Assembly (NCBI RefSeq): GCF_039649665.1
Contig: NZ_JBDJAW010000010.1
Location: 62,001 to 126,000, forward strand
Reading direction: 5' to 3'
Length of the DNA: 64,000 bases
DNA from: Microbispora sp. ZYX-F-249
Lineage (GTDB): Bacteria > Actinomycetota > Actinomycetes > Streptosporangiales > Streptosporangiaceae
A model generated the notes under the pieces. That model had not been told where the DNA came from and made no database searches. It saw only the letters and a program-made list of their open reading frames with translations. The translations under genes were made by a program, and so were the position numbers. This document shows, piece by piece, positions 1 to 64,000 of this stretch; within the stretch, counting starts at the first letter, position 1, and every line of letters begins with the position of its first letter.

Positions 1-2530
1 TGCGTACGGCTGCGCGTGGCGTCGGCCGGGGCCTGGCCCGCCGCGTAGCGCTCGGTGTAGACCCGCTCGGTGTTCCCGGTCAGCGTGCGGACGAGCGAGC
101 CGTTGTCGCCGAGCAGCACGTCGGCCGCGCCGCCGCCCTCGATCGCGTCGCCCTTGTCGGCCGCGCCCGGCGTGGCCGAGCCGCCGATCAGATCGTCCTG
201 GCCGGGGGTGGTGTCGCCCTCCAGCTCCGCTGGCTCGCTCGCGACTCCCTTCCACCCGGGGTCGCCGAGCGGCTCGCTCTCGGTCTGGGTGGACTCGGCC
301 GACAGCGGGAGGTCGCCGCGGATCTGGTCGGCGCCGCCGCCGCCCTCGGCGTAGTCGCCCTGGCCGCCGCCGGAGAGGTGGTCGTCGCCGTCCTGTCCCC
401 ACAGCGCGTCGACGCCCGACCCGCCGGAGACGCGATCCTCGCCCGCGCCCTCACCCAGGAGCTTCACCGCCCGCGGGGTCATCGGCGCGCCGGCCGAGCC
501 CAGCCGGACGGTGGCCCGGGTAGGCGTGCCCGCCAGGGTCACCACCGCGTTGTCGCCCGTGACGACGTCGTCGCCGGGGCCGCCGAACAGCGCGTCGGCG
601 GCGTCGTCCGCCGCGACGTGCGAGCCGCCCACCACGTCGTCGTCGCCCCGGTCGCCCTCGACCCAGTCGACGCCCGCGCCTCCCTCGGCATAGTCGTCGC
701 CGTCCTGGCCGCGGAGCCGGTCGGCGCCGCCCTGGCCGAAGATCGCGTCGTTGCCCGCGCCGCCGTCGGCGACGTCCGCGCCGGAGCCGCCGGCGAGCGG
801 CTCCACCCGGTGGGTGTGCGCCTGACCGGGCCGTACGGCGACGGGGGTGGCCGTGCCGGTCGTGCTCAGGACGGCGTTGTCGCCGGCGATCACGTCCGGT
901 CCGTCCCCGCCGAGCAGGGTGTCGCCCGCGTCGGGGTGCGGCCCGGAGCCGCCTCCGGCGAGCTCGTCCTCCCCGGCCTCGCCGAAGACCTGATCGGCGC
1001 CGTTGCCGCCCTCCAGATGGTCGTCACCGGCGTCGCCGTGCACCTCGTCGGCCCCGATCCCGCCGAAGGCGGTGTCGTCGCCGTCACCGCCGTGGATCAC
1101 GTCGGGCCCGCCGGCCTTCTCCGGCGTCCCGTCGAGGTCGGACGAGCCGGTGGCGTCGCCGTTGTCGCCGACCAGGCGGTCGGCTCCGGCGTCGCCGTAG
1201 AGCGTGTCGCCCGCGTCGTCCCTGCCCGCCGTACGGCTGCCGCCGACGAGCAGGTCGTCACCGAGGCCGCCGAACGCGGTGTCCTCGCCGGCCTCGCCGA
1301 CGACCACGTCGTCCTGGGCGCCGCCGTACAGGGTGTCGTCGCCCGGGCCGCCGGTCACCTCGTCGGCTCCGTCGTCACCGTAGGCGGTGTCGTCACCCGA
1401 ACCGCCGCTGACGTCGTCGTCGCCCGCGCCGCCGTACAGGGTGTCGTCGCCCTTCTCACCGCAGACGCGGTCCCTGCCGCCACCGGCCTCGACCCGGTCC
1501 GCGCCCCCGCCGGCCGAGACGGTCTCCGTGCCGGAGCCGCCGAGGACGAGGTCGCGGCCGTCGCCGTCCGCCCCGGCATCCGTGCAGGGCTCGTCGCGCC
1601 GCCTGTCGCCGAAGATCGTGGCGCCGCCGTCGCCGCCCACGACGTGGTCGTCGCCGTCACCGCCGACCAGCAGCTTCACCGAGGGCTGCACGCCCGCGGG
1701 CAGCGGCAGGTGCCGCACCCGCCTGGCCGGGCCGTAGTCGTCGCGGCCGTCGGCCTCGCTCACGTCGGACGGTTCGGCGATCACCCAGTCGTCGCCGGGG
1801 CCGCCGAAGATCTCGTCCTTGCCGTGGCCGCCCGCGAGGACGTCCTCGCCGCCGCCGCCGAGGATCCGTACGGTCTCGCCGGGAGCGGAGTGCCCCGCCA
1901 CCAGGTCCACCGCCCGGCCGCCGTACACCGTGTCGGCGCCCGCACCGGTGTCGACGTAGTTCGGCCCCGAGTCGGCCGGTCCCGCCTCGTCGGGCCCGAA
2001 CTCCTCCCGCGGTCCGGTGTGGATCTCGTCGGCGGCCGATCCTCCGGTGAGAGTGTCGGCGCCGGGCCCGCCGACCAGCAGGCTCGGCTGGGCGCGGTAG
2101 CGGGGCGACGGGTCGGTCTCGGCGAGAGGGCTGTCGGAGGCGACGCCGATGGTGTCGTTCCCGCCGTTGCCCCACAGCCGGTTCGCACCGAGCCCGGCGG
2201 CGATCCGGTCGTCTCCGTCACCCGGGCCGTCGTCCGGCGCGCCGGGCAGGCCGTCGGCGGTCCAGTCGGCCACCTCGGCCGTGCCGACCTTGCGGACGGC
2301 GGGAGTCAGGCGGCCGTCGCCGGCGACCCAGCCCCCCGCGCCGCCGATCGTCAGGTAGTCGTCGCCCGGGCCTCCGGCCAGGATGGCGGCCGTACCGCCC
2401 TGCTCGTCGTAGGAGTCGCCGCTGGTGATCTGGTCGTCGCCCCTGCCGCCGTCGATCACGTTCTTTCCGGCGCCGGCGAGGATCATGTCGTCGCCGTCGC
2501 CGCCGAAGGCGACGATCTTCCGGTCGAACG
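1..2530 (-). repeat. Array of RTX nonapeptide repeats inside the giant protein
   Basis: Read on the minus strand, this stretch codes for dozens of imperfect Gly/Asp-rich nonapeptides, for example GGDGDDHVVGGDGG and GGAGDDDVSGGSGDD. They are broken by non-repeat inserts of 20-40 residues. The inserts fall at roughly regular intervals and often contain phrases of the type LLGDNAVL or VVGDNAVV, so there is a longer-period repeat on top of the nonapeptide one. In the known RTX family the Asp residues bind Ca2+ between turns of the beta-roll. The array continues off the left edge. Confidence 0.85.
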
Positions 2531-5500
2531 GGAACGGCGCGCCGGAGTCGTCGGCGTACCCCTGGAAGACGAGCTTGAGGCCGCCCTTGGCGCCGCGGCC
2601 GTCGGCCAGCACCCGGTCGAGGCCCGCCGTGTGGTGCTCCTCGCGGACGCCGAGGGCGTTGACCACGAATCCCTCGTCGCCGGGGAGCTGGCTGACCGTC
2701 CACTGCTCGGCGTCGTCGCCGGGCTTGGCCGTGCTGCCGCCCCTGGCCGCGCGCATCGGGCCGATGTGCAGCACCAGCGCCTCACCGCTGACCGTGGCCA
2801 GCTTGGGCGGGGCCTCGTCGCACTTCGGCTTGGCCGAGAAGTCGAGCAGCGTGGCCTCGACGATCGTCCAGTCGAACCGCTTCTTGAAGATCGAAATGCC
2901 GATCTCCACCCAGGCCTTGAGATAGACCTTGAGCTTGCCCTCCATGGTGAACAGGCACAGCGGGTTGCGCAGCAGGACGCCCGCGAACTCGAAGAACCTG
3001 AACTTGCCGTCGTTGGTCGGGTCGGCCCAGAGCATCGAGATGCCCAGGGCGATTCCTCCGCTCACGCCCGCCTTGACGAGCAGCAGGTCGACTCCGGCTC
3101 CCGCTTCCAGCGTCCCGTACAGGCTGATCGCCGGCAGCGGCCGGCCCCGCTCGTCGGTGGTCTTCAGGTAGAGGCTGTCGAGGATCTGGAGGTCGGCCTT
3201 GCCCTGCTCGATGGCCTTGCGGATGCCGTAGGTGTCGAAGCCCGCCCTGATCCGCGCCTCGACTCCGGCGGTGCCGGAGATGACGACCATGATGGGCGGC
3301 GGCGCGTAGACCGGGCCGAACGACTGGCTGTAGGTGAAGCCGAGGCGCAGCGGACCGGAGTCGAAGGCGACCAGCTCGACGTCCTTGCCCATGAGCAGGC
3401 TGAAGATCGACCGCCCGGCGTTGTCGAGCACGGGGAAGCTGAAACCGGCCTTGCCGGACTGCTGCATCGGGCCCTGCTCGTCCGCGGCGGCCTTCGCGGC
3501 GGTGGCGGCCTTGCCCTTGTCGCAGCTCCTGGCGCCCTGGTCGAGCGCCGCGAGCAGGTTGTCCGTGGTGGGCGACACGTCGGCGATCAGCGAGTCCGCC
3601 ACGTCCGGCGAGTTCTCCGTGGTGAGAGCCCTGTCACCGGCCACGGTGAAGCTGCCGATGGGGATGTGCAGCTCGCCCCGGCAGTCGGGCAGCGAGGTCA
3701 CCAGCTTGGTGATCTCGATCATCCGCTCGATGAACTGGGTCGTGCTGTTGCCGCCCAGGGTGTTGAACTTCTTGGCGATCGTCATCAGGTTCACGTCGCC
3801 GCCGCCCGCGGCCCGGCTGAGGTCCGAGAGCACCGGGATGGGCGCGTAGAGCTGGTCGACGACCGGACGCACCGGGTCGGTGACCCGCTTGACCTGCGTC
3901 ACCACCGGCCCGAGGACCGTACGGAAGAAGTCGCCGGCCTCCAGGTTGACGTCGGTGAAGGCGATGGACAGGTTCGCGGGGTCGGGCGAGCCGCCCTTCG
4001 TGAGGTCCCATGCCAGGTGGAAGTCGCCGAACAGACCGGGCAGCATCGGCGATCCGGGCGTCACGGTGAAGCGCCAGTCGACGGCCGCGTTGGCGTGCAG
4101 CGACGTCTCCACCAGGTCGGAGGCGTCGGCGAGCTGCGCCAGCCCGATCTTGCCGACCGGCTTGAGCCCGACGGTGAACGTGCCCGCGAACAGGTCGGGA
4201 GACTGCGGCGAGCGGTTCTTCACCGTGACGTCGAGGATGGACAGCTTGGCGTTGATCTCGTCGGGCAGCGACACGTTCACGCCCACGGTGGCCTGCGGCC
4301 TCTTGTCGGGCGTCGCGTCGATGTAGAAGCCGTTGACGCGGTCGAGGCCCACGGTCACGTCCACGTGCCAGCCGAGCTCGGCCCGCACGCCCTTGCCCGG
4401 GCCCTGCCGCAGCGCGAGACCGGGGACGCCGATGTCCAGCTGCCGTTCGAGGGCCGCGCAGCCCTCCACGCAGCCCTGCCGCGGGTCGACCGTGCCCTTG
4501 CCGATGCTCATCGTGAACTTCACGCCGGTCAGCTCGGTGCCCTTGGCGGCGTCGCAGGCGGTGGGGTCCGCGGGCTCCGGCGCCTGCACACAGGTGATCA
4601 GCGGTTGCACGCCGGGGCCGACCTTGGGGGCGAGCTCGGCGTTGTACCACTCGCGCAGGTCCTTGCCGGTGGGCACCCGGCCGCCGTTCGGCAGCGTGGC
4701 GATCGCCGCCTTGATCTCCTGGCGCTTGGCGCCGACGAAGTCCGCGCCCTGCTGCAGGTCGTCGCCGACCAGGGGCAGTCTGCCGCCGTAGGAGACCGTG
4801 CGCATGCCGGCCTCCAGCGCGGTGAGGTAGCGGTCGATGCCGTCGCCGAGGTTGGTCCAGTCGAGCTCCAGCCCGGCGGGCAGGGTGGAGAAGTCGAACT
4901 CGGGCACCTCCAGCCGGTCGATGTCGCCCGGCAGCTTCTTCGTCAGGTCGAACATCTCGGCAAGCGGAGCGGCCCTGGGCAGGCGCAGCACGAGCGCGTG
5001 CCTGCCGTCCGCGGTGATCGGGCTGCCGTTCACGTAGGCGGGCAGCACCGCGCACAGCGCGAGGTCGGTCTCGTCGCGCCGGGGGTCGCGGTCACAGGTG
5101 ACCGACTCGGTCGTCTCGTTGAGCGCCAGGTCGAGCCCGGCGAAGAAGTCGGCCGGCGGCACGGCCTCCTGCGACTCGCCGTCGTACCGGAGGGTCACGC
5201 CGTACGCGAGCCTGGCCTGCATCGGGTCGTCGTCGTCCGCCTTGCCGACCGAGACGGGCAGCGGGCCGATGTTCGCCTTGATCGCGCCGTCGAGCCGGGC
5301 GTTCGCCTCCAGGTCGAGGCCGGAGTCGGTCTCGACGAGCAGGTCGCGGGCGAGGTCGAAATCGCGCTTGAGCGCCACCCGCAGCCCCAGCCGGATCTGC
5401 CCGCCGACGGAGGCGTCGAGCGTGCCGGAACCGGAGGCGGCGACCAGGCTGCTGTCCCCGAAGGAGAATCGCAGCGGCTCCTTCAGCGCCGCCTTCTTGT

Positions 5501-8249
5501 CGTACGCCAGCGACAGGCGCAGCGCGCCGTCCTCGTAGCCGATGCGGACCTGGCCGCCCAGCGCCTTGTTCAGCTCGGCCACCAGCGCCTGGACGGTGTC
5601 CGGCGGGGCCGCGGTGAGCCGGTCGATCGCGTCCCTGAGCGGTGAACGCAGCGCGTACGCCGTGCCCGGCTCGGGACGGACCTGCCCGAACTTCGCGGTG
5701 AACGCCATGGTGTGCTCGCCGCAGACGGCCGCGACGGTCATCACGCGGGTGCCGATCACGACGCCGCGCCCGATGTGCGCCTGGGTGAACGTCCGCGACG
5801 GGTCGGTGACGAAGCCGTTCTCGCTGCCGCAGGCGCCGTCGCCGTACACGACGCCGGGGCCGGAGCCCATCTCGTCGGCGGCGACGAGGTCGGACAGCGA
5901 GCGGCCGAGGAGCGGCAGCTTCGCCGTCATCGCCGTGCCGACCGGCCCTTCGGGCTTGACGCGGTCGAGATAGGTGGCCAGCGCGCCCAGCGACTTGACC
6001 AGCGCGCCGAACAGCGCCTGCGGGTTGTCGGGGTCGAAGGCGAAGTCCTTGACCTTGCCGATCTGGTCGAAGCCGCGGAAGACCACGGTGCCGGGCGTCC
6101 GGACATCCGGCATCTGCACGTCACCGGTGACCTTGCCGCCGAAGAAGTCGGCCAGTCCGGGGACGCCGAGGGTCAGCCTGGCCGTGGCGGTGGCGTCCAC
6201 CTGGGTGGTGAGGACGTCCGCGGGGTCGCTCGCCAGGCGTTCGAACAGCCGCGTCAGCGGCACGTCCCCGGCGTCCTTGAGCGCGACCTTCACCACGTCG
6301 CCACCGGTCTTGCTGCTCATGGACAGGTCGCCGGTGAGCCGTACGCCGAGGTAGCCGACGACGGCGTCCACGTTGACCGAGGTGAGGACCGACACGCGGG
6401 CGCCGAACAGGTCGCGGCCGGTACGCAGCATGATCCGGTCGGCGGGCCGGGGCAGCTCGGTGACCACGGTCGCGCTGCCGTCGGGGTTGGTGTGCTTGTA
6501 GGGGCACGCCTTCCGCTGCCCGTCCGGGCGGGTGGCGCACGCCTCGCCGGTGGCCGGGTCGCTCAGGTCGAGCACGACCGTGGCGGCGGCGTGGTAGCCG
6601 CGCATCACCCCGGCGACCGAGGTGGTCGCGTTGGCCTGGGCGAGGCCCGAGCGGGCCTTGAAGGCGTCACCGAAGGTGATCTGGCCGATCATCGGGTCGG
6701 CGGCGGCGATCCGGTAGGCGGTCCCGGCCGCGGGCACGCCGCCGCGCCAGCCGTCGCCGGTCAGCGTGACGACGTCGGCGGTGTTGCCGGCCACCATGCC
6801 GGTCGACGTGCCCGCGGTGATCGTGCGGCCGGTGAACTCTCCGGGCGTCCACTTCTGGCCGGCGTGCCTGAGCGTCGTGGCCGTGTAGGTGACGCCGGTG
6901 CCCGCGCCGCTGTTCGCCTGCCCGCCGGGGTTGAGCGGCTCGGGCACGGGGTTGACCGCGCGGTCGATCACGAGCGTGAAGGCGATCTTCTTGGTGGCGT
7001 CGTCGTAGCCCGCGTCGGCGACCTTGATGATCGCGCCGCCGGGAAGGCCGCGCGCCCTGCCCAGCGCGGCGAACATGTCCTGGATCGAGGTGAAGGTGGG
7101 CTGACCGGTGTCGCGGTCGACGCTGTCGGCGACGAACTTGTCGAGCGCCTCGGAGATGCGCACGGCGTCGGCCAGGGAACCCCGCATGAACGGCAGGTCC
7201 AGGTCGCCCTGGCCGCCCTGATCCCCCTGGGTGCCCCAGCGGGCCCGCTGCACGGCGGTGATCGCGCCGGACAGATGCGTCAGCCCGTCGAGCAGGTCCT
7301 TCGGCGTGAGCGTCTGGAAGCGGTTCAGCCGGTCGAGGTCGGGCTGGCTCACACTCACCTGCGGTCCGCCCGTGGCGAGGTCGGGCCAGCTCACGTCGAC
7401 GGTCGCGGTGGCGCCCTCGACCTGGGCTCCGGCGAACGGCTGCGCGGTGACCGCGAGCCTGGCGGTCGCCGAGCCCTTCTTGCCGAAGGTGAACAGGCCG
7501 GCCGCCGCGCCGTCCGCGCCCAGCTCCCGCAGGTCGAGCCGGCCGTCGCCGTCCGGGTCGGCGGCGGTGGAGGTGAACGTGGAGGTGAAGGAGAGCGACG
7601 AGCCCGCGGACAGGTCGACGCCGAGGATGCCGAAGGCGGCCGTGGGCTTGGCCCCCGCCGTCAGCCGCCCGTCGGCCTGCACCGTCACGACGGCGTCCTT
7701 GCCCAGCCAGGCCGTCTTGGTGGCGGGGTCGTAGGCGAAGGGCAGCTTCGCGCCCAGCTTCAGCGTGACGTCGACCCCCCCGGAGGTCGTCAGCGAGATT
7801 TTGGGCTGTGCGCTGCCGATGGAGACCGGCCGGTCGGCGACCGTCCTGGTCACCTCCAGGGTCAGGTCGAGGTGCCTGACGCCGCCCTGGGTGCTCGCCT
7901 CGGCCAGCAACCGGCCGCTGCGCGGACCGGACAGCGGATACTCGTCCTCCAGATCCGACAGGCTGGTCAGGTTCTTGAGCCGGTCGTGGACCGCGACGTC
8001 GAACAGGTCGCGCAGGCCCAGGCCGTCCTCCCCGCCGGGTACCAGGCCGACGAGGGGCAACTGCTCGCCCATCGGGCCGAGCGCCGCCATCCCCCTGCCG
8101 ACGGCGGCGAAGCGTTCGACCGCGGACACGAGCGCGGCGGTCTCCGCGTCCGGTTGCGCGGCCGCGGACGCGGCCTGTGGCAGGCCGGTCACCAGACCTG
8201 ACATCATCCCCACGACGCACAGCGCGCTGATCAATCGCCGCCTTGACAC
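1..8249 (-). CDS. Giant secreted RTX (haemolysin-type calcium-binding repeat) protein, C-terminus beyond the window
   Basis: One frame stays open from the start to the left edge, about 2,750 codons, with no stop in the window. The N-terminus has an Arg-rich n-region (SRRRLIS), a hydrophobic core and an Ala-rich cleavage zone ending near ASAAA: a Sec signal, or possibly Tat because SRRRLI resembles the twin-arginine motif. Residues about 40-1,900 are long beta-rich repeats with no family I recognise; an EF-hand-like loop DPDGDGRLDLRE lies near residue 227. From about residue 1,915 to the edge the protein is mostly GGxGxDxLxGG nonapeptides, the parallel beta-roll that binds calcium outside the cell. 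I chose GTG 8249 because GGGGGT lies just upstream and the signal peptide begins cleanly there; ATG 8276 is an in-frame alternative. The function could be adhesin, matrix protein or exoenzyme; I saw no catalytic domain in the visible part. Confidence 0.85.
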   Translation of the reverse strand, partial: MSRRRLISALCVVGMMSGLVTGLPQAASAAAQPDAETAALVSAVERFAAVGRGMAALGPMGEQLPLVGLVPGGEDGLGLRDLFDVAVHDRLKNLTSLSDLEDEYPLSGPRSGRLLAEASTQGGVRHLDLTLEVTRTVADRPVSIGSAQPKISLTTSGGVDVTLKLGAKLPFAYDPATKTAWLGKDAVVTVQADGRLTAGAKPTAAFGILGVDLSAGSSLSFTSTFTSTAADPDGDGRLDLRELGADGAAAGLFTFGKKGSATARLAVTAQPFAGAQVEGATATVDVSWPDLATGGPQVSVSQPDLDRLNRFQTLTPKDLLDGLTHLSGAITAVQRARWGTQGDQGGQGDLDLPFMRGSLADAVRISEALDKFVADSVDRDTGQPTFTSIQDMFAALGRARGLPGGAIIKVADAGYDDATKKIAFTLVIDRAVNPVPEPLNPGGQANSGAGTGVTYTATTLRHAGQKWTPGEFTGRTITAGTSTGMVAGNTADVVTLTGDGWRGGVPAAGTAYRIAAADPMIGQITFGDAFKARSGLAQANATTSVAGVMRGYHAAATVVLDLSDPATGEACATRPDGQRKACPYKHTNPDGSATVVTELPRPADRIMLRTGRDLFGARVSVLTSVNVDAVVGYLGVRLTGDLSMSSKTGGDVVKVALKDAGDVPLTRLFERLASDPADVLTTQVDATATARLTLGVPGLADFFGGKVTGDVQMPDVRTPGTVVFRGFDQIGKVKDFAFDPDNPQALFGALVKSLGALATYLDRVKPEGPVGTAMTAKLPLLGRSLSDLVAADEMGSGPGVVYGDGACGSENGFVTDPSRTFTQAHIGRGVVIGTRVMTVAAVCGEHTMAFTAKFGQVRPEPGTAYALRSPLRDAIDRLTAAPPDTVQALVAELNKALGGQVRIGYEDGALRLSLAYDKKAALKEPLRFSFGDSSLVAASGSGTLDASVGGQIRLGLRVALKRDFDLARDLLVETDSGLDLEANARLDGAIKANIGPLPVSVGKADDDDPMQARLAYGVTLRYDGESQEAVPPADFFAGLDLALNETTESVTCDRDPRRDETDLALCAVLPAYVNGSPITADGRHALVLRLPRAAPLAEMFDLTKKLPGDIDRLEVPEFDFSTLPAGLELDWTNLGDGIDRYLTALEAGMRTVSYGGRLPLVGDDLQQGADFVGAKRQEIKAAIATLPNGGRVPTGKDLREWYNAELAPKVGPGVQPLITCVQAPEPADPTACDAAKGTELTGVKFTMSIGKGTVDPRQGCVEGCAALERQLDIGVPGLALRQGPGKGVRAELGWHVDVTVGLDRVNGFYIDATPDKRPQATVGVNVSLPDEINAKLSILDVTVKNRSPQSPDLFAGTFTVGLKPVGKIGLAQLADASDLVETSLHANAAVDWRFTVTPGSPMLPGLFGDFHLAWDLTKGGSPDPANLSIAFTDVNLEAGDFFRTVLGPVVTQVKRVTDPVRPVVDQLYAPIPVLSDLSRAAGGGDVNLMTIAKKFNTLGGNSTTQFIERMIEITKLVTSLPDCRGELHIPIGSFTVAGDRALTTENSPDVADSLIADVSPTTDNLLAALDQGARSCDKGKAATAAKAAADEQGPMQQSGKAGFSFPVLDNAGRSIFSLLMGKDVELVAFDSGPLRLGFTYSQSFGPVYAPPPIMVVISGTAGVEARIRAGFDTYGIRKAIEQGKADLQILDSLYLKTTDERGRPLPAISLYGTLEAGAGVDLLLVKAGVSGGIALGISMLWADPTNDGKFRFFEFAGVLLRNPLCLFTMEGKLKVYLKAWVEIGISIFKKRFDWTIVEATLLDFSAKPKCDEAPPKLATVSGEALVLHIGPMRAARGGSTAKPGDDAEQWTVSQLPGDEGFVVNALGVREEHHTAGLDRVLADGRGAKGGLKLVFQGYADDSGAPFPFDRKIVAFGGDGDDMILAGAGKNVIDGGRGDDQITSGDSYDEQGGTAAILAGGPGDDYLTIGGAGGWVAGDGRLTPAVRKVGTAEVADWTADGLPGAPDDGPGDGDDRIAAGLGANRLWGNGGNDTIGVASDSPLAETDPSPRYRAQPSLLVGGPGADTLTGGSAADEIHTGPREEFGPDEAGPADSGPNYVDTGAGADTVYGGRAVDLVAGHSAPGETVRILGGGGEDVLAGGHGKDEIFGGPGDDWVIAEPSDVSEADGRDDYGPARRVRHLPLPAGVQPSVKLLVGGDGDDHVVGGDGGATIFGDRRRDEPCTDAGADGDGRDLVLGGSGTETVSAGGGADRVEAGGGRDRVCGEKGDDTLYGGAGDDDVSGGSGDDTAYGDDGADEVTGGPGDDTLYGGAQDDVVVGEAGEDTAFGGLGDDLLVGGSRTAGRDDAGDTLYGDAGADRLVGDNGDATGSSDLDGTPEKAGGPDVIHGGDGDDTAFGGIGADEVHGDAGDDHLEGGNGADQVFGEAGEDELAGGGSGPHPDAGDTLLGGDGPDVIAGDNAVLSTTGTATPVAVRPGQAHTHRVEPLAGGSGADVADGGAGNDAIFGQGGADRLRGQDGDDYAEGGAGVDWVEGDRGDDDVVGGSHVAADDAADALFGGPGDDVVTGDNAVVTLAGTPTRATVRLGSAGAPMTPRAVKLLGEGAGEDRVSGGSGVDALWGQDGDDHLSGGGQGDYAEGGGGADQIRGDLPLSAESTQTESEPLGDPGWKGVASEPAELEGDTTPGQDDLIGGSATPGAADKGDAIEGGGAADVLLGDNGSLVRTLTGNTERVYTERYAAGQAPADATRSRT

Positions 8250-8357
8250 CGGACCCCCAGAACCGACGGGTTGCATACCGACGGTCTGTTCTAGTGACGG
8301 CGACTTGTGATCCGGTTGGATCTGACTTCAGCAGGACGCGTGCGCAGGTCCGGGCAG

Positions 8358-8396
8358 GTGCCCCTCCACGTACGTCGCGTGGACGCGGAGGGGCAC
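8358..8396 (-). terminator. Hairpin between the small secreted protein gene and the giant RTX gene
   Basis: GTGCCCCTCC (8358-8367) pairs perfectly with GGAGGGGCAC (8387-8396) across a 19-base loop. The loop holds a second possible pairing, CCACG with CGTGG. The hairpin lies downstream of the gene ending at 8455 on the minus strand. There is no U-tract, which is usual in high-GC actinomycetes. Partial read-through into the RTX gene is possible. Confidence 0.5.
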
Positions 8397-8454
8397 GCCG
8401 AGGCGTGCGGCCGCCGCTCCGGCTTCCCGCCGGACCGCGGTCGCGGGAGACGGC

Positions 8455-8907
8455 CTAGTTGTAGCAGCAGTCGTTCCAGTAGCGGTTGGCCCAGAAGCAG
8501 TTCTCCCACCAGCAGTCGTCCCAGTAGGGCGTGTTCCAGGCGCAGTTGTTCGCGTAACCGTCGACGGGGCCGGCGACGAGGTTGTTCGAGACGTTGTTGA
8601 AGGTGTTGTTGACACCGTTGTCGAAATAGTTCTCCGTCGGACCGGCGCACCCGTTTCCACACGTTCCGCCGCAGCGGTTGTCACACGGGTTCGTACAGGT
8701 GTTACACGGATTGCTGTAGAGGTTATTGCCGGTGTTGTCGAAGGTGTTGTTGTATCCGTTCGTGAACTCGTTCTCCGTCGGGGTGGCATAACCCGAGCCC
8801 GTTGGGGCGGTCACCGCGCCCGCCGCCGTGGCGCCCGCGACGAGGGCGCCACCGCCGAGCGCGGTGGAAAGTGCGAGTCCGGCGATGACCTTCTTGAGCT
8901 TGGGCAT
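8455..8907 (-). CDS. Small secreted Asn/Cys/Trp-rich protein of unknown function
   Basis: This codes for 150 residues with a signal peptide ending near residue 31 (Lys-rich start, Ala/Gly/Leu core, AAGAV). The mature part holds a segment beginning PTENEFTNGYNNTFDN that recurs about 50 residues later as PTENYFDNGVNNTFNN. Between the copies lies a block with six cysteines (PCNTCTNPCDNRC and CGGTCGNGC). The last 35 residues have five more cysteines among Trp and Tyr (PYWDDCWWENCFWANRYW). A strong ribosome binding site, AGAGGGGG, lies about 7 bases before the ATG. Eleven cysteines in a small exported protein suggest disulphide cross-linking, metal binding or self-assembly at the surface. I do not recognise the family. 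Its neighbour is the giant RTX protein. Confidence 0.8.
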   Translation of the reverse strand: MPKLKKVIAGLALSTALGGGALVAGATAAGAVTAPTGSGYATPTENEFTNGYNNTFDNTGNNLYSNPCNTCTNPCDNRCGGTCGNGCAGPTENYFDNGVNNTFNNVSNNLVAGPVDGYANNCAWNTPYWDDCWWENCFWANRYWNDCCYN

Positions 8908-9141
8908 TCTATGTCCCCCTCTAAAGGCTCAACTGCCTAATTTGTGCGGCACGCCGAAGAATGCCGTCTAATGACCGTTAAGTGGCCATTGCCCCGCGAC
9001 GTCATGTTTTCCAGGCCGGACAAGCGACAAACGGCGATTGAGGGTGTTTAACGACTTGTTTATGGATAAGGGGCGTTAGCTGGGCACTTATGCCGCCTTT
9101 ATCCCTGAATGTCCGATTTCATCGGGCGGTCGGACATGGCC

Positions 9142-10059
9142 TCAGCCCGCCCGCACCATGCCGACCAGCGCGTGCGCGACGTCGAGGAACTGGTCACGCG
9201 ACGAGGTCGTCGTCTGCAGGTCGACGAACGCCTCGTGCGCCCCGGTCTCGGCGAGGGTCAGCAGGTAGTCGGCGACCTGCCGCACGGTCCCCGCGTGCGG
9301 CACCTGGTCGGCGGGGGCCGGTGCGTCCGTGATCGCCGGGTTGACGCGCACCACCATGCGCAGCGCGGACGGGTCCCGGCCCGCGCCGGACGCGGCCCGC
9401 AGCGCCATGTCCCACAGGCCGGTCAGGTACGGCATGGGCATGGCCGCGCTCAACCAGCCGTCGGCCCGCCGGCCGACCCTCTCCAGCGCCCCGGGCGTGT
9501 AACCGGCCAGCAGGATCGGAGGACGCGGCCGCTGGCGGGGCTTGAGGTCGATGTGCGACGGCGGCACCGTCCAGAGCGCGCCCTTGTGCTCGACCACCTC
9601 GTCCGTCCAGACGGCCTCCATCAGGTCGAGCGTCTCCTCCAGCCGGTCTCCCCTGCCCCGCCAGGGCACCCCGGTCGCGGTGTACTCGTCGCGCAGCCAG
9701 CCGAGGCCGATGCCGACGTCCAGCCGTCCGTCGCTGAGCAGGTCGAGCGAGGTCAGCGTACGGGCGAGCAGCACGGGCGGCTGCCACAGCGCGTTGAGCG
9801 TGCTGGTGCCCAGCCGGATCTCACGCGTGCTGACCGCGGCCAGTGTCAGCGCGGTGAGCGGGTCGAAGAACGTCCCGAAGGCCGGCGGAACCGTCCCGTC
9901 TCCTCCCGGGTACGGGTCGCTGGGGGCCAGCGGCAGCAGGACGCGGTCGCCCGCCCACAGGCTGTCGTAGCCCATCGCCTCGAGATCCGCGCTCGCCTGC
10001 CGCATGAAGTCCGGGTCGGCGAACGCGCCGTACTGGGGAACCGTGTATCCGAGCCGCAT
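9142..10059 (-). CDS. LLM-class (luciferase-like) F420-dependent oxidoreductase
   Basis: The 305-residue product starts MRLGYTVPQYG, the usual opening of luciferase-like TIM-barrel oxidoreductases. It also carries TSTLNALWQPPVLLARTLTSLD and DVGIGLGWLRDEY, typical of the actinobacterial TIGR03619-type group that is thought to use coenzyme F420. Start ATG 10059 is preferred because GAGGAG lies about 7 bases upstream; a frame-compatible ATG at 10083 has no such site. It is transcribed alone, with 213 bases to the next gene. The substrate cannot be read from the sequence; relatives range from F420-dependent dehydrogenases to FMN monooxygenases. Confidence 0.8.
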   Translation of the reverse strand: MRLGYTVPQYGAFADPDFMRQASADLEAMGYDSLWAGDRVLLPLAPSDPYPGGDGTVPPAFGTFFDPLTALTLAAVSTREIRLGTSTLNALWQPPVLLARTLTSLDLLSDGRLDVGIGLGWLRDEYTATGVPWRGRGDRLEETLDLMEAVWTDEVVEHKGALWTVPPSHIDLKPRQRPRPPILLAGYTPGALERVGRRADGWLSAAMPMPYLTGLWDMALRAASGAGRDPSALRMVVRVNPAITDAPAPADQVPHAGTVRQVADYLLTLAETGAHEAFVDLQTTTSSRDQFLDVAHALVGMVRAG

Positions 10060-10272
10060 GAGTGTCTCCTCGCACTTCGCCATGGCGGAATCGCCCTGTC
10101 CGGGCGTCGGCGGAGACGCTAGAAAGGCCCGCTTGCGGAAAACTTGGACCTCTCCAGTGCCGGTACGGAGTCGAAATCGTGCTGTCGCGCGCTCACCCGC
10201 ACCGGTAGGTCATCTCGTGCGGCGTGCCCGACGGCACCCGGCCGAAACCGAGCGGGCACGCCGCCGTCGCGG

Positions 10273-10884
10273 TCAGGACAGCTGGATGGCCCTGACGATT
10301 CTGCCGAGGTCGGGGACGAGGGGCTCGCTGGCCATCACGGTGATCACGATGCCCTCGCGCTCGACCCAGCCGACGTACTTCCCGTGCCCGAGTGCGCCGT
10401 CGCCCTGCCTGCTCATCACCCTGCGGCCGCCGATCTTCTCGATCTTCGTGTTCCACCGGAACGTGCCGATGTCGACCGGGAGCCTCCTGAGCTGCGAGAG
10501 CTTGTGCGCGCCCGGCCTGCAGACGACCCGCACCCACAGCGCGCGGTGCTCGGGGTCCACGTCGTCGCGGTCGTCCCACCACGCATAGCCGTACTCGCTC
10601 CAGCCCTTGTGCTTCGCCGCGGCCACCCCACCGTGGGCGAGGCCCGTGGGGATGTAGCCGGTGACGAGCCCCTTGACGGCCGTGGAGCCGCGCGGCGGCT
10701 GGTCGGCCTTCCCCGCTGTGGACCGCTTGATCTCGGCTTTGGAAGCCGTCGGGCAGGCCGTCTCGGCGAGGACGGAAGCCTGGGCGGGAGAGGCGGCCAC
10801 AGAGGCGGCCACAGAGGCGGCCACAGCGCTGACCGAGGTGACGACCAGGGAGGAGAGGGCGAGCAGATGCCGGAAACGATTCAT
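10273..10884 (-). CDS. Secreted protein of unknown function
   Basis: This encodes 203 residues starting MNRFRHLLALSSLVV, a signal peptide with an unusually long Ala/Ser-rich h/c-region that includes the repeated tetrapeptide AASV. The mature region has one early Cys (ETACPTAS) and one later Cys (VRVVCRPG). It is rich in Trp and charged residues (WSEYGYAWWDDRDDVD) and ends LGRIVRAIQLS. No enzyme motif is recognisable. ATG 10884 was chosen because the signal peptide begins there; the frame extends further upstream but as Arg/Gly-rich sequence typical of non-coding high-GC DNA. The ribosome binding site is weak. Confidence 0.65.
   Translation of the reverse strand: MNRFRHLLALSSLVVTSVSAVAASVAASVAASPAQASVLAETACPTASKAEIKRSTAGKADQPPRGSTAVKGLVTGYIPTGLAHGGVAAAKHKGWSEYGYAWWDDRDDVDPEHRALWVRVVCRPGAHKLSQLRRLPVDIGTFRWNTKIEKIGGRRVMSRQGDGALGHGKYVGWVEREGIVITVMASEPLVPDLGRIVRAIQLS
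10789..10824. repeat. Three perfect 12-bp tandem copies in a signal-peptide coding region
   Basis: AGAGGCGGCCAC occurs three times head to tail without a mismatch. The unit is a multiple of three, so copy number can change without a frameshift. It codes for AASV-type tetrapeptides in the signal peptide of the secreted protein at 10273-10884. Confidence 0.9.
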
Positions 10885-11069
10885 GCGCCATTGGATGCGG
10901 GGCCGGCGGCATGAGTTCTCCTGGGCGGACCCGTTTCGCCCCGCTTCCCGACGCCGGGGTGTCGTCCGGGAACGGCCACGGGCGAAGGCGCGGAGACGGG
11001 CGGAGCCCGGGCCCGGACGCCCGTCACGGCGGGCCGGGCCGGGCGGAGAGTCCGCTCCGAGGCGTCCGT

Positions 11070-11513
11070 TCAGACGCCGGCCGTCGCCTCCGCGTGCGCG
11101 GCGGCCGTCTCCGCGGAGTCCTCCGCGGACTGTCCGGCGGGGTCCTCCTGGCCGGCGTCGGGGGCGGCGTCGGGGTGCGCCGCGACGAACCGCTCGATGA
11201 CCTCGTCGGCCATCTTCCCGCGCGGGGGCACGTCCAGCCCCTGCTCGCGGGCCCACTCGCGGACGTCCGTCAGGGTGTAACCCCGCAGGCGCGGGGAGGT
11301 GTCGGCGGCCTTCTTGGACCGCGACGCCTGCTTCACCTCACGGGCGTTCTCCAGCACTTCCTCGATGAACGCGAGAGCCTCGCTCAGCCGCTGCTGGTTC
11401 GCGTCGGACAGGTCGATGGCGAAGGTCCGGTTCAGCAGCGGGAACTCCCGTCGCGCCACATCGTCGCCCTCGGAGTGGTCGAGGTCGTCAACCAGAATCA
11501 CCTTCTGCGCCAC
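11070..11513 (-). CDS. Lsr2-family nucleoid-associated protein, divergent form with acidic tail
   Basis: This is a 147-residue DNA-bridging protein of the Lsr2 type. The N-terminal half (AQKVILVDDLDHSEGD, then TFAIDLSDANQQRL) matches the beta-sheet dimerisation domain. Residues about 85-115 (YTLTDVREWAREQGLDV, PPRGKMADEVIERF) match the C-terminal helix-turn-helix that inserts an RGR loop into the AT-rich minor groove. Here the loop reads RGK, the linker lacks the usual long Arg/Gly stretch, and the protein ends in about 30 Ala/Glu/Asp-rich residues that canonical Lsr2 does not have. GTG 11513 was chosen because it opens the conserved AQKV sequence and has GGAAGGG about 5 bases upstream. It is probably a paralogue of the main Lsr2. 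Confidence 0.85.
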   Translation of the reverse strand: MAQKVILVDDLDHSEGDDVARREFPLLNRTFAIDLSDANQQRLSEALAFIEEVLENAREVKQASRSKKAADTSPRLRGYTLTDVREWAREQGLDVPPRGKMADEVIERFVAAHPDAAPDAGQEDPAGQSAEDSAETAAAHAEATAGV

Positions 11514-11817
11514 GTGCAGCCCTTCCAGGGTGGATCTCCGTCTAACTGGACCGTGGCATCTTACTGGTGCTCCGCTCACCGGCCCGCCTTCCCCGGTTCC
11601 TCCCCCCCGAGCACGAGCGTCACCGCGGCCACGCCGTACGACCGTCGTCAGCGGGGCGGGCGGGAAGCAGCCCGGACCGGAGAAGTCGGGCTGGCCGCCC
11701 GCGCTCATGCCCGCCGGAGTCACCGACACCCCCAGGACCAGCCACGGCCATGCTCGGCGGGCCCTCGCCTCATGCGTCACGGCGTGCTCGGACACCGCCG
11801 AAGTATCCCCGGACCGA
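11514..11817. other. Intergenic stretch with no gene seen
   Basis: These 304 bases separate the Lsr2-like gene from the NTF2-like gene, both on the minus strand. No frame gives a plausible protein. The stretch must hold the promoter of the Lsr2-like gene. The segment next to that start (about 11530-11570) is the least GC-rich part. I saw no strong hairpin or repeat. Confidence 0.5.
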
Positions 11818-12186
11818 TCACTCGGCGCCGTGCGTGCCCCACCCGGAGACGATCAGGTCGTCCTCGAGAACCAGCACCTCGCTGGCGAGTGCCCCCGTCT
11901 CCTTCCTGAAGTTGATGACGACACAGTCGATGCCCGCGTAGACGCCGACGACCTCGAACCGCAGATCCGGGTTGCGCCGCAACCCCTCGGCCCAGTAGGC
12001 CCGCAGCGCGTCCTTGCCGCGGATCACTCCATCGGAGCCCTCGATGAGCCGCGCCGCGATCGGGGAACGGAACACCACGTCGTCGGCGTAGTGCCGCATG
12101 ACGCGGTCGAGGTCGTGGGCGTTCCATTCGTCCGCCCAGGTGGCGGCGAACGCGCGGGCCCAGTCGAGATCCATGGTGCCATCCAA
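11818..12186 (-). CDS. NTF2-like / SnoaL-type small protein
   Basis: The product has 122 residues with the pattern of the NTF2-like fold: WADEWNAHDLDRVMRHYADD, then VVFRSPIAARL, then a GKDALRAYW helix and alternating beta strands ending in GWGTHG. This cone-shaped fold is shared by SnoaL cyclases, ketosteroid isomerases and many orphan small-molecule binders. No catalytic residue set is diagnostic here, so the role is unknown. The start may be ATG 12186 or ATG 12174 (MDLDW); the second lies closer to the conserved part. Confidence 0.75.
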   Translation of the reverse strand: MDGTMDLDWARAFAATWADEWNAHDLDRVMRHYADDVVFRSPIAARLIEGSDGVIRGKDALRAYWAEGLRRNPDLRFEVVGVYAGIDCVVINFRKETGALASEVLVLEDDLIVSGWGTHGAE

Positions 12187-12331
12187 GCACTCCCCGGCGC
12201 CGCGGCGTCTGCGCCTGCGCCTGCGTCCCGCTGTACGGCCCCGGGCGCCGGGGCGCAGCCGGGCGCCGACCTCACCCAGGTAAGACCGGGCGCGGACGGC
12301 ACCGGGGAACGGTTCCGATGCGGGAGCAGGT

Positions 12332-12820
12332 TCAGGAGCCGGTGTGGAGGCGGCGGTGCAGCGCGCGGACCTCGTCGGCCAGCGCGGGCACGGGCCCGGC
12401 CACCCGCACGCCGGGCGCGACCTCTTCGACCGGAAGGGTCCGCACCGGCGGGGGTGGCACGTCCCACTCGGCCAGCCACCGCGCGAGCTGCGCCGACGAC
12501 GCGACGTAGACGATCCGGCCGAGCCCCACCCACCCGTGCGCCGCCGCGCACATCGGGCAGTGCTCGCCGGAGGTGTAGACGGTGGCCTTCGCGCGCTCCT
12601 CCGGCGTCATGTTCGCCGCGGCCCAGCGCGCCAGCTCGAATTCCGGGTGCCGCGTGTGGTCGCCGCCCGCCACCCGGTTGCGGTCCTCGGCCAGCACCTC
12701 GCCGTCCCCCGCGACCAGCACCGAGCCGAACGGCTCGTCGTCCGCCTCCAGCGCTTCCTTCGCCAGCTCCACACAGCGGCGAAGGTGGCCCATCTCCTCG
12801 GGCGTCGGCTCGTAACTCAT
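12332..12820 (-). CDS. Nucleoside/cytidine deaminase-family zinc hydrolase
   Basis: The 162-residue product has the cytidine-deaminase zinc site: His58 and Glu60 in HPEFE, and Cys88 and Cys91 in EHCPMC. In the family Glu acts as proton shuttle and His plus two Cys hold Zn2+. The residue before the Cys pair is His rather than the usual Pro (PCPMC), a small deviation. The opening MSYEPTPEEMGHLRRCVELA and EPFGSVLVAG resemble guanine or cytosine deaminases of the TadA/GuaD group. ATG 12820 begins this conserved part. It is divergent from the Nei-type gene, with only 43 bases between the two starts, so the promoters must overlap. Confidence 0.8.
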   Translation of the reverse strand: MSYEPTPEEMGHLRRCVELAKEALEADDEPFGSVLVAGDGEVLAEDRNRVAGGDHTRHPEFELARWAAANMTPEERAKATVYTSGEHCPMCAAAHGWVGLGRIVYVASSAQLARWLAEWDVPPPPVRTLPVEEVAPGVRVAGPVPALADEVRALHRRLHTGS

Positions 12821-12863
12821 GATCGATACGGTAACTCCGGACGGGACGGGTAGGGCGAGGGGC

Positions 12864-13619
12864 ATGCCGGAGGGGCATCTGGTCCATCGCTACGCGGACG
12901 AGCAGCACGAGGCGCTCGCCGGCCGGGTGGTCAGCGCCACCAGCCCGCAGGGCAGGTTCGACGCCGGCCCGTACGACGGCAGGGTCGTCGAGGGCGTGGA
13001 GGCGCTCGGCAAGCACCTGCTCTACCGGCTGGAGGGCGCCCCGGCCATCCACGTACACCTCGGCATGCGGGGTCTCTTCCTGCGCTACGACGACCCGGCG
13101 GCCGAACCCCGCAAGGGCACCCGGCTGCGTCTGGCCACCGGAGAGGCGGCGTTCGACCTGATCGCGCCCGCCCGCTGCGAGCCGATGGACGAGCGGGCGC
13201 TGGCCGCACTGCGGGCCGCGACCGGCCCCGACCCCCTGCGGGGTGACGTCGGCAGAACCGAGGCCGTACAACGCCTGCTCGCGGCCCACGTCCCGGTCGG
13301 CGCCGCCGTGCTCGACCAGGGCGTGTGGTCGGGGATCGGCAACGCCTGGCGGGCGGAGCTGCTCTTCCTCACCGGCCTCGACCCCGGCGCCCGCGACATC
13401 GGCGCCGAGGCCGCCGGGCGGCTCTGGGACGCCGCCGTGCGGTACCTCGCGCTGGGCCGCGACGCCGGGCAGGTGGTCAGCGACCCGGAGGCGCCGGACG
13501 AGCGGTGGGTCTACAAACGTGAGCGCTGCCGCCGCTGCGGGACCGCCGTCCGGACCTGGACGCTGGCCTCGAGGACGGCGTACGCGTGCCCGGCCGACCA
13601 GCACCTCGATGCCCTCTGA
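12864..13619 (+). CDS. Endonuclease VIII-type DNA glycosylase/AP lyase (Fpg/Nei family)
   Basis: This is a base-excision repair enzyme of 251 residues. After Met removal it begins PEGH, so it has the catalytic N-terminal Pro and Glu of the family. ATG 12864 is fixed by that motif, with GCGAGGGG just upstream. It continues with the H2TH region (AVLDQGVWSGIGNAWRAE, containing the conserved Gly-Ile-Gly-Asn). The C-terminal zinc finger has Cys222, Cys225 and Cys242, but the fourth ligand position is Asp245 (CPADQ) instead of Cys. It resembles the actinobacterial Nei2-type enzymes, which act on oxidised pyrimidines. It is followed 38 bases later by the Spl-family gene on the same strand, a plausible DNA-repair unit. 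Confidence 0.85.
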   Translation: MPEGHLVHRYADEQHEALAGRVVSATSPQGRFDAGPYDGRVVEGVEALGKHLLYRLEGAPAIHVHLGMRGLFLRYDDPAAEPRKGTRLRLATGEAAFDLIAPARCEPMDERALAALRAATGPDPLRGDVGRTEAVQRLLAAHVPVGAAVLDQGVWSGIGNAWRAELLFLTGLDPGARDIGAEAAGRLWDAAVRYLALGRDAGQVVSDPEAPDERWVYKRERCRRCGTAVRTWTLASRTAYACPADQHLDAL

Positions 13620-13657
13620 CCTGGGAAGTCATGCCGTTACGGGCTTGTTATACATAG

Positions 13658-14725
13658 GTGAACGAAGGCCAGAGACTGCTGGACATCCGCCGAATCTACG
13701 TCGAGCCCGCCGCCGCCGGACTGCCGCGCGGCAAGGAGATCCTGGAGCGGTTCCCCGAGGCCGAGCGCATCGAGATCGAGGCCCACCACCGCATCCCCGA
13801 GTTGTACGGGGACGAGGCGAACGTGGCCCGCTGGGTCAGGATCAAGACCGAGGCGCTCGTCCTCGGCGTGAAGAAGTCGCTCACCGCGCGGCCCAACGGC
13901 CGGTCGAGCGACTTCATCGCGCCCTCCACCGCCAACGGCTGCGCGATGGCCTGCGCGTACTGCTACGTGCCGCGCCGCAAGGGCTACAGCAACCCGATCA
14001 CCGTGTTCGCCAACATCGACAAGATCACGGGTTATCTCGCCAGGCACGCCGGGCGCCAGGGCGTCAAGCCCGAGCCGAACCAGGTCGATCCGCACGCCTG
14101 GGTCTACGACATCGGCGAGAACTCCGACTGCTCGGTGGACGCGACCGTCTCCGACAACGTGCGCGACCTCGTCGGCCTCTTCCGCGGCCTGCCGAACGCC
14201 AAGGCGAGCTTCGCCACCAAGTACGTCAACCGCGACCTGCTCGACTGGGACCCGCGGGGCCGTACGCGTGTCCGCTTCAGCCTGATGCCGGCCGCGGACG
14301 CCAAGCTGCTCGACATCCGCACCTCGCCCGTCGCCGACAGGATCGCGGCGATCGACGACTTCGTCGAGGCGGGATACGAGGTGCACGTCAACTTCAGCCC
14401 GGTCGTCGTCCGTGACGGCTGGCTGGAGGACTGGGCCGAGCTGCTCGGGCAGCTCGACGACGCGCTCAGCCCGGCCGCCCGCGCGCAGCTCGCCGCCGAG
14501 GTCATCTTCCTCACGCACAACGACCGGCTGCACGAGGTCAACCTCGGCTGGCATCCCAAGGCCGAGGAGGTGCTGTGGCGTCCCGACCTCCAGCAGCCGA
14601 AGCGCTCGCAGACCGGCGGCTGGAACGTCCGCTACAAGACCGGCCACAAGGGCCGCTACGTCACCGCGCTCACCGACCTGATCGCCGAGAAGATCCCGTA
14701 TTGCACGGTCCGTTACGCCTTCTGA
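13658..14725 (+). CDS. Spore photoproduct lyase-family radical SAM protein
   Basis: The 355-residue product carries the spore-photoproduct-lyase version of the radical SAM cluster motif, CX3CX2C, as Cys95, Cys99 and Cys102 (CAMACAYCYVPRRKGY). The 4Fe-4S cluster would cleave S-adenosylmethionine to start radical chemistry; in SplB this reverses thymine dimers. Cys158 in ENSDCSVDA lies where the hydrogen-donor Cys of Bacillus SplB is expected, although the spacing (56 after the cluster) is longer than I recall for that enzyme. The actinobacterial members form a separate group whose substrate is not settled. The start is GTG 13658. The 3' end overlaps the convergent tetR gene by 13 bases. Confidence 0.85.
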   Translation: MNEGQRLLDIRRIYVEPAAAGLPRGKEILERFPEAERIEIEAHHRIPELYGDEANVARWVRIKTEALVLGVKKSLTARPNGRSSDFIAPSTANGCAMACAYCYVPRRKGYSNPITVFANIDKITGYLARHAGRQGVKPEPNQVDPHAWVYDIGENSDCSVDATVSDNVRDLVGLFRGLPNAKASFATKYVNRDLLDWDPRGRTRVRFSLMPAADAKLLDIRTSPVADRIAAIDDFVEAGYEVHVNFSPVVVRDGWLEDWAELLGQLDDALSPAARAQLAAEVIFLTHNDRLHEVNLGWHPKAEEVLWRPDLQQPKRSQTGGWNVRYKTGHKGRYVTALTDLIAEKIPYCTVRYAF

Positions 14726-15258
14726 CCGCCGTCCGGCAGCGCGGGAGCGCGTACGGCGAGCTCCACCCACCGTCTCCGGGCGCGCTCCGGCGCCCCGGCG
14801 TCCGGTGAGGTGGTCAGGAGCAGGGCGACGTCGTCGGCCGTGACGTCGGGCCGCAGCGTGCGGTCCCGGTGGGCGGCGGCGACCAGGATCTCCAGCGAGT
14901 GGACGGCGCGCTCCTGGATCCCGCGCAGCGATTCGCCCGCCAGGCCCGCCACCGCCTCACGGAGCAGGCGTTCCTGTCCCATGTCCACCACCACCCGGTG
15001 CAGCAGCCCGGCGATCTCGTCCAGGGCCGCGCTCCGGCCGTCGCCCACTCTGCCCACGGCGGCGTCGAGGGTCTCGGCGATGGTCGCGCCCAGCTCGGTC
15101 ACGATGGCCTCGACCAGGTCGTTCTTCGTGGGGAAGTGCCGGTAGAGCGTGCCCACGGCCACCCCGGCCGCCGCCGCGATGTCGTCCATCCCGGCCTCCG
15201 GCCCGTGCGCCGTGATGAGCTCGCGCGCCGCGCGGACGATGGCGGCCCGGTTGCGCAC
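14713..15258 (-). CDS. TetR-family transcriptional repressor, probably missing its original start
   Basis: The 181-residue product has a complete N-terminal helix-turn-helix (MDDIAAAAGVAVGTLYRHFP) and a C-terminal ligand domain ending LAVRAPALPDG. The only start left is GTG 15258 (RNRAAIVRAARELI). In-frame codons upstream still read RRPKRPRADA, the basic leader usual in such repressors, and then run into sequence belonging to the truncated SDR. The original start, promoter and operator therefore seem to have been lost in a deletion near 15,270-15,290. The DNA-binding domain is intact, so the protein may still function if transcribed. It would normally have controlled the divergent SDR. Confidence 0.75.
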   Translation of the reverse strand: MRNRAAIVRAARELITAHGPEAGMDDIAAAAGVAVGTLYRHFPTKNDLVEAIVTELGATIAETLDAAVGRVGDGRSAALDEIAGLLHRVVVDMGQERLLREAVAGLAGESLRGIQERAVHSLEILVAAAHRDRTLRPDVTADDVALLLTTSPDAGAPERARRRWVELAVRAPALPDGGQKA

Positions 15259-15281
15259 CGCGTCCGCACGGGGCCGCTTGG

Positions 15282-16013
15282 GCCGCCGGGATCCGCCGCG
15301 ACGCGCCGCAGGCCACCGTCGACGTGGTGCGCCTGGACCTGGCCTCGCTCGCGTCGGTGCGGGAGGCGGCCGGCGAGATCCGCGCCCGCCACGACCGGAT
15401 CGACCTGCTCGTCAACAACGCCGGCGTGACCGGGCTCTCGGGCCGCAGGGAGGACGGCTTCGAGATCCAGTTCGGCGTCAACCACCTGGGGCACTTCGCC
15501 CTCGCCGGGCTGATGCTGGATCTGCTGCTGACCGTGCCCGGGTCCCGCGTGGTGACGGTCAGCAGCATCGGCCACCGGTTCGGCCGCATCGACACCGACG
15601 ACCCCGGCTCCGGCGCGGGCGCCTACGCCCGGTCGAAGCTCGCCAACCTGCTGTTCACCTACGAACTGCAGCGGCGGCTGCGGGCGGCCGGCGCGTCCAC
15701 CGCGGCGCTGGCCGCGCATCCGGGCGGCGCCGCGACGGAGGTGTTCCGCTACTCCTCGCCATGGTTCCGGGTGCCGAACCTGCTGATCGCCCGGCTGTTC
15801 GGGCGAACCGCGGCCATGGGTGCGCGGCCCATCCTGCGCGCGGCGACCGATCACGAGGCCGTCGGCGGCGACTACTACGGCCCGGGCGGCCTGTTCGAGA
15901 TCCGCGGCCATCCCGTGCGGGTCAGGGCGGCGGCCCGCGCCCACGACCGCGGCCTGGGCGAGCGCCTGTGGGAGGTCTCCCAGCGGCTCACCTCCGTGAC
16001 CTATCCCGTCTGA
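15282..16013 (+). pseudogene. Short-chain dehydrogenase/reductase lacking its N-terminal cofactor-binding segment
   Basis: SDR sequence is clear from GIRRDAPQATVD onward: DLASLASVREA, LLVNNAGVTG (the NNAG motif), FGVNHLGHFAL, VVTVSSIGH (catalytic Ser) and AYARSKLANLL (YxxxK). Missing is everything before that: the start codon, the first beta strand and the TGxxxGxG NAD(P)-binding loop, about 45-50 residues. Immediately upstream lies the head of the opposite-strand tetR. A GTG at 15324 could start a 229-residue product, but it would have no dinucleotide-binding loop and has no visible ribosome binding site. This looks like a 5' deletion that fused two divergent genes. Confidence 0.7.
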
Positions 16014-16053
16014 GCGCCGTCGTCGTCCTCAGGACGATCGCGGCGGGTGACGG

Positions 16054-16854
16054 TCAGACGCGCGCGGCGGTGACCACCACCGTGACGTAGGACATCGTGA
16101 AGCCGCCGCCCATCGCGTCGATCGCGTCCCCGACGCCCGCCAGCACCTCCGCGAGCGTGTCCGGGGGAAGCCGGGTGAGGACGCCCGACGTGGGCATCTG
16201 GTCCAGCCACTCGTCGCGGGTGTAGAACCGCTGCCAGCCGTACCGCCACTCCTCGGGGTCGCCGAACGCGCCCGCGTCCCTGATCCCGTCGGCGGCCTTG
16301 TCGAACAGCGGCCGGTAGCCGTCGAGGGCCGACCCCGCGGGCCGGTCCTGCGCGGGAAAGCCGGGCATCACCCGCCGGTAGACCTCGGCGTGGGTGTCCG
16401 CCACGGCGGGCGGGGGTTCGAACACGTGCCAGAACGCCGCCAGCCGCCCGCCGGGACGCAGTACCTCCGCGGCCTTGACCGCTCCGGCGACGGGATCGAC
16501 CCAGTGCCAGGCCGTCCCGGCGACGACCGCGTCGAACGTACGGCCGGCGGGATCCCACGCCTCGAAGGTCGCCACCTCCGCATCGATCCCGCTCCGGCGG
16601 GCGAAGCCGGCCATCCGCGCGTCGGGTTCGACGCCGAGCACCGTGCAGCCCGCCGCCCGGAACTGCCGGGCCGCGATGCCGGTGCCGCAGCCGACGTCGA
16701 GGACGTCGCGGCCGGGGCTCGCGGCGACGATCCGCTCCACCATCGCGCCGGGATAGGGCGGCCGGGTGCGGTCGTAGCGCTCGGCGTCAACGCCGAACGA
16801 CTCCGCCATCCCTCGCGCCTTGTGCGGTTCGTGTTCGAAAGAGTTGGTGGGCAT
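16054..16854 (-). CDS. Class I SAM-dependent methyltransferase
   Basis: The 266-residue product has the methyltransferase fold: motif I DVLDVGCGTGIAARQF, the acidic end of strand 2 in VLGVEPDARM, then TFDAVVAGTAWHWVD and LRPGGRLAAFWHVF. This is the ubiquinone/tocopherol-type (Methyltransf_11) pattern of many actinobacterial stand-alone methyltransferases. ATG 16854 begins MPTNSFEHEPH; ATG 16809 (MAESFGVDAERYDR) is a possible later start. The first start sits only 3 bases from a palindromic operator, so the transcript would be leaderless or nearly so. It is divergent from a TetR gene, which is most likely its repressor. The substrate is unknown. Confidence 0.8.
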   Translation of the reverse strand: MPTNSFEHEPHKARGMAESFGVDAERYDRTRPPYPGAMVERIVAASPGRDVLDVGCGTGIAARQFRAAGCTVLGVEPDARMAGFARRSGIDAEVATFEAWDPAGRTFDAVVAGTAWHWVDPVAGAVKAAEVLRPGGRLAAFWHVFEPPPAVADTHAEVYRRVMPGFPAQDRPAGSALDGYRPLFDKAADGIRDAGAFGDPEEWRYGWQRFYTRDEWLDQMPTSGVLTRLPPDTLAEVLAGVGDAIDAMGGGFTMSYVTVVVTAARV

Positions 16855-16856
16855 GC

Positions 16857-16884
16857 GCCCACTATGAGTGGGCACACGCCCACT
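16857..16884. promoter_or_regulatory. TetR operator with three alternating arms between methyltransferase and tetR
   Basis: GCCCACT (16857-16863), AGTGGGC (16867-16873) and GCCCACT (16878-16884) alternate in orientation. This gives two overlapping perfect inverted repeats, with 3-base and 4-base centres. The arrangement lies between a TetR gene (start 16930) and a methyltransferase (start 16854), and touches the latter's start. It is a convincing self-regulatory operator where one bound repressor could block both genes. Confidence 0.75.
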
Positions 16885-16929
16885 CGTCAAACGGGATAAA
16901 GTCGGCGGACGGACAGGAGGAACGGAACG

Positions 16930-17523
16930 GTGCCGACGGGGGTTGCCCTCCACAACGCGCGGGAGCAGTTGTTCGCCGCCGCGGAGCGCGTCCTGCTCAG
17001 GGACGGACCGAGCGGGCTGACCAGCCGGGCGGTCACCACCGAGGCGGGCTGCGCCAAGGGCGTCCTGCACCGGCACTTCGCCGACTTCGACGCCTTCCTC
17101 GCCGAGCTCGTGCTCGACGGCATCGCGAGGATCGACGCCCAGGCCGCCGCCCTGCGCCGGTCCGCCGGGACCGGCACCGTCGCCGGCAACCTCACCGGCG
17201 TGCTCACCGAGCTCTTCGGGTCGGTCGCCGTGGCGGTCGTCGGCCTGATCATCTCCAGGGACGGCTTGCGCGCCCGGCTGCGTCAGGCCAGGCCGGGCCC
17301 CGGCCTCCCGCTCCTGACGGAGGCCGCGGCCATGCTCGCGGCCTACCTCGCCGCCGAACGCGACCTGGGCCGCATCGCGGCGGACGCCGACGTCGACACG
17401 CTCGCTCCCACGCTGCTCGGAGCCTCGCACCTGCTGTTCGCCGACCGGGACGGCGGCCCGCCGCAGGCCGACGCCGTCCACAGGATGGTGACCACCGTCA
17501 TCTCCGGCGTCGTACGCGACTGA
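16930..17523 (+). CDS. TetR-family transcriptional repressor
   Basis: The 197-residue product has an N-terminal helix-turn-helix (TSRAVTTEAGCAKGVLHRHF) and an all-helical ligand-binding C-terminal part. GTG 16930 is supported by an excellent ribosome binding site, AGGAGG, 7 bases upstream. It faces away from the methyltransferase gene, and the palindromes in the short gap suggest that it represses both itself and that gene. The inducer cannot be predicted. Confidence 0.85.
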   Translation: MPTGVALHNAREQLFAAAERVLLRDGPSGLTSRAVTTEAGCAKGVLHRHFADFDAFLAELVLDGIARIDAQAAALRRSAGTGTVAGNLTGVLTELFGSVAVAVVGLIISRDGLRARLRQARPGPGLPLLTEAAAMLAAYLAAERDLGRIAADADVDTLAPTLLGASHLLFADRDGGPPQADAVHRMVTTVISGVVRD

Positions 17524-17563
17524 CCGACGAGCGCCGGATGCGCGGCGGGTAGCGTGATCGGAT

Positions 17564-18118
17564 GTGACGAGGCTCGCGCTGTTCGACCTGGACAACACCC
17601 TGATCGACCATGACGAGGCCTTCCGCGGGTGGGCCGTGGAGTTCGCGGACGACCGCGGCCTGGGCGCCGTGGCGGTGGAGCGGCTGGTCGCCCTCGACGG
17701 GCACGGCTACCTCCCGCGCGAGACGCTCTTCGCGCAGATCAAGGAGGACTTCGGCGTCGAAGGTCACGTCGAGGACCTGTGGGCCGCCTACCGCCGCCGG
17801 ATGCCTGAGCTCGTCCGCTGTCCCCGGGAGGTGCGCGACGGCCTGACCCGCCTGCGTACGACGGGCTGGCGGGTGGCGATCGTCACCAACGGGCTGGCGG
17901 ACAACCAGCTCGGCAAGATCCGGCGGACCGGTCTGGACGAGGTCGTGGACGCGTGGGCCGTCTCGGGCGCCGAGGGCGTCCGCAAGCCCGACCGGGGGTT
18001 GTTCGAGATCGCCGCGGCCCGCGCGGGCGCCGGCCTCGGTGCGGGCGGATGGGTGATCGGCGATCACCCGGTGCACGCTCCAGCTCGGTCAGCTCGGTGT
18101 GGTCGAAGAGGCGGATGA
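17564..18118 (+). pseudogene. HAD-superfamily hydrolase, C-terminus replaced at a deletion junction
   Basis: Residues 1-168 are good haloacid-dehalogenase sequence: motif I LFDLDNTLID with two catalytic Asp, motif II VAIVTNG, motif III Lys in GVRKPDRGLFEIA, and the start of motif IV, GWVIGDHPV. Motif IV normally continues with a second acidic pair and about 40 more residues. Here the protein runs instead into HAPARSARCGRRGG and stops, because the DNA from about 18,073 on belongs to another HAD gene in opposite orientation. Loss of the Mg2+-binding part of motif IV makes activity unlikely. GTG 17564 is the natural start. Confidence 0.7.
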
Positions 18119-18167
18119 CGCCGTCGAGGTCGCACAGCACCGCGTCGTACGGCCGGGGGTTCGCCAT
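18074..18167 (-). pseudogene. Remnant of a second HAD-superfamily gene (first 31 codons)
   Basis: ATG 18167 opens a frame reading MANPRPYDAVLCDLDGVIRL, with the HAD motif I DLDG, then FDHTELTELERA. After that it runs straight into the reverse complement of the other HAD gene's 3' part. Only the N-terminal 31 or so codons survive. The two HAD genes were probably convergent neighbours whose facing 3' regions were deleted together, with the bases GTGCAC at the junction. Confidence 0.65.
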
Positions 18168-18222
18168 CGCCCATGCATACCACGGGTGGCCGCCTCCCGG
18201 ATGGGTGACCGTCGTCGGCGGG

Positions 18223-19176
18223 TCAGCGCAGCATGTCGAGGGCGCGGGCGGTCCCGAGGGAGTCGTCGGCCGCCGTGTGCCGGGGCTCGGCCTCCCCGCG
18301 CAGCACCTCGTGGATGTGCCGGATGCCCCAGGAGAACGCGGTCCCCTCACCCGGCTCGTGCCGTTCGGCCAGGCGTCCCTCACGCCACACTTCGAGCCCG
18401 TCGTCCGGCCCTGGGTGGAACGGGTTGCTCAGCCGGATCTCCCCGCCGGTGCCGACCAGCCGGGTGTACGTCGTGAACGGCAGGTCGAAGCCGCAGCTCA
18501 TCATCAGGCGGCCGGTGCCGAACTCCAGGAGCCCTGCCGTCTCGATGTCCACGCCCGCCTCGCCCTTGACGACGACGGCGTGGCCGGCGACGGCGTCACC
18601 GCCGAACAGCAGCTGCGCGAGCCGCACCGGGTAGCAGCCCACGTCGTAGAGCGCGCCGCCGCCGAGGGCCGCGTCGAGCCGGATGTTCTCGGTGCCCTCC
18701 ATGGTGAAGTGGAAGGTCGACCAGATCTCCCGCAGGTCGCCGATCGCGCCCTCGGCGAGCAGGTCGCGCAGCCGCGCCGTCTGCGGATGGAAGGGGAAGA
18801 CGAACGCCTCCCAGAGCGGCCGGGCCGACCGGCGTGCCACCTCGATGACGTCGCCGGCCTCGGCGGCGGTGAGGCACAGCGGCTTCTCGCACAGGACGGC
18901 CTTGCCCGCCTCCAGGGCGGCGATCGTCCACGGCGCGTGCAGGGCGTTCGGCAGCGGGACGTAGACCGCGTCGATGCTCGGGTCCTCGATGACGGCCTCG
19001 TAGCCGTGTACCGCCCGGCCGACGCCGTTCCGCGCGGCGAACTCCTCGGCGCGGGACAGGTCGCGGCCCGCCACCACGGCGGCCGTGCCCCCGCCGGCCT
19101 CACGCAACGCGGGCAGGAACGCCCGCGCGGCGATGCCCGCCGTCCCGAGGACGCCCCATCGGATCGCCCCACTCAT
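18223..19176 (-). CDS. Gfo/Idh/MocA-family NAD(P)-dependent oxidoreductase
   Basis: The 317-residue product has the N-terminal Rossmann domain (IRWGVLGTAGIAARAFLPAL), then the family signature EKPLCLTAAEAGDVI with the conserved EKP lysine, then the C-terminal alpha/beta domain (GGGALYDVGCYPV, holding the conserved Asp and Tyr/His region). Such enzymes oxidise or reduce sugars, inositols or related alcohols; the exact substrate is not predictable. ATG 19176 is preceded by GGGTGGG. The first in-frame Met of the open frame lies further upstream but without conserved sequence. It is divergent from ohr. Confidence 0.85.
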   Translation of the reverse strand: MSGAIRWGVLGTAGIAARAFLPALREAGGGTAAVVAGRDLSRAEEFAARNGVGRAVHGYEAVIEDPSIDAVYVPLPNALHAPWTIAALEAGKAVLCEKPLCLTAAEAGDVIEVARRSARPLWEAFVFPFHPQTARLRDLLAEGAIGDLREIWSTFHFTMEGTENIRLDAALGGGALYDVGCYPVRLAQLLFGGDAVAGHAVVVKGEAGVDIETAGLLEFGTGRLMMSCGFDLPFTTYTRLVGTGGEIRLSNPFHPGPDDGLEVWREGRLAERHEPGEGTAFSWGIRHIHEVLRGEAEPRHTAADDSLGTARALDMLR

Positions 19177-19359
19177 ACCGAACCCACCCCTCGCCGCCAT
19201 GACAGAGATTTCACTGTTTACAGGGGAATGCCTGCCGGGACGGTAGCACAGGGACACTGATGGGAACTTTTGCCTCCGGAGTCCGGTATCGGGCCGCTCA
19301 GGGGGTACGTGACCGCCGATCCCGACCGGGACGCGACGCGAGCGGACGAGGGATGCGTT

Positions 19360-19929
19360 ATGAGCGAGGAAATACGGCGATTCACCCATATGCCGAGCGA
19401 TCGGGCGCCCGGGCCCGACTACTCGGGGCCGGGAGTCGAGGCGGAGCTGACCGGGGAGTTACTCGGAGACCAATCCGCGGACCGGCCCGGACGGCAGGCG
19501 GCCCGCGAGGGCGGCGAATCCTATGACGACCTGTACACGGCCCGGGCCTCCTCCGCCCTCGGCAAGGTGGCCTCGGACGACGGCATGCTCGACGTCCGCA
19601 TCAAGGCGCCCGGGGAGCTCGGCGGGCCGGGCGGGGCGACCAACCCCGAGCAGTTGCTCGCCGCGGCCTACGCCTCGTGCTTCCACAACTCGCTCACCCT
19701 GGTGGCCGGCCGGCAGGGCGTCCGGACCACCGACGCCACCGTGGACACGGCGGTCACCCTGCGCAAGCGGGGCACCGCCGACGACTACACGATCACCACG
19801 GACCTGACCGTACGCCTGCCGGGGGTGGAGCCCGAGGCGGCTCGCAGGCTGGTGGAGCAGGCGCACGGCGAGTGCCCGTACTCGCGGGCCTTCATGCAGG
19901 GCGCCGAGGTGCACCTGCACGTCGCCTGA
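19360..19929 (+). CDS. ohr: Organic hydroperoxide resistance protein (Ohr/OsmC family) with N-terminal extension
   Basis: This thiol peroxidase reduces organic hydroperoxides. Both redox cysteines are present: ASCFHNSLTLVA (peroxidatic) and GECPYSRAFM (resolving), in the Ohr-type spacing. The Ohr core begins near DDLYTARASSALGK. It is preceded by about 50 residues (MSEEIRRFTHMPSD and a GELLGDQSADRPGRQ stretch) that common Ohr proteins of about 140 residues lack. ATG 19360 is supported by GAGGGA about 8 bases upstream, so the extension appears to be translated. No MarR-type OhrR gene lies next to it. Confidence 0.85.
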   Translation: MSEEIRRFTHMPSDRAPGPDYSGPGVEAELTGELLGDQSADRPGRQAAREGGESYDDLYTARASSALGKVASDDGMLDVRIKAPGELGGPGGATNPEQLLAAAYASCFHNSLTLVAGRQGVRTTDATVDTAVTLRKRGTADDYTITTDLTVRLPGVEPEAARRLVEQAHGECPYSRAFMQGAEVHLHVA

Positions 19930-20014
19930 CCCCGCGCCGCCCCGGCCGAGGCGTCCGGGGTGAGGGCGGGGAGCGGACCCGCGGCCGCGCACACCACGGG
20001 TCCGCCCGCTCATT

Positions 20015-20773
20015 TCAGATCCTCTGCCACAGCGCGGGGACGTTCGGCGGCTCCCAGCCCACGAGCGCCGTGTGGGCCTGCCAGCACTGGTACGTCGCCC
20101 CGCCGTAGGTGACCCGGTCGCCCACCTTGTACGCCGTGCCGGCGGCCCAGGTGCCACCGGCAACGGTCGGGGTGGGCGTGGGGGTACGCGTCGGCGTGGG
20201 AGACGGGCTCGGAGTACGCGTCGGCGTCGGGGAGGGAGTCGGCGTCGGGCTGGGCGTCCCGCCCCCGCCGACCTGCAGGTCGACGCAGGCGTAGAACGCG
20301 TTGGGGGTGTCGGCCACGTTCCAGATCGCGAGGACCTTCTGCCGGCCCGTCCGTCCGCTCAGGTTCACGGTGTGGCTGACGGTGGCGGGAGGCTGGCGTC
20401 CCTGGTCGTCGAAGACGGCGACCCGCGTGCCTCCGATGTAGTACTCCCACGTGCTGGTGGCGTGGCGGGCGGTCAGCGACCAGGTGAACGTGACGGTGCC
20501 GCCGACGCTGGTGGCCGGCCACGGCCTGCTCTCGTCGTCGAGCTGGGCGAATCGGGCGTTGCCGCCGCTGCAGCTGCGCAGCCCCTTCGGCCCTTCCACG
20601 CTTTGGGGCTCGTAGACGATCTCGCCGCAGTTGGGGACGCGGCCCTGGGCGCACATCGCCTGGCGGCTCGGGGGCGACGAGATGTAGCCGTGCGCCTGCG
20701 CCGGTGCGGCGACGAACACCGTGGCGCCGATGGCGATCGCCGCTGTCGCGAGGAAGGTCAGCGTTCTTCGCAT
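20015..20773 (-). CDS. AA10 lytic polysaccharide monooxygenase with C-terminal chitin-binding module
   Basis: The 252-residue secreted copper enzyme cleaves crystalline chitin or cellulose oxidatively. The signal peptide ends AQA, and the mature protein starts with His28 (HGYISSPPSRQ), the first histidine of the copper brace; the second is the His in LTARHATSTWEY. The AA10 domain is followed by a 40-residue Pro/Thr/Ser linker and a CBM5/12 module (WAAGTAYKVGDRVTYGG, QCWQAHTALVGWEP). The start is ATG 20773 with GAGGAG upstream. The promoter carries GAAAGTTTC, related to the operator of the sugar importer at 35.2 kb. Substrate preference cannot be read with confidence; the CBM suggests chitin. 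Confidence 0.9.
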   Translation of the reverse strand: MRRTLTFLATAAIAIGATVFVAAPAQAHGYISSPPSRQAMCAQGRVPNCGEIVYEPQSVEGPKGLRSCSGGNARFAQLDDESRPWPATSVGGTVTFTWSLTARHATSTWEYYIGGTRVAVFDDQGRQPPATVSHTVNLSGRTGRQKVLAIWNVADTPNAFYACVDLQVGGGGTPSPTPTPSPTPTRTPSPSPTPTRTPTPTPTVAGGTWAAGTAYKVGDRVTYGGATYQCWQAHTALVGWEPPNVPALWQRI

Positions 20774-20812
20774 GTGTGCTCCTCACTGCTGGGGGGTGGC
20801 GCAAATATAAAA

Positions 20813-20821
20813 GAAAGTTTC
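20813..20821. promoter_or_regulatory. GAAAGTTTC palindrome upstream of the LPMO gene
   Basis: This 9-bp palindrome lies 40 bases before the LPMO start, in the only AT-rich part of the gap (AAATATAAAAGAAAGTTTCC). Read on the minus strand it is GAAACTTTC, the same core as the CCGAAACTTTCGG operator upstream of the sugar importer. A shared LacI-type regulator for polysaccharide use is plausible. Confidence 0.45.
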
Positions 20822-20960
20822 CTAACAGTGAAGGCCCAATGACTGCGTCTGTCAGATCGTCGGCGGCGGGATCGTTCCAGCGTGGGAGCTCCGCACGGCC
20901 CTGCCCGCGTGAGAGCAAGGCCCCCGCTTCGAGAGAGCACGCCCCCGCCCCCCAAAGAGC

Positions 20961-20994
20961 ACGGCCCCGCTCCCTCGGGGAGCAGGGGCCGTGC
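20961..20994 (-). terminator. Strong GC hairpin downstream of the GvpU-like gene
   Basis: CACGGCCCCGCTCC and GGAGCAGGGGCCGTG pair over 14 bases with a single bulge and a 5-base loop. The hairpin ends 7 bases past the stop of the gene at 21001-21441. It also lies upstream of the divergently placed LPMO transcript, insulating the two. No U-tract follows. Confidence 0.65.
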
Positions 20995-21000
20995 GGGACG

Positions 21001-21441
21001 TCACGCCGTTCGCACGTCCGGCGTGCCGACCTGAGCGAGTGACCAGCCGCTGACGTCTTCGAGGCGGATCCGCCAGGTCGCTCCGGCGCCGCCCGCCGGG
21101 CGGTCGCCGGCGAAGGCGTCGACGAGGTGAAGGTAGTCCGGGAGGTCCTGCTCGGAGCCGGAGTCGAAGTCTCCGGCGAGCGCGGCGGCACGGTGGCGCT
21201 CCCGGCGCTCCTTCGCGCTCTCGGCGATGCGCAGGAAGAAGCCTTCGGGGCCGCCGCCCGCGGGTACCTCCTCGGCGCGCGACCGGCGGATCTCTTCGAT
21301 CACCGCGGTGGCGTACTCCTCCGGGGAGACGAGATGGCCGGTGATGATCGTGCCGTTCACGGCGAGGGCGACGCCCATTCGCTCCTTCGCCATGGACACG
21401 GCGAAGACCAGGGCCCGCAGTACTGGATCGGTGGTGCTCAT
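21001..21441 (-). CDS. GvpU-like protein
   Basis: The 146-residue product contains VSMAKERMGVALAVNGTIITGHLVSPEEY, which resembles the core of gas-vesicle accessory protein GvpU (a small protein with an NG-x-I/V-x-G-x-L pattern). The middle is charged and helical (AESAKERRERHRAAALAG), and the C-terminus returns to beta strands (GATWRIRLEDVSGW). No other gas-vesicle gene is in the window, so a role in gas vesicles is doubtful; isolated GvpU-like genes may do something else. The start is ATG 21441. It is transcribed alone with its own terminator. Confidence 0.5.
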   Translation of the reverse strand: MSTTDPVLRALVFAVSMAKERMGVALAVNGTIITGHLVSPEEYATAVIEEIRRSRAEEVPAGGGPEGFFLRIAESAKERRERHRAAALAGDFDSGSEQDLPDYLHLVDAFAGDRPAGGAGATWRIRLEDVSGWSLAQVGTPDVRTA

Positions 21442-21497
21442 GCGCCGATCTTGTCATCCGCCGGACGACGGCCGTACGGGCCACCGGGTGGGAGGCG

Positions 21498-21547
21498 TTG
21501 ACATGCGCCGGCCGTCGCCTACACTCTCACACGTGAACGATCGTTCA
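21498..21547 (+). promoter_or_regulatory. Promoter and ArsR-family operator of the zinc repressor-exporter operon
   Basis: TTGACA (21498-21503) and TACACT (21520-21525), 16 bases apart, form a good sigma-70-like promoter. Transcription would begin at about 21531-21533, at the GTG start codon, so the message is probably leaderless. The perfect 14-bp palindrome TGAACGATCGTTCA (21534-21547) overlaps the start codon. It matches the TGAA-TTCA form of SmtB/CzrA-type operators, so a bound repressor would block polymerase directly. Confidence 0.75.
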
Positions 21548-21937
21548 AGTGTTGTGGATTTCGTGACGGCCGACTCCTGCGCGCTGCCGGTCGTGGACGC
21601 GAGCCGGGTGGAGACCGTCAGGGGGGCGATGCCGGCCGCGGAGACGGTGGAGGGTCTGGCGAAGATCTTCGGGCTGCTTGCCGACCCCGGGCGCTTGCGG
21701 CTGATCGCGGCGCTGCTGGAGGGCGGCGAGATGTGCGTGTGCGACCTCGCCGCCGCGACCGGCCACAGCATGTCGGCCGCGTCCCACGCCCTGCGCCTGC
21801 TGCGTGCCCACAACGTGGTGAAGGTGCGGCGCGCGGGAAGGATGGCCTACTACCGCCTCGCGGACTCGCACGTGCGACTGCTGTTCGACCTGGCGATCAC
21901 GCACATCGGACATGAGGAGAAGGACCGGGATGGGTGA
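21533..21937 (+). CDS. ArsR/SmtB-family metal-responsive repressor, CzrA-like zinc site
   Basis: The 134-residue winged-helix repressor has helix 3 MCVCDLAAATGHSMSAASHALRL. The C-terminal helix holds Asp111, His113, His124 and His127. The spacing (+2, +13, +16) is identical to the alpha-5 zinc site of CzrA/SmtB as known from the family. A Cys68-Val-Cys70 pair in helix 3 resembles CadC/ArsR-type sites, so a second metal site is possible. GTG 21533 is chosen from the promoter position; an ATG at 21503 would lie inside the -35 element. The 3' end overlaps the CDF exporter gene by 8 bases, and together they form a classic autoregulated zinc/cobalt efflux operon. Confidence 0.85.
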   Translation: MNDRSSVVDFVTADSCALPVVDASRVETVRGAMPAAETVEGLAKIFGLLADPGRLRLIAALLEGGEMCVCDLAAATGHSMSAASHALRLLRAHNVVKVRRAGRMAYYRLADSHVRLLFDLAITHIGHEEKDRDG

Positions 21938-23051
21938 GACCGGGAGGGACGCGGGCCGCGAGCACGCGCGCGAGCACGGTCACGGGCACGGTCATGGGCA
22001 CGGGCACGCGGTCAGCGCCGAGGCCGACCGGCGTCTGCTGACCGGCGCGCTGGCGCTCATCGTCGGCTTCATGGCGGTCGAGGTCGTCGTCGGCGTCATC
22101 GCGCACTCCCTGGCCCTGATCAGCGATGCCGGGCACATGCTCACCGACGCCATCGCCATCGCCTTCGCGATCGTGGCCATGCGGATCGCCGCCCGCCCGC
22201 CGCAGGGCGGCTTCACCTACGGCCTCAAACGCGCCGAGATCATCAGCGCCCAGATCAACGGGATCACGCTGCTGCTGCTCAGCGTCTACTTCGTCTACGA
22301 GGGCGTACGCCGCCTGATCGAACCTCCCGAGGTCCACGGCGCCTACGTGGTCGCCACCGGCGTCGCCGGGATCGCGGTGAACCTGGCCGCGACCTGGCTG
22401 CTGAGCAGGGCCAACCGTGCCAGCCTGAATGTCGAGGGCGCCTTCCAGCACATCCTCAACGACCTGTTCGCCTTCATCGCCACCACCGCCGCCGGCGCGG
22501 TGATCTGGGCGACCGGCTGGGGCCGGGCCGACGCCCTGGCCGCGCTGGTCGTGGCCGCCCTGATGCTCAAGGCCGGGTGGGGCCTGGTGCGCGAGTCCGG
22601 CCGGGTCTTCATGGAGGCGGCTCCCGCCGGGATGAACCCGGCCGAGATCGGCCGTAAGGCCGCCGCCCTGGAACACGTCGTCGAGGTGCACGACCTGCAC
22701 ATCTGGGAGGTCACCAGCGGCTACCCCGCCATGTCCGCGCACATCCTGGTCGCCCCCGGCGCCGACTGCCACGCCGTACGGCAGGCGGCGCAGCGGATGG
22801 TCCACGACGAGTACGGCATCGACCACACCACCCTGCAGGTCGACCACGCCCCGCCGGAGCTCCTCGCGATAGGCGAGCCGTCTCCCGAAGCCGCCGAGCC
22901 GCACTGCACCGACGCGCACGGCCCCGCGCACACCAACGGGCGGTGGCGGCCGGCGGAGGAAACGGCGCCGGAGCGGCGCGCGGCCGGGTGCGCCGGCCGC
23001 CGCTACATCAGGTTCGCCACCCCCGGACGCCTCTCCGACCGCCGATCCTGA
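21930..23051 (+). CDS. Cation diffusion facilitator zinc exporter
   Basis: The 373-residue inner-membrane antiporter has six transmembrane segments and a cytoplasmic C-terminal domain. The transport site shows HSLALISDAGHMLTDA (His and Asp in TM2) and HILNDL (His and Asp in TM5), the His-Asp/His-Asp set known for Zn2+-selective members. The N-terminus is a His-Gly repeat (HGHGHGHGHGHA) and the C-terminus has another His/Cys-rich tail (EPHCTDAHGPAH), both likely to gather metal. ATG 21930 overlaps the stop of the repressor gene and has AGGAGAAGG upstream, so translation is coupled. Confidence 0.9.
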   Translation: MGETGRDAGREHAREHGHGHGHGHGHAVSAEADRRLLTGALALIVGFMAVEVVVGVIAHSLALISDAGHMLTDAIAIAFAIVAMRIAARPPQGGFTYGLKRAEIISAQINGITLLLLSVYFVYEGVRRLIEPPEVHGAYVVATGVAGIAVNLAATWLLSRANRASLNVEGAFQHILNDLFAFIATTAAGAVIWATGWGRADALAALVVAALMLKAGWGLVRESGRVFMEAAPAGMNPAEIGRKAAALEHVVEVHDLHIWEVTSGYPAMSAHILVAPGADCHAVRQAAQRMVHDEYGIDHTTLQVDHAPPELLAIGEPSPEAAEPHCTDAHGPAHTNGRWRPAEETAPERRAAGCAGRRYIRFATPGRLSDRRS

Positions 23052-23172
23052 CCGTCCCCCCTCACCGGCGGGTGGACACGAACGGCCACGTCGCCTCGAG
23101 CCGGCGCTCCCCGGCCGGGACAGGCGACCGGCGGCTCTGTTTGCCGTATCGCCCCAGGGGTATCAGGCGCGC

Positions 23173-24006
23173 ATGTTCGCCCCGTCCGACCTGGATGTAC
23201 TCGTGCCCACGAAGGACCGCCCGGGCGCGCTGGGCGTGACGTTGGCGGGCCTCGCGGCGCAGACCGTGGCCGGATTCCGCGTCGTGCTCTCCGATCAATC
23301 GGACGCGCCGGTCGCCGACGACCCGCTGGTGGCGGCGCAGCTGCGGATCCTCTGTCACCGCGACAGGCCGGTGACCGTCCACCGTCACCTGCCCCCACGC
23401 GGCATGGCGGAACAACGCGCCTTCCTGCTCGACCGGGCCGAGCGGCGGCTGGTGCTCTACATCGACGACGACGTCTGGCTGGAGCCGGAGGCGATCGAGG
23501 TCCTGCTGTCCGCGATGAGCGACCTGCGCTGCGGCTTCATCGGCTACGCCCTGCACGGCCTGTCCTACCGCGACGACGTACGCCCCGCCGAGCTGGCGCC
23601 GTACGAGGAGTGGACGGACGGCGTGCGGCCCGAGCGGGTGCGCCGGGAGTCACCGGCCTGGCGGCGCCACACCCTGCACAACGCCTCGAACCCGCTGCAC
23701 CTCGCGCGCGAACACCTGGGCACTCCGGGCCCCGGGGAGTGGCGGGCGTACAAGGTGGCCTGGATCGGCGGCTGCGTGCTGTACGACCGGGAACGGCTGC
23801 TGGAGTGCGGCGGCTTCGACTTCTGGCGGTCGGTGCCGCCCCGGCACGCGGGTGAGGACGTCGCGGCGCAGCTGCGCGTCATGGAGAGGTACGGCGGCGC
23901 GGGCCTGCTGCCGAGCCGGGCCTACCACCTGGAGCTGCCCACGACGGTCACCGACCGCAGCGCCGAGTGCTACGACTATGTGTTCGAGCCGGCATGGGCG
24001 CCCTGA
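23173..24006 (+). CDS. Family 2 glycosyltransferase
   Basis: The 277-residue GT-A fold transferase opens LDVLVPTKDRPGALGVTLAGL, with the nucleotide-sugar metal motif YIDDDVWLEPEAIEVLL. Further conserved features are WIGGCVLYDRERLLECGGFD and HAGEDVAAQLRVMERYGG, which fit the acceptor side and the catalytic-base region (ED). It has no membrane segment. The 3' end overlaps the GT9 gene by 13 bases, so both probably build one glycoconjugate. Donor and acceptor are unknown. Confidence 0.85.
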   Translation: MFAPSDLDVLVPTKDRPGALGVTLAGLAAQTVAGFRVVLSDQSDAPVADDPLVAAQLRILCHRDRPVTVHRHLPPRGMAEQRAFLLDRAERRLVLYIDDDVWLEPEAIEVLLSAMSDLRCGFIGYALHGLSYRDDVRPAELAPYEEWTDGVRPERVRRESPAWRRHTLHNASNPLHLAREHLGTPGPGEWRAYKVAWIGGCVLYDRERLLECGGFDFWRSVPPRHAGEDVAAQLRVMERYGGAGLLPSRAYHLELPTTVTDRSAECYDYVFEPAWAP

Positions 24007-25040
24007 TCGAGGACGTTCACCGCATCGCGGTGCTGCGGGCCAACGCCCTGGGCGACCTGGTCCTCGCCATGCCCGCCCTGGAGGCGCTCCGCCGGGCCTA
24101 TCCGCAGGCCCGGCTCACCCTCCTCGGCACTTCCTGGCACGCCGGGTTCCTGGACGGCAGGCCGGGCCCGGTCGACGACGTCGTCGCCCTGCCGCCGATC
24201 TCCGGGGTCTCGTCGGCGGAGAGCGGGCACGAGGCGCCGGAAAGCCTGTTCGCGGAGCTGCGCGAGCACCGGTTCGACCTCGCCGTGCAGATCCACGGCG
24301 GCGGGCGCTACTCCAACCCCTTCGTGAAGGCGATCGGCGCCCGGGTGACCGCGGGCCTGCGCGCGCCGGACGCCGAACGGCTCGACCTGTGCGTGCCGTA
24401 CGTCTACTACCAGCACGAGACGCTGCGCTATCTGGAGGTCGCCGCGCTGGTCGGCGGGACGGCCGAGGTGTACGAGCCCAGGATCGCCGTGACCGGCGCC
24501 GACCGCGCCGAACTCGCCCGCGTGTACGGCGAGCCGCCCCGCGGCCTGGTCGCGCTGCATCCGGGGGCGAGCGACCCCCGCCGGCGCTGGCCGGCGCGCG
24601 CCTTCGCGGAGGCGGCCGACCGGCTCGGCCGCCCGGTCGTGATCACCGGCATCGAGAAGGAGCGGGAGGTGGTCGAGGAGGTCGCGGCGGCGATGCGGCG
24701 GCCCGCCCTCACGGCGGTCGGCACGCTGAGCGTCGGCGGCCTCGCCGCGCTGTACGAGCGGTGCGACCTGGTCATCTCCAACGACACCGGCCCCCGCCAC
24801 CTCGCCGCGGCGGTCGGAACGGCCACCGTCGGCATCTACTGGTCCGGCAACCTGATCAACGCGGGGCCTCTCACCCGCACCCTGCACCGCCCGCTGATCT
24901 CCTGGACCGCGCGGTGCCCGGTCTGCGGCGTCAGCGGGCACGATCCCCGGGCGGGGCGGTGCCCGCACGACGAGTCGTGGGTGGCCGAGGTCCCGGTCGA
25001 CGACGTGGTCGAACAGGCCGCGGACCTGCTCCGGAGCTGA
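23994..25040 (+). CDS. Family 9 (heptosyltransferase-like) glycosyltransferase
   Basis: The 348-residue GT-B protein starts HRIAVLRANALGDLVLAMPALEALRRAYP, the ADP-heptose transferase N-terminal motif, and carries ALHPGASDPRRRWP and SNDTGPRHLAAAVGTATVGIYW, the C-terminal nucleotide-binding motif. Near the end a CPVCGVSGHD-GRCPHD cluster of Cys and His could bind zinc. Actinomycetes lack LPS, so the product is some other surface glycan. ATG 23994 lies inside the GT2 gene; GTG 23967 is an alternative. Confidence 0.85.
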   Translation: MGALIEDVHRIAVLRANALGDLVLAMPALEALRRAYPQARLTLLGTSWHAGFLDGRPGPVDDVVALPPISGVSSAESGHEAPESLFAELREHRFDLAVQIHGGGRYSNPFVKAIGARVTAGLRAPDAERLDLCVPYVYYQHETLRYLEVAALVGGTAEVYEPRIAVTGADRAELARVYGEPPRGLVALHPGASDPRRRWPARAFAEAADRLGRPVVITGIEKEREVVEEVAAAMRRPALTAVGTLSVGGLAALYERCDLVISNDTGPRHLAAAVGTATVGIYWSGNLINAGPLTRTLHRPLISWTARCPVCGVSGHDPRAGRCPHDESWVAEVPVDDVVEQAADLLRS

Positions 25041-25103
25041 TCGCCGGAGGAGACCAGCGGACGACAAGGAGTCTCCAAGTCGGTGCCCCTAGGGTCGGCG
25101 GAC

Positions 25104-25598
25104 ATGAGCAAGAACCTCGTCATCGGCGGCCTGCTGGCCGCCGCCTTCGCCCTGGGCCTGCCGGCCGCCTCCGCCCACGCCGCCACGAGCCACACCGGCA
25201 CGGCTCAGGCCGCCGCGAACCGGGCCGCGGCCGCGCCGCCGATCCACTGGGGTCCGGTGCAGTCCCGGTCCGGCCACCACGGCTACGCCAAGGCCGACGT
25301 GTGGACCACCCGTTTCACGGCGGAGACGTTCGTCGTCTCGGGCACGCTGTACGACCGTGACGCGCACAGCGGGCACTGCGCCTACGTCCGGGCCCGCTTC
25401 CACTACGTCGGCGGCGGCACCGGATGGGCCCCGCCGAAGACGACCTGCGCGTCCCGCGCTTCCTTCCGGCTGTCGTCCGACGGCCGGATCAAGCGCGTGG
25501 ACGTCAAGGTCTGCGTGCTCGACCGGCCGCGCCGTACGACCCTGAAGTGCTACGCCGACGCCATCACCCCGGCCATCATCGCGAACTGGCCGCAGTGA
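25104..25598 (+). CDS. Small secreted protein with four cysteines
   Basis: The 164-residue product has a clear signal peptide (MSKNLVIGGLLAAAFALG, cleavage near ASAHA). The mature domain has four Cys (GHCAYV, TTCASR, VCVLD, LKCYAD), enough for two disulphides, and an Ig- or jelly-roll-like pattern of short strands (AKADVWTTRFTAETFVVSG). No enzyme motif is present. ATG 25104 follows AGGGTCGGCGGA and starts the signal peptide. The family is unrecognised; similar small exported proteins are common in actinomycetes. Confidence 0.7.
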   Translation: MSKNLVIGGLLAAAFALGLPAASAHAATSHTGTAQAAANRAAAAPPIHWGPVQSRSGHHGYAKADVWTTRFTAETFVVSGTLYDRDAHSGHCAYVRARFHYVGGGTGWAPPKTTCASRASFRLSSDGRIKRVDVKVCVLDRPRRTTLKCYADAITPAIIANWPQ

Positions 25599-25600
25599 CC

Positions 25601-25757
25601 GTACTCCCCTCGCGGTAGCGGCGTACGGCGCTGATCCCACGGCGGTAGGCCCGACAGCCTCCGGGCGTGCGACGACGCGGACGGGCCCCGGCGGCCACCA
25701 TCGAGACACCGCCAGGGGACGGACGGCGCCCCGGCCCGCGTACTCCCCCAGCGGTAG
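25601..25757. promoter_or_regulatory. Three spaced GCGGTAG elements upstream of the multicopper oxidase operon
   Basis: GTACTCCCCTCGCGGTAG (25601-25618) and GTACTCCCCCAGCGGTAG (25740-25757) differ at two positions. A shorter copy, TCCCACGGCGGTAG, lies at about 25635-25648. The common core is TCCC-NNN-GCGGTAG in one orientation. Such repeated sites in a 252-base gap suggest binding by a response regulator or similar activator of the operon starting at 25851. Confidence 0.4.
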
Positions 25758-25850
25758 CCGACGTGTCTCTCGACGAGGGACGCGCCGCAGGCCCACGTGG
25801 GACACGATCCCCGTGATCCCCGCAACCGCTGACCGAAGGGAGCAAAGAGC

Positions 25851-26309
25851 GTGCGCAAGGTCTACGCCGCCATAGCGGGACTGCTGCTCACCGCCGCCGC
25901 CGTGCAGATGTACTTCGCGGCCGTCGGCGCGTTCGACAAGCCGCGGGACGACTCCTCGTTCGTCCTGCACAGCATGAACGGCATGATGGTCATCCCCGTG
26001 CTGTCACTGGTGGCGGCCGCCGCCGCGGCGGCCGCCAAGGCGCCGGGCCGCCAGATCGGACTGACCGTCCTGCCCCTCGGCCTGGTCGTCGTGCAGGTGC
26101 TGATCGTCGAGGTCGGCGGGCTGTTCGACGACAGCACCGGCAACACCACACCCCTTTCCCTGGCGATCCTCGGCCTGCACGCCGTCAACGGCATGGCGGT
26201 CATCGGCGCCTGCGAGCTCGTGTTCCGCCGGGCCCGGCAGTTCGCCTGGCCCAAGCCCGGGCCACGGCCGCAGGACGCCTCGGAGGGCCGCCCGGTTCCC
26301 GCCTCATGA
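25851..26309 (+). CDS. Four-helix membrane protein (DUF6220-like) coupled to a multicopper oxidase
   Basis: The 152-residue product has four predicted membrane helices: VYAAIAGLLLTAAAVQMYF, then a helix starting at SMNGMMVIPVLSLV, then LTVLPLGLVVVQVLI, then AVNGMAVIGACELVF. Helices 2 and 4 each begin with the same motif, LHSMNGMMVI and LHAVNGMAVI, so the protein looks like a duplicated helical pair. The paired histidines could hold a haem or metal within the membrane; that is inference only. GTG 25851 has AAGGGAG upstream. Its stop overlaps the start of the oxidase gene (ATGA), so the two are translated together. I relate it tentatively to DUF6220. Confidence 0.7.
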   Translation: MRKVYAAIAGLLLTAAAVQMYFAAVGAFDKPRDDSSFVLHSMNGMMVIPVLSLVAAAAAAAAKAPGRQIGLTVLPLGLVVVQVLIVEVGGLFDDSTGNTTPLSLAILGLHAVNGMAVIGACELVFRRARQFAWPKPGPRPQDASEGRPVPAS

Positions 26310-28468
26310 CGACCGACCGGCTCATGGCGCTCGACCTGCTCGTCTCGGTCCTGACCGCGGCGGCGTGGGTGAGCGCGGGCGTGGCCGCCGCGGCCCGCCG
26401 TACGAGGACGACCGCGGCCCTGTTCGCCGTGGCCCTGGTCGCGTCCCTGGCCCGGGTCTGGTCCGTCCTCGCGCTGGCCGGCGCCGGCTGGTGGTTCGTG
26501 CAGGAGAAGGTCACCGTCGCCCTTCCTCTCCTCTTCGCGGCGGCGGCCGTCGCCACCGCGGTCGCCGGGCCGCGCGTCCTGCGCGCCGCCCGGCGGCCGG
26601 ACGCGGTCCCCCACTCCGTACGGACGCCGGCGGTGGTGGTCACGCTGCTCGGCGCCGGGTACGCGGCGGCGGCCGGGCTCGTGCAGACCTTGCTGATCGG
26701 ATATCCGGCGGACCCCGGCACCGCTGTCCTCCTCCTGGCCGTCGTCGCGGGGGCCGTCCTGGTGACCTGGCGGGCGTCCGGCGGGATCGTCCCCGGCCTG
26801 CGGACGGCGACGGCGGCGACCGCCGTGGCCGCCGTGCTCGGGGTGGCGCTCACGTTCGTCCCGGCCACGGAGGGGACCGCCGCGGCGCGAACCCCCGGGG
26901 AGGGGGCGGCTTCGGCGGGAGCCGGTGCGGCGGGGGCCGCCGGCTCCGCCGCCGGGGCGGACTCCGCTCACGGGGGCCACCCGGCTTCCGCGGACCACTC
27001 CGCGGCGCACGCCGGCTCCGGCGGCCACGCCGCCGCGGAGGCGCCGGCCTCCGTCGTGGGCGGGCCGGTCCGCCCGGTGACGGCCCTGCGCGGCCCGGCC
27101 GTGCCGCCGCCGGGCGGCGCCGTCCGCCGGTTCACGCTGACGGCGCGTACGGCGACCGTCACGCTGTCGTCGGGCCGGAAGGTGGCCGCGTGGACCTTCG
27201 ACGGCCGGGTCCCCGGGCCGCCGATCACCGCCGTCCAGGGCGACCTCGTCGAGGTGCGGCTGCGCAACGCGGACATCGCGTCGGGGGTGACGCTGCACTG
27301 GCACGGCTACGACGTTCCTTCGGGCGAGGACGGCGTGCCCGGCCTCACCCAGGAGGCCGTGCCACCCGGCGGGGAGTTCGTCTACCGCTTCGTCGCGGCC
27401 CAGGCGGGGACGTACTGGTACCACACGCACGAGGTGTCCGACCTCGGCGTGCGGATGGGGCTCTACGGCACGCTCGTCGTCACGCCGAAGGGGGCCGCCG
27501 CCACCGGGACGGACCTCACGCTGCCCGTCCACACCTTCTCCGGCACGACGGTGACCGGCGACCACGACCAGCCCCTGGTCCGGCAGGTCGCGCCCGGCAC
27601 GCCCGTGAGGCTGCGCCTGATCAACACCGACAACACCCCGCACCGCTTCACCCTGGCGGGCACGCCCTACCGGTTGGTGGCCGTGGACGGGACGGATCTC
27701 ACCGGTCCGGGCACGCTGGGCCGGGCCGGCCTCCGGCTCGCCGCGGGCGGCCGCTACGACCTCGCGTTCACGATGCCGGCGGGCCCCGTCGTCCTGCGGA
27801 CCGACGACCGGTCCGACGCCGTACGGCTCGCTCCCGGACCGTCCGGCAGCGGCACGGACGCGGGCACGGGCACGGACGCGGGCACGGGCACGGGCACGGG
27901 GGCGGGCACGGGCGCGGGCACGGGCACGGGCGCGGGGGCGGGCACGGACGGCGGAACCGCCGCCGGAGGCCGCACGGAGGACTGGCCGGAGCTCGACCTC
28001 ACCCGGTACGGCACGCCCGCCCCCACGCCGTACACGCCGCGGAGCCGCTTCGACCGTGACTTCACGCTCGTCCTCGACCGGGGGCTCGCGCTCGCCGGGG
28101 GGAAGCCGGCCTACGCGCACACGGTGAACGGCCTCGCCTTCCCCGACATCCCCACGGAGGTGGTCAGAGAGGGCGACCTGGTCCGGCTCACCGTGGTCAA
28201 CCGTGGCCGGGACACCCACCCCTGGCACCTCCACGGCCATCGGGTGCTCGTGCTCTCACGTGACGGCCGCTCCCCCACCGGCAGCCCGCTGTGGCTCGAC
28301 ACCTTCGACGTGCGGCCGGGCGAGGTGTGGGAGGTGGCCTTCCGCGCCGTCAATCCCGGGCTGTGGATGAACCACTGCCACAACCTCAGCCACGCCGACC
28401 TGGGGATGATGCTGCATCTCGCGTACGAGGGGGTGACCACCCCCTTCCACGGCGCGCACGGCGGATGA
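26306..28468 (+). CDS. Membrane-anchored multicopper oxidase
   Basis: The 720-residue product has about six membrane helices in residues 1-190, a His/Ala/Gly-rich spacer (about 205-250), then cupredoxin domains. The copper sites are complete: HWHG starting at His331, YWYHTHE, HPWHLHGH and NHCHNLSHADLGMM, with Cys691 as the type 1 copper ligand. A low-complexity Gly/Thr/Ala loop (about residues 515-550) sits between domains. Catalysis would face the outside of the membrane: one-electron oxidation of a metal ion or phenol with reduction of O2 to water. The long membrane domain is unusual for this family and suggests coupling to membrane electron carriers or to the partner encoded just before it. 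Nitrite reductase is a weaker possibility. Confidence 0.85.
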   Translation: MTTDRLMALDLLVSVLTAAAWVSAGVAAAARRTRTTAALFAVALVASLARVWSVLALAGAGWWFVQEKVTVALPLLFAAAAVATAVAGPRVLRAARRPDAVPHSVRTPAVVVTLLGAGYAAAAGLVQTLLIGYPADPGTAVLLLAVVAGAVLVTWRASGGIVPGLRTATAATAVAAVLGVALTFVPATEGTAAARTPGEGAASAGAGAAGAAGSAAGADSAHGGHPASADHSAAHAGSGGHAAAEAPASVVGGPVRPVTALRGPAVPPPGGAVRRFTLTARTATVTLSSGRKVAAWTFDGRVPGPPITAVQGDLVEVRLRNADIASGVTLHWHGYDVPSGEDGVPGLTQEAVPPGGEFVYRFVAAQAGTYWYHTHEVSDLGVRMGLYGTLVVTPKGAAATGTDLTLPVHTFSGTTVTGDHDQPLVRQVAPGTPVRLRLINTDNTPHRFTLAGTPYRLVAVDGTDLTGPGTLGRAGLRLAAGGRYDLAFTMPAGPVVLRTDDRSDAVRLAPGPSGSGTDAGTGTDAGTGTGTGAGTGAGTGTGAGAGTDGGTAAGGRTEDWPELDLTRYGTPAPTPYTPRSRFDRDFTLVLDRGLALAGGKPAYAHTVNGLAFPDIPTEVVREGDLVRLTVVNRGRDTHPWHLHGHRVLVLSRDGRSPTGSPLWLDTFDVRPGEVWEVAFRAVNPGLWMNHCHNLSHADLGMMLHLAYEGVTTPFHGAHGG
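27851..27950. repeat. Low-complexity GGGCACGG / GGGCGCGG run in the multicopper oxidase gene
   Basis: About 100 bases consist of irregular hexamers (GGCACG, GGCGCG) coding for a Gly/Thr/Ala/Asp linker (GTDAGTGTDAGTGTGTG). It joins two cupredoxin domains. Slippage at the repeat would change linker length in units of two residues without frame loss. Confidence 0.8.
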
Positions 28469-28664
28469 CGCCTGCGGTCGGAGCGCGTGCGCGAGGCCGA
28501 GGACTGTGAATCATCCCCTTTTCCCTGGTGTGTCGGGTAAAAAATCCGGGCGTGAATTCGACCGAGGTGTAAACGCAGGGTAATCAGATCAGAACTTCGG
28601 GTGAGCACCACTGGCCCGGGTCCCCCCGGCCGGGCGTGGGCGATGCCGACCGAAGGGAGAGATC

Positions 28665-29453
28665 GTGAAAGTCGCCGGAAGCATCGTTCCCGCGCTGGCG
28701 GCGTGGGCCGCCACGGGGTGGATCGTCGCAGGTCACCCCACACCGGCGGTCGCGGGCCCGGCCGGTTCCGCCGTGGGGGGCCGGGTAGGTACGGCCGTCG
28801 TGGCGGACCGGGTAGGTACGGCCGCCGCGCCCCGGGCCGGCGCGGGTGCCGGGGGCCGCCACACGCCGGGCATCGCGGCCCGCGCGGCGTCGGATGTTCC
28901 CGGGCATCCCGCCCCGGGCCTCCCGGCGGTCCGGCCACCCGGCCCCGGCGAACCCTCCACGTCGGGACCGTTCGGGCAGATCGTGCCCGAAGGCAGGCGG
29001 GGGCCCGGTGTCGTGTGCACCTACCGGCTCCGGGGCGTGCACCGGGGAGGCTTCCTCAACGTCCGCGAGGGCGCCGGCATCCACCACACGCCCGTCGCCA
29101 AACTGCGGCCGGCCGACGGAGGCTTCTCGGGAGCCTGCACCGCCACCGGAGGCTGGATCGCGGTGAAGACCGCCGGCGGGGCGTCGGGCTTCGCCGCCGC
29201 CCGTTACCTTCACAGGCTCGACCTCGGCGGGCGGCCCTCGCTTTCGTGCATCTACCGCCTCCGGCATGTGCGCAGGGGCAGCTTCCTCAACGTCCGCGAG
29301 GGCGCCGGCGTCCGGCACGCCCCGGTGGGCAGGCTCCGACCGGCCGACGGGAACATCGCCGGAGCCTGCGACGCCACCCACGGCTGGCTGGCCGTCGACA
29401 CCGCCGCCGGCATTCCCGGATGGGCCTCCGCCCGCTACCTGCGGAGGCTGTGA
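28665..29453 (+). CDS. Secreted protein with two tandem SH3-like domains
   Basis: The 262-residue product starts with a signal peptide (MKVAGSIVPALAAWAATGW), followed by about 90 residues of disordered Gly/Pro/Ala-rich sequence. Two similar domains of about 65 residues then follow. Each begins YRLR and contains the phrase GFLNVREGAGIHHTPVAKLRP or its near copy SFLNVREGAGVRHAPVGRLRP, and each ends WASARYLRRL or FAAARYLHRL, the pattern of bacterial SH3 (SH3b) domains. Such domains usually bind cell-wall peptides. Each domain has two Cys in equivalent places. No hydrolase domain is attached. GTG 28665 has GAAGGGAG upstream. Confidence 0.8.
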   Translation: MKVAGSIVPALAAWAATGWIVAGHPTPAVAGPAGSAVGGRVGTAVVADRVGTAAAPRAGAGAGGRHTPGIAARAASDVPGHPAPGLPAVRPPGPGEPSTSGPFGQIVPEGRRGPGVVCTYRLRGVHRGGFLNVREGAGIHHTPVAKLRPADGGFSGACTATGGWIAVKTAGGASGFAAARYLHRLDLGGRPSLSCIYRLRHVRRGSFLNVREGAGVRHAPVGRLRPADGNIAGACDATHGWLAVDTAAGIPGWASARYLRRL

Positions 29454-29501
29454 CCCGGACCGGCGGGCTCCGTCCCGCCGCATCCCCCCGGCCGCCGTCC
29501 T

Positions 29502-29530
29502 CGTCCCCGGTGTCCCCCTGGCCGGGGACG
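29502..29530. terminator. Hairpin between convergent SH3-protein and GNAT genes
   Basis: CGTCCCCGG (29502-29510) pairs perfectly with CCGGGGACG (29522-29530) over an 11-base loop. It lies between two converging genes that end at 29453 and 29552, so it could stop transcription from both sides. Confidence 0.5.
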
Positions 29531-29551
29531 GGGGCCGCCGGCCCGCCGCGC

Positions 29552-30391
29552 CTAGCCGAGGTCGGGGTGCGGGGTGTAGCAGTCCAGCCGCATGAAGTCC
29601 TCGCTGGTCATCAGCGTGTCCATGTCGCCGATGTGCCAGCCCGCCTCCAGCAGCAGGGGCAGCAGCGGATGCGTGCCGGGCACCGCCAGAAGCACCCGCC
29701 CGGCCCGGGGATGCGCGTTCGCCGCCTCCAGCACGATGTCGGCGCAGTCCTGGGGGGTCGCACCCCCGGCGGGCCCGATGACGACCCTGTCTCCGGCCAC
29801 CCTGGCGAACGCGTAGCCCGACCCGCTGACGTGCAGGGTCACGCCGGGCAGCCCGGCGTACCACGTCAGCGTCGCGGTCCGGTCCCCGCCGGAGACGTGG
29901 GCGTCCATGGCCGCCGCCGCGCGGACCTCCGCCTCCCCCGGCCCGCTCTCCCCCGGCACCGCCGGCCCGCTCTCCCGCGACGCGGGCCGGCCACCGAGCG
30001 GCCCCCGCTTGAGGTACAGCAACGGGCAGCGCGGGCGCATCCCGTTCCTGACGTACAGGGCGAGAGCCCTCTTGTCGTTCGACGCGAAGGTGACTTTGGG
30101 CGTGTCGCGCGGCAGCAGGCGGGCCAGGATCGCGCGGCCCAGCCCCGACGACTGGTGGTCCGGGAGGACGAACAGGTCGCCGAGGTGCGTGACCGTCCCC
30201 CGGCGCAACGTGCCGCCGAAGCCCGCGATCGTGCCGTCCACCTCGCCGACGAGCACCGCGCCGAACTCGCGTTCGGCGTCCACGAAGTCCGGCCGCTCCG
30301 GCCACATGCCCAGGAGGCCGTAGTGGCCGGCGACGGCGCGAAGGCCGGGCATGTCGGCCTCGGCCGCGGCACGGACGATCGGTTCCGCCAT
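29552..30391 (-). CDS. GNAT-family N-acetyltransferase
   Basis: The 279-residue product is an acetyl-CoA-dependent transferase. The N-terminal half is a clear GNAT domain: VRAAAEADMPGLRAVAGHYG, AGFGGTLRRGTVTHLGDLFVLP, the acetyl-CoA-binding motif A DHQSSGLGRAIL (Q/RxxGxG/A type), and ASNDKRALALYVRNGMRP. The C-terminal half, after a Pro/Gly-rich linker, resembles a second degenerate GNAT domain (RVLLAVPGTHPLLPLLLEAGW). ATG 30391 is preceded by GGGGGAG. The substrate is unknown. Confidence 0.8.
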   Translation of the reverse strand: MAEPIVRAAAEADMPGLRAVAGHYGLLGMWPERPDFVDAEREFGAVLVGEVDGTIAGFGGTLRRGTVTHLGDLFVLPDHQSSGLGRAILARLLPRDTPKVTFASNDKRALALYVRNGMRPRCPLLYLKRGPLGGRPASRESGPAVPGESGPGEAEVRAAAAMDAHVSGGDRTATLTWYAGLPGVTLHVSGSGYAFARVAGDRVVIGPAGGATPQDCADIVLEAANAHPRAGRVLLAVPGTHPLLPLLLEAGWHIGDMDTLMTSEDFMRLDCYTPHPDLG

Positions 30392-30508
30392 CGGTGCTCC
30401 CCCTGGGCGTTCTCTCCTCGTTCCGTTCACCTTAGGGCGCGTTCATCCTCCCGTTTCTCCCCGGGGCATCGGATGGGGACGTAATCGAGCGGAGCAGGCG
30501 GAGGACAT

Positions 30509-32116
30509 GTGAGGATCGGCGTCCCGGCACCGGACCCGTACGGCCGGCGCGACCGGATCGTGCTGGTCGTCCCGGCCCTGGCCGCGCTGGTGGGCGGCCT
30601 GTGGGGCATCCGGCGCGGCTCGATGTGGCAGGACGAGGCCACGACGTACGCCGTGGCGGGACGGGACCTGACGGACCTGTGGCGCACGCTGGGAAACGTC
30701 GACGCGGTCCACGGCTGCTACTACCTCCTGGTGCACCCTCTCGTCCGGCTCGTGGGCGATGCCGTCCCGGCGGAGGTGGTCATCCGGCTTCCGTCCGTCG
30801 TCGCCACGGCCGTCGCGGCGGCCGGTGTCGCGGCCGTCGGCCGGCGGCTGGCCTCGGCCACGGCCGGTCTCTATGCCGGCCTCGCGTACGCCGCCTCCCC
30901 TGTCGTCGTCTTCCACGCCCAGGATGGCAGGCCGTACGCGCTGGTCGCGGCGGCGGTGGTGGAGGCGACGCGCCTGCTCGCCACAGCGCTGGGCCGTCCA
31001 CCGGGCGACCCGTCGGGGCGGAGGACCTGGGCGCGGTACGGCCTGGCGGTCGCCGTCGCCTGCCTGCTCAACCTGTTCGCCGTGCTGGCCCTGGCGGCGC
31101 ACGCGGTCACGGTGCTCGCCGCCGCGCCCGCACGGAAAGGGCTCGGTGCGGGGAGAGGCGTCGCGCGGCGCTGGGCCGGCGCCGTCGCGGCCGCCCTGAC
31201 CGCCGTCCTGCCGGTGGCGTGGGCGGCGTTCGGCCAGCGCGGCCAGGTGGCCTGGCTGGAGCGGCCCGGCCTGCCGGAGGTGAAGGCCCTCGTCGCGCGT
31301 TTCGCCGGGACCGGCGTTCTCCTCGCGGCGACCGTGGTGCTCGTCGCGCTCGGTCTGGCGAGCAGTCGTGGGGGCGGCCCGGCCGGAAACGGTGGCACGC
31401 GCCGGGCGGCCGACGCCGCCGGGCCGGCACCCGGCGACCCGATCCGGCGCGGCTCGCCCGGGATCGCCATGGTCGCCGTGCCGCTCGCGGTCCTGCCGCC
31501 CGCCCTGCTGCTCGCGGTGTCGCAGATCCAGCCGCTCTATCAGGACCGCTACGTCCTTTTCTCGGTGGTGGGGCTCGCGCTGGCGCTGGGCGCCGGGCTC
31601 GCCCGGGCCGTACGGCTCCTGCCCGGGGCGGCGCCGGGGTGGCTGCGGGCAGCGGCCGCGCTGGCGCTGCCCGCTCTGCTGCTGGCGGCGTCCCTCCCGG
31701 CCCAGGCCGCCGTCAGACGGATCGACAGCCGCCGCGACGACCCGGCCGCCGTGGCGCGGATCATCGGGTCGGAACGACGGCCCGGAGACGCCGTGCTCTT
31801 CCTGCCCTCGATCCGCCGCCTGGTCGCCGAGGCGTACCCGGACTCGTTCCGGGGCGTCCACGACGCGGCGCTGAGGGCCGGCGGCGCGGAATCGGGCACC
31901 CTCGCCGGGCGTGAGCTGCCCGCGGGCCGGATCGCCGCGTCGCTGGACACGGCGCCGCGGGTGTGGGTGGTGAGCCGCCCCCATCCCGCACCCGGCGACC
32001 TCTCGTCTCCGCGTGACTCCGCGAAGCGGCTGCTGCTGCGCGAGAGCTACCGCCGGGAGCGAAGCGTCCGCGTGCTCGGCTACGTCGTACGGCTGTACAC
32101 GCGGGTCAGCCCTTGA
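30509..32116 (+). CDS. GT39-like membrane glycosyltransferase/mannosyltransferase
   Basis: The 535-residue product has about ten membrane helices. The first periplasmic loop carries the catalytic-type acidic motif WQDEATTYAVAG, then HGCYYLLVHPLVRL and HAQDGRPYALVA, as in the ArnT/PMT group that uses polyprenyl-phosphate sugars. The C-terminal part is extracytoplasmic (AQAAVRRIDSRRDDPAAVARI, GDAVLFLPSIRRLV). GTG 30509 follows CGGAGGAC. The gene ends 11 bases inside the convergent ABC permease gene. Donor and acceptor are unknown. Confidence 0.8.
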   Translation: MRIGVPAPDPYGRRDRIVLVVPALAALVGGLWGIRRGSMWQDEATTYAVAGRDLTDLWRTLGNVDAVHGCYYLLVHPLVRLVGDAVPAEVVIRLPSVVATAVAAAGVAAVGRRLASATAGLYAGLAYAASPVVVFHAQDGRPYALVAAAVVEATRLLATALGRPPGDPSGRRTWARYGLAVAVACLLNLFAVLALAAHAVTVLAAAPARKGLGAGRGVARRWAGAVAAALTAVLPVAWAAFGQRGQVAWLERPGLPEVKALVARFAGTGVLLAATVVLVALGLASSRGGGPAGNGGTRRAADAAGPAPGDPIRRGSPGIAMVAVPLAVLPPALLLAVSQIQPLYQDRYVLFSVVGLALALGAGLARAVRLLPGAAPGWLRAAAALALPALLLAASLPAQAAVRRIDSRRDDPAAVARIIGSERRPGDAVLFLPSIRRLVAEAYPDSFRGVHDAALRAGGAESGTLAGRELPAGRIAASLDTAPRVWVVSRPHPAPGDLSSPRDSAKRLLLRESYRRERSVRVLGYVVRLYTRVSP

Positions 32117-32963
32117 CGGCCCCCGCGGTCAGGCCGCTGACGAGCTGGCGCTCGGCCACGGCGTAGAAGCCGAGGGCGGGCAGCATCGCGACCACGATGT
32201 AGGCCATGACGCGCGCGATGTCCGTCGCGTACTGCCCCTGGAACTGCTGGACGCCCAGCGGGATGGTGAAGAGGCTGTCGTCGCTGAACACCACGAGCGG
32301 CAGCATGAACTGGTTCCAGCTGTTGACCACCGCCAGCACGGAGACCGTGGCGATCGCGGGCCGGGCCATCGGCAGCAGGATCCGCCAGAAGAAGCCGAAC
32401 GACGAGCACCCGTCGAGGATCGCCGCCTCCTCGATCTCCCCCGGGATGGCCCGGAAGAAGCCGCGCAGGATGATGATCGTCATCGGCATGCCGAAGGCCG
32501 CCTGCGGGAGGATCACGCCGAGCGGGTTGTCGAGCAGCCCGAACATCCGCAGCAGCACGAACAGCGGCAGGATCGCCACCGCGAACGGGAACATGAGCCC
32601 CGCGGCGAACATCGTGAACAGCGCTTCGCGCCCCCGGAAGGCGAACCGCGCGAACACGAAGGCCGCCATCGCGGACACCGCGACGACCACGAGCGTGGTC
32701 AGCACCGCGATGTACGTGCTGTTCCAGAGCATGCGCCAGAACGACGCGGAAGCGAGCACGCTCGTGTAGTTCTCCGGCACCCAGGGGTCGGGCAGGCCCA
32801 GCGGGTTGCTCGACAGCTGCCGGGTGGTCTTGAAGCCGCCGAGCACGCCGTACAGCAGCGGGATGCCGACGAACAGCGCCGTGATCACGACGATCGCGTG
32901 CAGGGACAGGCTGCGCAGCGGACCGCCCGACGTCGGAGACTGCTTGTGACGTTTCGCGCTCAT
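32106..32963 (-). CDS. Carbohydrate ABC transporter permease (MalG type)
   Basis: The 285-residue inner-membrane subunit has six helices. The cytoplasmic EAA loop EEAAILDGCSSFGFFWRILLPMA (EAA-x3-G-x9-I-x-LP) contacts the ATPase. It is the second permease of a binding-protein-dependent sugar importer and overlaps the first permease gene by 4 bases (ATGA). No ATPase is encoded nearby; in actinomycetes one shared ATPase (MsiK) commonly serves several such importers. Confidence 0.9.
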   Translation of the reverse strand: MSAKRHKQSPTSGGPLRSLSLHAIVVITALFVGIPLLYGVLGGFKTTRQLSSNPLGLPDPWVPENYTSVLASASFWRMLWNSTYIAVLTTLVVVAVSAMAAFVFARFAFRGREALFTMFAAGLMFPFAVAILPLFVLLRMFGLLDNPLGVILPQAAFGMPMTIIILRGFFRAIPGEIEEAAILDGCSSFGFFWRILLPMARPAIATVSVLAVVNSWNQFMLPLVVFSDDSLFTIPLGVQQFQGQYATDIARVMAYIVVAMLPALGFYAVAERQLVSGLTAGAVKG

Positions 32964-33886
32964 CGCTGGTCCCTCAGCACGGTGCTCGCTCCTTCGAGGT
33001 CGCGGCGCATGACGTATCTCTGGTAGAAGAGCGCGAACACGAGGCTGATGAAGAACATCACCACGCTGATCGCACTCGCGTAGCCGACCTGGAAGCGTTT
33101 GAAGCCGAACTGGAACATCGTGACGGCCATCGTCTCGGAGGAGTGCGACGGGCCTCCGCCGGTGATGATCCAGACCAGGTCGAACAGCTGGATCGCACCG
33201 ATGACCGACAGGAACACGCTGATGCGGATCGTCGGGCCGAGCAGCGGCAGCGTGACGTAGCGGAAGGTCTTCCAGCCCGTCGCGCCGTCGATCTGGGCGG
33301 CCTCGGTGAGCTCCCGCGGGATGCCCTGGCGCCCGGCGATGTACAGGATCATGTGGAAGCCGAAGTACTTCCAGGTCATGACGATGAACACCGACATCAT
33401 GACCGTCGACGGGTCGGCGAACCAGTCGAGCTGGTCGACACCGAACCAGCCGAGGATGTAGTTGGCCAGGCCGTCGGTGGGCGACAGGATCATCATGAAC
33501 AGGACCGCGGTGATCGCCTCGGACAGGACGTACGGGGCGAAGAACAGCAGGCGGAAGAACGCCCGGCCGCGGATCTTCTGGTTCAGCAGCATGGCGATGC
33601 CCAGCGAGAGGGGCAGCTGGATCGCCACCGACAGGATGATCAGCAGCAGGCCGCGCCACAGGTCACCCAGGAAGACCTCGTCCGCCAGCACGCGGGTGAA
33701 GTTGGCCAGGCCGATGAAGTCCGTCGGCAGCCCGCGCATGCCGTTCCACTTGAACACGCTCGCGTAGAAGGCGAGCAGGATCGGCGCCACGACGAGCCCG
33801 AAGAAGAGCACGAGGGCGGGGAGCAGGAACAGGAGGATCGTGGTGAACCCCCGGAGCCTGAGGCTCCGGGGTCTCGTCGTCTTCAC
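32960..33886 (-). CDS. Carbohydrate ABC transporter permease (MalF type)
   Basis: The 308-residue product has six helices and the EAA loop ELTEAAQIDGATGWKTFRYVTLP. It starts at GTG 33886, 7 bases after the stop of the binding-protein gene, so the order is binding protein - MalF - MalG in one operon. QLFDLVWIITGGGPSHSS is the usual MalF-type loop before the last helices. Confidence 0.9.
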   Translation of the reverse strand: MKTTRPRSLRLRGFTTILLFLLPALVLFFGLVVAPILLAFYASVFKWNGMRGLPTDFIGLANFTRVLADEVFLGDLWRGLLLIILSVAIQLPLSLGIAMLLNQKIRGRAFFRLLFFAPYVLSEAITAVLFMMILSPTDGLANYILGWFGVDQLDWFADPSTVMMSVFIVMTWKYFGFHMILYIAGRQGIPRELTEAAQIDGATGWKTFRYVTLPLLGPTIRISVFLSVIGAIQLFDLVWIITGGGPSHSSETMAVTMFQFGFKRFQVGYASAISVVMFFISLVFALFYQRYVMRRDLEGASTVLRDQR

Positions 33887-33893
33887 GCGACAG

Positions 33894-35180
33894 TTACTCC
33901 GACTTCGCGGTTTCCGTGATGGCCTGCGCCACCTGCTCGGGCGTCTTGGTCCCGGCGATCAGCTGGGCCACGGAGTCGTTGACCTCCTGGCCGACGGCCG
34001 GCGGGTACGCCTGGTCGAGGTAGAGCTGGAACCCGGTGGCCCCGGCGAGGTTCTTCGCCACCACGCTCAGGTTCGGGTCCGTGACCGCGTCCTCCTCGCC
34101 CTTCAGCACCGGGAGCACGCCGCCGGTCCCGACGGCCTTGCGGTGCTCGGTGCTCTCGGTGAGGAACTTCAGGAACTCGATCGCCTCCGGCGGAGCCTCC
34201 GAGCCGATCGCGAAGCCGCCGCCGCCGCCGAACGCGTCGGTGACCGCGCCCTTGCCGCCGTCAACGGCCGGGAAGGGGAAGAAGCCGAGGTCGTCGCCCA
34301 GGCCCTTGCCGGCGTCGTTCTGGACCGCGGGCGCCCACTGGCCCATCAGCTCCATCGCGGCCTTGCCGTCACCCATGGTCGCGGCCTGACCACCCGGGTC
34401 GCCGTACGTCGCGCCGAGATAGCCCTTCTGGAACGGCTGGAGATCGGCCAGTTCCTTCAGCTTCTGCCCCGCCTGGACGAAGGCCGGACCGGTGAAGTCC
34501 TTGCTCTCGCCCGCCTGCTTGAGGGCGTCGAGGCCACCGATGCGCATGGAGAGGTACGCCCAGTAGTAGTGGCCGGGCCACTTGTCCTTGCCGGCGAGGG
34601 CGATCGGGGTGACTCCCGCCGCCTTCAGCTTCTTGACGTCGTCGATGAACTCCGACCACGTCGCCGGGGGCTGGGCGATCCCGGCCTTCTTGAACAGCGC
34701 CTTGTTGTACCAGAAGCCCACCATGCCGATGTCGTCGGGGATGGCGTACGTCTTGCCCTCGACCTGGTAGGCCGACAGCGCGGCGTCGGTGAAGGTGCCG
34801 ATCCAGTCACCGGTGTCGGCGCTCAGGTCCTTGACCAGGCCCGCGTCGACCTGCTGGCCGAGCACGCCGCCACCCCAGGTCTGGAAGATGTCCGGGGTCT
34901 TGCCGGACTGCGTGAGCGTCGTCAGCTTCGCCTTGAACGCCTCGTTCTCGTACGGAACGCTCTTGATGGTGATGTTCGGGTGCTTGGCCTGGAAGTCCTT
35001 GATCGCCTGAGCGCCGTAGCTCTTCAGGGGGTCCGTGGTCCAGATGTTCCAGAACTCGACGGTCACCTTGCCGCCGGCTGAGCTCTTGCTCTCGCCGGCG
35101 TCGTTCCCGGTACTACCACATCCCCCGAGGACCAGTGCCGACGCCGCCAGGAGCGCCACACCTCGCCGACTCAACTTCAC
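33894..35180 (-). CDS. Sugar-binding lipoprotein of an ABC importer (family 1 solute-binding protein)
   Basis: The 428-residue product has a lipoprotein signal (ALLAASALVLGGCGS, lipidated Cys at about 21). The mature part is typical of maltose/oligosaccharide-binding proteins: VEFWNIWTTDPLKSYG, NEAFKAKLTTLTQSGKTPDIF and YGDPGGQAATMGDGKAAMELMGQW. GTG 35180 has GAAGGG upstream. Two GAAACTTTC-type operators lie in the leader. Because that operator resembles those reported for actinobacterial xylanase and xylobiose-uptake genes, a xylo-oligosaccharide substrate is a reasonable guess, not more. Confidence 0.9.
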   Translation of the reverse strand: MKLSRRGVALLAASALVLGGCGSTGNDAGESKSSAGGKVTVEFWNIWTTDPLKSYGAQAIKDFQAKHPNITIKSVPYENEAFKAKLTTLTQSGKTPDIFQTWGGGVLGQQVDAGLVKDLSADTGDWIGTFTDAALSAYQVEGKTYAIPDDIGMVGFWYNKALFKKAGIAQPPATWSEFIDDVKKLKAAGVTPIALAGKDKWPGHYYWAYLSMRIGGLDALKQAGESKDFTGPAFVQAGQKLKELADLQPFQKGYLGATYGDPGGQAATMGDGKAAMELMGQWAPAVQNDAGKGLGDDLGFFPFPAVDGGKGAVTDAFGGGGGFAIGSEAPPEAIEFLKFLTESTEHRKAVGTGGVLPVLKGEEDAVTDPNLSVVAKNLAGATGFQLYLDQAYPPAVGQEVNDSVAQLIAGTKTPEQVAQAITETAKSE

Positions 35181-35204
35181 GGTGGTTTCCCTTCTGGATT
35201 CCGA

Positions 35205-35236
35205 CCGAAACTTTCGGCTTTCGTCCGATAGTTTCG
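35205..35236. promoter_or_regulatory. Tandem CCGAAACTTTCGG operators of the sugar ABC importer
   Basis: CCGAAACTTTCGG (35205-35217) is a perfect 13-bp palindrome around a central C. A second, imperfect copy, CGATAGTTTCG (35226-35236), lies with its centre 20 bases away, about two helical turns, so both sites face the same side of the DNA. They sit 25-56 bases before the start of the binding-protein gene. The form is typical of LacI-family sites. Confidence 0.75.
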
Positions 35237-35539
35237 CGATGTGGCGTACGTTACAGTGGGGTAAGGCTCAGATCAACGGCTGTTGTCCACCTGTTACGCA
35301 TGGTCGACGGCGAAGGACGAAGCGATCGGCCTGTGGCACCTAAAAGGGATGAATAGGTAGCAATCAGGCGACATTAACGGACAGCCGAAACCGTGGCGGG
35401 TCCCAACGGGGAATGGGCGACGCGCGCGGGCGGGTACGAAAACGCCGCCCGCCGCGAAACGTAAACTCGTGCACAGCAGAAACAAGCCGTGCACGCGGAG
35501 GAACCCGGACGCCGCCGGGCGAAGTTGCGACGGAAAACG
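35237..35539. other. Gene-free stretch between the ABC importer and the conservon
   Basis: No frame here gives a plausible protein. The right half lies downstream of the last conservon gene, whose stop is at 35540. The left half must hold the importer's promoter upstream of the operators. It is less GC-rich than its surroundings. I saw no convincing terminator hairpin for the conservon. Confidence 0.45.
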
Positions 35540-36139
35540 TCAGCGGACGGTCGCGGTGAGACGCTTTCCGTAGGCGTGCTTGACGAGCTCGATCAGGACT
35601 TCCTTGCCCGATTCCCGCTTGCGCGCGTCACACAGCATGATCGGCACGTCCCGGCCGAGGTTGAGGGCGAGCTTGACCTCGTCCAGGTCGAAGATCGGAG
35701 CACCCTCGAAGCAGTTCACCGCGACGACGAAGGGCGTGCCGCGACGCTCGAAGTAGTCGACGGAGGGGAAGCAGTCGGCGAGCCTGCGGGTGTCCGCCAG
35801 CACGACCGCGCCGAGCGCTCCCCGGGCGAGTTCGTCCCAGACGAACCAGAACCGCTCCTGGCCGGGGGTGCCGAAGAGATAGAGGACGAAGTCCTGCCCG
35901 ATGCTGATCCGGCCGAAATCCATGGCCACCGTGGTGGTGGACTTCGCCTCGACCCCGGACAGGTCGTCCACGCCGACGCTGCGGTCGGTCAGCGTCTCCT
36001 CCGTGCGCAGCGGCCGGATCTCCGACACCGCGCCGACCATCGTCGTCTTGCCCACCCCGAAACCCCCGGCGATCAGCAGCTTGATCGCCGTGGGCAACTT
36101 CGGGGGGGTCTGCGGCGAATCAGAGCGCCCGAAGGCCAT
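35540..36139 (-). CDS. Conservon GTP-binding protein (CvnD-like)
   Basis: The 199-residue small GTPase has P-loop GGFGVGKTTMVGAV, the G3-like sequence YLFGTPGQERFWFVWDEL (GTPGQ) and the G4-like VAVNCFEG. It is closest to the MglA-like GTPases of actinobacterial conservons. It overlaps the DUF742 gene by 20 bases as last gene of the four-gene unit. In the known system the GTPase, roadblock and DUF742 proteins form a membrane-associated complex with the histidine kinase, similar to a eukaryotic G-protein module. Confidence 0.9.
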   Translation of the reverse strand: MAFGRSDSPQTPPKLPTAIKLLIAGGFGVGKTTMVGAVSEIRPLRTEETLTDRSVGVDDLSGVEAKSTTTVAMDFGRISIGQDFVLYLFGTPGQERFWFVWDELARGALGAVVLADTRRLADCFPSVDYFERRGTPFVVAVNCFEGAPIFDLDEVKLALNLGRDVPIMLCDARKRESGKEVLIELVKHAYGKRLTATVR

Positions 36140-36494
36140 CGAGCACCGCCTTGTACATCCGCTCGTCGAGCACGTCCGTCTCCGGTTGGGGCTGTTGCAC
36201 GGCCACGAAACCCCGGTCGAACAGGTCGCCGAGGAGGACCCGGACGATCCCGGCCGGCAGGTCCAGATGGGCCGCGATCTCCGCGACCGACAGCGGCCTG
36301 CGGCACAGCCGCACGATCGCCTGGTGCTCGGGGTCCAGCCCGACCTCCGTCCCCGTGGTGGGCCGGATCGTCACCGCCAGCGAGATGAGGTCGAAGCGGT
36401 CCTGCGCCTCCGTACGGCCGCGTGCGATCACGTACGGCCGGATGGTCGGCGCGTCGAGTAAGCGCTCCTCGTCCGGGAACCCTCCGGCGTTCAC
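36120..36494 (-). CDS. Conservon DUF742 protein (CvnC-like)
   Basis: The 124-residue product shows the DUF742 pattern: RPYVIARGRTEAQDRFDLIS, a central winged-helix-like region (RLCRRPLSVAEIAAHLDLPAGIVRVLLGDL) and ERMYKAVLDGLRAL at the end. GTG 36494 overlaps the stop of the roadblock gene. It probably acts as adaptor in the conservon complex. Confidence 0.9.
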   Translation of the reverse strand: MNAGGFPDEERLLDAPTIRPYVIARGRTEAQDRFDLISLAVTIRPTTGTEVGLDPEHQAIVRLCRRPLSVAEIAAHLDLPAGIVRVLLGDLFDRGFVAVQQPQPETDVLDERMYKAVLDGLRAL

Positions 36495-36913
36495 AGGTGG
36501 ACCTCGCTCCCCGTCGTGGTGCGGGCCGGCGAGGTGAGGTACTGCCCGACGCGCGCGACGAGCATGGCCATCTCGTAGGCCACCAGGCCGACGTCGGCGT
36601 CTCCCGTGCAGAGCACGGCCAGGCAGGCGCCCTTGCCCGCCACGGTCACGAGCAGGTAGGCCGACTTCATCTCCACGATGGTCTGCCGTACGGGCCCGCC
36701 CTCGAAGCGCTCGCCGACACCGCGCGCGAGGCTCTGCAGGCCGGAGGCGACGGCGGACAGGTGCTCGGCGTCCTCCACCCGCAGGCCCTGCGAGCCGGCC
36801 AGCAGCAGGCCGTCCGTGGACAGCACGATGCCGTGCTCCACCTCGCGGATCCGTGCGACGAGGTCGTCGAGCAGCCACGCGAGGTCCGCGGAGGCCCCGG
36901 TCTTCTGCGTCAC
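36491..36913 (-). CDS. Conservon roadblock/LC7-domain protein (CvnB-like)
   Basis: The 140-residue roadblock/LC7 protein contains DLAWLLDDLVARIREVEHGIVLSTDGLLL and VEMKSAYLLVTVAGKGACLAVL. Family members regulate or stimulate small GTPases, here most likely the CvnD-like protein. Both ends overlap neighbouring genes by 4 bases, so the unit is translationally coupled. Confidence 0.9.
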   Translation of the reverse strand: MTQKTGASADLAWLLDDLVARIREVEHGIVLSTDGLLLAGSQGLRVEDAEHLSAVASGLQSLARGVGERFEGGPVRQTIVEMKSAYLLVTVAGKGACLAVLCTGDADVGLVAYEMAMLVARVGQYLTSPARTTTGSEVHL

Positions 36914-39210
36914 AGGTTGTCCTCCTCTTCGCCGAGCAGCTTCGCGGCTTCGGATCTGCCGCGCCTCGTCCCCGACTGGAACGAGCCCATGATCTTACGG
37001 ATGTCCTCGGGCGAGCGGTCCTCGTCGTCGTCCGCCGCGCTCTCGCGCCTCGGCTCCTCGGCGAGCGCGGGAGCGAGGTTCGCCTGCGGCACCCGGAACG
37101 GCAACCCCGACGGGGTGAACCCCGCCGTGGGCGCGAGCCTGTCCGGCTCGGCACCGCCGGAGGGTGGGACGCTCGGCACGGGCCTGGGCGGCTCGGGAGC
37201 CCTCGGCACGGGAACCACCTCCTGCACTGGTTCGGGAACCGCGTCGGGCACGCCCACCAGCGCGATCTTCCGGGCCGCGGGCTCCCGGCGTCCGAGACCG
37301 GGACCGGTCTCCTCCTCAGGCGCGACGTTCTCGCCCTCGATGACGAGGTCGCGCGGCAGCAGCACGACCGCGGTGGTGCCGCCGTACGGCGACGCCTTGA
37401 GGGACACCTTGATGCCGTGCCGCTCGGCCAGGCGGCTGACGACGTACAGCCCGAGCCTGGCGGTGCTCGACAGGTTGAACTCGGGCGGGTCGGCGATCCG
37501 CTGGTTGGTCGCCTCCAGGTCCTCGGCGCTCATCCCGAGGCCGCGGTCCTCGATCTCGATCGCGTAGCCGCTGGCCACCGCCTGGCCGCCCACCTGCACC
37601 ATCGTGTACGGCGGGGAGAACGACACCGCGTTCTCGATCAGCTCGGCGAGCAGGTGGATGACGTCGCCCACCGCGCGGCCGATGAGCGCGGTCTCCCCCA
37701 TCGGCATCACGGTGACGCGGGTGTAGTCCTCGACCTCCGCCAGCGCGCCGCGCACGACGTCGACCATCGGCACCGAGCGCCGCCACGCGCGGGCGGGGGA
37801 CGCCCCGGACAAAACGATGAGGTTCTCCGCGTTGCGCCGCATGCGGGTGGCGAGGTGGTCGATGCGGAACAGGTCCTTCAGCTCGGCCGGGTCCGACTCG
37901 CGCCGCTCCATCACGTCGAGCAGCGTGAGCTGACGGTGCACGAGCGACTGCGTACGCCGGGCGAGGCTGAGCAGGATGTCGCGGATGCTCTGCCGGAGCT
38001 GGGCCTCCTCGACGGCGGTGCGGATCGCGGTCTCCTGCACGGTGTTGAACGCCGCGCCCACCTGGCCGATGACGTCGGGCCCGAAGTCGAGCGGCGGCGC
38101 CTCGGCCTTGACGTCGACCTTCTCGCCCTGGGCGAGGCGGGAGACCACGCCGGGCAGGCGCTCGTTGGCCAGTTCGAGCGCGGCCTCGCGCAGCTTCTCC
38201 AGCTGGCGCACCAGCGCCCGGGCCGTGGTGACCGACAGGACGATCGACGCGATGACCGCCACGAGGCCGAGCACACCCGCCAGCACCAGCCGGATGATGA
38301 CGCCGGCGGCGACGGGGGTCGCCCGATCGACCATCGTCTCGCCCGCGCCGCCGACCACGTCGTGCAGCTGGGTCAGGACGGCGGACGTCGCCGACTGCCA
38401 CTGCTCTCCGCTCACGGGCGGGCGCAGGCCGGGCCTGCCCTGCTGCGCGACCAGGTCCTCCAGGCTGTGGAGCCGGGCGAGCGCCGCGCTCTTCTGCAGC
38501 CGCTGGTGGACGTCGGGAAGCGGCTCCTCCAGGTCGGCCTGCGCGAGGTCCATCACATTGCGCTCGGCACCGACGAGCTGGGTGAACTGGGCGACCTCCG
38601 TCTGGCCGAACCTGCCCGTCGCGATGACGCCGGCCAAAAGCGCATCTTCGCGTGAGATGAGTTCTCGGGCCCAGTTGAGGCTGATAAGTGTTCGCGTGTC
38701 TTTCGCGAGCTCGTCGTCGTCGAGCGTGGCGAGCGAATAGTAGACCTGGAAGAGGGAGTCGATGGGGTCGTTGTAGGCGTCGATGGCCTTGTTCCGGTCC
38801 ACCTGGCGCGCGTCCACCGCGTGCCGCGCGGAACCGAGCTGGTCGAGCTGCCGGAACGTGCGGTCGATCCGTCTGCGGAGCTCGTCGGTCGCCGCGAACC
38901 GCATGATGTCGGTGTTCGTGAGCCTGCGGAACTCGCCCGCGGCGGCGTCCGTACGGCCGCGCTGCGCGGTGAGGTCGGCGGACGGGACCAGCGCGGGGTT
39001 CACCAGGCGGGAGACCGACAGGCGCCGCTCCTTCTGCAGCTCCACCAGCAGGGACTCACTCGGCTGGGCGACGTTGCTGTCGTAGACCGCCACCCACGCG
39101 AGGTTGAGACCATCCCGCACGGTCACCCACGCGGCGAAGACCCAAAGGGCCGCAAGCGACACGAGCAAGGCCGTGACTTTGGTCCGCACGCGCGAGTTGC
39201 GGAAGCGCAT
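36910..39210 (-). CDS. Conservon sensor histidine kinase with nitrate/nitrite-sensor domain (CvnA-like)
   Basis: The 766-residue membrane kinase has helix 1 (KVTALLVSLAALWVFAAWV), an extracytoplasmic all-helical NIT-type sensor (about 40-290), a second helix (VIIRLVLAGVLGLVAVIASI) and a HAMP segment. The kinase region has LLSLARRTQSLVHRQLTLLD in place of a normal H-box, and the ATPase has N-box LIENAVSFSPP and G-box EDRGLGMS. After it comes a 180-residue Pro-rich tail (VQEVVPVPRAPEPPRPVP) ending GEEEDNL. The start may be ATG 39210 (MRFRNSR, with GGTGGG upstream) or one of the TTG/GTG codons just before. It is the first gene of the conservon; a P450 often ends such units but not here. Confidence 0.9.
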   Translation of the reverse strand: MRFRNSRVRTKVTALLVSLAALWVFAAWVTVRDGLNLAWVAVYDSNVAQPSESLLVELQKERRLSVSRLVNPALVPSADLTAQRGRTDAAAGEFRRLTNTDIMRFAATDELRRRIDRTFRQLDQLGSARHAVDARQVDRNKAIDAYNDPIDSLFQVYYSLATLDDDELAKDTRTLISLNWARELISREDALLAGVIATGRFGQTEVAQFTQLVGAERNVMDLAQADLEEPLPDVHQRLQKSAALARLHSLEDLVAQQGRPGLRPPVSGEQWQSATSAVLTQLHDVVGGAGETMVDRATPVAAGVIIRLVLAGVLGLVAVIASIVLSVTTARALVRQLEKLREAALELANERLPGVVSRLAQGEKVDVKAEAPPLDFGPDVIGQVGAAFNTVQETAIRTAVEEAQLRQSIRDILLSLARRTQSLVHRQLTLLDVMERRESDPAELKDLFRIDHLATRMRRNAENLIVLSGASPARAWRRSVPMVDVVRGALAEVEDYTRVTVMPMGETALIGRAVGDVIHLLAELIENAVSFSPPYTMVQVGGQAVASGYAIEIEDRGLGMSAEDLEATNQRIADPPEFNLSSTARLGLYVVSRLAERHGIKVSLKASPYGGTTAVVLLPRDLVIEGENVAPEEETGPGLGRREPAARKIALVGVPDAVPEPVQEVVPVPRAPEPPRPVPSVPPSGGAEPDRLAPTAGFTPSGLPFRVPQANLAPALAEEPRRESAADDDEDRSPEDIRKIMGSFQSGTRRGRSEAAKLLGEEEDNL

Positions 39211-39432
39211 AACACCCACCAAGCGACATATGAAGAGCCGTCATAGCGCGTTTCCCGGCGATTGACCAACAGTTCATCGCTAGGGCGGCGGACATCGCCC
39301 AACATTTTATAGCCGCGCCACGCCCCGCCACCTTAGCAATGGACAGAAAATCGCTCAAGGCCGCATTATGTACGCCATTTGGGGCAAATGTACGAATGTA
39401 TGCCTATATAGCGTGATCAAGCGACCTGATGA

Positions 39433-41028
39433 TCATAGTTGACGATGCCTGTCGACAACAAGTCGACTGGACTGTGCGAGGTGCAGGGCGGCGAGGATCG
39501 CCGCCCTGACCACCGCGACCGGCAGGTAGAGGTCCTTGTCGTGCCACAGCGGCGGGTCGTCGGCCTCGCCCGCCCGGAGCAGGTATGCGTATCCTTTGGC
39601 GGCCGCCTCCGCGACGAGCCCGTCCTCACGGTGGTCGCGGCTCAGCAGCAGCAGTTGCAGGGCGTAGGCCGTCTCCTCCCGGGTGCCGTCCCAGCGGCCC
39701 CAGGATCCGTCGGCCCGCTGGGTCTCCAGCACCCACCGCACGGCCCCCCGCACGGAGGACGCGCAGCCGGCGCCGCCGAACGTGTCGAGCGCCAGCGCGC
39801 AGGCGACGGTCGCGTAGTAGGGCGAGGCGTGCCAGCGGTCCTCCCACCAGCCCTCCGGCCGCTGGCGCGCGCGGAGCCAGTTCTCGATCGCGTCCATGTC
39901 GGGCCGGTAGCGCTCCGCGGCCTCCGGCCGCACCGCCGCGTACTGCCCCAAGGCGTCGAGGACGTGGGCGTTCACGCTGACCGACGCCCCCTCCTCCCCC
40001 TGCCAGGTGCAGAAGTGGGTGTCCGTGCGGAAGGCCCGCAGGCTGTCCGGCTCGTGCGGCATGCCGAGGAGCGCGAGGGCGTACAGGGCGACCGACGTGG
40101 TGTCGGCGTCCGGCGGCAGACCGGCGCCGGCGGGCGTGCCGACCGGCTGGATCGCGGCCCGCAGGTCCGCCAGCATCTCCGGCGGCACCTCGAAGGGGAT
40201 CCCCGCGCGGGCGAGCCAGCTCAGCACCCAGCCGCGTTCGAAGACCGTGATCGGAAGGCCCACGGGGACCGGCCCGCCGTACCGTCGTGCGACCGCCTCC
40301 AGGTGCCGCCTGGCCGCGGTGCCCGGATCCGGCAGCGCGCGGTCGCCGAGCCAGGCGGCGGTGGCGGCCGGGGAGGCGCCGACGGTGCCGATCGAGGTCG
40401 GCTGGACGCCCGGGGCCCCGTGGGCGGCGGGACCGGCCGTCTCCAGCGCGTGCATGAGCTTCTGCGGCAGTTCCGCGCCGGAGCCGACCCGCGACCTGAC
40501 CGCGGCGAGCCGGTGGTCGTCCATGCCCGCGGGCAGCCGCAGCCGCGGGCGCCCGGACAGATGGGGCATATCCCGGTCGGCCAGCGTGTCCAGGTGCGCG
40601 TTGACCAGCTCGACCAGCGCGGGCACGATCAGCTCGATCGCCGGCATGTCGGGGAACAGCGGCGCGGTGCCCCGCGGCGGCCAGCCGAGCAGCCAGTCCA
40701 GCCCTCGGCCGGCCGCCCGCGAGAGCGTCTCCCGATCGGGCTCCCCCCGCGACAGCGCGCACAGGAGCGCCTCGGTCGCGCTCAACGTGGGGACGAGGGC
40801 GTACCCGTCCGGCCCGCCCCAGCGGCCGTCGGGCCGCTGGCCGTCCAGCAGGAACCGCACCCGTTCCGCGTGGCCCACCAGCCACGGCGCCAGGCTCACC
40901 AGCCGCCCGGTCTCGTACACGGAGGGGGAGACCGTGCCCCACGGCCGGACCATGAGGTCGGCGACCAGTTCGGCGGCCGCGGCCGCCACGTCGACCGCCC
41001 TGGGGAAGGTCAGGCCGCCGACGCTCAC
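39433..41028 (-). CDS. Class II diterpene cyclase (copalyl/halimadienyl diphosphate synthase type)
   Basis: The 531-residue product has the squalene-cyclase/prenyltransferase alpha-barrel pattern, with QW-type repeats QRPDGRWGGPDGYALVPTL, QRPEGWWEDRWHASPYYAT and QRADGSWGRWDGTREETAYAL. The catalytic acid motif reads DADTTSVALYAL at about residues 307-311. This is DxDT where plant enzymes have DxDD; as I recall, the M. tuberculosis halimadienyl diphosphate synthase also has a DxDTT form. It would protonate and cyclise geranylgeranyl diphosphate, keeping the diphosphate for the class I enzyme encoded just before it. The start is GTG 41028, overlapping the stop of the class I gene. No GGPP synthase is nearby. 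Confidence 0.8.
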   Translation of the reverse strand: MSVGGLTFPRAVDVAAAAAELVADLMVRPWGTVSPSVYETGRLVSLAPWLVGHAERVRFLLDGQRPDGRWGGPDGYALVPTLSATEALLCALSRGEPDRETLSRAAGRGLDWLLGWPPRGTAPLFPDMPAIELIVPALVELVNAHLDTLADRDMPHLSGRPRLRLPAGMDDHRLAAVRSRVGSGAELPQKLMHALETAGPAAHGAPGVQPTSIGTVGASPAATAAWLGDRALPDPGTAARRHLEAVARRYGGPVPVGLPITVFERGWVLSWLARAGIPFEVPPEMLADLRAAIQPVGTPAGAGLPPDADTTSVALYALALLGMPHEPDSLRAFRTDTHFCTWQGEEGASVSVNAHVLDALGQYAAVRPEAAERYRPDMDAIENWLRARQRPEGWWEDRWHASPYYATVACALALDTFGGAGCASSVRGAVRWVLETQRADGSWGRWDGTREETAYALQLLLLSRDHREDGLVAEAAAKGYAYLLRAGEADDPPLWHDKDLYLPVAVVRAAILAALHLAQSSRLVVDRHRQL

Positions 41029-41924
41029 AGCCCACCCCAGTAGTCGGTGATCCCGTAGAAGCCCATGCTGTACCCGATCTGCCTTTCCAGATAGACCACC
41101 TCGTCCGGGCAGACGTCGCGCAGCGGCTCCAGGAGCTCGCCGCACCCGTCCACCAGGACGCCGACGCGTCCGGCGATCTCCTCCCGGCCCGAGCAGAGCA
41201 TCAGCGCGTTGAGATCGCCCCAGGCGAGGTCCCGCTCGTACGTGGCCAGGTCGTTGAGCAGGCGCAGGACGCGCTGCACCCGGCCGCTCGCGGCCCGCAG
41301 CTCGTCGAGCCGGCCGAGCGCGGCCGGGTCTCCGCCCCGGATCCAGTGGGACACGTTGACGAAGGACGAGCCGAAGTTGTCCGCGTTGTCGAGATACTCG
41401 TCCAGCGTGGGCGGCGGCGTCCCCTCGCGGGCGGCCGTCTTCCAGTCCCACTCCCGCGCCATCGCCGACAGCATGCGCCGAAGTTCCTCCCGCCAGACGG
41501 CCTCCAGCTCGGTGAACGCGGGCGCCGCGGCGAGCCCGTCCCTGAGCTCGGCGAGGAATCCGCCCAGCGGGAAGTCCCGCGGCGGCGGTGCGCCGTCCGC
41601 CACCTCCAGGCAGCCGCGGACGAGGCGGTCCACCTCCTCCCGCGACTTCGCCATGTAATCGAGCAGCCAGTCGAGCGCGAAGATCCACAACGCCGTACGG
41701 CTCGCGACGCGCAACCGGTCCGCGCTCGCCCACGGCGCGCCGAACGCGTTGGCCTGCGCGACCGCGCTGAACAGCGCCGAGTCGAACGGCCGCGCCGGGA
41801 AGAGGGCGGGGTAGGCGTCCCGGCACGCGCGCAGATCCCGCTGGAGCTCGGCGGACACGGCGGCGGCGGCACCGCATTCCCTGGCCGCCCGGAGCGCGTC
41901 TCCTGTCGGCTTCGTCATGTGCAT
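41025..41924 (-). CDS. Class I terpene synthase
   Basis: The 299-residue alpha-helical synthase has the Asp-rich motif as DWLLD, Asp85 to Asp89 (ALDWLLDYMAKS), a reduced form of DDxxD. The Mg2+-binding NSE triad is Asn224, Thr228 and Glu232 (NDLATYERD). It would ionise the bicyclic diphosphate made by the class II partner and complete a diterpene skeleton. It is shorter than plant kaurene synthases, as bacterial single-domain enzymes are. ATG 41924 and ATG 41918 are both possible. It is encoded between the P450 (11-base gap) and the class II cyclase (4-base overlap), so all three form one operon. Confidence 0.8.
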   Translation of the reverse strand: MHMTKPTGDALRAARECGAAAAVSAELQRDLRACRDAYPALFPARPFDSALFSAVAQANAFGAPWASADRLRVASRTALWIFALDWLLDYMAKSREEVDRLVRGCLEVADGAPPPRDFPLGGFLAELRDGLAAAPAFTELEAVWREELRRMLSAMAREWDWKTAAREGTPPPTLDEYLDNADNFGSSFVNVSHWIRGGDPAALGRLDELRAASGRVQRVLRLLNDLATYERDLAWGDLNALMLCSGREEIAGRVGVLVDGCGELLEPLRDVCPDEVVYLERQIGYSMGFYGITDYWGGL

Positions 41925-41935
41925 GGGTGTCCCGG

Positions 41936-43303
41936 TCAGGTACGGCGGATGGGGCGCAAGGTGATCTCGACCCGCTGGCGCGGCCGCAGCGAGGCCCCCA
42001 TCTGGGGCGTCGCCACCTCCGGACTGCAGGAGAGGATCTCGTAGCGGCTGAGGATGCCCGCGATGATCAGCTGGGCCTCCAGCATGAAGACGTGCATGCC
42101 GAGACACTGATGAGGGCCCCCGCCGAAAGGGAAGTACGCGTACCTGTGCCGGCCCGTCGACCGGCGCCCGGAGAAGCGGCCGGGGTCGAACTCCTCCGGC
42201 CGCTCCCAGAACGCCTCCATGCGGTGGGTGATGAACGGGCTGACGACGATCGTCTCGCCCTTCTTGAGCAGCACTCCGCCGAGGGGCTCCGGCTCGACGA
42301 CCATCCGGGGGAACAGCCAGCCCACGGGGAACAGCCGCAGGAGTTCCTGCACGACCTGCTTGGTGTACGGCAGGTCCGCCAGATGCGCGGGCCGTACGGG
42401 TCCGTGCCCGACCACGAGGCGGATCTCCCGCCGCAGACTCGCGGCCACCTCGGGATGCGCCCCCAGGATGGGCCACAGCCAGGTGAGCGCGCCCGCCGTG
42501 GTCTCGGTGGCGGTGGCCAGCATGGCGACCAGGTTGTCGCGCACCCATCGGGCGCTCGGTCCGCCACCGGCCGCGTCCCCGGTCCGGCACAGGACCGAGA
42601 CGATGTCGTCGCCGTCGCCCGGCCCGTCCTTGTGCCTGTCCACGAGCGGCACCACGACGTCGTCGATCGTCCGCAGGGCGTTCCGGAACGCGCGGTCCCC
42701 CGGGAGCGGGACGCGGTAGGGGACGAACGGCAGTAGGTAGCGGAAGATGACGGACGTGCCGACCGTGTCGAACGCCGGGGCGAGCCGCTCGGCGTCCGCC
42801 ATGCCGATCTTGTCGCCGAAGAAGACCCGCATCACGACCCTGTTGACGATCCGCGCCATCACCGCGGAGACGTCGATGGGGAGGCCGGACTCGGCGGGTG
42901 CGGCGAGTTCGTCGATCCCCTCGCCGGCCGCCTCCGCCACACGGTCCGCGAGCGCTTCCACGTTCTTGGCGGTGAACACGGGCTGCAGAACCTTGCGGCT
43001 CCGCTCCCACGCGGGGCCGTCGGACATGACGCTCTCTCCGAAGAGCCGGTGCAGCGGCTTCCAGAGGACGCCGTCACGCCGGTAGTTGACGGAGTTGCCG
43101 CGCAGGACGTGCTGCAGGTGATCGGGGTGTGTGATCAGGTACGGCCGGAAGGGACCCAGGTTCACCCTGACGACGTCGCCACCGGATTTCCTGCCGATCT
43201 CGAGGACGGCGCCGACCGGATCACGGAGGATCGCCGGAAGGACCTGCCGGAGGGGAAGAGTTCTCGCTTGTCGGATCGGGTTCGCGTCAACATCGATCGG
43301 CAT
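41936..43303 (-). CDS. Cytochrome P450
   Basis: The 455-residue haem monooxygenase carries the I-helix motif MLATATETTAG, the K-helix VVQELLRLFP (ExxR), the PERF-like EEFDPGRFSG and the haem loop FPFGGGPHQCLG with Cys400 as iron ligand. The overall pattern (long, no membrane anchor, PFGGGPHQCLG) is like the CYP102/CYP4-related bacterial P450s rather than the short actinobacterial CYP105/107 types. As first gene of the terpene operon it most likely oxidises the diterpene hydrocarbon. No ferredoxin or reductase gene is adjacent, so it needs redox partners from elsewhere. Confidence 0.9.
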   Translation of the reverse strand: MPIDVDANPIRQARTLPLRQVLPAILRDPVGAVLEIGRKSGGDVVRVNLGPFRPYLITHPDHLQHVLRGNSVNYRRDGVLWKPLHRLFGESVMSDGPAWERSRKVLQPVFTAKNVEALADRVAEAAGEGIDELAAPAESGLPIDVSAVMARIVNRVVMRVFFGDKIGMADAERLAPAFDTVGTSVIFRYLLPFVPYRVPLPGDRAFRNALRTIDDVVVPLVDRHKDGPGDGDDIVSVLCRTGDAAGGGPSARWVRDNLVAMLATATETTAGALTWLWPILGAHPEVAASLRREIRLVVGHGPVRPAHLADLPYTKQVVQELLRLFPVGWLFPRMVVEPEPLGGVLLKKGETIVVSPFITHRMEAFWERPEEFDPGRFSGRRSTGRHRYAYFPFGGGPHQCLGMHVFMLEAQLIIAGILSRYEILSCSPEVATPQMGASLRPRQRVEITLRPIRRT

Positions 43304-43363
43304 TCCGGCTTGCTCCCCACCTGACGATCACGCCGTTCGCGAAGTATCACATGATCCACTCCG

Positions 43364-43373
43364 ATTGATCAAT
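43364..43373. promoter_or_regulatory. ATTGATCAAT palindrome upstream of the terpene operon
   Basis: A perfect 10-bp palindrome lies 60 bases before the P450 start, in an AT-rich stretch that must hold the operon promoter. It could be a regulator site, but a short AT-rich palindrome may also occur by chance. Confidence 0.25.
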
Positions 43374-43480
43374 GATGCGGCGACTGACAATTTTCGTCCC
43401 ATGAGGCGAGAGATGCGCCGATGGCGCACTTTGCCCGCATAGTGACGTATGACACGTTTTGCGGGTTTGCCGAGCGGGGA

Positions 43481-43510
43481 AAAAGAAAGGCCGGGCCTCG
43501 CGGCCCGGCC
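43481..43510 (-). terminator. Rho-independent terminator of the 30-residue membrane peptide gene
   Basis: Read on the minus strand, GGCCGGGCC and its complement (43489-43510) form a perfect 9-bp GC stem with a 4-base loop. It is followed by a T-rich run (TTTCTTTTTC, 43480-43489). This is the clearest classic terminator in the window. It lies 17 bases past the stop at 43527, supporting that the small gene is real. Confidence 0.8.
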
Positions 43511-43526
43511 CTTCTCAGGACGTGTC

Positions 43527-43619
43527 TCAGCCGTGGCTGGTCACCAGCAGCGCGATGCCGACGAGGATGACGACGGGAATCAGCCACACCACGACCTCGC
43601 CGAGGAACTCCTTGTACAT
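43527..43619 (-). CDS. Thirty-residue single-helix membrane peptide
   Basis: ATG 43619 opens a 30-codon frame: MYKEFLGEVVVWLIPVVI, then LVGIALLVTSHG. A short charged cytoplasmic start is followed by one strongly hydrophobic helix of about 20 residues. GAGAGGA lies 10 bases upstream and a textbook terminator lies just downstream, so transcription and translation signals frame it tightly. The function is unknown. It could be a regulatory membrane peptide, a small subunit or a type I-like toxin; no antisense antitoxin could be recognised. Confidence 0.6.
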   Translation of the reverse strand: MYKEFLGEVVVWLIPVVILVGIALLVTSHG

Positions 43620-43901
43620 GGGGACCGATCCTCTCGGTGACGTGCGAAAAGTAGACCGACGTGCAGCATATTCGGTCGTGCGGCCAGGTGGAACCCGGCA
43701 TCGCCGCAGGCGATGAACCAGGGGACGGCGTGCCCGGAGTGCCCCCCGAGACCGGTCGGGGACGCGACCGCCGCCCGGTCGATTCATCCGTTGAAACGTA
43801 CATACATCCCCGCTGGTCAGGGCTTTTGCCGCAGCTCGTCCCTGGGCGGGGCGGCGGGCCGCTCTCTACCATCGCGCCGGACAGCACGAGGGAGAGACGC
43901 G

Positions 43902-44978
43902 ATGTCGAAGAGAAGTGCGGTGATGGCGGCCCTGCTCCTGGTGCTCGGGCTGCTCGTCGCCCGGCCCGCCGAGGCGGCCACGGTGCGGATCATGCCCCTG
44001 GGCGACTCGATCACCGGATCGCCCGGCTGCTGGCGCGCGCTGCTGTGGAACAAGCTGCAGAACGGCGGCTTCACCGACGTCGACATGGTGGGCACGCTGC
44101 CCGCGCAGGGTTGCGGGGTGCCGTACGACGGCGACAACGAAGGCCACGGCGGCTTCCTCGTCACGAACGTCGCCGACCAGAACCAGCTGCCGGCCTGGCT
44201 CTCGGCGACCCGTCCCGACATCGTGCTGATGCACTTCGGCACCAACGACGTGTGGAGCAACAGGCCCACCGCCACGATCCTCGCGGCGTACGGCAAACTC
44301 GTGGACCAGATGCGGGCGAGCAACCCGAACATGAGGATCCTCGTCGCGCAGATCATCCCGATGAACCCGAGCACCTGCCCCGAGTGCGCCCAGCGGGCCG
44401 TCGCGCTGAACAGCGCGATTCCGGGCTGGGCCGCCTCGAAGACCACGGCGGCCTCGCCGATCGTGGTCGTCGACCAGTGGACCGGCTTCAGCACGAGCGC
44501 GGACACCTACGACGGCGTCCACCCCAACGCGAGCGGCGACCAGAAGATGGCGGACAAGTGGTATCCCGCTCTGTCGGCGCTGCTCGGCGGCGCGCAGCCG
44601 TCCCCGAGCCCCGGGTCCCCCAGCCCCAGCCCCAGCGTGAGCCCGTCGGCGTCGCCCTCCGCGCGTCCCAGCCCCTCCGGCTGCGCCGCGACCTACAAGA
44701 TCACCAACCAGTGGGGCGGCGGCTTCCAGGGTGAGGTCACGGTCAAGAACACGGGCGCCGCCGCGATCAGCGGCTGGACCGTGACCTGGACCTACGCCAA
44801 CGGGCAGCAGGTCACCCAGGCGTGGGGCGGCAAGGCCACGCAGAGCGGGGCGAGCGTGACGGTCAAGAACGAGAGCTGGAACGGCTCCCTCGGTGCCGGC
44901 GCGAGCACGACCTTCGGCTTCATCGCCTCCTGGAACGCCGCCAACGCCGCCCCTGCGCCCGGCTGCATCGCCGCCTAG
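43902..44978 (+). CDS. Secreted SGNH esterase with cellulose-binding module (CBM2)
   Basis: The 358-residue product has a signal peptide (MSKRSAVMAALLLVLGLLVA) and an SGNH/GDSL hydrolase domain: block I MPLGDSITGS (catalytic Ser), block III HFGTNDVW (Asn) and block V DGVHPNASGD (Asp, His). A Pro/Ser linker of about 35 residues leads to a C-terminal CBM2: YKITNQWGGGFQGEVTVKNTG, WTVTWTYANGQQV, ending WNAANAAPAPGCIAA. Such enzymes remove acetyl groups from xylan or similar plant polysaccharides. ATG 43902 has GAGGGAG upstream. The 3' end is part of a 71-bp tandem duplication. Confidence 0.9.
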   Translation: MSKRSAVMAALLLVLGLLVARPAEAATVRIMPLGDSITGSPGCWRALLWNKLQNGGFTDVDMVGTLPAQGCGVPYDGDNEGHGGFLVTNVADQNQLPAWLSATRPDIVLMHFGTNDVWSNRPTATILAAYGKLVDQMRASNPNMRILVAQIIPMNPSTCPECAQRAVALNSAIPGWAASKTTAASPIVVVDQWTGFSTSADTYDGVHPNASGDQKMADKWYPALSALLGGAQPSPSPGSPSPSPSVSPSASPSARPSPSGCAATYKITNQWGGGFQGEVTVKNTGAAAISGWTVTWTYANGQQVTQAWGGKATQSGASVTVKNESWNGSLGAGASTTFGFIASWNAANAAPAPGCIAA

Positions 44979-45062
44979 TCTCGCCCTGCCGCATCGCCTC
45001 TTGGAACGCTGCCAACGCCGCCCCTGCGCCCGGCTGCACGGCCGCCTAGTCTCGCGCTGCTG
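44921..45062. repeat. 71-bp tandem duplication at the 3' end of the esterase gene
   Basis: Bases 44921-44991 are repeated as 44992-45062 with about half a dozen mismatches, and a third copy begins (CATCGCCGC). The first copy holds the last 19 codons of the CBM2 and the stop codon. The second copy repeats the same sequence, including a TAG, outside the gene. Because 71 is not a multiple of three, read-through would not keep the frame. Confidence 0.85.
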
Positions 45063-45322
45063 CATCGCCGCGTCGCCGAGCCCGCCGGGCCGCTCTCGGC
45101 GTGGCGGGCCGCCGAGCCGGCCGGGCCCGCCGCCTCCGCGACCAGCGGCGGCGTCGCGGACACGGGCGTGACCTGTGACCGGAAGCGGGAGGGGGCCACG
45201 GGCCGTGCGCTGGGTGGCGGGCGGCACCGGCGCCGGGGTCCACATCGAGCGGACCCCGGCACCGCCATCTTCGGCACGGGTTCGTGCACCCCACCTGGCG
45301 AAGCGGCGCGGCGGCTTCCGTG
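45063..45322. other. Gene-free convergent region with a perfect terminator-like hairpin
   Basis: These bases separate the esterase gene (plus strand) from the SDR (minus strand). No credible frame is present. GCCGGGGTCC (45232-45241) and GGACCCCGGC (45251-45260) pair perfectly over a 9-base loop and probably terminate transcription from both sides. Confidence 0.6.
45232..45260. terminator. Bidirectional hairpin between esterase and SDR genes
   Basis: A perfect 10-bp GC-rich stem with a 9-base loop lies between two convergent genes. It extends a few more pairs with one mismatch. Confidence 0.6.
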
Positions 45323-46237
45323 TCAGCGGTAACCGGTCACGTCGGCGGGGAGGCCGGGGTCCTGCACCTCCACCATGTATCGCCAGCAGTCCGGCCGGCT
45401 GCCGTCCACGTCGGTGAAGCCGTACACCTGAGCCAGTTGCCCGCTGGACAGCGACTGCCCGTTCCAGCGGCTCGCCTCCGGGTCGGCGGCCAGGGCCGCC
45501 ACCGCGCGTCCGACGAAGGCCGGGGTCTCGGAGATGGCGAAGTGCGGCTGCGTGGCCAGCGCGTCACGCCAGTTGGCCTCCGTCACGCCGAAGTGCTCCA
45601 GCATGAGCTCCGAACGCAGCCAGCCCGGCGTGAGCGAGACCGCGGTCGCGCCGTGCGGCGCCAGCTCCTTGGCCTGGCCGAACGCCATGCGGTTCACGGA
45701 CGTCTTCGCGAGATCGTAGAAGAACGAGACGCGGTAGTTGGCGGCGTTGTACTCCGCCGTGCCGTCGGTGACCTCGACCACCAGGCCGCCCGGCTTGCGG
45801 ATCAGCAGCGGCAGGGCGTAGTGGCTGGTGATGATGTGCGTGTCGATCGCCAGCCGCAGGATGCGCAGGCCGTCGTCGAGCGAATGCTCCCAGAGCCGGT
45901 CCTTCCAGCTGAACAGCAGCTCGCCGCCCCAGATGTCGTTGACCAGCACGTCGAGCGCGCCCTGCTCGGCGTCGATCCGCTCGACGAGGGCCCGCACCTG
46001 CTCGCGGTCGAGGTGGTCCACCGGCACGGCGATGCCCCGCCCACCGGCGGCGGTGACCAGCTCGGCCGTCTCCTCGATCGTCTCCGGCCGGTTCATCTCC
46101 GAACGCCGCTCGCGGGTGCTGCGGCCCGTCACGTAGACCGTCGCCCCCGCGGCGCCCAGCTCGACGGCGATGCCGCGGCCCGCGCCCCGGGTCGCCCCCG
46201 CGACCAGTGCGACCTTCCCCACCAGGCTGCTTGTCAT
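45323..46237 (-). CDS. Short-chain dehydrogenase/reductase
   Basis: The 304-residue classical SDR has the cofactor loop AGATRGAGRGIA (TGxxxGxG with Ala in place of Thr) and YVTGRSTRERRSEMN, suggesting NADP preference. LDVLVNDIWGGE replaces NNAG, and the active site is Tyr and Lys in FFYDLAKTSVNRM. ATG 46237 (MTSSLVGKVALVAG) opens the conserved part; other ATG codons lie a few residues upstream. It stands alone. The substrate is unknown. Confidence 0.85.
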   Translation of the reverse strand: MTSSLVGKVALVAGATRGAGRGIAVELGAAGATVYVTGRSTRERRSEMNRPETIEETAELVTAAGGRGIAVPVDHLDREQVRALVERIDAEQGALDVLVNDIWGGELLFSWKDRLWEHSLDDGLRILRLAIDTHIITSHYALPLLIRKPGGLVVEVTDGTAEYNAANYRVSFFYDLAKTSVNRMAFGQAKELAPHGATAVSLTPGWLRSELMLEHFGVTEANWRDALATQPHFAISETPAFVGRAVAALAADPEASRWNGQSLSSGQLAQVYGFTDVDGSRPDCWRYMVEVQDPGLPADVTGYR

Positions 46238-46354
46238 GACCGCCATGCTGGCAGACGCCACCGACAGAAACGGCTCCCGCCGGTTGGCCGCGATCTCTGG
46301 GGGCAGCGACTGCTTTCAGCTAGTGTGCTGATCGCGATCCCGGAGGAGGACGGC

Positions 46355-46567
46355 ATGAGCGAATATGCGGCGACTTTTCAACTTATCGACGTCGATGGGG
46401 ACGGGCGAATTTCCGCCGAGGAGCTCGTACGCCTGATGGAGGTGCTCGGCCGGCCGCTCACGCCGGAAGGCGCGCAGAGCGCGATCGACAAGGTCGACGC
46501 CGACCGCGACGGCCTGATCGACCTGGAGGAGTTCGGCGCCTGGCTGAGCGGGCACAGCGGACACTGA
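46355..46567 (+). CDS. Small EF-hand calcium-binding protein
   Basis: The 70-residue product has two canonical EF-hand loops: DVDGDGRISAEE and DADRDGLIDLEE. Each has Asp at positions 1, 3 and 5 and Glu at 12, flanked by helices (EYAATFQLI, LVRLMEVL, AQSAIDKV, FGAWLSGH). It is a calmodulin-like cytoplasmic calcium binder of the kind seen in actinomycetes. ATG 46355 has a strong site, GGAGGAGG. The partner is unknown. Confidence 0.9.
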   Translation: MSEYAATFQLIDVDGDGRISAEELVRLMEVLGRPLTPEGAQSAIDKVDADRDGLIDLEEFGAWLSGHSGH

Positions 46568-46611
46568 GTAGGCGCTGAGCGGGCACTGAGCGGGGCGCTG
46601 AGCGGACGCTG
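46543..46611. repeat. Degenerate GCTGAGCGG repeats between the EF-hand gene and the PucR gene
   Basis: The phrase GCTGAGCGG or CTGAGCGGG recurs about five times from 46543 to 46611, with spacings of 11-26 bases. The first copies code for the end of the EF-hand protein (LSGHSGH). The rest fill the space where the next gene's leader should be, each bringing an in-frame TGA in one of the frames. Confidence 0.6.
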
Positions 46612-46638
46612 AAGGGCGACGACGAGTTCTGGGACGCG

Positions 46639-47793
46639 GTGCCCGCGGGCGTCGCGAGGCTGCTGCGTCCCCGCATGGGCGACGTCGCGGACCGGATGAT
46701 CGCGGAGATCCAGCGGCGGGTGCCCGAATACGCCCGCCCGGCGGACGAGGTCTACATCAAGGTCCTGCGGCTGTCGGTCAACCAGGCGCTGCGGGGGTTC
46801 CTCGAACGCATCGAGAACCCGCGGGCGCCGTGGGATCCCGAGGTCTTCCGGACGATCGGCAGGGGCGAGGCCGCCGAGGGGCGCGACCTGGAGCCCTTCC
46901 AGACCGCGATGCGGCTGGGCGCGCGGGTGGCGTGGCGGAGGCTCACCGAGCAGTCCGAGCAGCTGGGCCTCGACCCGCGGACGCTGTACGACCTGGGCGA
47001 GGCCATCTTCGTCTACCTCGACCAGCTCGCCGACGCCGCGGCGGAGGGCTTCGCCGAGGCGCGGGCGCACGCCGCCGGCGAGATGGAGCGCCGCCGCCGG
47101 AGGCTGCTCGACCTGCTGCTGACCCGGCCCGCGGCCCCGCCGGAGGCCGTCGCCGACCTGGCCAGGGCGGCCGGCTGGCGGCTCCCCCGCACGGTCGCGG
47201 GGGTGGCCCTGGAGGAACCCGACGGCGGTCCTCCGCTGCCGGTGCTGCCGCCGGACGTGCTGGCCGGGCTCGACCGCAACTGCCCGTGTCTCGTGGTGCC
47301 GGACCCCGGCGGCCCCGGGCGGGTGCAGGCGCTGGAGAGCGCCCTGCGCGGCCGGCGGGCCGCGATAGGCCCCGCCGTGCCGATCGCCGCCGCCGCCGAC
47401 TCGCTCGGCTGGGCGAGGGAGGCCCTCGACCTCGGCACCCGGGGCGTCCTGCCCCGGCAGGGCCTGCTGCGCTGCGCCGACCACATGGCGACGCTGGTCG
47501 TCTTCAAGGACGAGGACCTTGTGGCCGCGCTGGCGGAGGTGCGCCTCGCGCCCCTCGCCCACCTGCGCCAGACTCAGCAGGACCGCCTGGCCGAGACCCT
47601 GCTCGCCTGGCTGCGCCACGGCCGGGGCGTCGCCGAGGTCGCCGCGGCGCTCCACATCCACCCGCAGACCGTGCGCTACCGGCTGCGCCAGATCGAGCAG
47701 CTGTACGGCGACGCCCTCGCCGACCCCGACGTCCGGTTCGAACTGGAGATCGTCCTGCGCGCCCGGCAGGCCCGGCAGAACCCGCCGGGATAG
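46639..47793 (+). CDS. PucR-family transcriptional regulator
   Basis: The 384-residue product has a long N-terminal helical region (LRPRMGDVADRMIAEIQRRVP and LYDLGEAIFVYLDQLADAAAEGFAEA), a central domain and the C-terminal PucR helix-turn-helix (AEVAAALHIHPQTVRYRLRQIEQLYG). GTG 46639 is the first start codon after the upstream in-frame stop at 46576, but it has no visible ribosome binding site. In-frame codons upstream (LKGDDEFWDA) look protein-like, so the real start could be a non-standard codon near 46609. The target is unknown; the neighbouring FAD oxidase gene is convergent. Confidence 0.75.
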   Translation: MPAGVARLLRPRMGDVADRMIAEIQRRVPEYARPADEVYIKVLRLSVNQALRGFLERIENPRAPWDPEVFRTIGRGEAAEGRDLEPFQTAMRLGARVAWRRLTEQSEQLGLDPRTLYDLGEAIFVYLDQLADAAAEGFAEARAHAAGEMERRRRRLLDLLLTRPAAPPEAVADLARAAGWRLPRTVAGVALEEPDGGPPLPVLPPDVLAGLDRNCPCLVVPDPGGPGRVQALESALRGRRAAIGPAVPIAAAADSLGWAREALDLGTRGVLPRQGLLRCADHMATLVVFKDEDLVAALAEVRLAPLAHLRQTQQDRLAETLLAWLRHGRGVAEVAAALHIHPQTVRYRLRQIEQLYGDALADPDVRFELEIVLRARQARQNPPG

Positions 47794-47809
47794 GGAGTGC
47801 CCGCTCTCC

Positions 47810-48934
47810 CTACGGCATGGTGCCGCCGCTGGTGCGCAGGCCCCGGGCCGCCGGCCGCTCGTGCAGGCCGAATCGCGCGTCCGGCTCCCGCCGGTCGTCG
47901 AGGATCTCCGCGACGTAGCCGGCCAGGGCCGGGGCGTGCTTGAAGCCGTGCCCGGACTCGCCGCCGAGCAGCCAGACGCCGTCCTCGATCTCCGCGATGA
48001 TCCACTCGGCGTCCCCGGTCAGCGCGTACTGGCAGACCTGGCTGAACACCACCGGCGCTCCCACCAGCGAGGGGAACCGCCTGGCCAGGTAGGAGCGCGC
48101 CTGCTCCTCGGTGTGCCGCAGCACCCGCCTGCCGCCGGTCTCCGGGTCGTACGGCTCGCCCTCGGCGTCACCGGTGATCTTCATGCCCATGCCGTCCAGG
48201 TCGCCGTGCCCGTACGCCGCCAGGTCGTAGTCGCAGAAGGCGGGCAGCGGCGGCGTGGTCCAGTCCCTGGGCACGCCGAAGTGGAAGGTGTCCTGCCGCG
48301 TCACCTGGACGTGTCCCGCCTCGTGCGGGAACAGCCACGGCAGCCACGCGCCGCACGCCCAGACCACCCGGTCCGCCGTCAGCACCTCGCCGTCCGCGAC
48401 GACGCCGGTTTTCCGCGCGTACGGCACGGCCCGGGCGCGGACCTGCCGGACACCGGCGGCGCCGGCCAGGCGCGCGGTCACCTGCGTCGCCCGCCGGGCC
48501 CGCAGCAGTCCGGCGTCCGGCTCCCACAGCACGAAGGCGAGGTCGTCGACCCGCAGGCCGGGGAACCGCCGGGCCGCCTCGTCCGGATCGAGCAGCTCGC
48601 GGGGGATGTCCAGCCGCTCCAGGACTTCGGCGCTGCGCGTCTCCCAGCCGTCGGGGTCGCGGGCGAACCACATCAGACCGGACTCGACGTACAGGTCCTC
48701 GCCGGTCCTGTCCTCCAGTCGCCGCCAGGCGTCGCGGGCCTGCCGGGCCAGCCGGGGATACCAGTCGTCGGAGCCGTGCGCGCAGCGCAGCAGGCGGGTC
48801 TCCCCGGCACTTGCCTGGCGCACGTGCCCCGGCGCGTACTGCTCGACGAGCGTCACCCGCCAGCCCTCGTCGGCCAGCCGCAGCGCCAGCGACGCCCCCC
48901 AGATCCCCGCCCCCACCACGATCGCCGACTTCAT
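47810..48934 (-). CDS. FAD-dependent amine oxidase (sarcosine oxidase-like, DAO family)
   Basis: The 374-residue product has the N-terminal FAD-binding motif AIVVGAGIWGASLALRLADEG. Its C-terminal phrases LLGGESGHGFKHAPALAGYVAEIL are typical of monomeric sarcosine oxidase and N-methyltryptophan oxidase. SAGETRLLRCAHGSDDWYP corresponds to the region around the FAD isoalloxazine. It would oxidise a secondary amine, with H2O2 as by-product. The Cys that covalently holds FAD in sarcosine oxidase is not certain here. The start is ATG 48934. Confidence 0.85.
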   Translation of the reverse strand: MKSAIVVGAGIWGASLALRLADEGWRVTLVEQYAPGHVRQASAGETRLLRCAHGSDDWYPRLARQARDAWRRLEDRTGEDLYVESGLMWFARDPDGWETRSAEVLERLDIPRELLDPDEAARRFPGLRVDDLAFVLWEPDAGLLRARRATQVTARLAGAAGVRQVRARAVPYARKTGVVADGEVLTADRVVWACGAWLPWLFPHEAGHVQVTRQDTFHFGVPRDWTTPPLPAFCDYDLAAYGHGDLDGMGMKITGDAEGEPYDPETGGRRVLRHTEEQARSYLARRFPSLVGAPVVFSQVCQYALTGDAEWIIAEIEDGVWLLGGESGHGFKHAPALAGYVAEILDDRREPDARFGLHERPAARGLRTSGGTMP

Positions 48935-49033
48935 CCACGCTCCCTGATCGCGACCGGAAACCCACCTCGCACGTAGGCTACGTAACTCGCGGGTTCGGGC
49001 CGGCGGTGGCCGGGGGCGGCGATAATCGGGTAC

Positions 49034-49687
49034 ATGATGGCGGCCGAGTCGGCGCAGACGCTCGAACGTGGCTTACGGCTGTTGCGGCTGCTCGCCGACG
49101 CGAACCGGGGCCGGACACCGACCGAGCTCGCCCAGGAGCTGGGCCTGAGCCGGCCGATCGTCTACCGGCTCCTGACGACCCTGCAGGCCGAGGGCTTCGC
49201 CCGGCGGGACGCGCAGGGCCGCGTGCATCTCGGTTTCGGGGTGCTCGTGCTGGCCCAGGCCGTGCATCCCCTGCTGCGGGCGGCGGCGCTGCCGGCCCTG
49301 CGCGCGCTCGCGGAGCAGGCGGGGGCGACCGCGCACCTGACCGTGGCCGAGGGTGACGAGGGCCTGGCCGTCGCGGTGGTCGAGCCGTCCTGGACCGACC
49401 TCCACGTCGCCTACCGCGAGGGCTCGCGTCATCCGCTGACGCGCGGCGCGGCCGGGCTGGCGCTGCTCGCGCTGCGCCGGGGCCGTACGGATCCGGCGGT
49501 GCACACGAGCAGGGGGCACCTCCAGGAGGGCGCGCAGGGGATCGCCGCGCCGGTTCCCGGGCCGCCGTGGCTGGAGGCGTCCGTCGGCGTGGTCAGCTTC
49601 GCCGACCTCGACGCGGACAAGGTGGGCCCGCTGGTCCTGGAGGCCGCCGAGCGGCTCGCGACCGCCCTTTCCGAGCCTCCGGGCTGA
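49034..49687 (+). CDS. IclR-family transcriptional regulator
   Basis: The 217-residue product has the N-terminal winged helix LERGLRLLRLLADANRGRTPTELAQELGLSRP (IclR type) and a short effector-binding domain (GATAHLTVAEGDEGLAVAVVEPS, REGSRHPLTRGAAGLALLA). It is about 30 residues shorter than classical IclR proteins. It lies one gene away from hmgA-fahA. In Pseudomonas the homogentisate genes are controlled by an IclR-type repressor (HmgR), so the same role is likely here. Confidence 0.8.
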   Translation: MMAAESAQTLERGLRLLRLLADANRGRTPTELAQELGLSRPIVYRLLTTLQAEGFARRDAQGRVHLGFGVLVLAQAVHPLLRAAALPALRALAEQAGATAHLTVAEGDEGLAVAVVEPSWTDLHVAYREGSRHPLTRGAAGLALLALRRGRTDPAVHTSRGHLQEGAQGIAAPVPGPPWLEASVGVVSFADLDADKVGPLVLEAAERLATALSEPPG

Positions 49688-49690
49688 CGG

Positions 49691-50410
49691 TCACCACTTC
49701 AGCAGCCGCGGCTCGGTGAAAACCGTGTTGTCGACGACCACGTCGGCCCGCGCCAGCGGATCGGCCTCGGCGATGTAGATGCGCTCGGCGGGCAGATAGC
49801 GGTGCAGGTGCAGCGCCTCGGCCTCGGACCCGGCCCAGTCCCGGTCGCGTTCCGCCCCGCGGCGCACCGAGGTCTCCGGCGTCACCTCCATCCAGACGCG
49901 CAGGTCCCAGTACGCGTCGATCTCCGGGCGGAACGCGAACACCCCGTCGACGATCGTGATCGCGCCGGGCGCGGCGGTCGTCCGCACCGACGAGTGGTCC
50001 ACCTGGGTGAGCGGGTCGATGGAGCACAGCGCGACGTCCCCCGAGCCGCCCGGCCCCGCCGGTTCGAGCAGCAGGGCGATCACCGCGTCGTAGTCGTAGG
50101 CGTTCCGGTAGTACCCCTCGCCCGACTCCCGGTCGTACAGGTGCCGGTCACGCCACGGCCGCTTGAAGTCGTCGAGGCTCGCCCGCAGCACGGGGCGCCC
50201 CGCTCCGGCGAGGTGCCCGGCGAGCTCGTGGCCGAAGCTCGTCTTCCCGGCCGCCGTGAGCCCGTCCACGCCGACGCGCAGGCGGCCCGTCCCGAGCGCC
50301 AGCACGCGTTCGGCCACCCGCCGGACCAGCGCCGTACGCGCGGGGGACACGGGCGCCGGCGTCGGCTGCCGCCAGGTCGAGACGGACAGGTGGATCTCCG
50401 CTGTGCTCAT
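49691..50410 (-). CDS. Uridine kinase-like P-loop kinase
   Basis: The 239-residue product has the Walker A motif GVDGLTAAGKTSFGHELA, then SLDDFKRPWRDRHLYDRESGEGYY as in uridine kinases (DDFY-type acceptor site), and IDPLTQVDHSSV. The order VDGVFAFRPEIDAYWD, then RRGAERDRD (lid), fits the same family. It probably phosphorylates a nucleoside or small alcohol. ATG 50410 lies 92 bases from the divergent hmgA. No clear ribosome binding site precedes it. Confidence 0.8.
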   Translation of the reverse strand: MSTAEIHLSVSTWRQPTPAPVSPARTALVRRVAERVLALGTGRLRVGVDGLTAAGKTSFGHELAGHLAGAGRPVLRASLDDFKRPWRDRHLYDRESGEGYYRNAYDYDAVIALLLEPAGPGGSGDVALCSIDPLTQVDHSSVRTTAAPGAITIVDGVFAFRPEIDAYWDLRVWMEVTPETSVRRGAERDRDWAGSEAEALHLHRYLPAERIYIAEADPLARADVVVDNTVFTEPRLLKW

Positions 50411-50461
50411 GACGCACAGCTTGACATTCCCGGCGTCATGGCGAATCGTCGTACATATATA

Positions 50462-50486
50462 GGACACTGGCGTCCGATTAACGGAC
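50462..50486. promoter_or_regulatory. GTCCG-CGGAC operator upstream of hmgA
   Basis: GTCCG-ATTAA-CGGAC (50472-50486) is a perfect inverted repeat. GGAC (50462-50465) adds a third arm, with GGAC-N6-GTCC symmetry. It lies 17 bases before hmgA and on the far side of the AT-rich promoter (ACATATATAG), a typical repressor position. The nearby IclR protein is the best candidate to bind it. Confidence 0.55.
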
Positions 50487-50502
50487 AAGCATGGGAGGTG
50501 TC

Positions 50503-51669
50503 ATGCCGTACTACCGCATGGTCGGGGAGGTGCCGCGCAAGCGCCACGTGCAGTTCCGCGCTCCCGACGGCGGGCTGTACAAGGAGGAGCTCATGGGAGA
50601 GGAGGGCTTCTCCTCCGACTCCTCGCTGCTCTACCACCGCCACGCGCCCACGGCCATCGTCAAGGCCGAGGCCGTGGACGCGGGAGCGCCCGGCCTGACG
50701 CCCAACCTGCCGCTCTCCCCGCGCCATTTCCGCACCCGGGACCTGAGGCCGGAGGGCGACCTCGTCTCCGGCCGGATGCTGCTGGCGGGCAACTCCGACG
50801 TCCGCATCTCGTACGCCGCGACGGACGCGCCCAGCGAGCTGTACCGCGACTCGATGGGCGACGAGTGCGTCTACATCGCGAGCGGCCGGGCCCGCTTCGA
50901 GTCCGCGTACGGCGCGCTGGACGTGGCCGAGGGCGACTACGTCGTGATCCCGACCGGGACGATCCACCGATGGGTGCCCGAGGGCCCGGTGACCGCGCTG
51001 GTGGTCGAGGCGGCCGGGCACATCAGGCCGCCGAAGCGCTACCTGTCCCAGTACGGCCAGTTCCTGGAGCACGCGCCGTACTGCGAGCGGGACCTGCGCG
51101 CGCCGGCCGAGCCGCTACTCGTGGACGGCGAGGAGGTCCCGGTCCTCGTCAGGACGCGGGGCGGGCTGACCCGGCTGACCTACGCCCACCACCCGTTCGA
51201 CGTGGTCGGCTGGGACGGCTGTCTCTACCCCTACGCGTTCAACATCGAGGACTTCGAGCCGATCGTGAAGCGCACCCACGCGCCGCCGCCGGTCCACCAG
51301 ACGTTCGAGGGCCCGGGCTTCGTCGTCTGCTCGTTCTGCCCCCGGCCGCTGGACTTCCACCCGGAGGCCGTGCCGATCCCGTACAACCACCACAACGTGG
51401 ACTCCGACGAGTTCATGTTCTACGTGGGCGGCGACTACACGGCCAGAAAGGGGTCGGGGATCGACGTCGGCTCGATCTCGCTGCACCCGGCCGGTTTCAC
51501 GCACGGCCCGCAGCCGGGCGCGGTGGAGGCCGCCGTCGAGGCCGTGCGGAAGGGCCACACCGAGACGACCGAGATGGCCGTCATGATCGACACATTCCGC
51601 CCGCTCGACCTCGGCCCGGCCGCCCTCGCGTGCGAGGACACCGACTACGCGTGGACGTGGGCGAGATGA
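50503..51669 (+). CDS. hmgA: Homogentisate 1,2-dioxygenase
   Basis: The 388-residue non-haem iron dioxygenase opens the homogentisate ring to maleylacetoacetate in tyrosine/phenylalanine breakdown. It shows MPYYRMVGEVPRKRHVQFR at the start. The iron site is at the C-terminal cupin: IPYNHHNVDSDEFMFYVGGDY (His, Glu) and HPAGFTHGPQPG (His). FNIEDFEPIVKRTHAPPPVHQTFE is also characteristic. ATG 50503 has GGGAGGTG upstream. The stop overlaps the fahA start (ATGA). Confidence 0.95.
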   Translation: MPYYRMVGEVPRKRHVQFRAPDGGLYKEELMGEEGFSSDSSLLYHRHAPTAIVKAEAVDAGAPGLTPNLPLSPRHFRTRDLRPEGDLVSGRMLLAGNSDVRISYAATDAPSELYRDSMGDECVYIASGRARFESAYGALDVAEGDYVVIPTGTIHRWVPEGPVTALVVEAAGHIRPPKRYLSQYGQFLEHAPYCERDLRAPAEPLLVDGEEVPVLVRTRGGLTRLTYAHHPFDVVGWDGCLYPYAFNIEDFEPIVKRTHAPPPVHQTFEGPGFVVCSFCPRPLDFHPEAVPIPYNHHNVDSDEFMFYVGGDYTARKGSGIDVGSISLHPAGFTHGPQPGAVEAAVEAVRKGHTETTEMAVMIDTFRPLDLGPAALACEDTDYAWTWAR

Positions 51670-52757
51670 GCTTCGGGCTCGGCAACCTGCCGTACGGCGT
51701 GTTCTCCAGGCCCGGGGAGCCGCGCAGGGTCGGCGTCCGGGTCGGGGACCACGTCCTCGACCTGGCGGCCGCCCTCGGCGGGGACGTCTACGCGGCGCCC
51801 AGCCTCAACCCGCTGCTGGCCCTGGGCCGTACGGCCTGGCAGGAGACGCGGGCGCGGGCCCGCGAGGCGGCGGCCACCGGCGACCACCTGGTCCCGCTGA
51901 CGGAGGTGACCCTGCACCTGCCGGTCGAGGTGGCCGACTACGTGGACTTCTACGCCTCGCTCGAGCACGCGTCGAACCTCGGGCGGATCTTCCGCCCGGA
52001 CGACGAGCCGCTGAAGCCCAACTGGCGGCACCTGCCCGTCGGCTATCACGGGCGGGCGGGCACCGTCGTCGTCTCGGGGACGCCGATCAGGCGGCCGTGC
52101 GGGCAGCGGCCCTCGTTCGGGCCGTCACAGCGGCTCGACATCGAGGCGGAGGTCGGTTTCGTCGTCGGGGTGCCGACGCGGCCCGGCGAGCGCGCCGGCG
52201 CGTTCGAGGACCACGTCTTCGGGGTCGCGCTCGTCAACGACTGGAGCGCCCGCGACATCCAGGCGTGGGAGTACGTCCCGCTCGGGCCGTTCCTCGGCAA
52301 GTCGTTCGCCACCTCGATGTCGGCGTGGATCACGCCGCTCGACGCCCTGGAGGAGGCCAGGGTCGAGGGCCGGTCGCAGGAACCCGAGCCGCTGCCGTAC
52401 CTCGCCAGGCAGGCGCCCTGGGGGCTCGACCTCACGCTGCGCGTCGACCTGAACGGCGAGACGGTCTCGACGCCGTCGTTCCGCGACATGTACTGGACGC
52501 CCGACCAGATGCTCGCCCACATGACCGTCAACGGCGCCAGTCTGCGCACCGGCGACCTGTTCGCCAGCGGCACCGTCTCGTCGGTCGGGCAGCCGGGTTC
52601 GCTCATCGAGCTCACCTGGAACGGCGCGGACCCGGTCAAACTGCCCGGCGAGACCCGGACCTTCCTGGAGGACGGCGACACCGTCACGATCACCGCGTGG
52701 ACCTCGCACGGGATCAGCCTCGGCGAGGTCTCGGGGAGGATCCTTCCGGCGACTTAG
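51666..52757 (+). CDS. fahA: Fumarylacetoacetase
   Basis: The 363-residue product hydrolyses fumarylacetoacetate to fumarate and acetoacetate, the last step of tyrosine breakdown. It contains YVDFYASLEHASNLGRIFRP (metal Asp and catalytic His), YHGRAGTVVVSGTPI, RLDIEAEVGFVVG (two metal Glu) and NDWSARDIQAWEYVPLGPFL (metal Asp, catalytic Lys region). It is 40-50 residues shorter than many bacterial forms because of a trimmed N-terminal domain and a small loop deletion. It is coupled to hmgA. Neither maleylacetoacetate isomerase nor 4-hydroxyphenylpyruvate dioxygenase is nearby. Confidence 0.95.
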   Translation: MSFGLGNLPYGVFSRPGEPRRVGVRVGDHVLDLAAALGGDVYAAPSLNPLLALGRTAWQETRARAREAAATGDHLVPLTEVTLHLPVEVADYVDFYASLEHASNLGRIFRPDDEPLKPNWRHLPVGYHGRAGTVVVSGTPIRRPCGQRPSFGPSQRLDIEAEVGFVVGVPTRPGERAGAFEDHVFGVALVNDWSARDIQAWEYVPLGPFLGKSFATSMSAWITPLDALEEARVEGRSQEPEPLPYLARQAPWGLDLTLRVDLNGETVSTPSFRDMYWTPDQMLAHMTVNGASLRTGDLFASGTVSSVGQPGSLIELTWNGADPVKLPGETRTFLEDGDTVTITAWTSHGISLGEVSGRILPAT

Positions 52758-52795
52758 CGTGTTCCTGTCGTCACCCCTCGCTATGTTGGGTGCCC

Positions 52796-54028
52796 GTGAA
52801 GCCACGCACCCCGCCTCCCGCCGCCCGTGCCTTGCTCGCCGTCCGTGCCCTGCTCGCCGTCCGTGCCCTGCTCGCGGTGCTGCTCGTGGTCGCCCCGGCG
52901 CTTGTCGCGGGCTGCGCCGTGCGCGTGCCCCCCGCACCGCGCATCCTGATCGCCCCGGCCTCCGGCGCGACGGCGGTCCCGCCGGAGGCGGGCCTGGTCG
53001 TCAGCGCGACGGGCGGCAGGCTGACCAGCGTGCTGGCGTTCGCGGGGCGCGACCCCGTGCCCGGCACCTTCGACCCGGCCCGCACCGTCTGGCGGTCGTC
53101 GTGGACGTTGCGCCCCGGCACGCAGTACGTCGTCAACGCCGTCGCGACCGGGCCCCAGGGCGTCACCGCCCAGGTCGCGGGCCGGTTCCGCACGCTCACC
53201 CCGCGCCGTGCGGTCGCCGTCGCCTCGATCGTCCCCGCCGACGGCGAGACCGTCGGGGTCGGCATGCCGATCATCGTGACGTTCACCGGGGCGGTCGAGG
53301 ACCGCGCGGCGGTCGAGCGGGCGCTGGAGGTCCGGGGCCCCGCCGAGGGCGCCTGGCACTGGGTGAGCTCCACCCAGGTCGTCTACCGGCCCCGGAAGAT
53401 GTGGCCGTCCGGCGGCGACGTGCGCCTGACCGCCCATCTCGCCGGCGTCCGCGCCGCCCCCGGCACGTACGGCACCGCCGACCGGAGCGTGGCCTTCACC
53501 GTGGGGCGGGCCATGGTCAGCACGGTCGACACCCGCGCCCACGAGATGGTGGTGCGGCAGGACGGCCGGGTGGCCCGGCGTGTGCCGATCAGCGCCGGCA
53601 TGGCGACCACCAGGGAATACACGACCACGAGCGGGATCCACCTGACGATGGACAAGGGCAACCCCGTCCGCATGGTGTCCCCGGGCCGCCGCAAGGGCGA
53701 CCCGGGCTTCTACGACAAGCTCATCGACTACGCCGTACGGATCTCCAACAGCGGCGAGTACGTCCATGCGCTGGACAACGTGTGGGCGCAGGGCCGGGTC
53801 AACGTCAGCCACGGCTGTGTGAACGTCCACCCCGACCAGGCGCGGTGGTTCTACGAGCACGCGCTGCGCGGCGACCCCGTCATCGTCACCGGCACGACCC
53901 GCGAGCTGGAGTGGAACAACGGCTGGGGCTTCTGGCAGCTCTCCTGGCCCCGCTGGCTGGCGGGCAGCGCCCTGCGGCACGACGGCGCGCGCACCCCTTC
54001 CCCCGTGACCCCTTCCGCGGCCTCCTGA
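52796..54028 (+). CDS. L,D-transpeptidase lipoprotein
   Basis: The 410-residue product has a lipoprotein signal ending LVAGCAV, one or two Ig-like domains (about 60-250, for example IIVTFTGAVEDRAAVERAL), then a YkuD catalytic domain. The active site is SHGCVNVHPDQARWFYEHA, with Cys341 as nucleophile and a conserved His. Such enzymes make 3-3 cross-links in peptidoglycan. GTG 52796 starts the signal, which contains three 6-residue repeats. The C-terminal WNNGWGFWQLSWPRW matches the usual tail of the actinobacterial Ldt family. Confidence 0.9.
   Translation: MKPRTPPPAARALLAVRALLAVRALLAVLLVVAPALVAGCAVRVPPAPRILIAPASGATAVPPEAGLVVSATGGRLTSVLAFAGRDPVPGTFDPARTVWRSSWTLRPGTQYVVNAVATGPQGVTAQVAGRFRTLTPRRAVAVASIVPADGETVGVGMPIIVTFTGAVEDRAAVERALEVRGPAEGAWHWVSSTQVVYRPRKMWPSGGDVRLTAHLAGVRAAPGTYGTADRSVAFTVGRAMVSTVDTRAHEMVVRQDGRVARRVPISAGMATTREYTTTSGIHLTMDKGNPVRMVSPGRRKGDPGFYDKLIDYAVRISNSGEYVHALDNVWAQGRVNVSHGCVNVHPDQARWFYEHALRGDPVIVTGTTRELEWNNGWGFWQLSWPRWLAGSALRHDGARTPSPVTPSAAS
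52826..52879. repeat. Three 18-bp tandem repeats in the signal-peptide region of the L,D-transpeptidase
   Basis: Near-identical units CGTGCCCTGCTCGCCGTC occur three times in a row with one or two substitutions. They code for repeated RALLAV hexapeptides that form the hydrophobic core. Copy number change keeps the frame. Confidence 0.85.
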
Positions 54029-54074
54029 CAGACACGGCCGCACTCGAGTCAGCGGTCTGCATTACGGTCGAGTC

Positions 54075-54509
54075 ATGGCAGCAGTGACGATCGACCTGAC
54101 TCTCTATTGTGAGAACGCACGGCTCCTCGCCGAGTTCTGGAAGACGGCGCTCGGCTACGTCGACGAGATCCCGGCCTCCCGGTACGGCACCGCCGAGGAG
54201 TCGTTCGCGCGGCTCGACCTGCCCACCGGCGGTGCCGACGACGACGGGGCCCTGCTGTGCGACCCCGAGGGAATCGGCCCCCGGCTCTCCATCTTCCGGG
54301 TCCCCGGGCGCGGGACGGCGGACAACCGGCTCCACATCGACGTGCGCGTGCCCGGGGAGGGCTCGGCCGCCGACCGGTGGGAGCGGATCAGGGTGGAGGC
54401 CGCCCGGCTGGTGCGCGCGGGCGGCACGATCCTGGAGGCCTTCGACGACCACATCCTGATGGCCGACCCGGAGGGCAACGAGTTCCGCGTCACCGCGGCC
54501 CCGGCGTAA
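54075..54509 (+). CDS. VOC-superfamily (glyoxalase-like) protein
   Basis: The 144-residue product has two betaalphabetabetabeta units: TIDLTLYCENARLLAEFWKTALGY and RLHIDVRVPGEG, then GGTILEAFDDHILMADPEGNEFRVT. DPEGNEF is the C-terminal signature of vicinal-oxygen-chelate proteins. The His/Glu positions of glyoxalase I are only partly present, so a role in binding or resistance is as likely as catalysis. The start is ATG 54075. Confidence 0.8.
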   Translation: MAAVTIDLTLYCENARLLAEFWKTALGYVDEIPASRYGTAEESFARLDLPTGGADDDGALLCDPEGIGPRLSIFRVPGRGTADNRLHIDVRVPGEGSAADRWERIRVEAARLVRAGGTILEAFDDHILMADPEGNEFRVTAAPA

Positions 54510-54602
54510 GGACCTCGCACCCTGGGATGGCGCGGCCGTACGCGTTAGGTTTGAGGAGGAACCGGACCCGAGCGGTGTTCGTTCATTGCTATGGAGGCGG
54601 CA

Positions 54603-55034
54603 ATGGACTCCTGGATCGTATGGCTCATATTGGCAGCGGTGCTGGGCGTCGCGGAGATCTTCACGCTGACCGCGGCGTTGGGACTGCTGTCCGTCGCGGC
54701 CCTGCTCACGACCGTGGCCGCGGTCGTCGGGCTACCGCCGGCGATCCAGCTCGCCGTGTTCGTCGTCGCTTCCGTCGCCGGCCTCGCCGGGGTGCGCCCG
54801 ATCGCGCTCCGGCACCTCAAGCAGCCGCCGCCGAAGCGCTTCGGCGTGCCCGCGCTCATCGGCAAGTCCGCGTACGTGACCAAGGAGGTCACGGGCAGGG
54901 ACGGCCGGGTGCGCATCGGCGGGGAGGAGTGGTCGGCCCGTGCGTACGACGAGACGCTCGTGATCCCGCCAGGGGCCACGGTCGACGTCATAGAGATCGA
55001 GGGCGCCACCGCCCTCGTCTATCCCCGGGAGTGA
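54603..55034 (+). CDS. NfeD-like membrane protein
   Basis: The 143-residue product has two or three membrane helices (WIVWLILAAVLGVAEIF, LGLLSVAALLTTVAAVVG, AVFVVASVAGLAGV) followed by an OB-fold C-terminal domain (GKSAYVTKEVTGRDGRVRIGGEEWSA, IEGATALVYP). This is the short NfeD form that partners with SPFH proteins. ATG 54603 is supported by GGAGGCGG. The SPFH gene follows 2 bases after its stop. Confidence 0.85.
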   Translation: MDSWIVWLILAAVLGVAEIFTLTAALGLLSVAALLTTVAAVVGLPPAIQLAVFVVASVAGLAGVRPIALRHLKQPPPKRFGVPALIGKSAYVTKEVTGRDGRVRIGGEEWSARAYDETLVIPPGATVDVIEIEGATALVYPRE

Positions 55035-55036
55035 TC

Positions 55037-56526
<1,490 letters not shown>

Positions 56527-56727
56527 GCCCCGGCCATGCCGGGCCGCTCTGCCGAACCGCTGTCACGCGCCTGCCATGCCTGCCGCCGGGTCGCCCCCCA
56601 CATCCCCGTGGCGACTGTCATCGCGGTAAGTGAGGAGTGAGTTGACGGGTACCCGATCAGGGGGACTACTGCTGCCGGACACGTGAGGTGGAGGCTTTGA
56701 CCGGGTGCGAGGACATCTCCGTGGAGG

Positions 56728-57674
56728 GTGAGCGGCTCCCCGCCGCTTCGCCGAGGCGAGGTGCGCGTACCGGTGCCTGACCGGTTGAGCAGCGGGGTCC
56801 CGGCGGGTGGCACGCCCGGCAGGCACGGGCGGAAGGTCGCGGACCCCCGCCGCTGGAAGGCGCTGGCCGTCTGTCTGATCGCCGGTTTCGTCACCTGGTT
56901 GGACATCAGCATCGTCAACGTGGCACTGCCCTCCATCCGCATCGCGCTGGACGCTCCGCCGAGCGACCTGCAGTGGGTGGTATCGGGATACGCATTCGCC
57001 TTCGGGCTGCTGCTGGTGCCTGCCGGGCGATTCGGTGACACGCACGGCCGGCGCGATGTGTTTCTCTTTCCTTGTTTCGCAGAGGCTCGTATGCCCTCGG
57101 AACCCTGCTCGCGATGCTCTACTTCGGCGGATTCACCGCGATCTTTTTCATCATCACCCAGTACCTGCAGGAGGGCTTGCACTATTCCGCGCTGCGAGCG
57201 GGCTGGGTGAGCGCGGCATTCGCGCTGGGATCGGCGCTCAGCGCCGCGCTGGGCGGCCGGGTCGTCGCCCGGTTCGGCCGCCCGCTGGTCGTGTTCGGGC
57301 TGGTGCTTGTCACGCTCGGACTGGGTGCCACCGAACCCGCCGCGCGGCTGGTTTCCGGGCAGAACGCGGCCTGGGCGATCGCGGCGCCGTTGTTCGTCGC
57401 CGGGGTGGGCAACGGTCTGATCGTCTCGCCCAACCAGACGCTGACCTTGTCGGCGGTGCCTGTCGCCGAGGCCGGGGTTGCCGCCGGCGTATTGCAGATG
57501 GGACAGCGGATCGGTGCCTCCGTCGGTATCGCGGCGGTGGGCTCGGCTCACGGCATCTACGCGGCGTCGTTCCAGCAAGCACTGCTGGTCAACATCATGT
57601 TCGTGCTGGCCGCCCTGGCCGCCGGGATCGCCGACGTGTTCGTCGAGCGCCGCGCTGACCGGCGGTCCGGATGA
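56728..57674 (+). pseudogene. MFS (DHA2-type) drug exporter broken by an internal deletion and frameshift
   Basis: The first part (from a GTG at 56728 or slightly downstream) reads KALAVCLIAGFVTWLDISIVNVALPSI, then WVVSGYAFAFGLLLVPAGRFGDTHGRR: helices 1-2 and the loop motif of 14-helix exporters. At about 57,070 the frame shifts by two bases and the sequence jumps to a late part of the protein, LFRRGSYALGTLLAMLYFGG, with helices 9-14 (LVVFGLVLVTLGLG, GLIVSPNQTLTLSAVPV). Some 200 residues are missing. The gene cannot make a working transporter. Confidence 0.8.
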
Positions 57675-57856
57675 AGGATTCGGGCAGGACGGCGCAGGAA
57701 TACCCGAACGGATCATTGGCCGACGACGGCGTCGAGTTCGTCCTGGGTCTCGCGGCGGCCGGCCTCGCCATCGCCTTCAGCGGAGGAGGCGCCCTCGCCG
57801 CCGACAACCTGTGGCAGGGCCGCAGGGCGAAGGCCTTGGAACACAAGTCGCGATGA
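57671..57856 (+). pseudogene. Possible DoxX-like C-terminal fragment
   Basis: A 61-codon frame overlapping the end of the broken MFS gene reads GVEFVLGLAAAGLAIAFSGG, then GALAADNLWQGRRAKALEHKSR. One hydrophobic helix followed by a Gly-rich turn and a basic tail resembles the last helix of DoxX-family proteins, whose earlier helices are absent here. It may be another deletion remnant or a small membrane peptide. Evidence is thin. Confidence 0.35.
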
Positions 57857-57903
57857 CGCCCGCATGACGGAGCGGGCCCTCTCTGGTGCGGGGTCCACCG
57901 CGG

Positions 57904-59601
57904 TCACGAGGCGGCGAGCGACACGCGGTCGGCGAATCTGGCGTAGCGGTCGAGTTCGTCTCTGGTGGGCGCGACGATCAGCTCCCCGGCGACCCGTTCG
58001 ATGCCGGCGCGCAACGCCTTGGCGGCCCTGCGCGCCCTGCGCCGCCCGCCGATCCAGGCGAACACCCGGCACAGCAGCGCGATCAGCACTCCCGCCAGCG
58101 CGCCGCCCAGCAGGAGCACGGTCGGCCACGGCGCCCGGCCGAGCGTGGGGGTGGGCAGCTCGGGCAGCATGAGGTAGTTCAGCGCGAAGCGCACGAGCAG
58201 CCAGATCGCGCCCAAGGCCATCGCGGCGACGGTCAGCCACTGCGCCGTTCCCGCCACGCGCCACCATCGCGGGGCCTTGGAGACGCCGCCCGACGTGGCC
58301 GCGGCGACCGTGCGGTCCAGGGCGTCGGTCAGCTCCTCCGACCGCGACCGCGCCGCGTGCCGTACGGCTGTCGCCCACGGCTCGGGCACCTCCTCCGACG
58401 CGGCGGCCCCGACGTCCCGCAGGGCGGTGTCCAGGGCCGAGACCTCGACGGCGGTGGCCGCGGGCAGCGAGGAGCGGGCTCCCCCGGTCAGATGCAGACG
58501 GCGCAGCGGGTCGGGCCGCAGCCTGCGCAGCCAGCGCGTCACCGGCCAGCCCGTCGCGGCGACCGAGCGGTGCCGGTGCGACTTCGCGACCGCCTCGACC
58601 GCGACGGGCGCCCCGGCCGCCTGCGCCAGCGCCCGCGTCAGAGCCCTGCCGACGGCGACCTCCGGCACCGCCACCCGTCCCGGCGGAGCCTCGGCGGTCG
58701 CGCGGGCCGGGGGCGGAGACGCGGCGACGGCCGCCCTCGTCCCCCTCGTGCCGGCCGGGAGCGCCACCGCGCCCGGCTCCGGTTCCCGGGCGGCCGGGGG
58801 CCGGGTGGCCGCCCACAGCCCGGCGGCGGCCGAGGCCACGTCGGCGGCGAGCCGCGACGACCAGGCGCGGCGGCGGGAGACTTCGCGGTCGAGCAGCGTC
58901 CGCAGTTCGGGGACGCCCTCGCCGGTGCGGGCGGAGACGCCGAGCACCGGAACCCCCTCGAGCCCGTCCGCCGCCAGCAGTCCGCGCAGGTCGTCGAGGC
59001 AGCGCTTGACCGAGCGTTCGGGCAGCCGGTCCACCTGGTTGAGCACGACGACCATGACGTCCCGGTGCCGCGCGAGCGGGCGCAGGTAGCGCTCGTGCAC
59101 GGCCGCGTCGGCGTACTTCTGCGGGTCGAGCACCCAGACCAGCAGGTCCACCACGCCGACCAGACGGTCGACCTCCCTGCGGTGGGCCAGCTCGATGGAG
59201 TCGTGGTCGGGCAGATCCAGCAGGATCAGCCCCGACGCGTCGCCCTCGACGGTGTGGCGCAGGGGGACGTCGAGCCAGTCGAGCAGCGGTCCCGCGCCGC
59301 CGCCGCCCCACAGGGCCGCCTGCGCCTTGGCGGTCGTCGGCCGGGTCACCCCCACCGTCGCGAGGTCGGTCCCGGACAGGGCGTTGAACAGCGACGACTT
59401 GCCGCTCCCCGTCGCCCCGGCGAGGGCGACCGCGGTGTGGTCCACCGAAAGGCCGCGCCGCACTCCGGCGCGGGCGACGACGGCGCGCGCGTGGTCCACG
59501 GCCTCCCGGCCGAGCCGGCCCTCCGCCAGGTCGGCGGCCTCGGCGAGCGCCTCCAGGCGGTCGTCCAGCGACACCTCCGCCTTCCTGCGCGGGAGCTTCA
59601 C
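57904..59601 (-). CDS. Dynamin-like GTPase with C-terminal membrane helices
   Basis: The 565-residue product has an N-terminal GTPase: P-loop ALAGATGSGKSSLFNALSG, switch-region Thr in VTRPTTAKAQA, G3 DLPDHDS and G4 LNQVDRLPE. A long Ala/Pro-rich helical middle follows, then two membrane helices (VAGTAQWLTVAAMALGAIWLLV, TVLLLGGALAGVLIALLC), ending VAPTRDELDRYARFADRVS. It overlaps the upstream GTPase gene by 4 bases (GTGA). The paired arrangement recalls DynA/DynB, the dynamin-like proteins of sporulation septa in Streptomyces; assignment to either is tentative. Confidence 0.8.
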   Translation of the reverse strand: MKLPRRKAEVSLDDRLEALAEAADLAEGRLGREAVDHARAVVARAGVRRGLSVDHTAVALAGATGSGKSSLFNALSGTDLATVGVTRPTTAKAQAALWGGGGAGPLLDWLDVPLRHTVEGDASGLILLDLPDHDSIELAHRREVDRLVGVVDLLVWVLDPQKYADAAVHERYLRPLARHRDVMVVVLNQVDRLPERSVKRCLDDLRGLLAADGLEGVPVLGVSARTGEGVPELRTLLDREVSRRRAWSSRLAADVASAAAGLWAATRPPAAREPEPGAVALPAGTRGTRAAVAASPPPARATAEAPPGRVAVPEVAVGRALTRALAQAAGAPVAVEAVAKSHRHRSVAATGWPVTRWLRRLRPDPLRRLHLTGGARSSLPAATAVEVSALDTALRDVGAAASEEVPEPWATAVRHAARSRSEELTDALDRTVAAATSGGVSKAPRWWRVAGTAQWLTVAAMALGAIWLLVRFALNYLMLPELPTPTLGRAPWPTVLLLGGALAGVLIALLCRVFAWIGGRRRARRAAKALRAGIERVAGELIVAPTRDELDRYARFADRVSLAAS

Positions 59602-61325
59602 AGGACGCCCCTCTCCTGTACGGCCTTCGCGGCCTCCCGCAGCCGGGCCGACGTCTCCGGCGCCGGGCCCAGCCCCTCCACCAGGGAGATGAAGCGGGCG
59701 CGTTCCTCGTCCAGCAGCGCGCGGACGCGCCGCCGCAGGTCCTCGCGGGCCTCCTGCGTCAGCGTGCGTACGGCCTGGTCGCCGAAGACGGCTTCGAGCA
59801 GCTTCTGGCTGAGCACGCCGGTGCCGCCGGCGATGCCCAGCTCGATGCCGGTGATCCCGCCGGTCGTGGAGAACACGGCCAGCATGATCAGCACGCCGAG
59901 GCTGTTCACGCCGAACGACGCCGCCCGGGCGAGCGTGCGCCGGTCGGCGCCCTCGGAGCGGACGAGGTCGAGCACGTGCCCCTGCCAGGCGCGTACGGCC
60001 TCACCGGCCCGGCGGGGCAGATCCGGCGAGGCGCGGCCGAGCCGGCCGGAGACGGTGACGCCGGACTTGTCCAGCAGGTCGCGCCCGGCGGGCAGGGCCA
60101 GCCACGCCTCGACGGCCCGCTCCGCCGCCCCGTCGGCGGTGGCGCGGATCAGCGACTCCACCCCGCTCTCCAGCGCCACGCGCAGCTCCCTGTCCGGCGC
60201 CGGGCGGCCCCGGAACGCGGCGGCGAGGCGGTCGCGCAGCCAGCCGATCCGCGACTCCAGCGAGCGCATCAGGTCGCCGGTGCCGACGAAGTCCTGCCAG
60301 CGGGCCAGCACCTCGCCGCGCAGCAGCCTGCCGTCGCGCATCCCGTCGTCGAAGGCCGACATCGCCACGTCGTACGCCCTGCTCGCGATGTCGCGCAGCT
60401 CGGTGATGCCCGCCCGCTGGCGCTCCACCCGGTCGGCCAGGTCGGGCACCCGGGTGCCCAGGCTGTCCAGGGCGCCGGTCAGGGTCCGCCGTACGACCTC
60501 CGCCCGGGCCTTGGCGTCCACCGACAGGTCGGCGAGCCAGGTCGCGATCGGCTGCACGACGTGGGCGGGCAGCCGGGCCCGCTCCGACGGCAGCTCCAGC
60601 TCGGGGACGGCGAACAACGGCGTGCCGCCCAGGCCGTTGTCCCGCAGGAGCCGGGTCAGGTCGGCGGCCACGGGTTCGCACGCCTCGGCCGGGACCCGCT
60701 GGAGGATCACCGCGAGCGCCGTGCTCCGCTCCCTGGCCAGGCGCAGGAAGCTCCACGGCACCTCGTCGGCGTACCGCGCGGCGGTCGTGACGAACAACCA
60801 CAGGTCGGCCGCGGCGAGCAGTTGCGCGGCCAGCTCGCGGTTGGCCGTGACGATCGAGTCGATGTCGGGGGCGTCGAGCAGCGCCAGCCCGGGAGGCAGG
60901 CCCTCGACGGGGGCGATCCGCAGGGTGCCCGGCTCGCCGCGTCCCCCGCCGGCCGCCCCTCCCGTCACCCTGGCGAGCCCGGGCAGGACCGTGGTGGAGG
61001 TGAACCAGGCGGCGTCGGCGGGGTTGCACACCAGAGTCGGGGCGAGCGTGGTGGGCCGCAGCACCCCTGGCTCGGTCACGGTCACCCCGGCCAGCGAGTT
61101 GACCAGGGTGGATTTGCCCGCCCCGGTGGAGCCGCCGACCACGGCGAGCAGCGGCGCGTCGATCGCCGCCAGACGTGGCAGCAGGTAGTCGTCGAGCTGC
61201 CCGCGCAGCTCCACCAGGACACGCCGGTCGGCCGCGGCGTCCCCGATCTCCAGGGGGAAAAGGTCCTGATCGAGGTGACGCCGCAGGCTCTCCAGGGCGG
61301 CCCGCAGCCTGTCGTTCCCCGCCAT
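59598..61325 (-). CDS. Dynamin-like GTPase, first of a pair
   Basis: The 575-residue product carries P-loop AVVGGSTGAGKSTLVNSLAG, TTLAPTLVCNP (switch Thr), G3 LLDAPDIDSI and long helical stalk-like regions. Near the C-terminus there is a hydrophobic stretch (GVNSLGVLIMLAVFSTTGGITGIELGIAGG), a likely membrane insertion site, followed by a helix (EAREDLRRRVRALLDEERARF). No G4 NKxD is obvious; VILQRVPAEA takes its place. ATG 61325 has GGGAAGG upstream. With its coupled partner it probably forms a heteromeric membrane-remodelling GTPase. Confidence 0.8.
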   Translation of the reverse strand: MAGNDRLRAALESLRRHLDQDLFPLEIGDAAADRRVLVELRGQLDDYLLPRLAAIDAPLLAVVGGSTGAGKSTLVNSLAGVTVTEPGVLRPTTLAPTLVCNPADAAWFTSTTVLPGLARVTGGAAGGGRGEPGTLRIAPVEGLPPGLALLDAPDIDSIVTANRELAAQLLAAADLWLFVTTAARYADEVPWSFLRLARERSTALAVILQRVPAEACEPVAADLTRLLRDNGLGGTPLFAVPELELPSERARLPAHVVQPIATWLADLSVDAKARAEVVRRTLTGALDSLGTRVPDLADRVERQRAGITELRDIASRAYDVAMSAFDDGMRDGRLLRGEVLARWQDFVGTGDLMRSLESRIGWLRDRLAAAFRGRPAPDRELRVALESGVESLIRATADGAAERAVEAWLALPAGRDLLDKSGVTVSGRLGRASPDLPRRAGEAVRAWQGHVLDLVRSEGADRRTLARAASFGVNSLGVLIMLAVFSTTGGITGIELGIAGGTGVLSQKLLEAVFGDQAVRTLTQEAREDLRRRVRALLDEERARFISLVEGLGPAPETSARLREAAKAVQERGVL

Positions 61326-61435
61326 ACTTTCGACCTTCCCCGAGGAGGGCCCGCGAATCAGCCGCCGGGCGGGCCCGCCCCGGCCCGGTCGCCCGGGTAC
61401 GGGAGCGGCGGTGGCCGGGGCGGGCCGTCTCCGCG

Positions 61436-62116
61436 TCAGGCGCCGGGCGCGGCAGCGGGCACGGGTGGGGGCGTGGATGCGGCAGCGGGTGCGGGCGTGG
61501 GCGCCGGCAGCAGGACCTTGCACTTGTCGTACGCCTTGGCGACCTTGGGGTCCGCCGTGGCCAGGCCGCGCACGCGTCCGCCGGCGGGCAGTTCGGCGCC
61601 GTTGTCCTTCATGCAGGTGCGGAACGCCTGCAGGGCCTGCGGATCGACGCCGCGCCGGCCGCCGAACCCGCCCTGACCGCCTTGCGGCATCAGGGAACGG
61701 CACGCCTCGAACGCCTTGCTCGTCGCCGGGTCCATCGACCGGAACCCGCCGAAGCCCCCTCTGGGCCGGTCGCCGGCCCAGCCACTGGGCCAGGCGCTGG
61801 GCCTGTCACTGGGCCTGCCACTGGGCCTGCCACTGGGCCTGCCACTGGGCCTGTCACTGGGCCGCACGCTCGGCACGCCCGGAGGACGCCCGCTGGGGAG
61901 CGTGACGCCGTTCTCGCGCAGGCACTCGGTGAACGCCGCCCGGGGGTCGGCGCCGGAACCGCCGTCCGCCGCCCGCGTGGTGGTCGTGGTGGTCGTGGTG
62001 GTCGTGGTGGTCGTGGTGGTCGTGGTGGTCGTGGCGGCGGTGTCGTCGGCGCCGCCGCAGCCGGTCACCGTGACCGCCAGCGCCGCCGCGGCGGCCGCGA
62101 TGGACAGGTGTCGCAA
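61436..62116 (-). CDS. Low-complexity lipoprotein with poly-Thr and SGRP repeats
   Basis: The 226-residue product starts at TTG 62116, with a lipoprotein signal ending TVTGCGG. It then has about 19 consecutive Thr, a domain with paired Cys (FTECLRENGVTLP), a tract of five RPSG/RPSD tetrapeptides, and two more copies of the short Cys motif (FEACRSLMPQG; FRTCMKDNGAELP; YDKCKVLLP). The repeated C-x-R/K-[x]n-NG-[VA]-x-LP unit suggests three small related domains on a flexible, probably glycosylated stem. It follows the sensor kinase gene by 6 bases and may be part of its signalling unit. Confidence 0.75.
   Translation of the reverse strand: MRHLSIAAAAAALAVTVTGCGGADDTAATTTTTTTTTTTTTTTTTTTRAADGGSGADPRAAFTECLRENGVTLPSGRPPGVPSVRPSDRPSGRPSGRPSGRPSDRPSAWPSGWAGDRPRGGFGGFRSMDPATSKAFEACRSLMPQGGQGGFGGRRGVDPQALQAFRTCMKDNGAELPAGGRVRGLATADPKVAKAYDKCKVLLPAPTPAPAAASTPPPVPAAAPGA
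61797..61863. repeat. 12-bp tandem repeats coding for (SGRP)n
   Basis: CTGGGCCTGCCA and CTGGGCCTGTCA occur five times head to tail with one-base differences. They code on the minus strand for SGRP/SDRP tetrapeptides of the lipoprotein. Copy number changes would keep the frame. Confidence 0.9.
61976..62034. repeat. 9-bp tandem repeats coding for poly-threonine
   Basis: CGTGGTGGT repeats about six and a half times without interruption. On the minus strand this is ACC/ACG codons for about 19 Thr directly after the lipidated Cys region. Such a tract is prone to slippage in units of three residues. Confidence 0.9.
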
Positions 62117-62122
62117 GGGGGA

Positions 62123-63595
62123 TCACCCTAGCCTTTCTTCTGGCGGACACGCGGGGAGACGGACGCGGAACACCGCGCCGCGGCCGGGCTCGCTGTCGGC
62201 CGTGATGGTGCCGCCGTGAGCCTGGACGAGGGCGGCGGCGATGGACAGCCCGAGCCCCGTGCCGCCGGAGTCCGACCGGCTGCGCGCGGGGTCGGCGCGG
62301 TAGAACCTCTCGAAGACGCGCTCGGCGTCGCCCGGGGCCAGGCCGGGGCCGTCGTCGGCCACCTCGATCAGCGCCTGCGATCCGGGCACGAGGCCCACGC
62401 CCACCCGGAAGGCGGTGCCCGCGGGGGTGTGCCGCAGGGCGTTGCCGACGAGGTTGCCGACGACCTGGCGCAGTCGCGCCTCGTCGCCGAGCACCCGCAC
62501 CGGCTCCTCCGAGTCGTCCAGCCTCAGCAGGTCGATCTCCCGGTCCGGTGCGAGCGTCTGCGCGTCGAGCACCGCCCCCGCCGCGAGGCTGAGCACGTCG
62601 ACCGGACGGCGATCGAGGGGGCGCTGCTGGTCGAGCCGGGCGAGCAGGAGCAGGTCGTCCACGAGCAGGCCCATGCGTACGGCCTGGTCCTCGATGCGGC
62701 GCAGCAGCACGACGGGGTCCTGCGAGCTCTGCTGGCGATACAGCTCGGCGAAGCCGCGGATCGAGGTGAGCGGGGTGCGCAGCTCGTGGGAGGCGTCGGC
62801 CATGAACCGGCGCATCCGCTCCTGCGACGCCTCCCGCTCCCGGAACGCCGTCTCGATCTGGGTGAGCATGCCGTTGATGGACCGGCCGAGACGGCCCATC
62901 TCCGTGCGCCGGTGCCGGAGCGGGACGCGCCGCGACAGGTCGCCGGCCGCGATCGCCTCCGCCGTCCTCTCGATCTCCCCCAGCGGGCGCAGGCTGCGCC
63001 GTACGAGCCAGTGACAGGCGACGCCGAGCGCGACGATCACGGCGAGGCCGACCCCGACGACGATCACTTCCAGCTGGGAGACCGTGCCGTCGATGTCGGC
63101 CAGGCTGATCGCGGCGACGCGGAAGCGGGCGCCGTCCTCCTCGCGTACGGCGATCGCCCGCCACAGCACCCCTGAAGGGGACTCCACCGTGAACAGCCAC
63201 CGCTCCCGGTCCTGGCGGGGCCTGGGCAGCGTGGGCGGCGGGTCGGCGTTCGGCGGTTCCTGGACGGTACGGGCCACGGTGCCGTACCGGTCGAGCACGA
63301 CGATGTAGAACGACCCGAACTGCCGCGGCGGCCGGGACACGGCGTTGGCGGCCTGGGCGGGAGACGGCTCGGCCGGGCGCCGGCCGACGGCCGTGAGCTG
63401 CGTGTCGACCCGCTGCACCAGGTAGCCCCGCAGGAGCTGGACGGCGAAGCCGCCGGTCAGCGCGATCGCGAGCGTGACGAGCAGCAGCGTCCCCGCGACG
63501 AGCCGCAGCCACAGCGGGGTCCGCGCGGCCCGCCGCCGCAGCTCCCCGACGCGCAGCGAACGGAGCAGGTCACTGACGCGGCGCACGGAGGACAT
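62123..63595 (-). CDS. Sensor histidine kinase (OmpR-partner type)
   Basis: The 490-residue product has two membrane helices (LRLVAGTLLLVTLAIALTGG and LEVIVVGVGLAVIVALGVA) flanking a 120-residue outside sensor, then HAMP (RSLRPLGEIERTAEAIAAGD). The kinase has H-box ADASHELRTPLTSIRG (His270), N-box NLVGNALRHTP, G1 VADDGPGLAP and G2 GGTGLGLSIAAALV. ATG 63595 overlaps the response-regulator gene by 26 bases. It is probably the sensor of a cell-envelope stress system of the PrrB/TcrY kind, with the lipoprotein gene downstream in the same operon. Confidence 0.9.
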   Translation of the reverse strand: MSSVRRVSDLLRSLRVGELRRRAARTPLWLRLVAGTLLLVTLAIALTGGFAVQLLRGYLVQRVDTQLTAVGRRPAEPSPAQAANAVSRPPRQFGSFYIVVLDRYGTVARTVQEPPNADPPPTLPRPRQDRERWLFTVESPSGVLWRAIAVREEDGARFRVAAISLADIDGTVSQLEVIVVGVGLAVIVALGVACHWLVRRSLRPLGEIERTAEAIAAGDLSRRVPLRHRRTEMGRLGRSINGMLTQIETAFREREASQERMRRFMADASHELRTPLTSIRGFAELYRQQSSQDPVVLLRRIEDQAVRMGLLVDDLLLLARLDQQRPLDRRPVDVLSLAAGAVLDAQTLAPDREIDLLRLDDSEEPVRVLGDEARLRQVVGNLVGNALRHTPAGTAFRVGVGLVPGSQALIEVADDGPGLAPGDAERVFERFYRADPARSRSDSGGTGLGLSIAAALVQAHGGTITADSEPGRGAVFRVRLPACPPEERLG

Positions 63596-64000
63596 AGCCG
63601 ACGCCGCGGAGCGTGTGGATCAGCTTGGGCTCGGTGGTGTCGACCTTGCGCCGGAGATAGGAGACGTACGACTCGACCACGTTGTGGTCGCCGCCGAAGT
63701 CGTAGTGCCAGACGTGGTCGAGGATCTGCGCCTTCGACAGCACCCGGCCCTGGTTGGCCATGAAGTAGTGCAGCAGCTTGAACTCGGTGGGCGACAGCCG
63801 TACGAGGGCGCCGCCGCGCCAGACCTGGTGGGAGTCCTCGTCGAGCTCCAGGTCGGCCACGCGCAGCCGGGCGGGGGCGGTGTCGCCGCCGCGCGTGCGG
63901 CGCAGCACGGCCCGGATGCGGGCGAGCACCTCCTCCAGGCTGAACGGCTTGGTGACGTAGTCGTCGCCGCAGCCCAGCCCGGTGATCTTGTCCTCGGTCG
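63570..64000 (-). CDS. OmpR-family response regulator (N-terminus beyond the right edge)
   Basis: The visible 143 codons start inside the receiver domain (GLGCGDDYVTKPFSLEEVLARIRAVLRR, with the conserved Lys) and hold the full winged-helix DNA-binding domain: ADLELDEDSHQVWRGG, LSPTEFKLLHYFMANQGRVLSKAQILDHVWHYD, and the recognition helix NVVESYVSYLRRKVD, ending RGVGYVLRAPRQ. The start and the phosphorylated Asp are outside the window. It is the partner of the adjacent kinase. Confidence 0.9.
   Translation of the reverse strand, partial: TEDKITGLGCGDDYVTKPFSLEEVLARIRAVLRRTRGGDTAPARLRVADLELDEDSHQVWRGGALVRLSPTEFKLLHYFMANQGRVLSKAQILDHVWHYDFGGDHNVVESYVSYLRRKVDTTEPKLIHTLRGVGYVLRAPRQ

What the first reader, a model, noticed from the sequence alone, without database searches (positions are those of the whole stretch)
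39433..43303. Three-gene diterpenoid cassette: P450, class I synthase, class II cyclase
A DxDT-type class II cyclase, a class I synthase with reduced DWLLD motif and a P450 form a tightly coupled operon, which predicts a cyclised, oxidised diterpenoid. The unusual catalytic motifs make the skeleton hard to guess: labdane-, halimane- or clerodane-type are all possible. There is no GGPP synthase nearby, so it draws on the general pool.
Basis: partly seen in the sequence, partly recalled or inferred. Interest (0 to 1): 0.7.

Follow-up and report, generated by a model that had tools for sequence, protein, structure and literature searches.

The report
Diterpene signal-and-receptor cassette in actinomycetes
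In this Microbispora-type bacterium three predicted diterpene-making genes sit, in an order kept across several related genera, directly before a four-gene G-protein sensor system, and the three genes together with the sensor's predicted outer domain appear to be swapped between close relatives as one block, so the diterpenoid is likely a chemical signal that the neighbouring sensor would recognise.

Summary
The three genes are real and tightly coupled, but they are only half of the unit. Of 71 relatives with enough flanking DNA, 66 hold the same seven genes in one order and strand: P450, class I synthase, class II cyclase, then a conservon (cvnA-D: sensor kinase, roadblock, DUF742, GTPase). 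The 'unusual' motifs are the family rule (DxDT or DxDS in the window and its 120 best-listed relatives) and recur beside a Salinispora-type gene 98% identical to the characterised isopimaradiene synthase Sat1646. The class II enzyme keeps the Asp linked to labdane (CPP) products, so a pimarane-type diterpenoid is predicted. The surprise is evolutionary. Between close relatives the block P450-classI-classII plus the NIT domain of CvnA can be near saturation at synonymous sites, while the kinase half of the same protein, CvnB-D and a flanking gene are much more alike. The break falls at the end of the NIT domain in 13 of 14 chosen pairs. Four other conservon families in the same genomes do not show this. 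It is the pattern of pherotype loci such as comQXPA. Best reading: a diterpenoid signal made and sensed by one exchanged cassette, read out through a bacterial G-protein system. Signalling is inferred, not shown.

The parts
41936..43303 (-). Cytochrome P450, 455 aa; same order and place as the P450 of a Salinispora-type locus (45.8% identity)
41025..41924 (-). Class I diterpene synthase, 299 aa; DWLLD 85-89, NDLATYERD 224-232, Phe184 at the place of Sat1646 Tyr183, Tyr290 at Tyr288
39433..41028 (-). Class II diterpene cyclase (predicted CPP synthase), 531 aa; DADT 307-310, DMPAIE 127-132, His193, His355, Arg398, Asp497, Tyr501
39330..39358 (-). Promoter-like element TTGAG-N-TTGCTAAGGT between class II and cvnA; similar elements in other genera
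36910..39222 (-). cvnA: sensor histidine kinase-like protein, 770 aa, NIT domain plus HATPase
38332..39051 (-). NIT domain of CvnA (residues 58-297), predicted to lie between two membrane spans; the hyperdivergent part
36491..36913 (-). cvnB: Roadblock/LC7 protein
36120..36494 (-). cvnC: DUF742 protein
35540..36139 (-). cvnD: small GTPase (ATP_bind_1)
43343..43356 (-). GATCATGTGATACT element upstream of the P450; the only copy in this genome at up to 1 mismatch
38272..43479 (-). Exchanged block as judged against M. catharanthi (L017): from about 176 bp before the P450 ATG to about CvnA residue 317

Best explanation
The three predicted diterpene genes and the conservon that follows them form one seven-gene locus that likely works as a private signalling system: the cassette would make an oxidised pimarane-type diterpenoid, and the predicted extracellular NIT domain of CvnA, encoded at the end of what appears to be one exchanged block, would be its receptor. 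Steps. (1) Inferred from family: the class II enzyme protonates GGPP with Asp309 and makes normal copalyl diphosphate. (2) Inferred: the class I enzyme ionises CPP and closes the third ring; Phe184 predicts isopimara-8(14),15-diene in this allele, the product of Sat1646 Y183F. (3) Inferred: the P450 oxidises it, as CYP1051A1 does in Salinispora (19-ol). (4) Inferred: the product leaves the cell and binds the NIT domain. (5) From the literature on other conservons: CvnA acts through CvnB (GAP-like) and CvnC (GEF-like) on the CvnD GTPase. Shown here: the fixed seven-gene order, the block-wise divergence of biosynthesis genes plus NIT domain, its breakpoint in chosen pairs, and its absence from four other conservon families.
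For: Same order and strand in 66 of the 71 loci that reach far enough, out of 80 fetched; conservon genes beside 33 of 35 class II matches in the host's family, four of these from genomes already among the 80. Flanks are largely genus-specific: no other family of ORFs of 120 aa or more in more than 27 of 80 loci. Five Microbispora genomes: WIN vs G163 fourfold-site distance P450 .53, class I .48, class II .45, NIT .63, but kinase .13, cvnB .15, cvnC .08, cvnD .16, SBP .21; backbone sisters G163/G214 and G234/G065 carry unlike blocks, while WIN/G234 (and less closely G163/G065) carry alike ones. Four other conservon families in those genomes, 16 comparisons: NIT fourfold .13-.39, kinase .09-.32, NIT protein distance .08-.22. 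Breakpoint at CvnA residue 289-318 in 13 of 14 chosen pairs. Of 71 close pairs, 28 have unlike biosynthesis genes and 26 of these an unlike NIT; 32 have alike genes and all 32 an alike NIT; 11 lie between. NIT-P450 is the strongest partial correlation of a biosynthesis gene (.54; kinase-P450 -.02), although class I and II lie between them. P450 absent and CvnA lost together in 3 of 4 cases against 0 of 67. A Salinispora-type genome holds the whole locus.
Against: No product, export, binding or response was measured. NIT domains are named for nitrate/nitrite. In Micromonospora the biosynthesis genes follow the backbone as closely as they follow NIT (both r .81) and only 3 of 25 close pairs show replacement. 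In 22 of 3720 classified pairs the P450 is alike but NIT is not (the reverse: 0). Within Micromonospora and Actinomadura the adjacent class I-class II pair also correlates (.49.57). L086 lacks the P450 and keeps the conservon. In L134 and L147 the usual class I gene is not in the locus, though L134's genome has one on another contig (G003:C297). Permutation p-values are not corrected for phylogeny. The block is contiguous, so linkage alone could move its parts together. The Salinispora product was not seen in pure culture (passage of PMC10301674).
Confidence: 0.5

Rival explanations
1. The conservon is a linked regulator of a diterpenoid antibiotic or protective lipid and senses an unrelated outside cue; the product is output, not input.
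For: Cvn8 of S. coelicolor represses an adjacent lanthipeptide cluster and affects antibiotic genes (PMC13343842, PMC8510531). A conserved promoter-like element separates class II from cvnA (35 of 75 gaps against a mean of 0.02 in 200 mononucleotide shuffles), so the two halves can be transcribed apart.
Against: It does not predict that the NIT domain changes together with the biosynthesis genes while the kinase does not, nor that four other conservon families in the same genomes lack this.
Confidence: 0.2
2. Hitchhiking: biosynthesis genes are replaced by recombination, with homology arms in the upstream flank and the conserved kinase; NIT merely lies inside the arms.
For: The block is contiguous and the break lies where conserved sequence begins. 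Within Micromonospora and Actinomadura the neighbouring class I and class II genes correlate too (.49.57).
Against: Over all 92 loci NIT-P450, the two ends of the block, correlate more (.54) than adjacent class I-class II (.10) given the rest, and in each of three subgroups NIT-P450 is .54-.84; 26 of 28 replaced pairs carry NIT along and no NIT-alike/P450-unlike pair was found.
Confidence: 0.16
3. Allelopathy: the diterpenoid harms competitors and CvnA is a self-sensing or tolerance device matched to it.
For: Polymorphic matched blocks also arise in toxin/immunity pairs (general knowledge). An isopimaradiene from Micromonospora is listed as weakly cytotoxic and the norditerpenoid actinomadurol as antibacterial (passages of PMC6562664 and PMC10301674).
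Against: No further gene family of 120 aa or more, such as a transporter, is kept with the unit; 146 of 160 genomes of one genus (Micromonospora by matching coordinates) hold the class I gene, unusual for an accessory weapon.
Confidence: 0.08
4. The P450 is a CvnE-like protein partner of CvnA; contact between the proteins, not a ligand, explains co-loss and covariation.
For: CvnE11 was predicted to touch the CvnA11 HATPase domains (PMC13343842, passage); P450 and CvnA are lost together in 3 of 4 cases.
Against: The P450 covaries with the predicted extracellular NIT domain (.54), not with the cytoplasmic kinase (-.02). It lies upstream of a CvnA that has a NIT domain, whereas CvnE overwhelmingly accompanies CvnA proteins that lack one (PMC13343842).
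Confidence: 0.04
5. A stand-alone three-gene specialised-metabolite cassette, as first read.
For: The three genes alone suffice for chemistry: terp1 is described as two synthases plus a P450 (PMC9814573).
Against: The fixed seven-gene order.
Confidence: 0.02

Closest known systems
terp1 / sat cluster of Salinispora (SaCPS, SaDTS/Sat1646, CYP1051A1), product isopimara-8,15-dien-19-ol
   Same: Same three enzymes; in a Salinispora-type genome (class I 98% identical to Sat1646) they stand in the same order, with class I 51%, class II 54% and P450 46% identical to the window's; DADT, Asp switch and DRWH shared; conservon also present there.
   Different: Tyr183 of Sat1646 is Phe184 here. In the paper on Sat1646 (PMC9814573) the words conservon and histidine kinase do not occur in the main text held.
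Conservon / actinobacterial G protein system (Cvn1-13 of S. coelicolor; Mfp of mycobacteria)
   Same: cvnA-B-C-D in order with NIT, HATPase, roadblock, DUF742 and GTPase domains.
   Different: Diterpene genes precede cvnA; the P450 is upstream of a CvnA that has a NIT domain, unlike CvnE; NIT is hyperdivergent, unlike in the four other conservon families tested. 'Terpen' as a word start does not occur in the main text of the AGPS paper.
Pherotype quorum-sensing loci (comQXPA; agr)
   Same: Signal-making genes and the sensor's outer domain are polymorphic as one block, the kinase half is conserved, alike blocks occur across species.
   Different: No response regulator among the seven genes; terpenoid enzymes and a GTPase module instead. 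PMC12935306 passages describe comQXP as highly polymorphic with a conserved 3' part of comP; agr from recall and one abstract in a listing.
Tpn2, PtmT2 and Rv3377c class II diterpene synthases
   Same: Fold family and catalytic set: central Asp, DxxxxE, activating His, Tyr (PMC9814783).
   Different: DxDT rather than DxDD, like Rv3377c (DCDT), but with the Asp of labdane formers, unlike Rv3377c (Ala) and Tpn2 (Gly).

Membership tests
Bacterial class II CPP synthase | Central catalytic Asp of DxDx | tested here: met
   D309 in DADT; DxDT (116) or DxDS (5) in the window and its 120 best-listed relatives
Bacterial class II CPP synthase | DxxxxE metal motif, activating His, His180 and Tyr489 equivalents | tested here: met
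   D127-E132, H355, H193, Y501 (positions from PMC9814783)
Bacterial class II CPP synthase | Basic diphosphate-binding residue (Tpn2 K383) | tested here: met
   Basic, but Arg398 instead of Lys; also Arg in the Salinispora-type enzyme
Bacterial class II CPP synthase | Asp at Tpn2 position 485 (labdane, not clerodane) | tested here: met
   Asp497; Asp in 120 of 121 rows, one gap
Bacterial class II CPP synthase | Makes CPP from GGPP | not testable with these tools
   No assay
Halimadienyl diphosphate synthase (a database label on some relatives) | Non-acidic residue at the switch and closeness to Rv3377c | tested here: not met
   Asp497; 115 bits to Rv3377c against 411 to PtmT2
Sat1646-type isopimaradiene synthase | Asp88/Asp92 and NDxx(S,T)xxx(E,D) metal motifs | tested here: met
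   D85, D89, NDLATYERD; both Asp in 121 of 121 rows
Sat1646-type isopimaradiene synthase | Tyr183-Tyr288 dyad of the 8,15-diene product | tested here: not met
   Phe184 and Tyr290; so filed as a relative with a different predicted double bond
Conservon (AGPS) | cvnA-B-C-D gene order with their domains | tested here: met
Conservon accessory P450 (CvnE) | P450 gene beside a CvnA without sensor domain, after the core genes | tested here: not met
   P450 upstream; CvnA has NIT (PMC13343842)
Pherotype quorum-sensing system | Signal synthesis plus sensor outer domain polymorphic, kinase conserved | tested here: met
Pherotype quorum-sensing system | Secreted signal that activates its own receptor allele only | not testable with these tools
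   No assay; hence 'works like', not filed as a member
comQXPA / agr | Cognate response regulator in the locus | tested here: not met
   The seven kept genes hold none; GTPase module instead
comQXPA / agr | Peptide pheromone gene | tested here: inconclusive
   None among the seven genes, but ORFs under 120 aa were not searched

The most novel reading that the evidence does not exclude
A cyclic diterpenoid is a bacterial pheromone: most Micromonospora and many Streptosporangiales carry an exchangeable cassette that writes a lineage-specific pimarane 'word' (P450, class I, class II) and the matching extracellular reader (NIT domain of CvnA), plugged into a constant Ras-like GTPase module. It would be the first ligand known for a conservon and the first terpenoid pherotype system.
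Probability: 0.42. Interest if true: 0.95.

Novelty: new variant of a known kind. Interest (0 to 1): 0.85.

Why it matters
Conservons are widespread signalling operons of actinomycetes, and the paper read says that their sensory input remains largely unexplored (PMC13343842). This locus names a candidate ligand pathway, a candidate receptor domain and natural matched and mismatched alleles, so the question becomes directly testable. It could also explain why the class I gene is near-universal in one large genus (146 of 160 genomes, Micromonospora by matching coordinates), and position 184 of the class I enzyme offers a rule for predicting products. Such clusters are mined for drugs; if they make signals, that would change how one tries to switch them on.

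Tried and rejected
Rejected: halimane or clerodane product (Asp497); motif decay (motifs are family-wide among the relatives listed); chance neighbourhood of a conservon (8 DUF742 matches over cut-off in 8.8 Mb, about 2% chance per 21-kb stretch); faster protein evolution alone (fourfold sites are also far apart); a general property of NIT domains (control).

Limits. A CvnA tree broadly follows taxonomy for locus members and sets most other conservons apart, but the label 'other conservon' needed 4 changes (two very long rows, L166 and the unlabelled L158_376, add to this), so I do not claim strict monophyly. The class I and II protein statistics rest on the 120 best of 443 and 1612 hits. Of 128 relatives the tool kept 80. 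One search left out 24 named loci (truncated, duplicate or lacking a gene; 92 of 116 used). One search dropped pairs with fewer than 60 fourfold sites (490 pairs left; Actinomadura 106 of 210). The 14 pairs were chosen for close kinases and unlike cassettes and share some loci, so they are not independent; in some the nearest upstream match is short (68-96 bp in three). In one search the four own_C85 comparisons were set aside as non-orthologous, own_C9_1 gave no row and the conservon in L166 was not tested. L163 ends within the class II gene, so its downstream side is unseen. The structure of the NIT domain was not obtained.

Papers. PMC9814573: outline, abstract, Results and passages. PMC9814783: outline, abstract, Results. 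PMC13343842: Introduction, one Results section, passages. PMC8510531, PMC10301674, PMC6562664, PMC7338456, PMC4584356, PMC8895600, PMC12935306: passages and abstract starts. The original terp1 paper was not seen. That I know of no print on a terpene-conservon link rests on searches, whose listings show only 10-20 of many papers and cannot exclude one.


Full report
WHAT IS THERE. The window comes from a Microbispora-type genome (best class I and II hits 89-91% in Microbispora). On the minus strand a P450 (43303-41936), a class I synthase (41924-41025) and a class II cyclase (41028-39433) are tightly packed. About 0.2 kb on, same strand, follow CvnA (NIT + HATPase), a roadblock protein, DUF742 and a small GTPase: a complete conservon.

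THE CHEMISTRY. The class II protein matches PtmT2 (ent-CPP synthase, 411 bits), Tpn2 (234) and Rv3377c (115). Asp497 lies at the position that Stowell et al. (PMC9814783, Results read) found to switch Tpn2 from clerodane (Gly) towards labdane (Asp); it is Asp in 120 of 121 rows, one gap, and Asp in 108, Gly in 5, gap in 3 of 116 rows of the locus set. A Salinispora-type enzyme, next to a class I gene 98% identical to Sat1646, has DADTTA, LWHDKDLY and DRWH too. The Salinispora cluster is reported to make normal CPP and isopimara-8,15-dien-19-ol (PMC9814573). So a normal-CPP synthase is the likely function, and some database labels 'halimadienyl-diphosphate synthase' are doubtful. The class I protein matches Sat1646 (299 bits). 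Its Asp85/Asp89 are the two Mg-binding Asp of Sat1646 (EDWQVD), so DWLLD is likely a working motif. Sat1646 Tyr183 is Phe184 here; in Sat1646, Y183F blocked the 8,15-diene and gave isopimara-8(14),15-diene (PMC9814573, Results). A compound with the 8(14),15-pimaradiene bonds has been isolated from Microbispora hainanensis CSR-4 (PMC7338456, passages), whereas a Micromonospora gave an 8,15-diene (PMC4584356, passages). The match is suggestive only: the CSR-4 locus was not seen. Across the loci position 184 holds ten residue types in 112 rows (F 36, L 46, Y 11, T 7, H 3, C 3, V 2, A 2, I 1, M 1), so products probably differ between lineages.

THE UNIT IS SEVEN GENES. One scan of bacterial genomes gave 128 relatives of the class I gene; 80 loci were kept. 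Nine end too soon; of the other 71, 66 have P450-classI-classII-cvnA-B-C-D in order on one strand. In the host's family 34 of 80 genomes hold the class II gene; of all 35 matches outside the host, 33 lie beside conservon genes, L160 (a divergent second copy) does not, and L163 (another) ends within the gene; four of the 33 are genomes already among the 80. Across the class the class I gene was found in 11 of 246 genomes, in 43 of 150 genomes of one further family and in 146 of 160 genomes of one genus. That genus is Micromonospora in the sense of the collection: match coordinates in G419 and G495 equal those of L084 and L062, two named Micromonospora records. Outside the seven genes no family of ORFs of 120 aa or more occurs in more than 27 of 80 loci. 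Other conservon loci of the host genome, some cut by contig ends, show no such genes beside them in a tblastn search.

EXCEPTIONS. L021 and L024 have lost the P450 and all of cvnA but a tail; L065 has lost P450 and conservon; L086 lacks only the P450; L085 has two divergent units, one with class II and a cvnA tail, one with P450, class I and a full conservon. P450 absence and CvnA loss coincide in 3 of 4 cases against 0 of 67 (Fisher 7e-5; 1.2e-3 if L021 and L024 count once). In L134 and L147 the usual class I gene is missing from the locus and a different class I-like gene (judged by eye) lies on the other strand; L134's genome has a Sat1646-type gene on another contig.

AN EXCHANGED BLOCK. 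Across 92 loci the NIT domain is the most divergent part (mean distance .61) and the kinase the least (.25). Given all other parts, NIT correlates with P450 at .54, class II .34, class I .26, kinase -.02; NIT-P450 is .54.84 and .61 within Micromonospora, Actinomadura with Thermomonospora, and the remaining (mainly Streptosporangiaceae) loci (each p .001 in 999 permutations, not corrected for phylogeny). Class I-class II is .10 overall but .49 and .57 within the first two groups. Fourfold-degenerate sites show that this is not protein-level rate alone: WIN against L017 gives P450 .53, class I .48, class II .45, NIT .61, but HAMP/DHp region .14, kinase .12, cvnB .15, cvnC .08, cvnD .16, SBP .21. 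Between Microbispora and Micromonospora these sites differ by about .5, so swapped blocks are near saturation and their age cannot be read. In 14 chosen pairs the change point in cvnA is at residue 289-318 in 13 and at 366 in one, that is, around the end of the NIT domain and the start of the second membrane span; upstream, homology resumes within 43-367 bp of the P450 start in 12 of 14. The opposite case exists: L043 and L055 share the block (.09) more closely than the backbone (.22). In five Microbispora genomes backbone kinship (G163 with G214, G234 with G065) and block kinship (WIN with G234; G163 with G065, less closely, fourfold .32-.38; G214 alone) cross. Two nominal M. rosea records carry different blocks (P0121 and L019, 58% class I identity; one is marked unverified). 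Against: in Micromonospora only 3 of 25 close pairs show replacement and the biosynthesis genes track the backbone as well as NIT (r .81 each); in 22 of 3720 classified pairs P450 is alike but NIT is not, the reverse in none.

CONTROL. Orthologues of four other conservons in the same genomes have NIT distances of .08-.22 (protein) and .13-.39 (fourfold), near those of their kinases (.09-.32 fourfold), in 16 comparisons.

REGULATION. The class II-cvnA gap holds TTGA-N15-20-TGCTANNGT in 35 of 75 loci (mean 0.02 in 200 mononucleotide shuffles), so the conservon probably has its own promoter; within 400 bp upstream of the P450 the 8-mer TGTGATAC is shared by 35 of 77 loci, and GATCATGTGATACT occurs once in the host genome.

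READING. Matched polymorphism of signal-making genes and the sensor's outer domain over a constant kinase is the known signature of pherotype loci (comQXPA: passages of PMC12935306; agr recalled). The economical explanation is that the diterpenoid is the ligand of CvnA. Weak points: no chemistry or physiology, weaker signal in Micromonospora, linkage of the block, and a domain named for nitrate. Recalled, from no call: the general logic of agr.

Noticed in passing
window 43619-43527 (-): A 30-residue ORF with one likely membrane span lies upstream of the P450, before a GC-rich hairpin and T run; very similar DNA is seen upstream of the P450 in other Microbispora loci (L011, L012, L013).
   Followed up: partly
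L134, L147: The usual class I gene is absent from the locus; a different class I-like synthase (DDxxD, NDVRxFERE by eye) lies on the opposite strand beside the class II gene, as if displaced.
   Followed up: partly
L085 (Thermomonospora echinospora): Two divergent units split the pathway: class II with a cvnA remnant and cvnB-D one way, P450-class I with a full conservon the other way.
   Followed up: partly
L223:1-1460: A second, partial unit (P450 fragment, cvnA tail, cvnB, part of cvnC) next to an intact locus.
   Followed up: no
L160: A second class II cyclase with the DSDD motif, without conservon or class I relative beside it.
   Followed up: no
Actinomadura loci such as L020; Micromonospora loci such as L029: The locus sits at genus-typical chromosomal places: a NuoN-like gene follows it in about 20 loci of the L020 kind, an aconitase-like gene in about 20 of the L029 kind (names by eye from printed protein starts).
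   Followed up: no
window 43713-44978 (+): A secreted SGNH-type hydrolase with a C-terminal part resembling a carbohydrate-binding module, just upstream of the locus (by eye).
   Followed up: no
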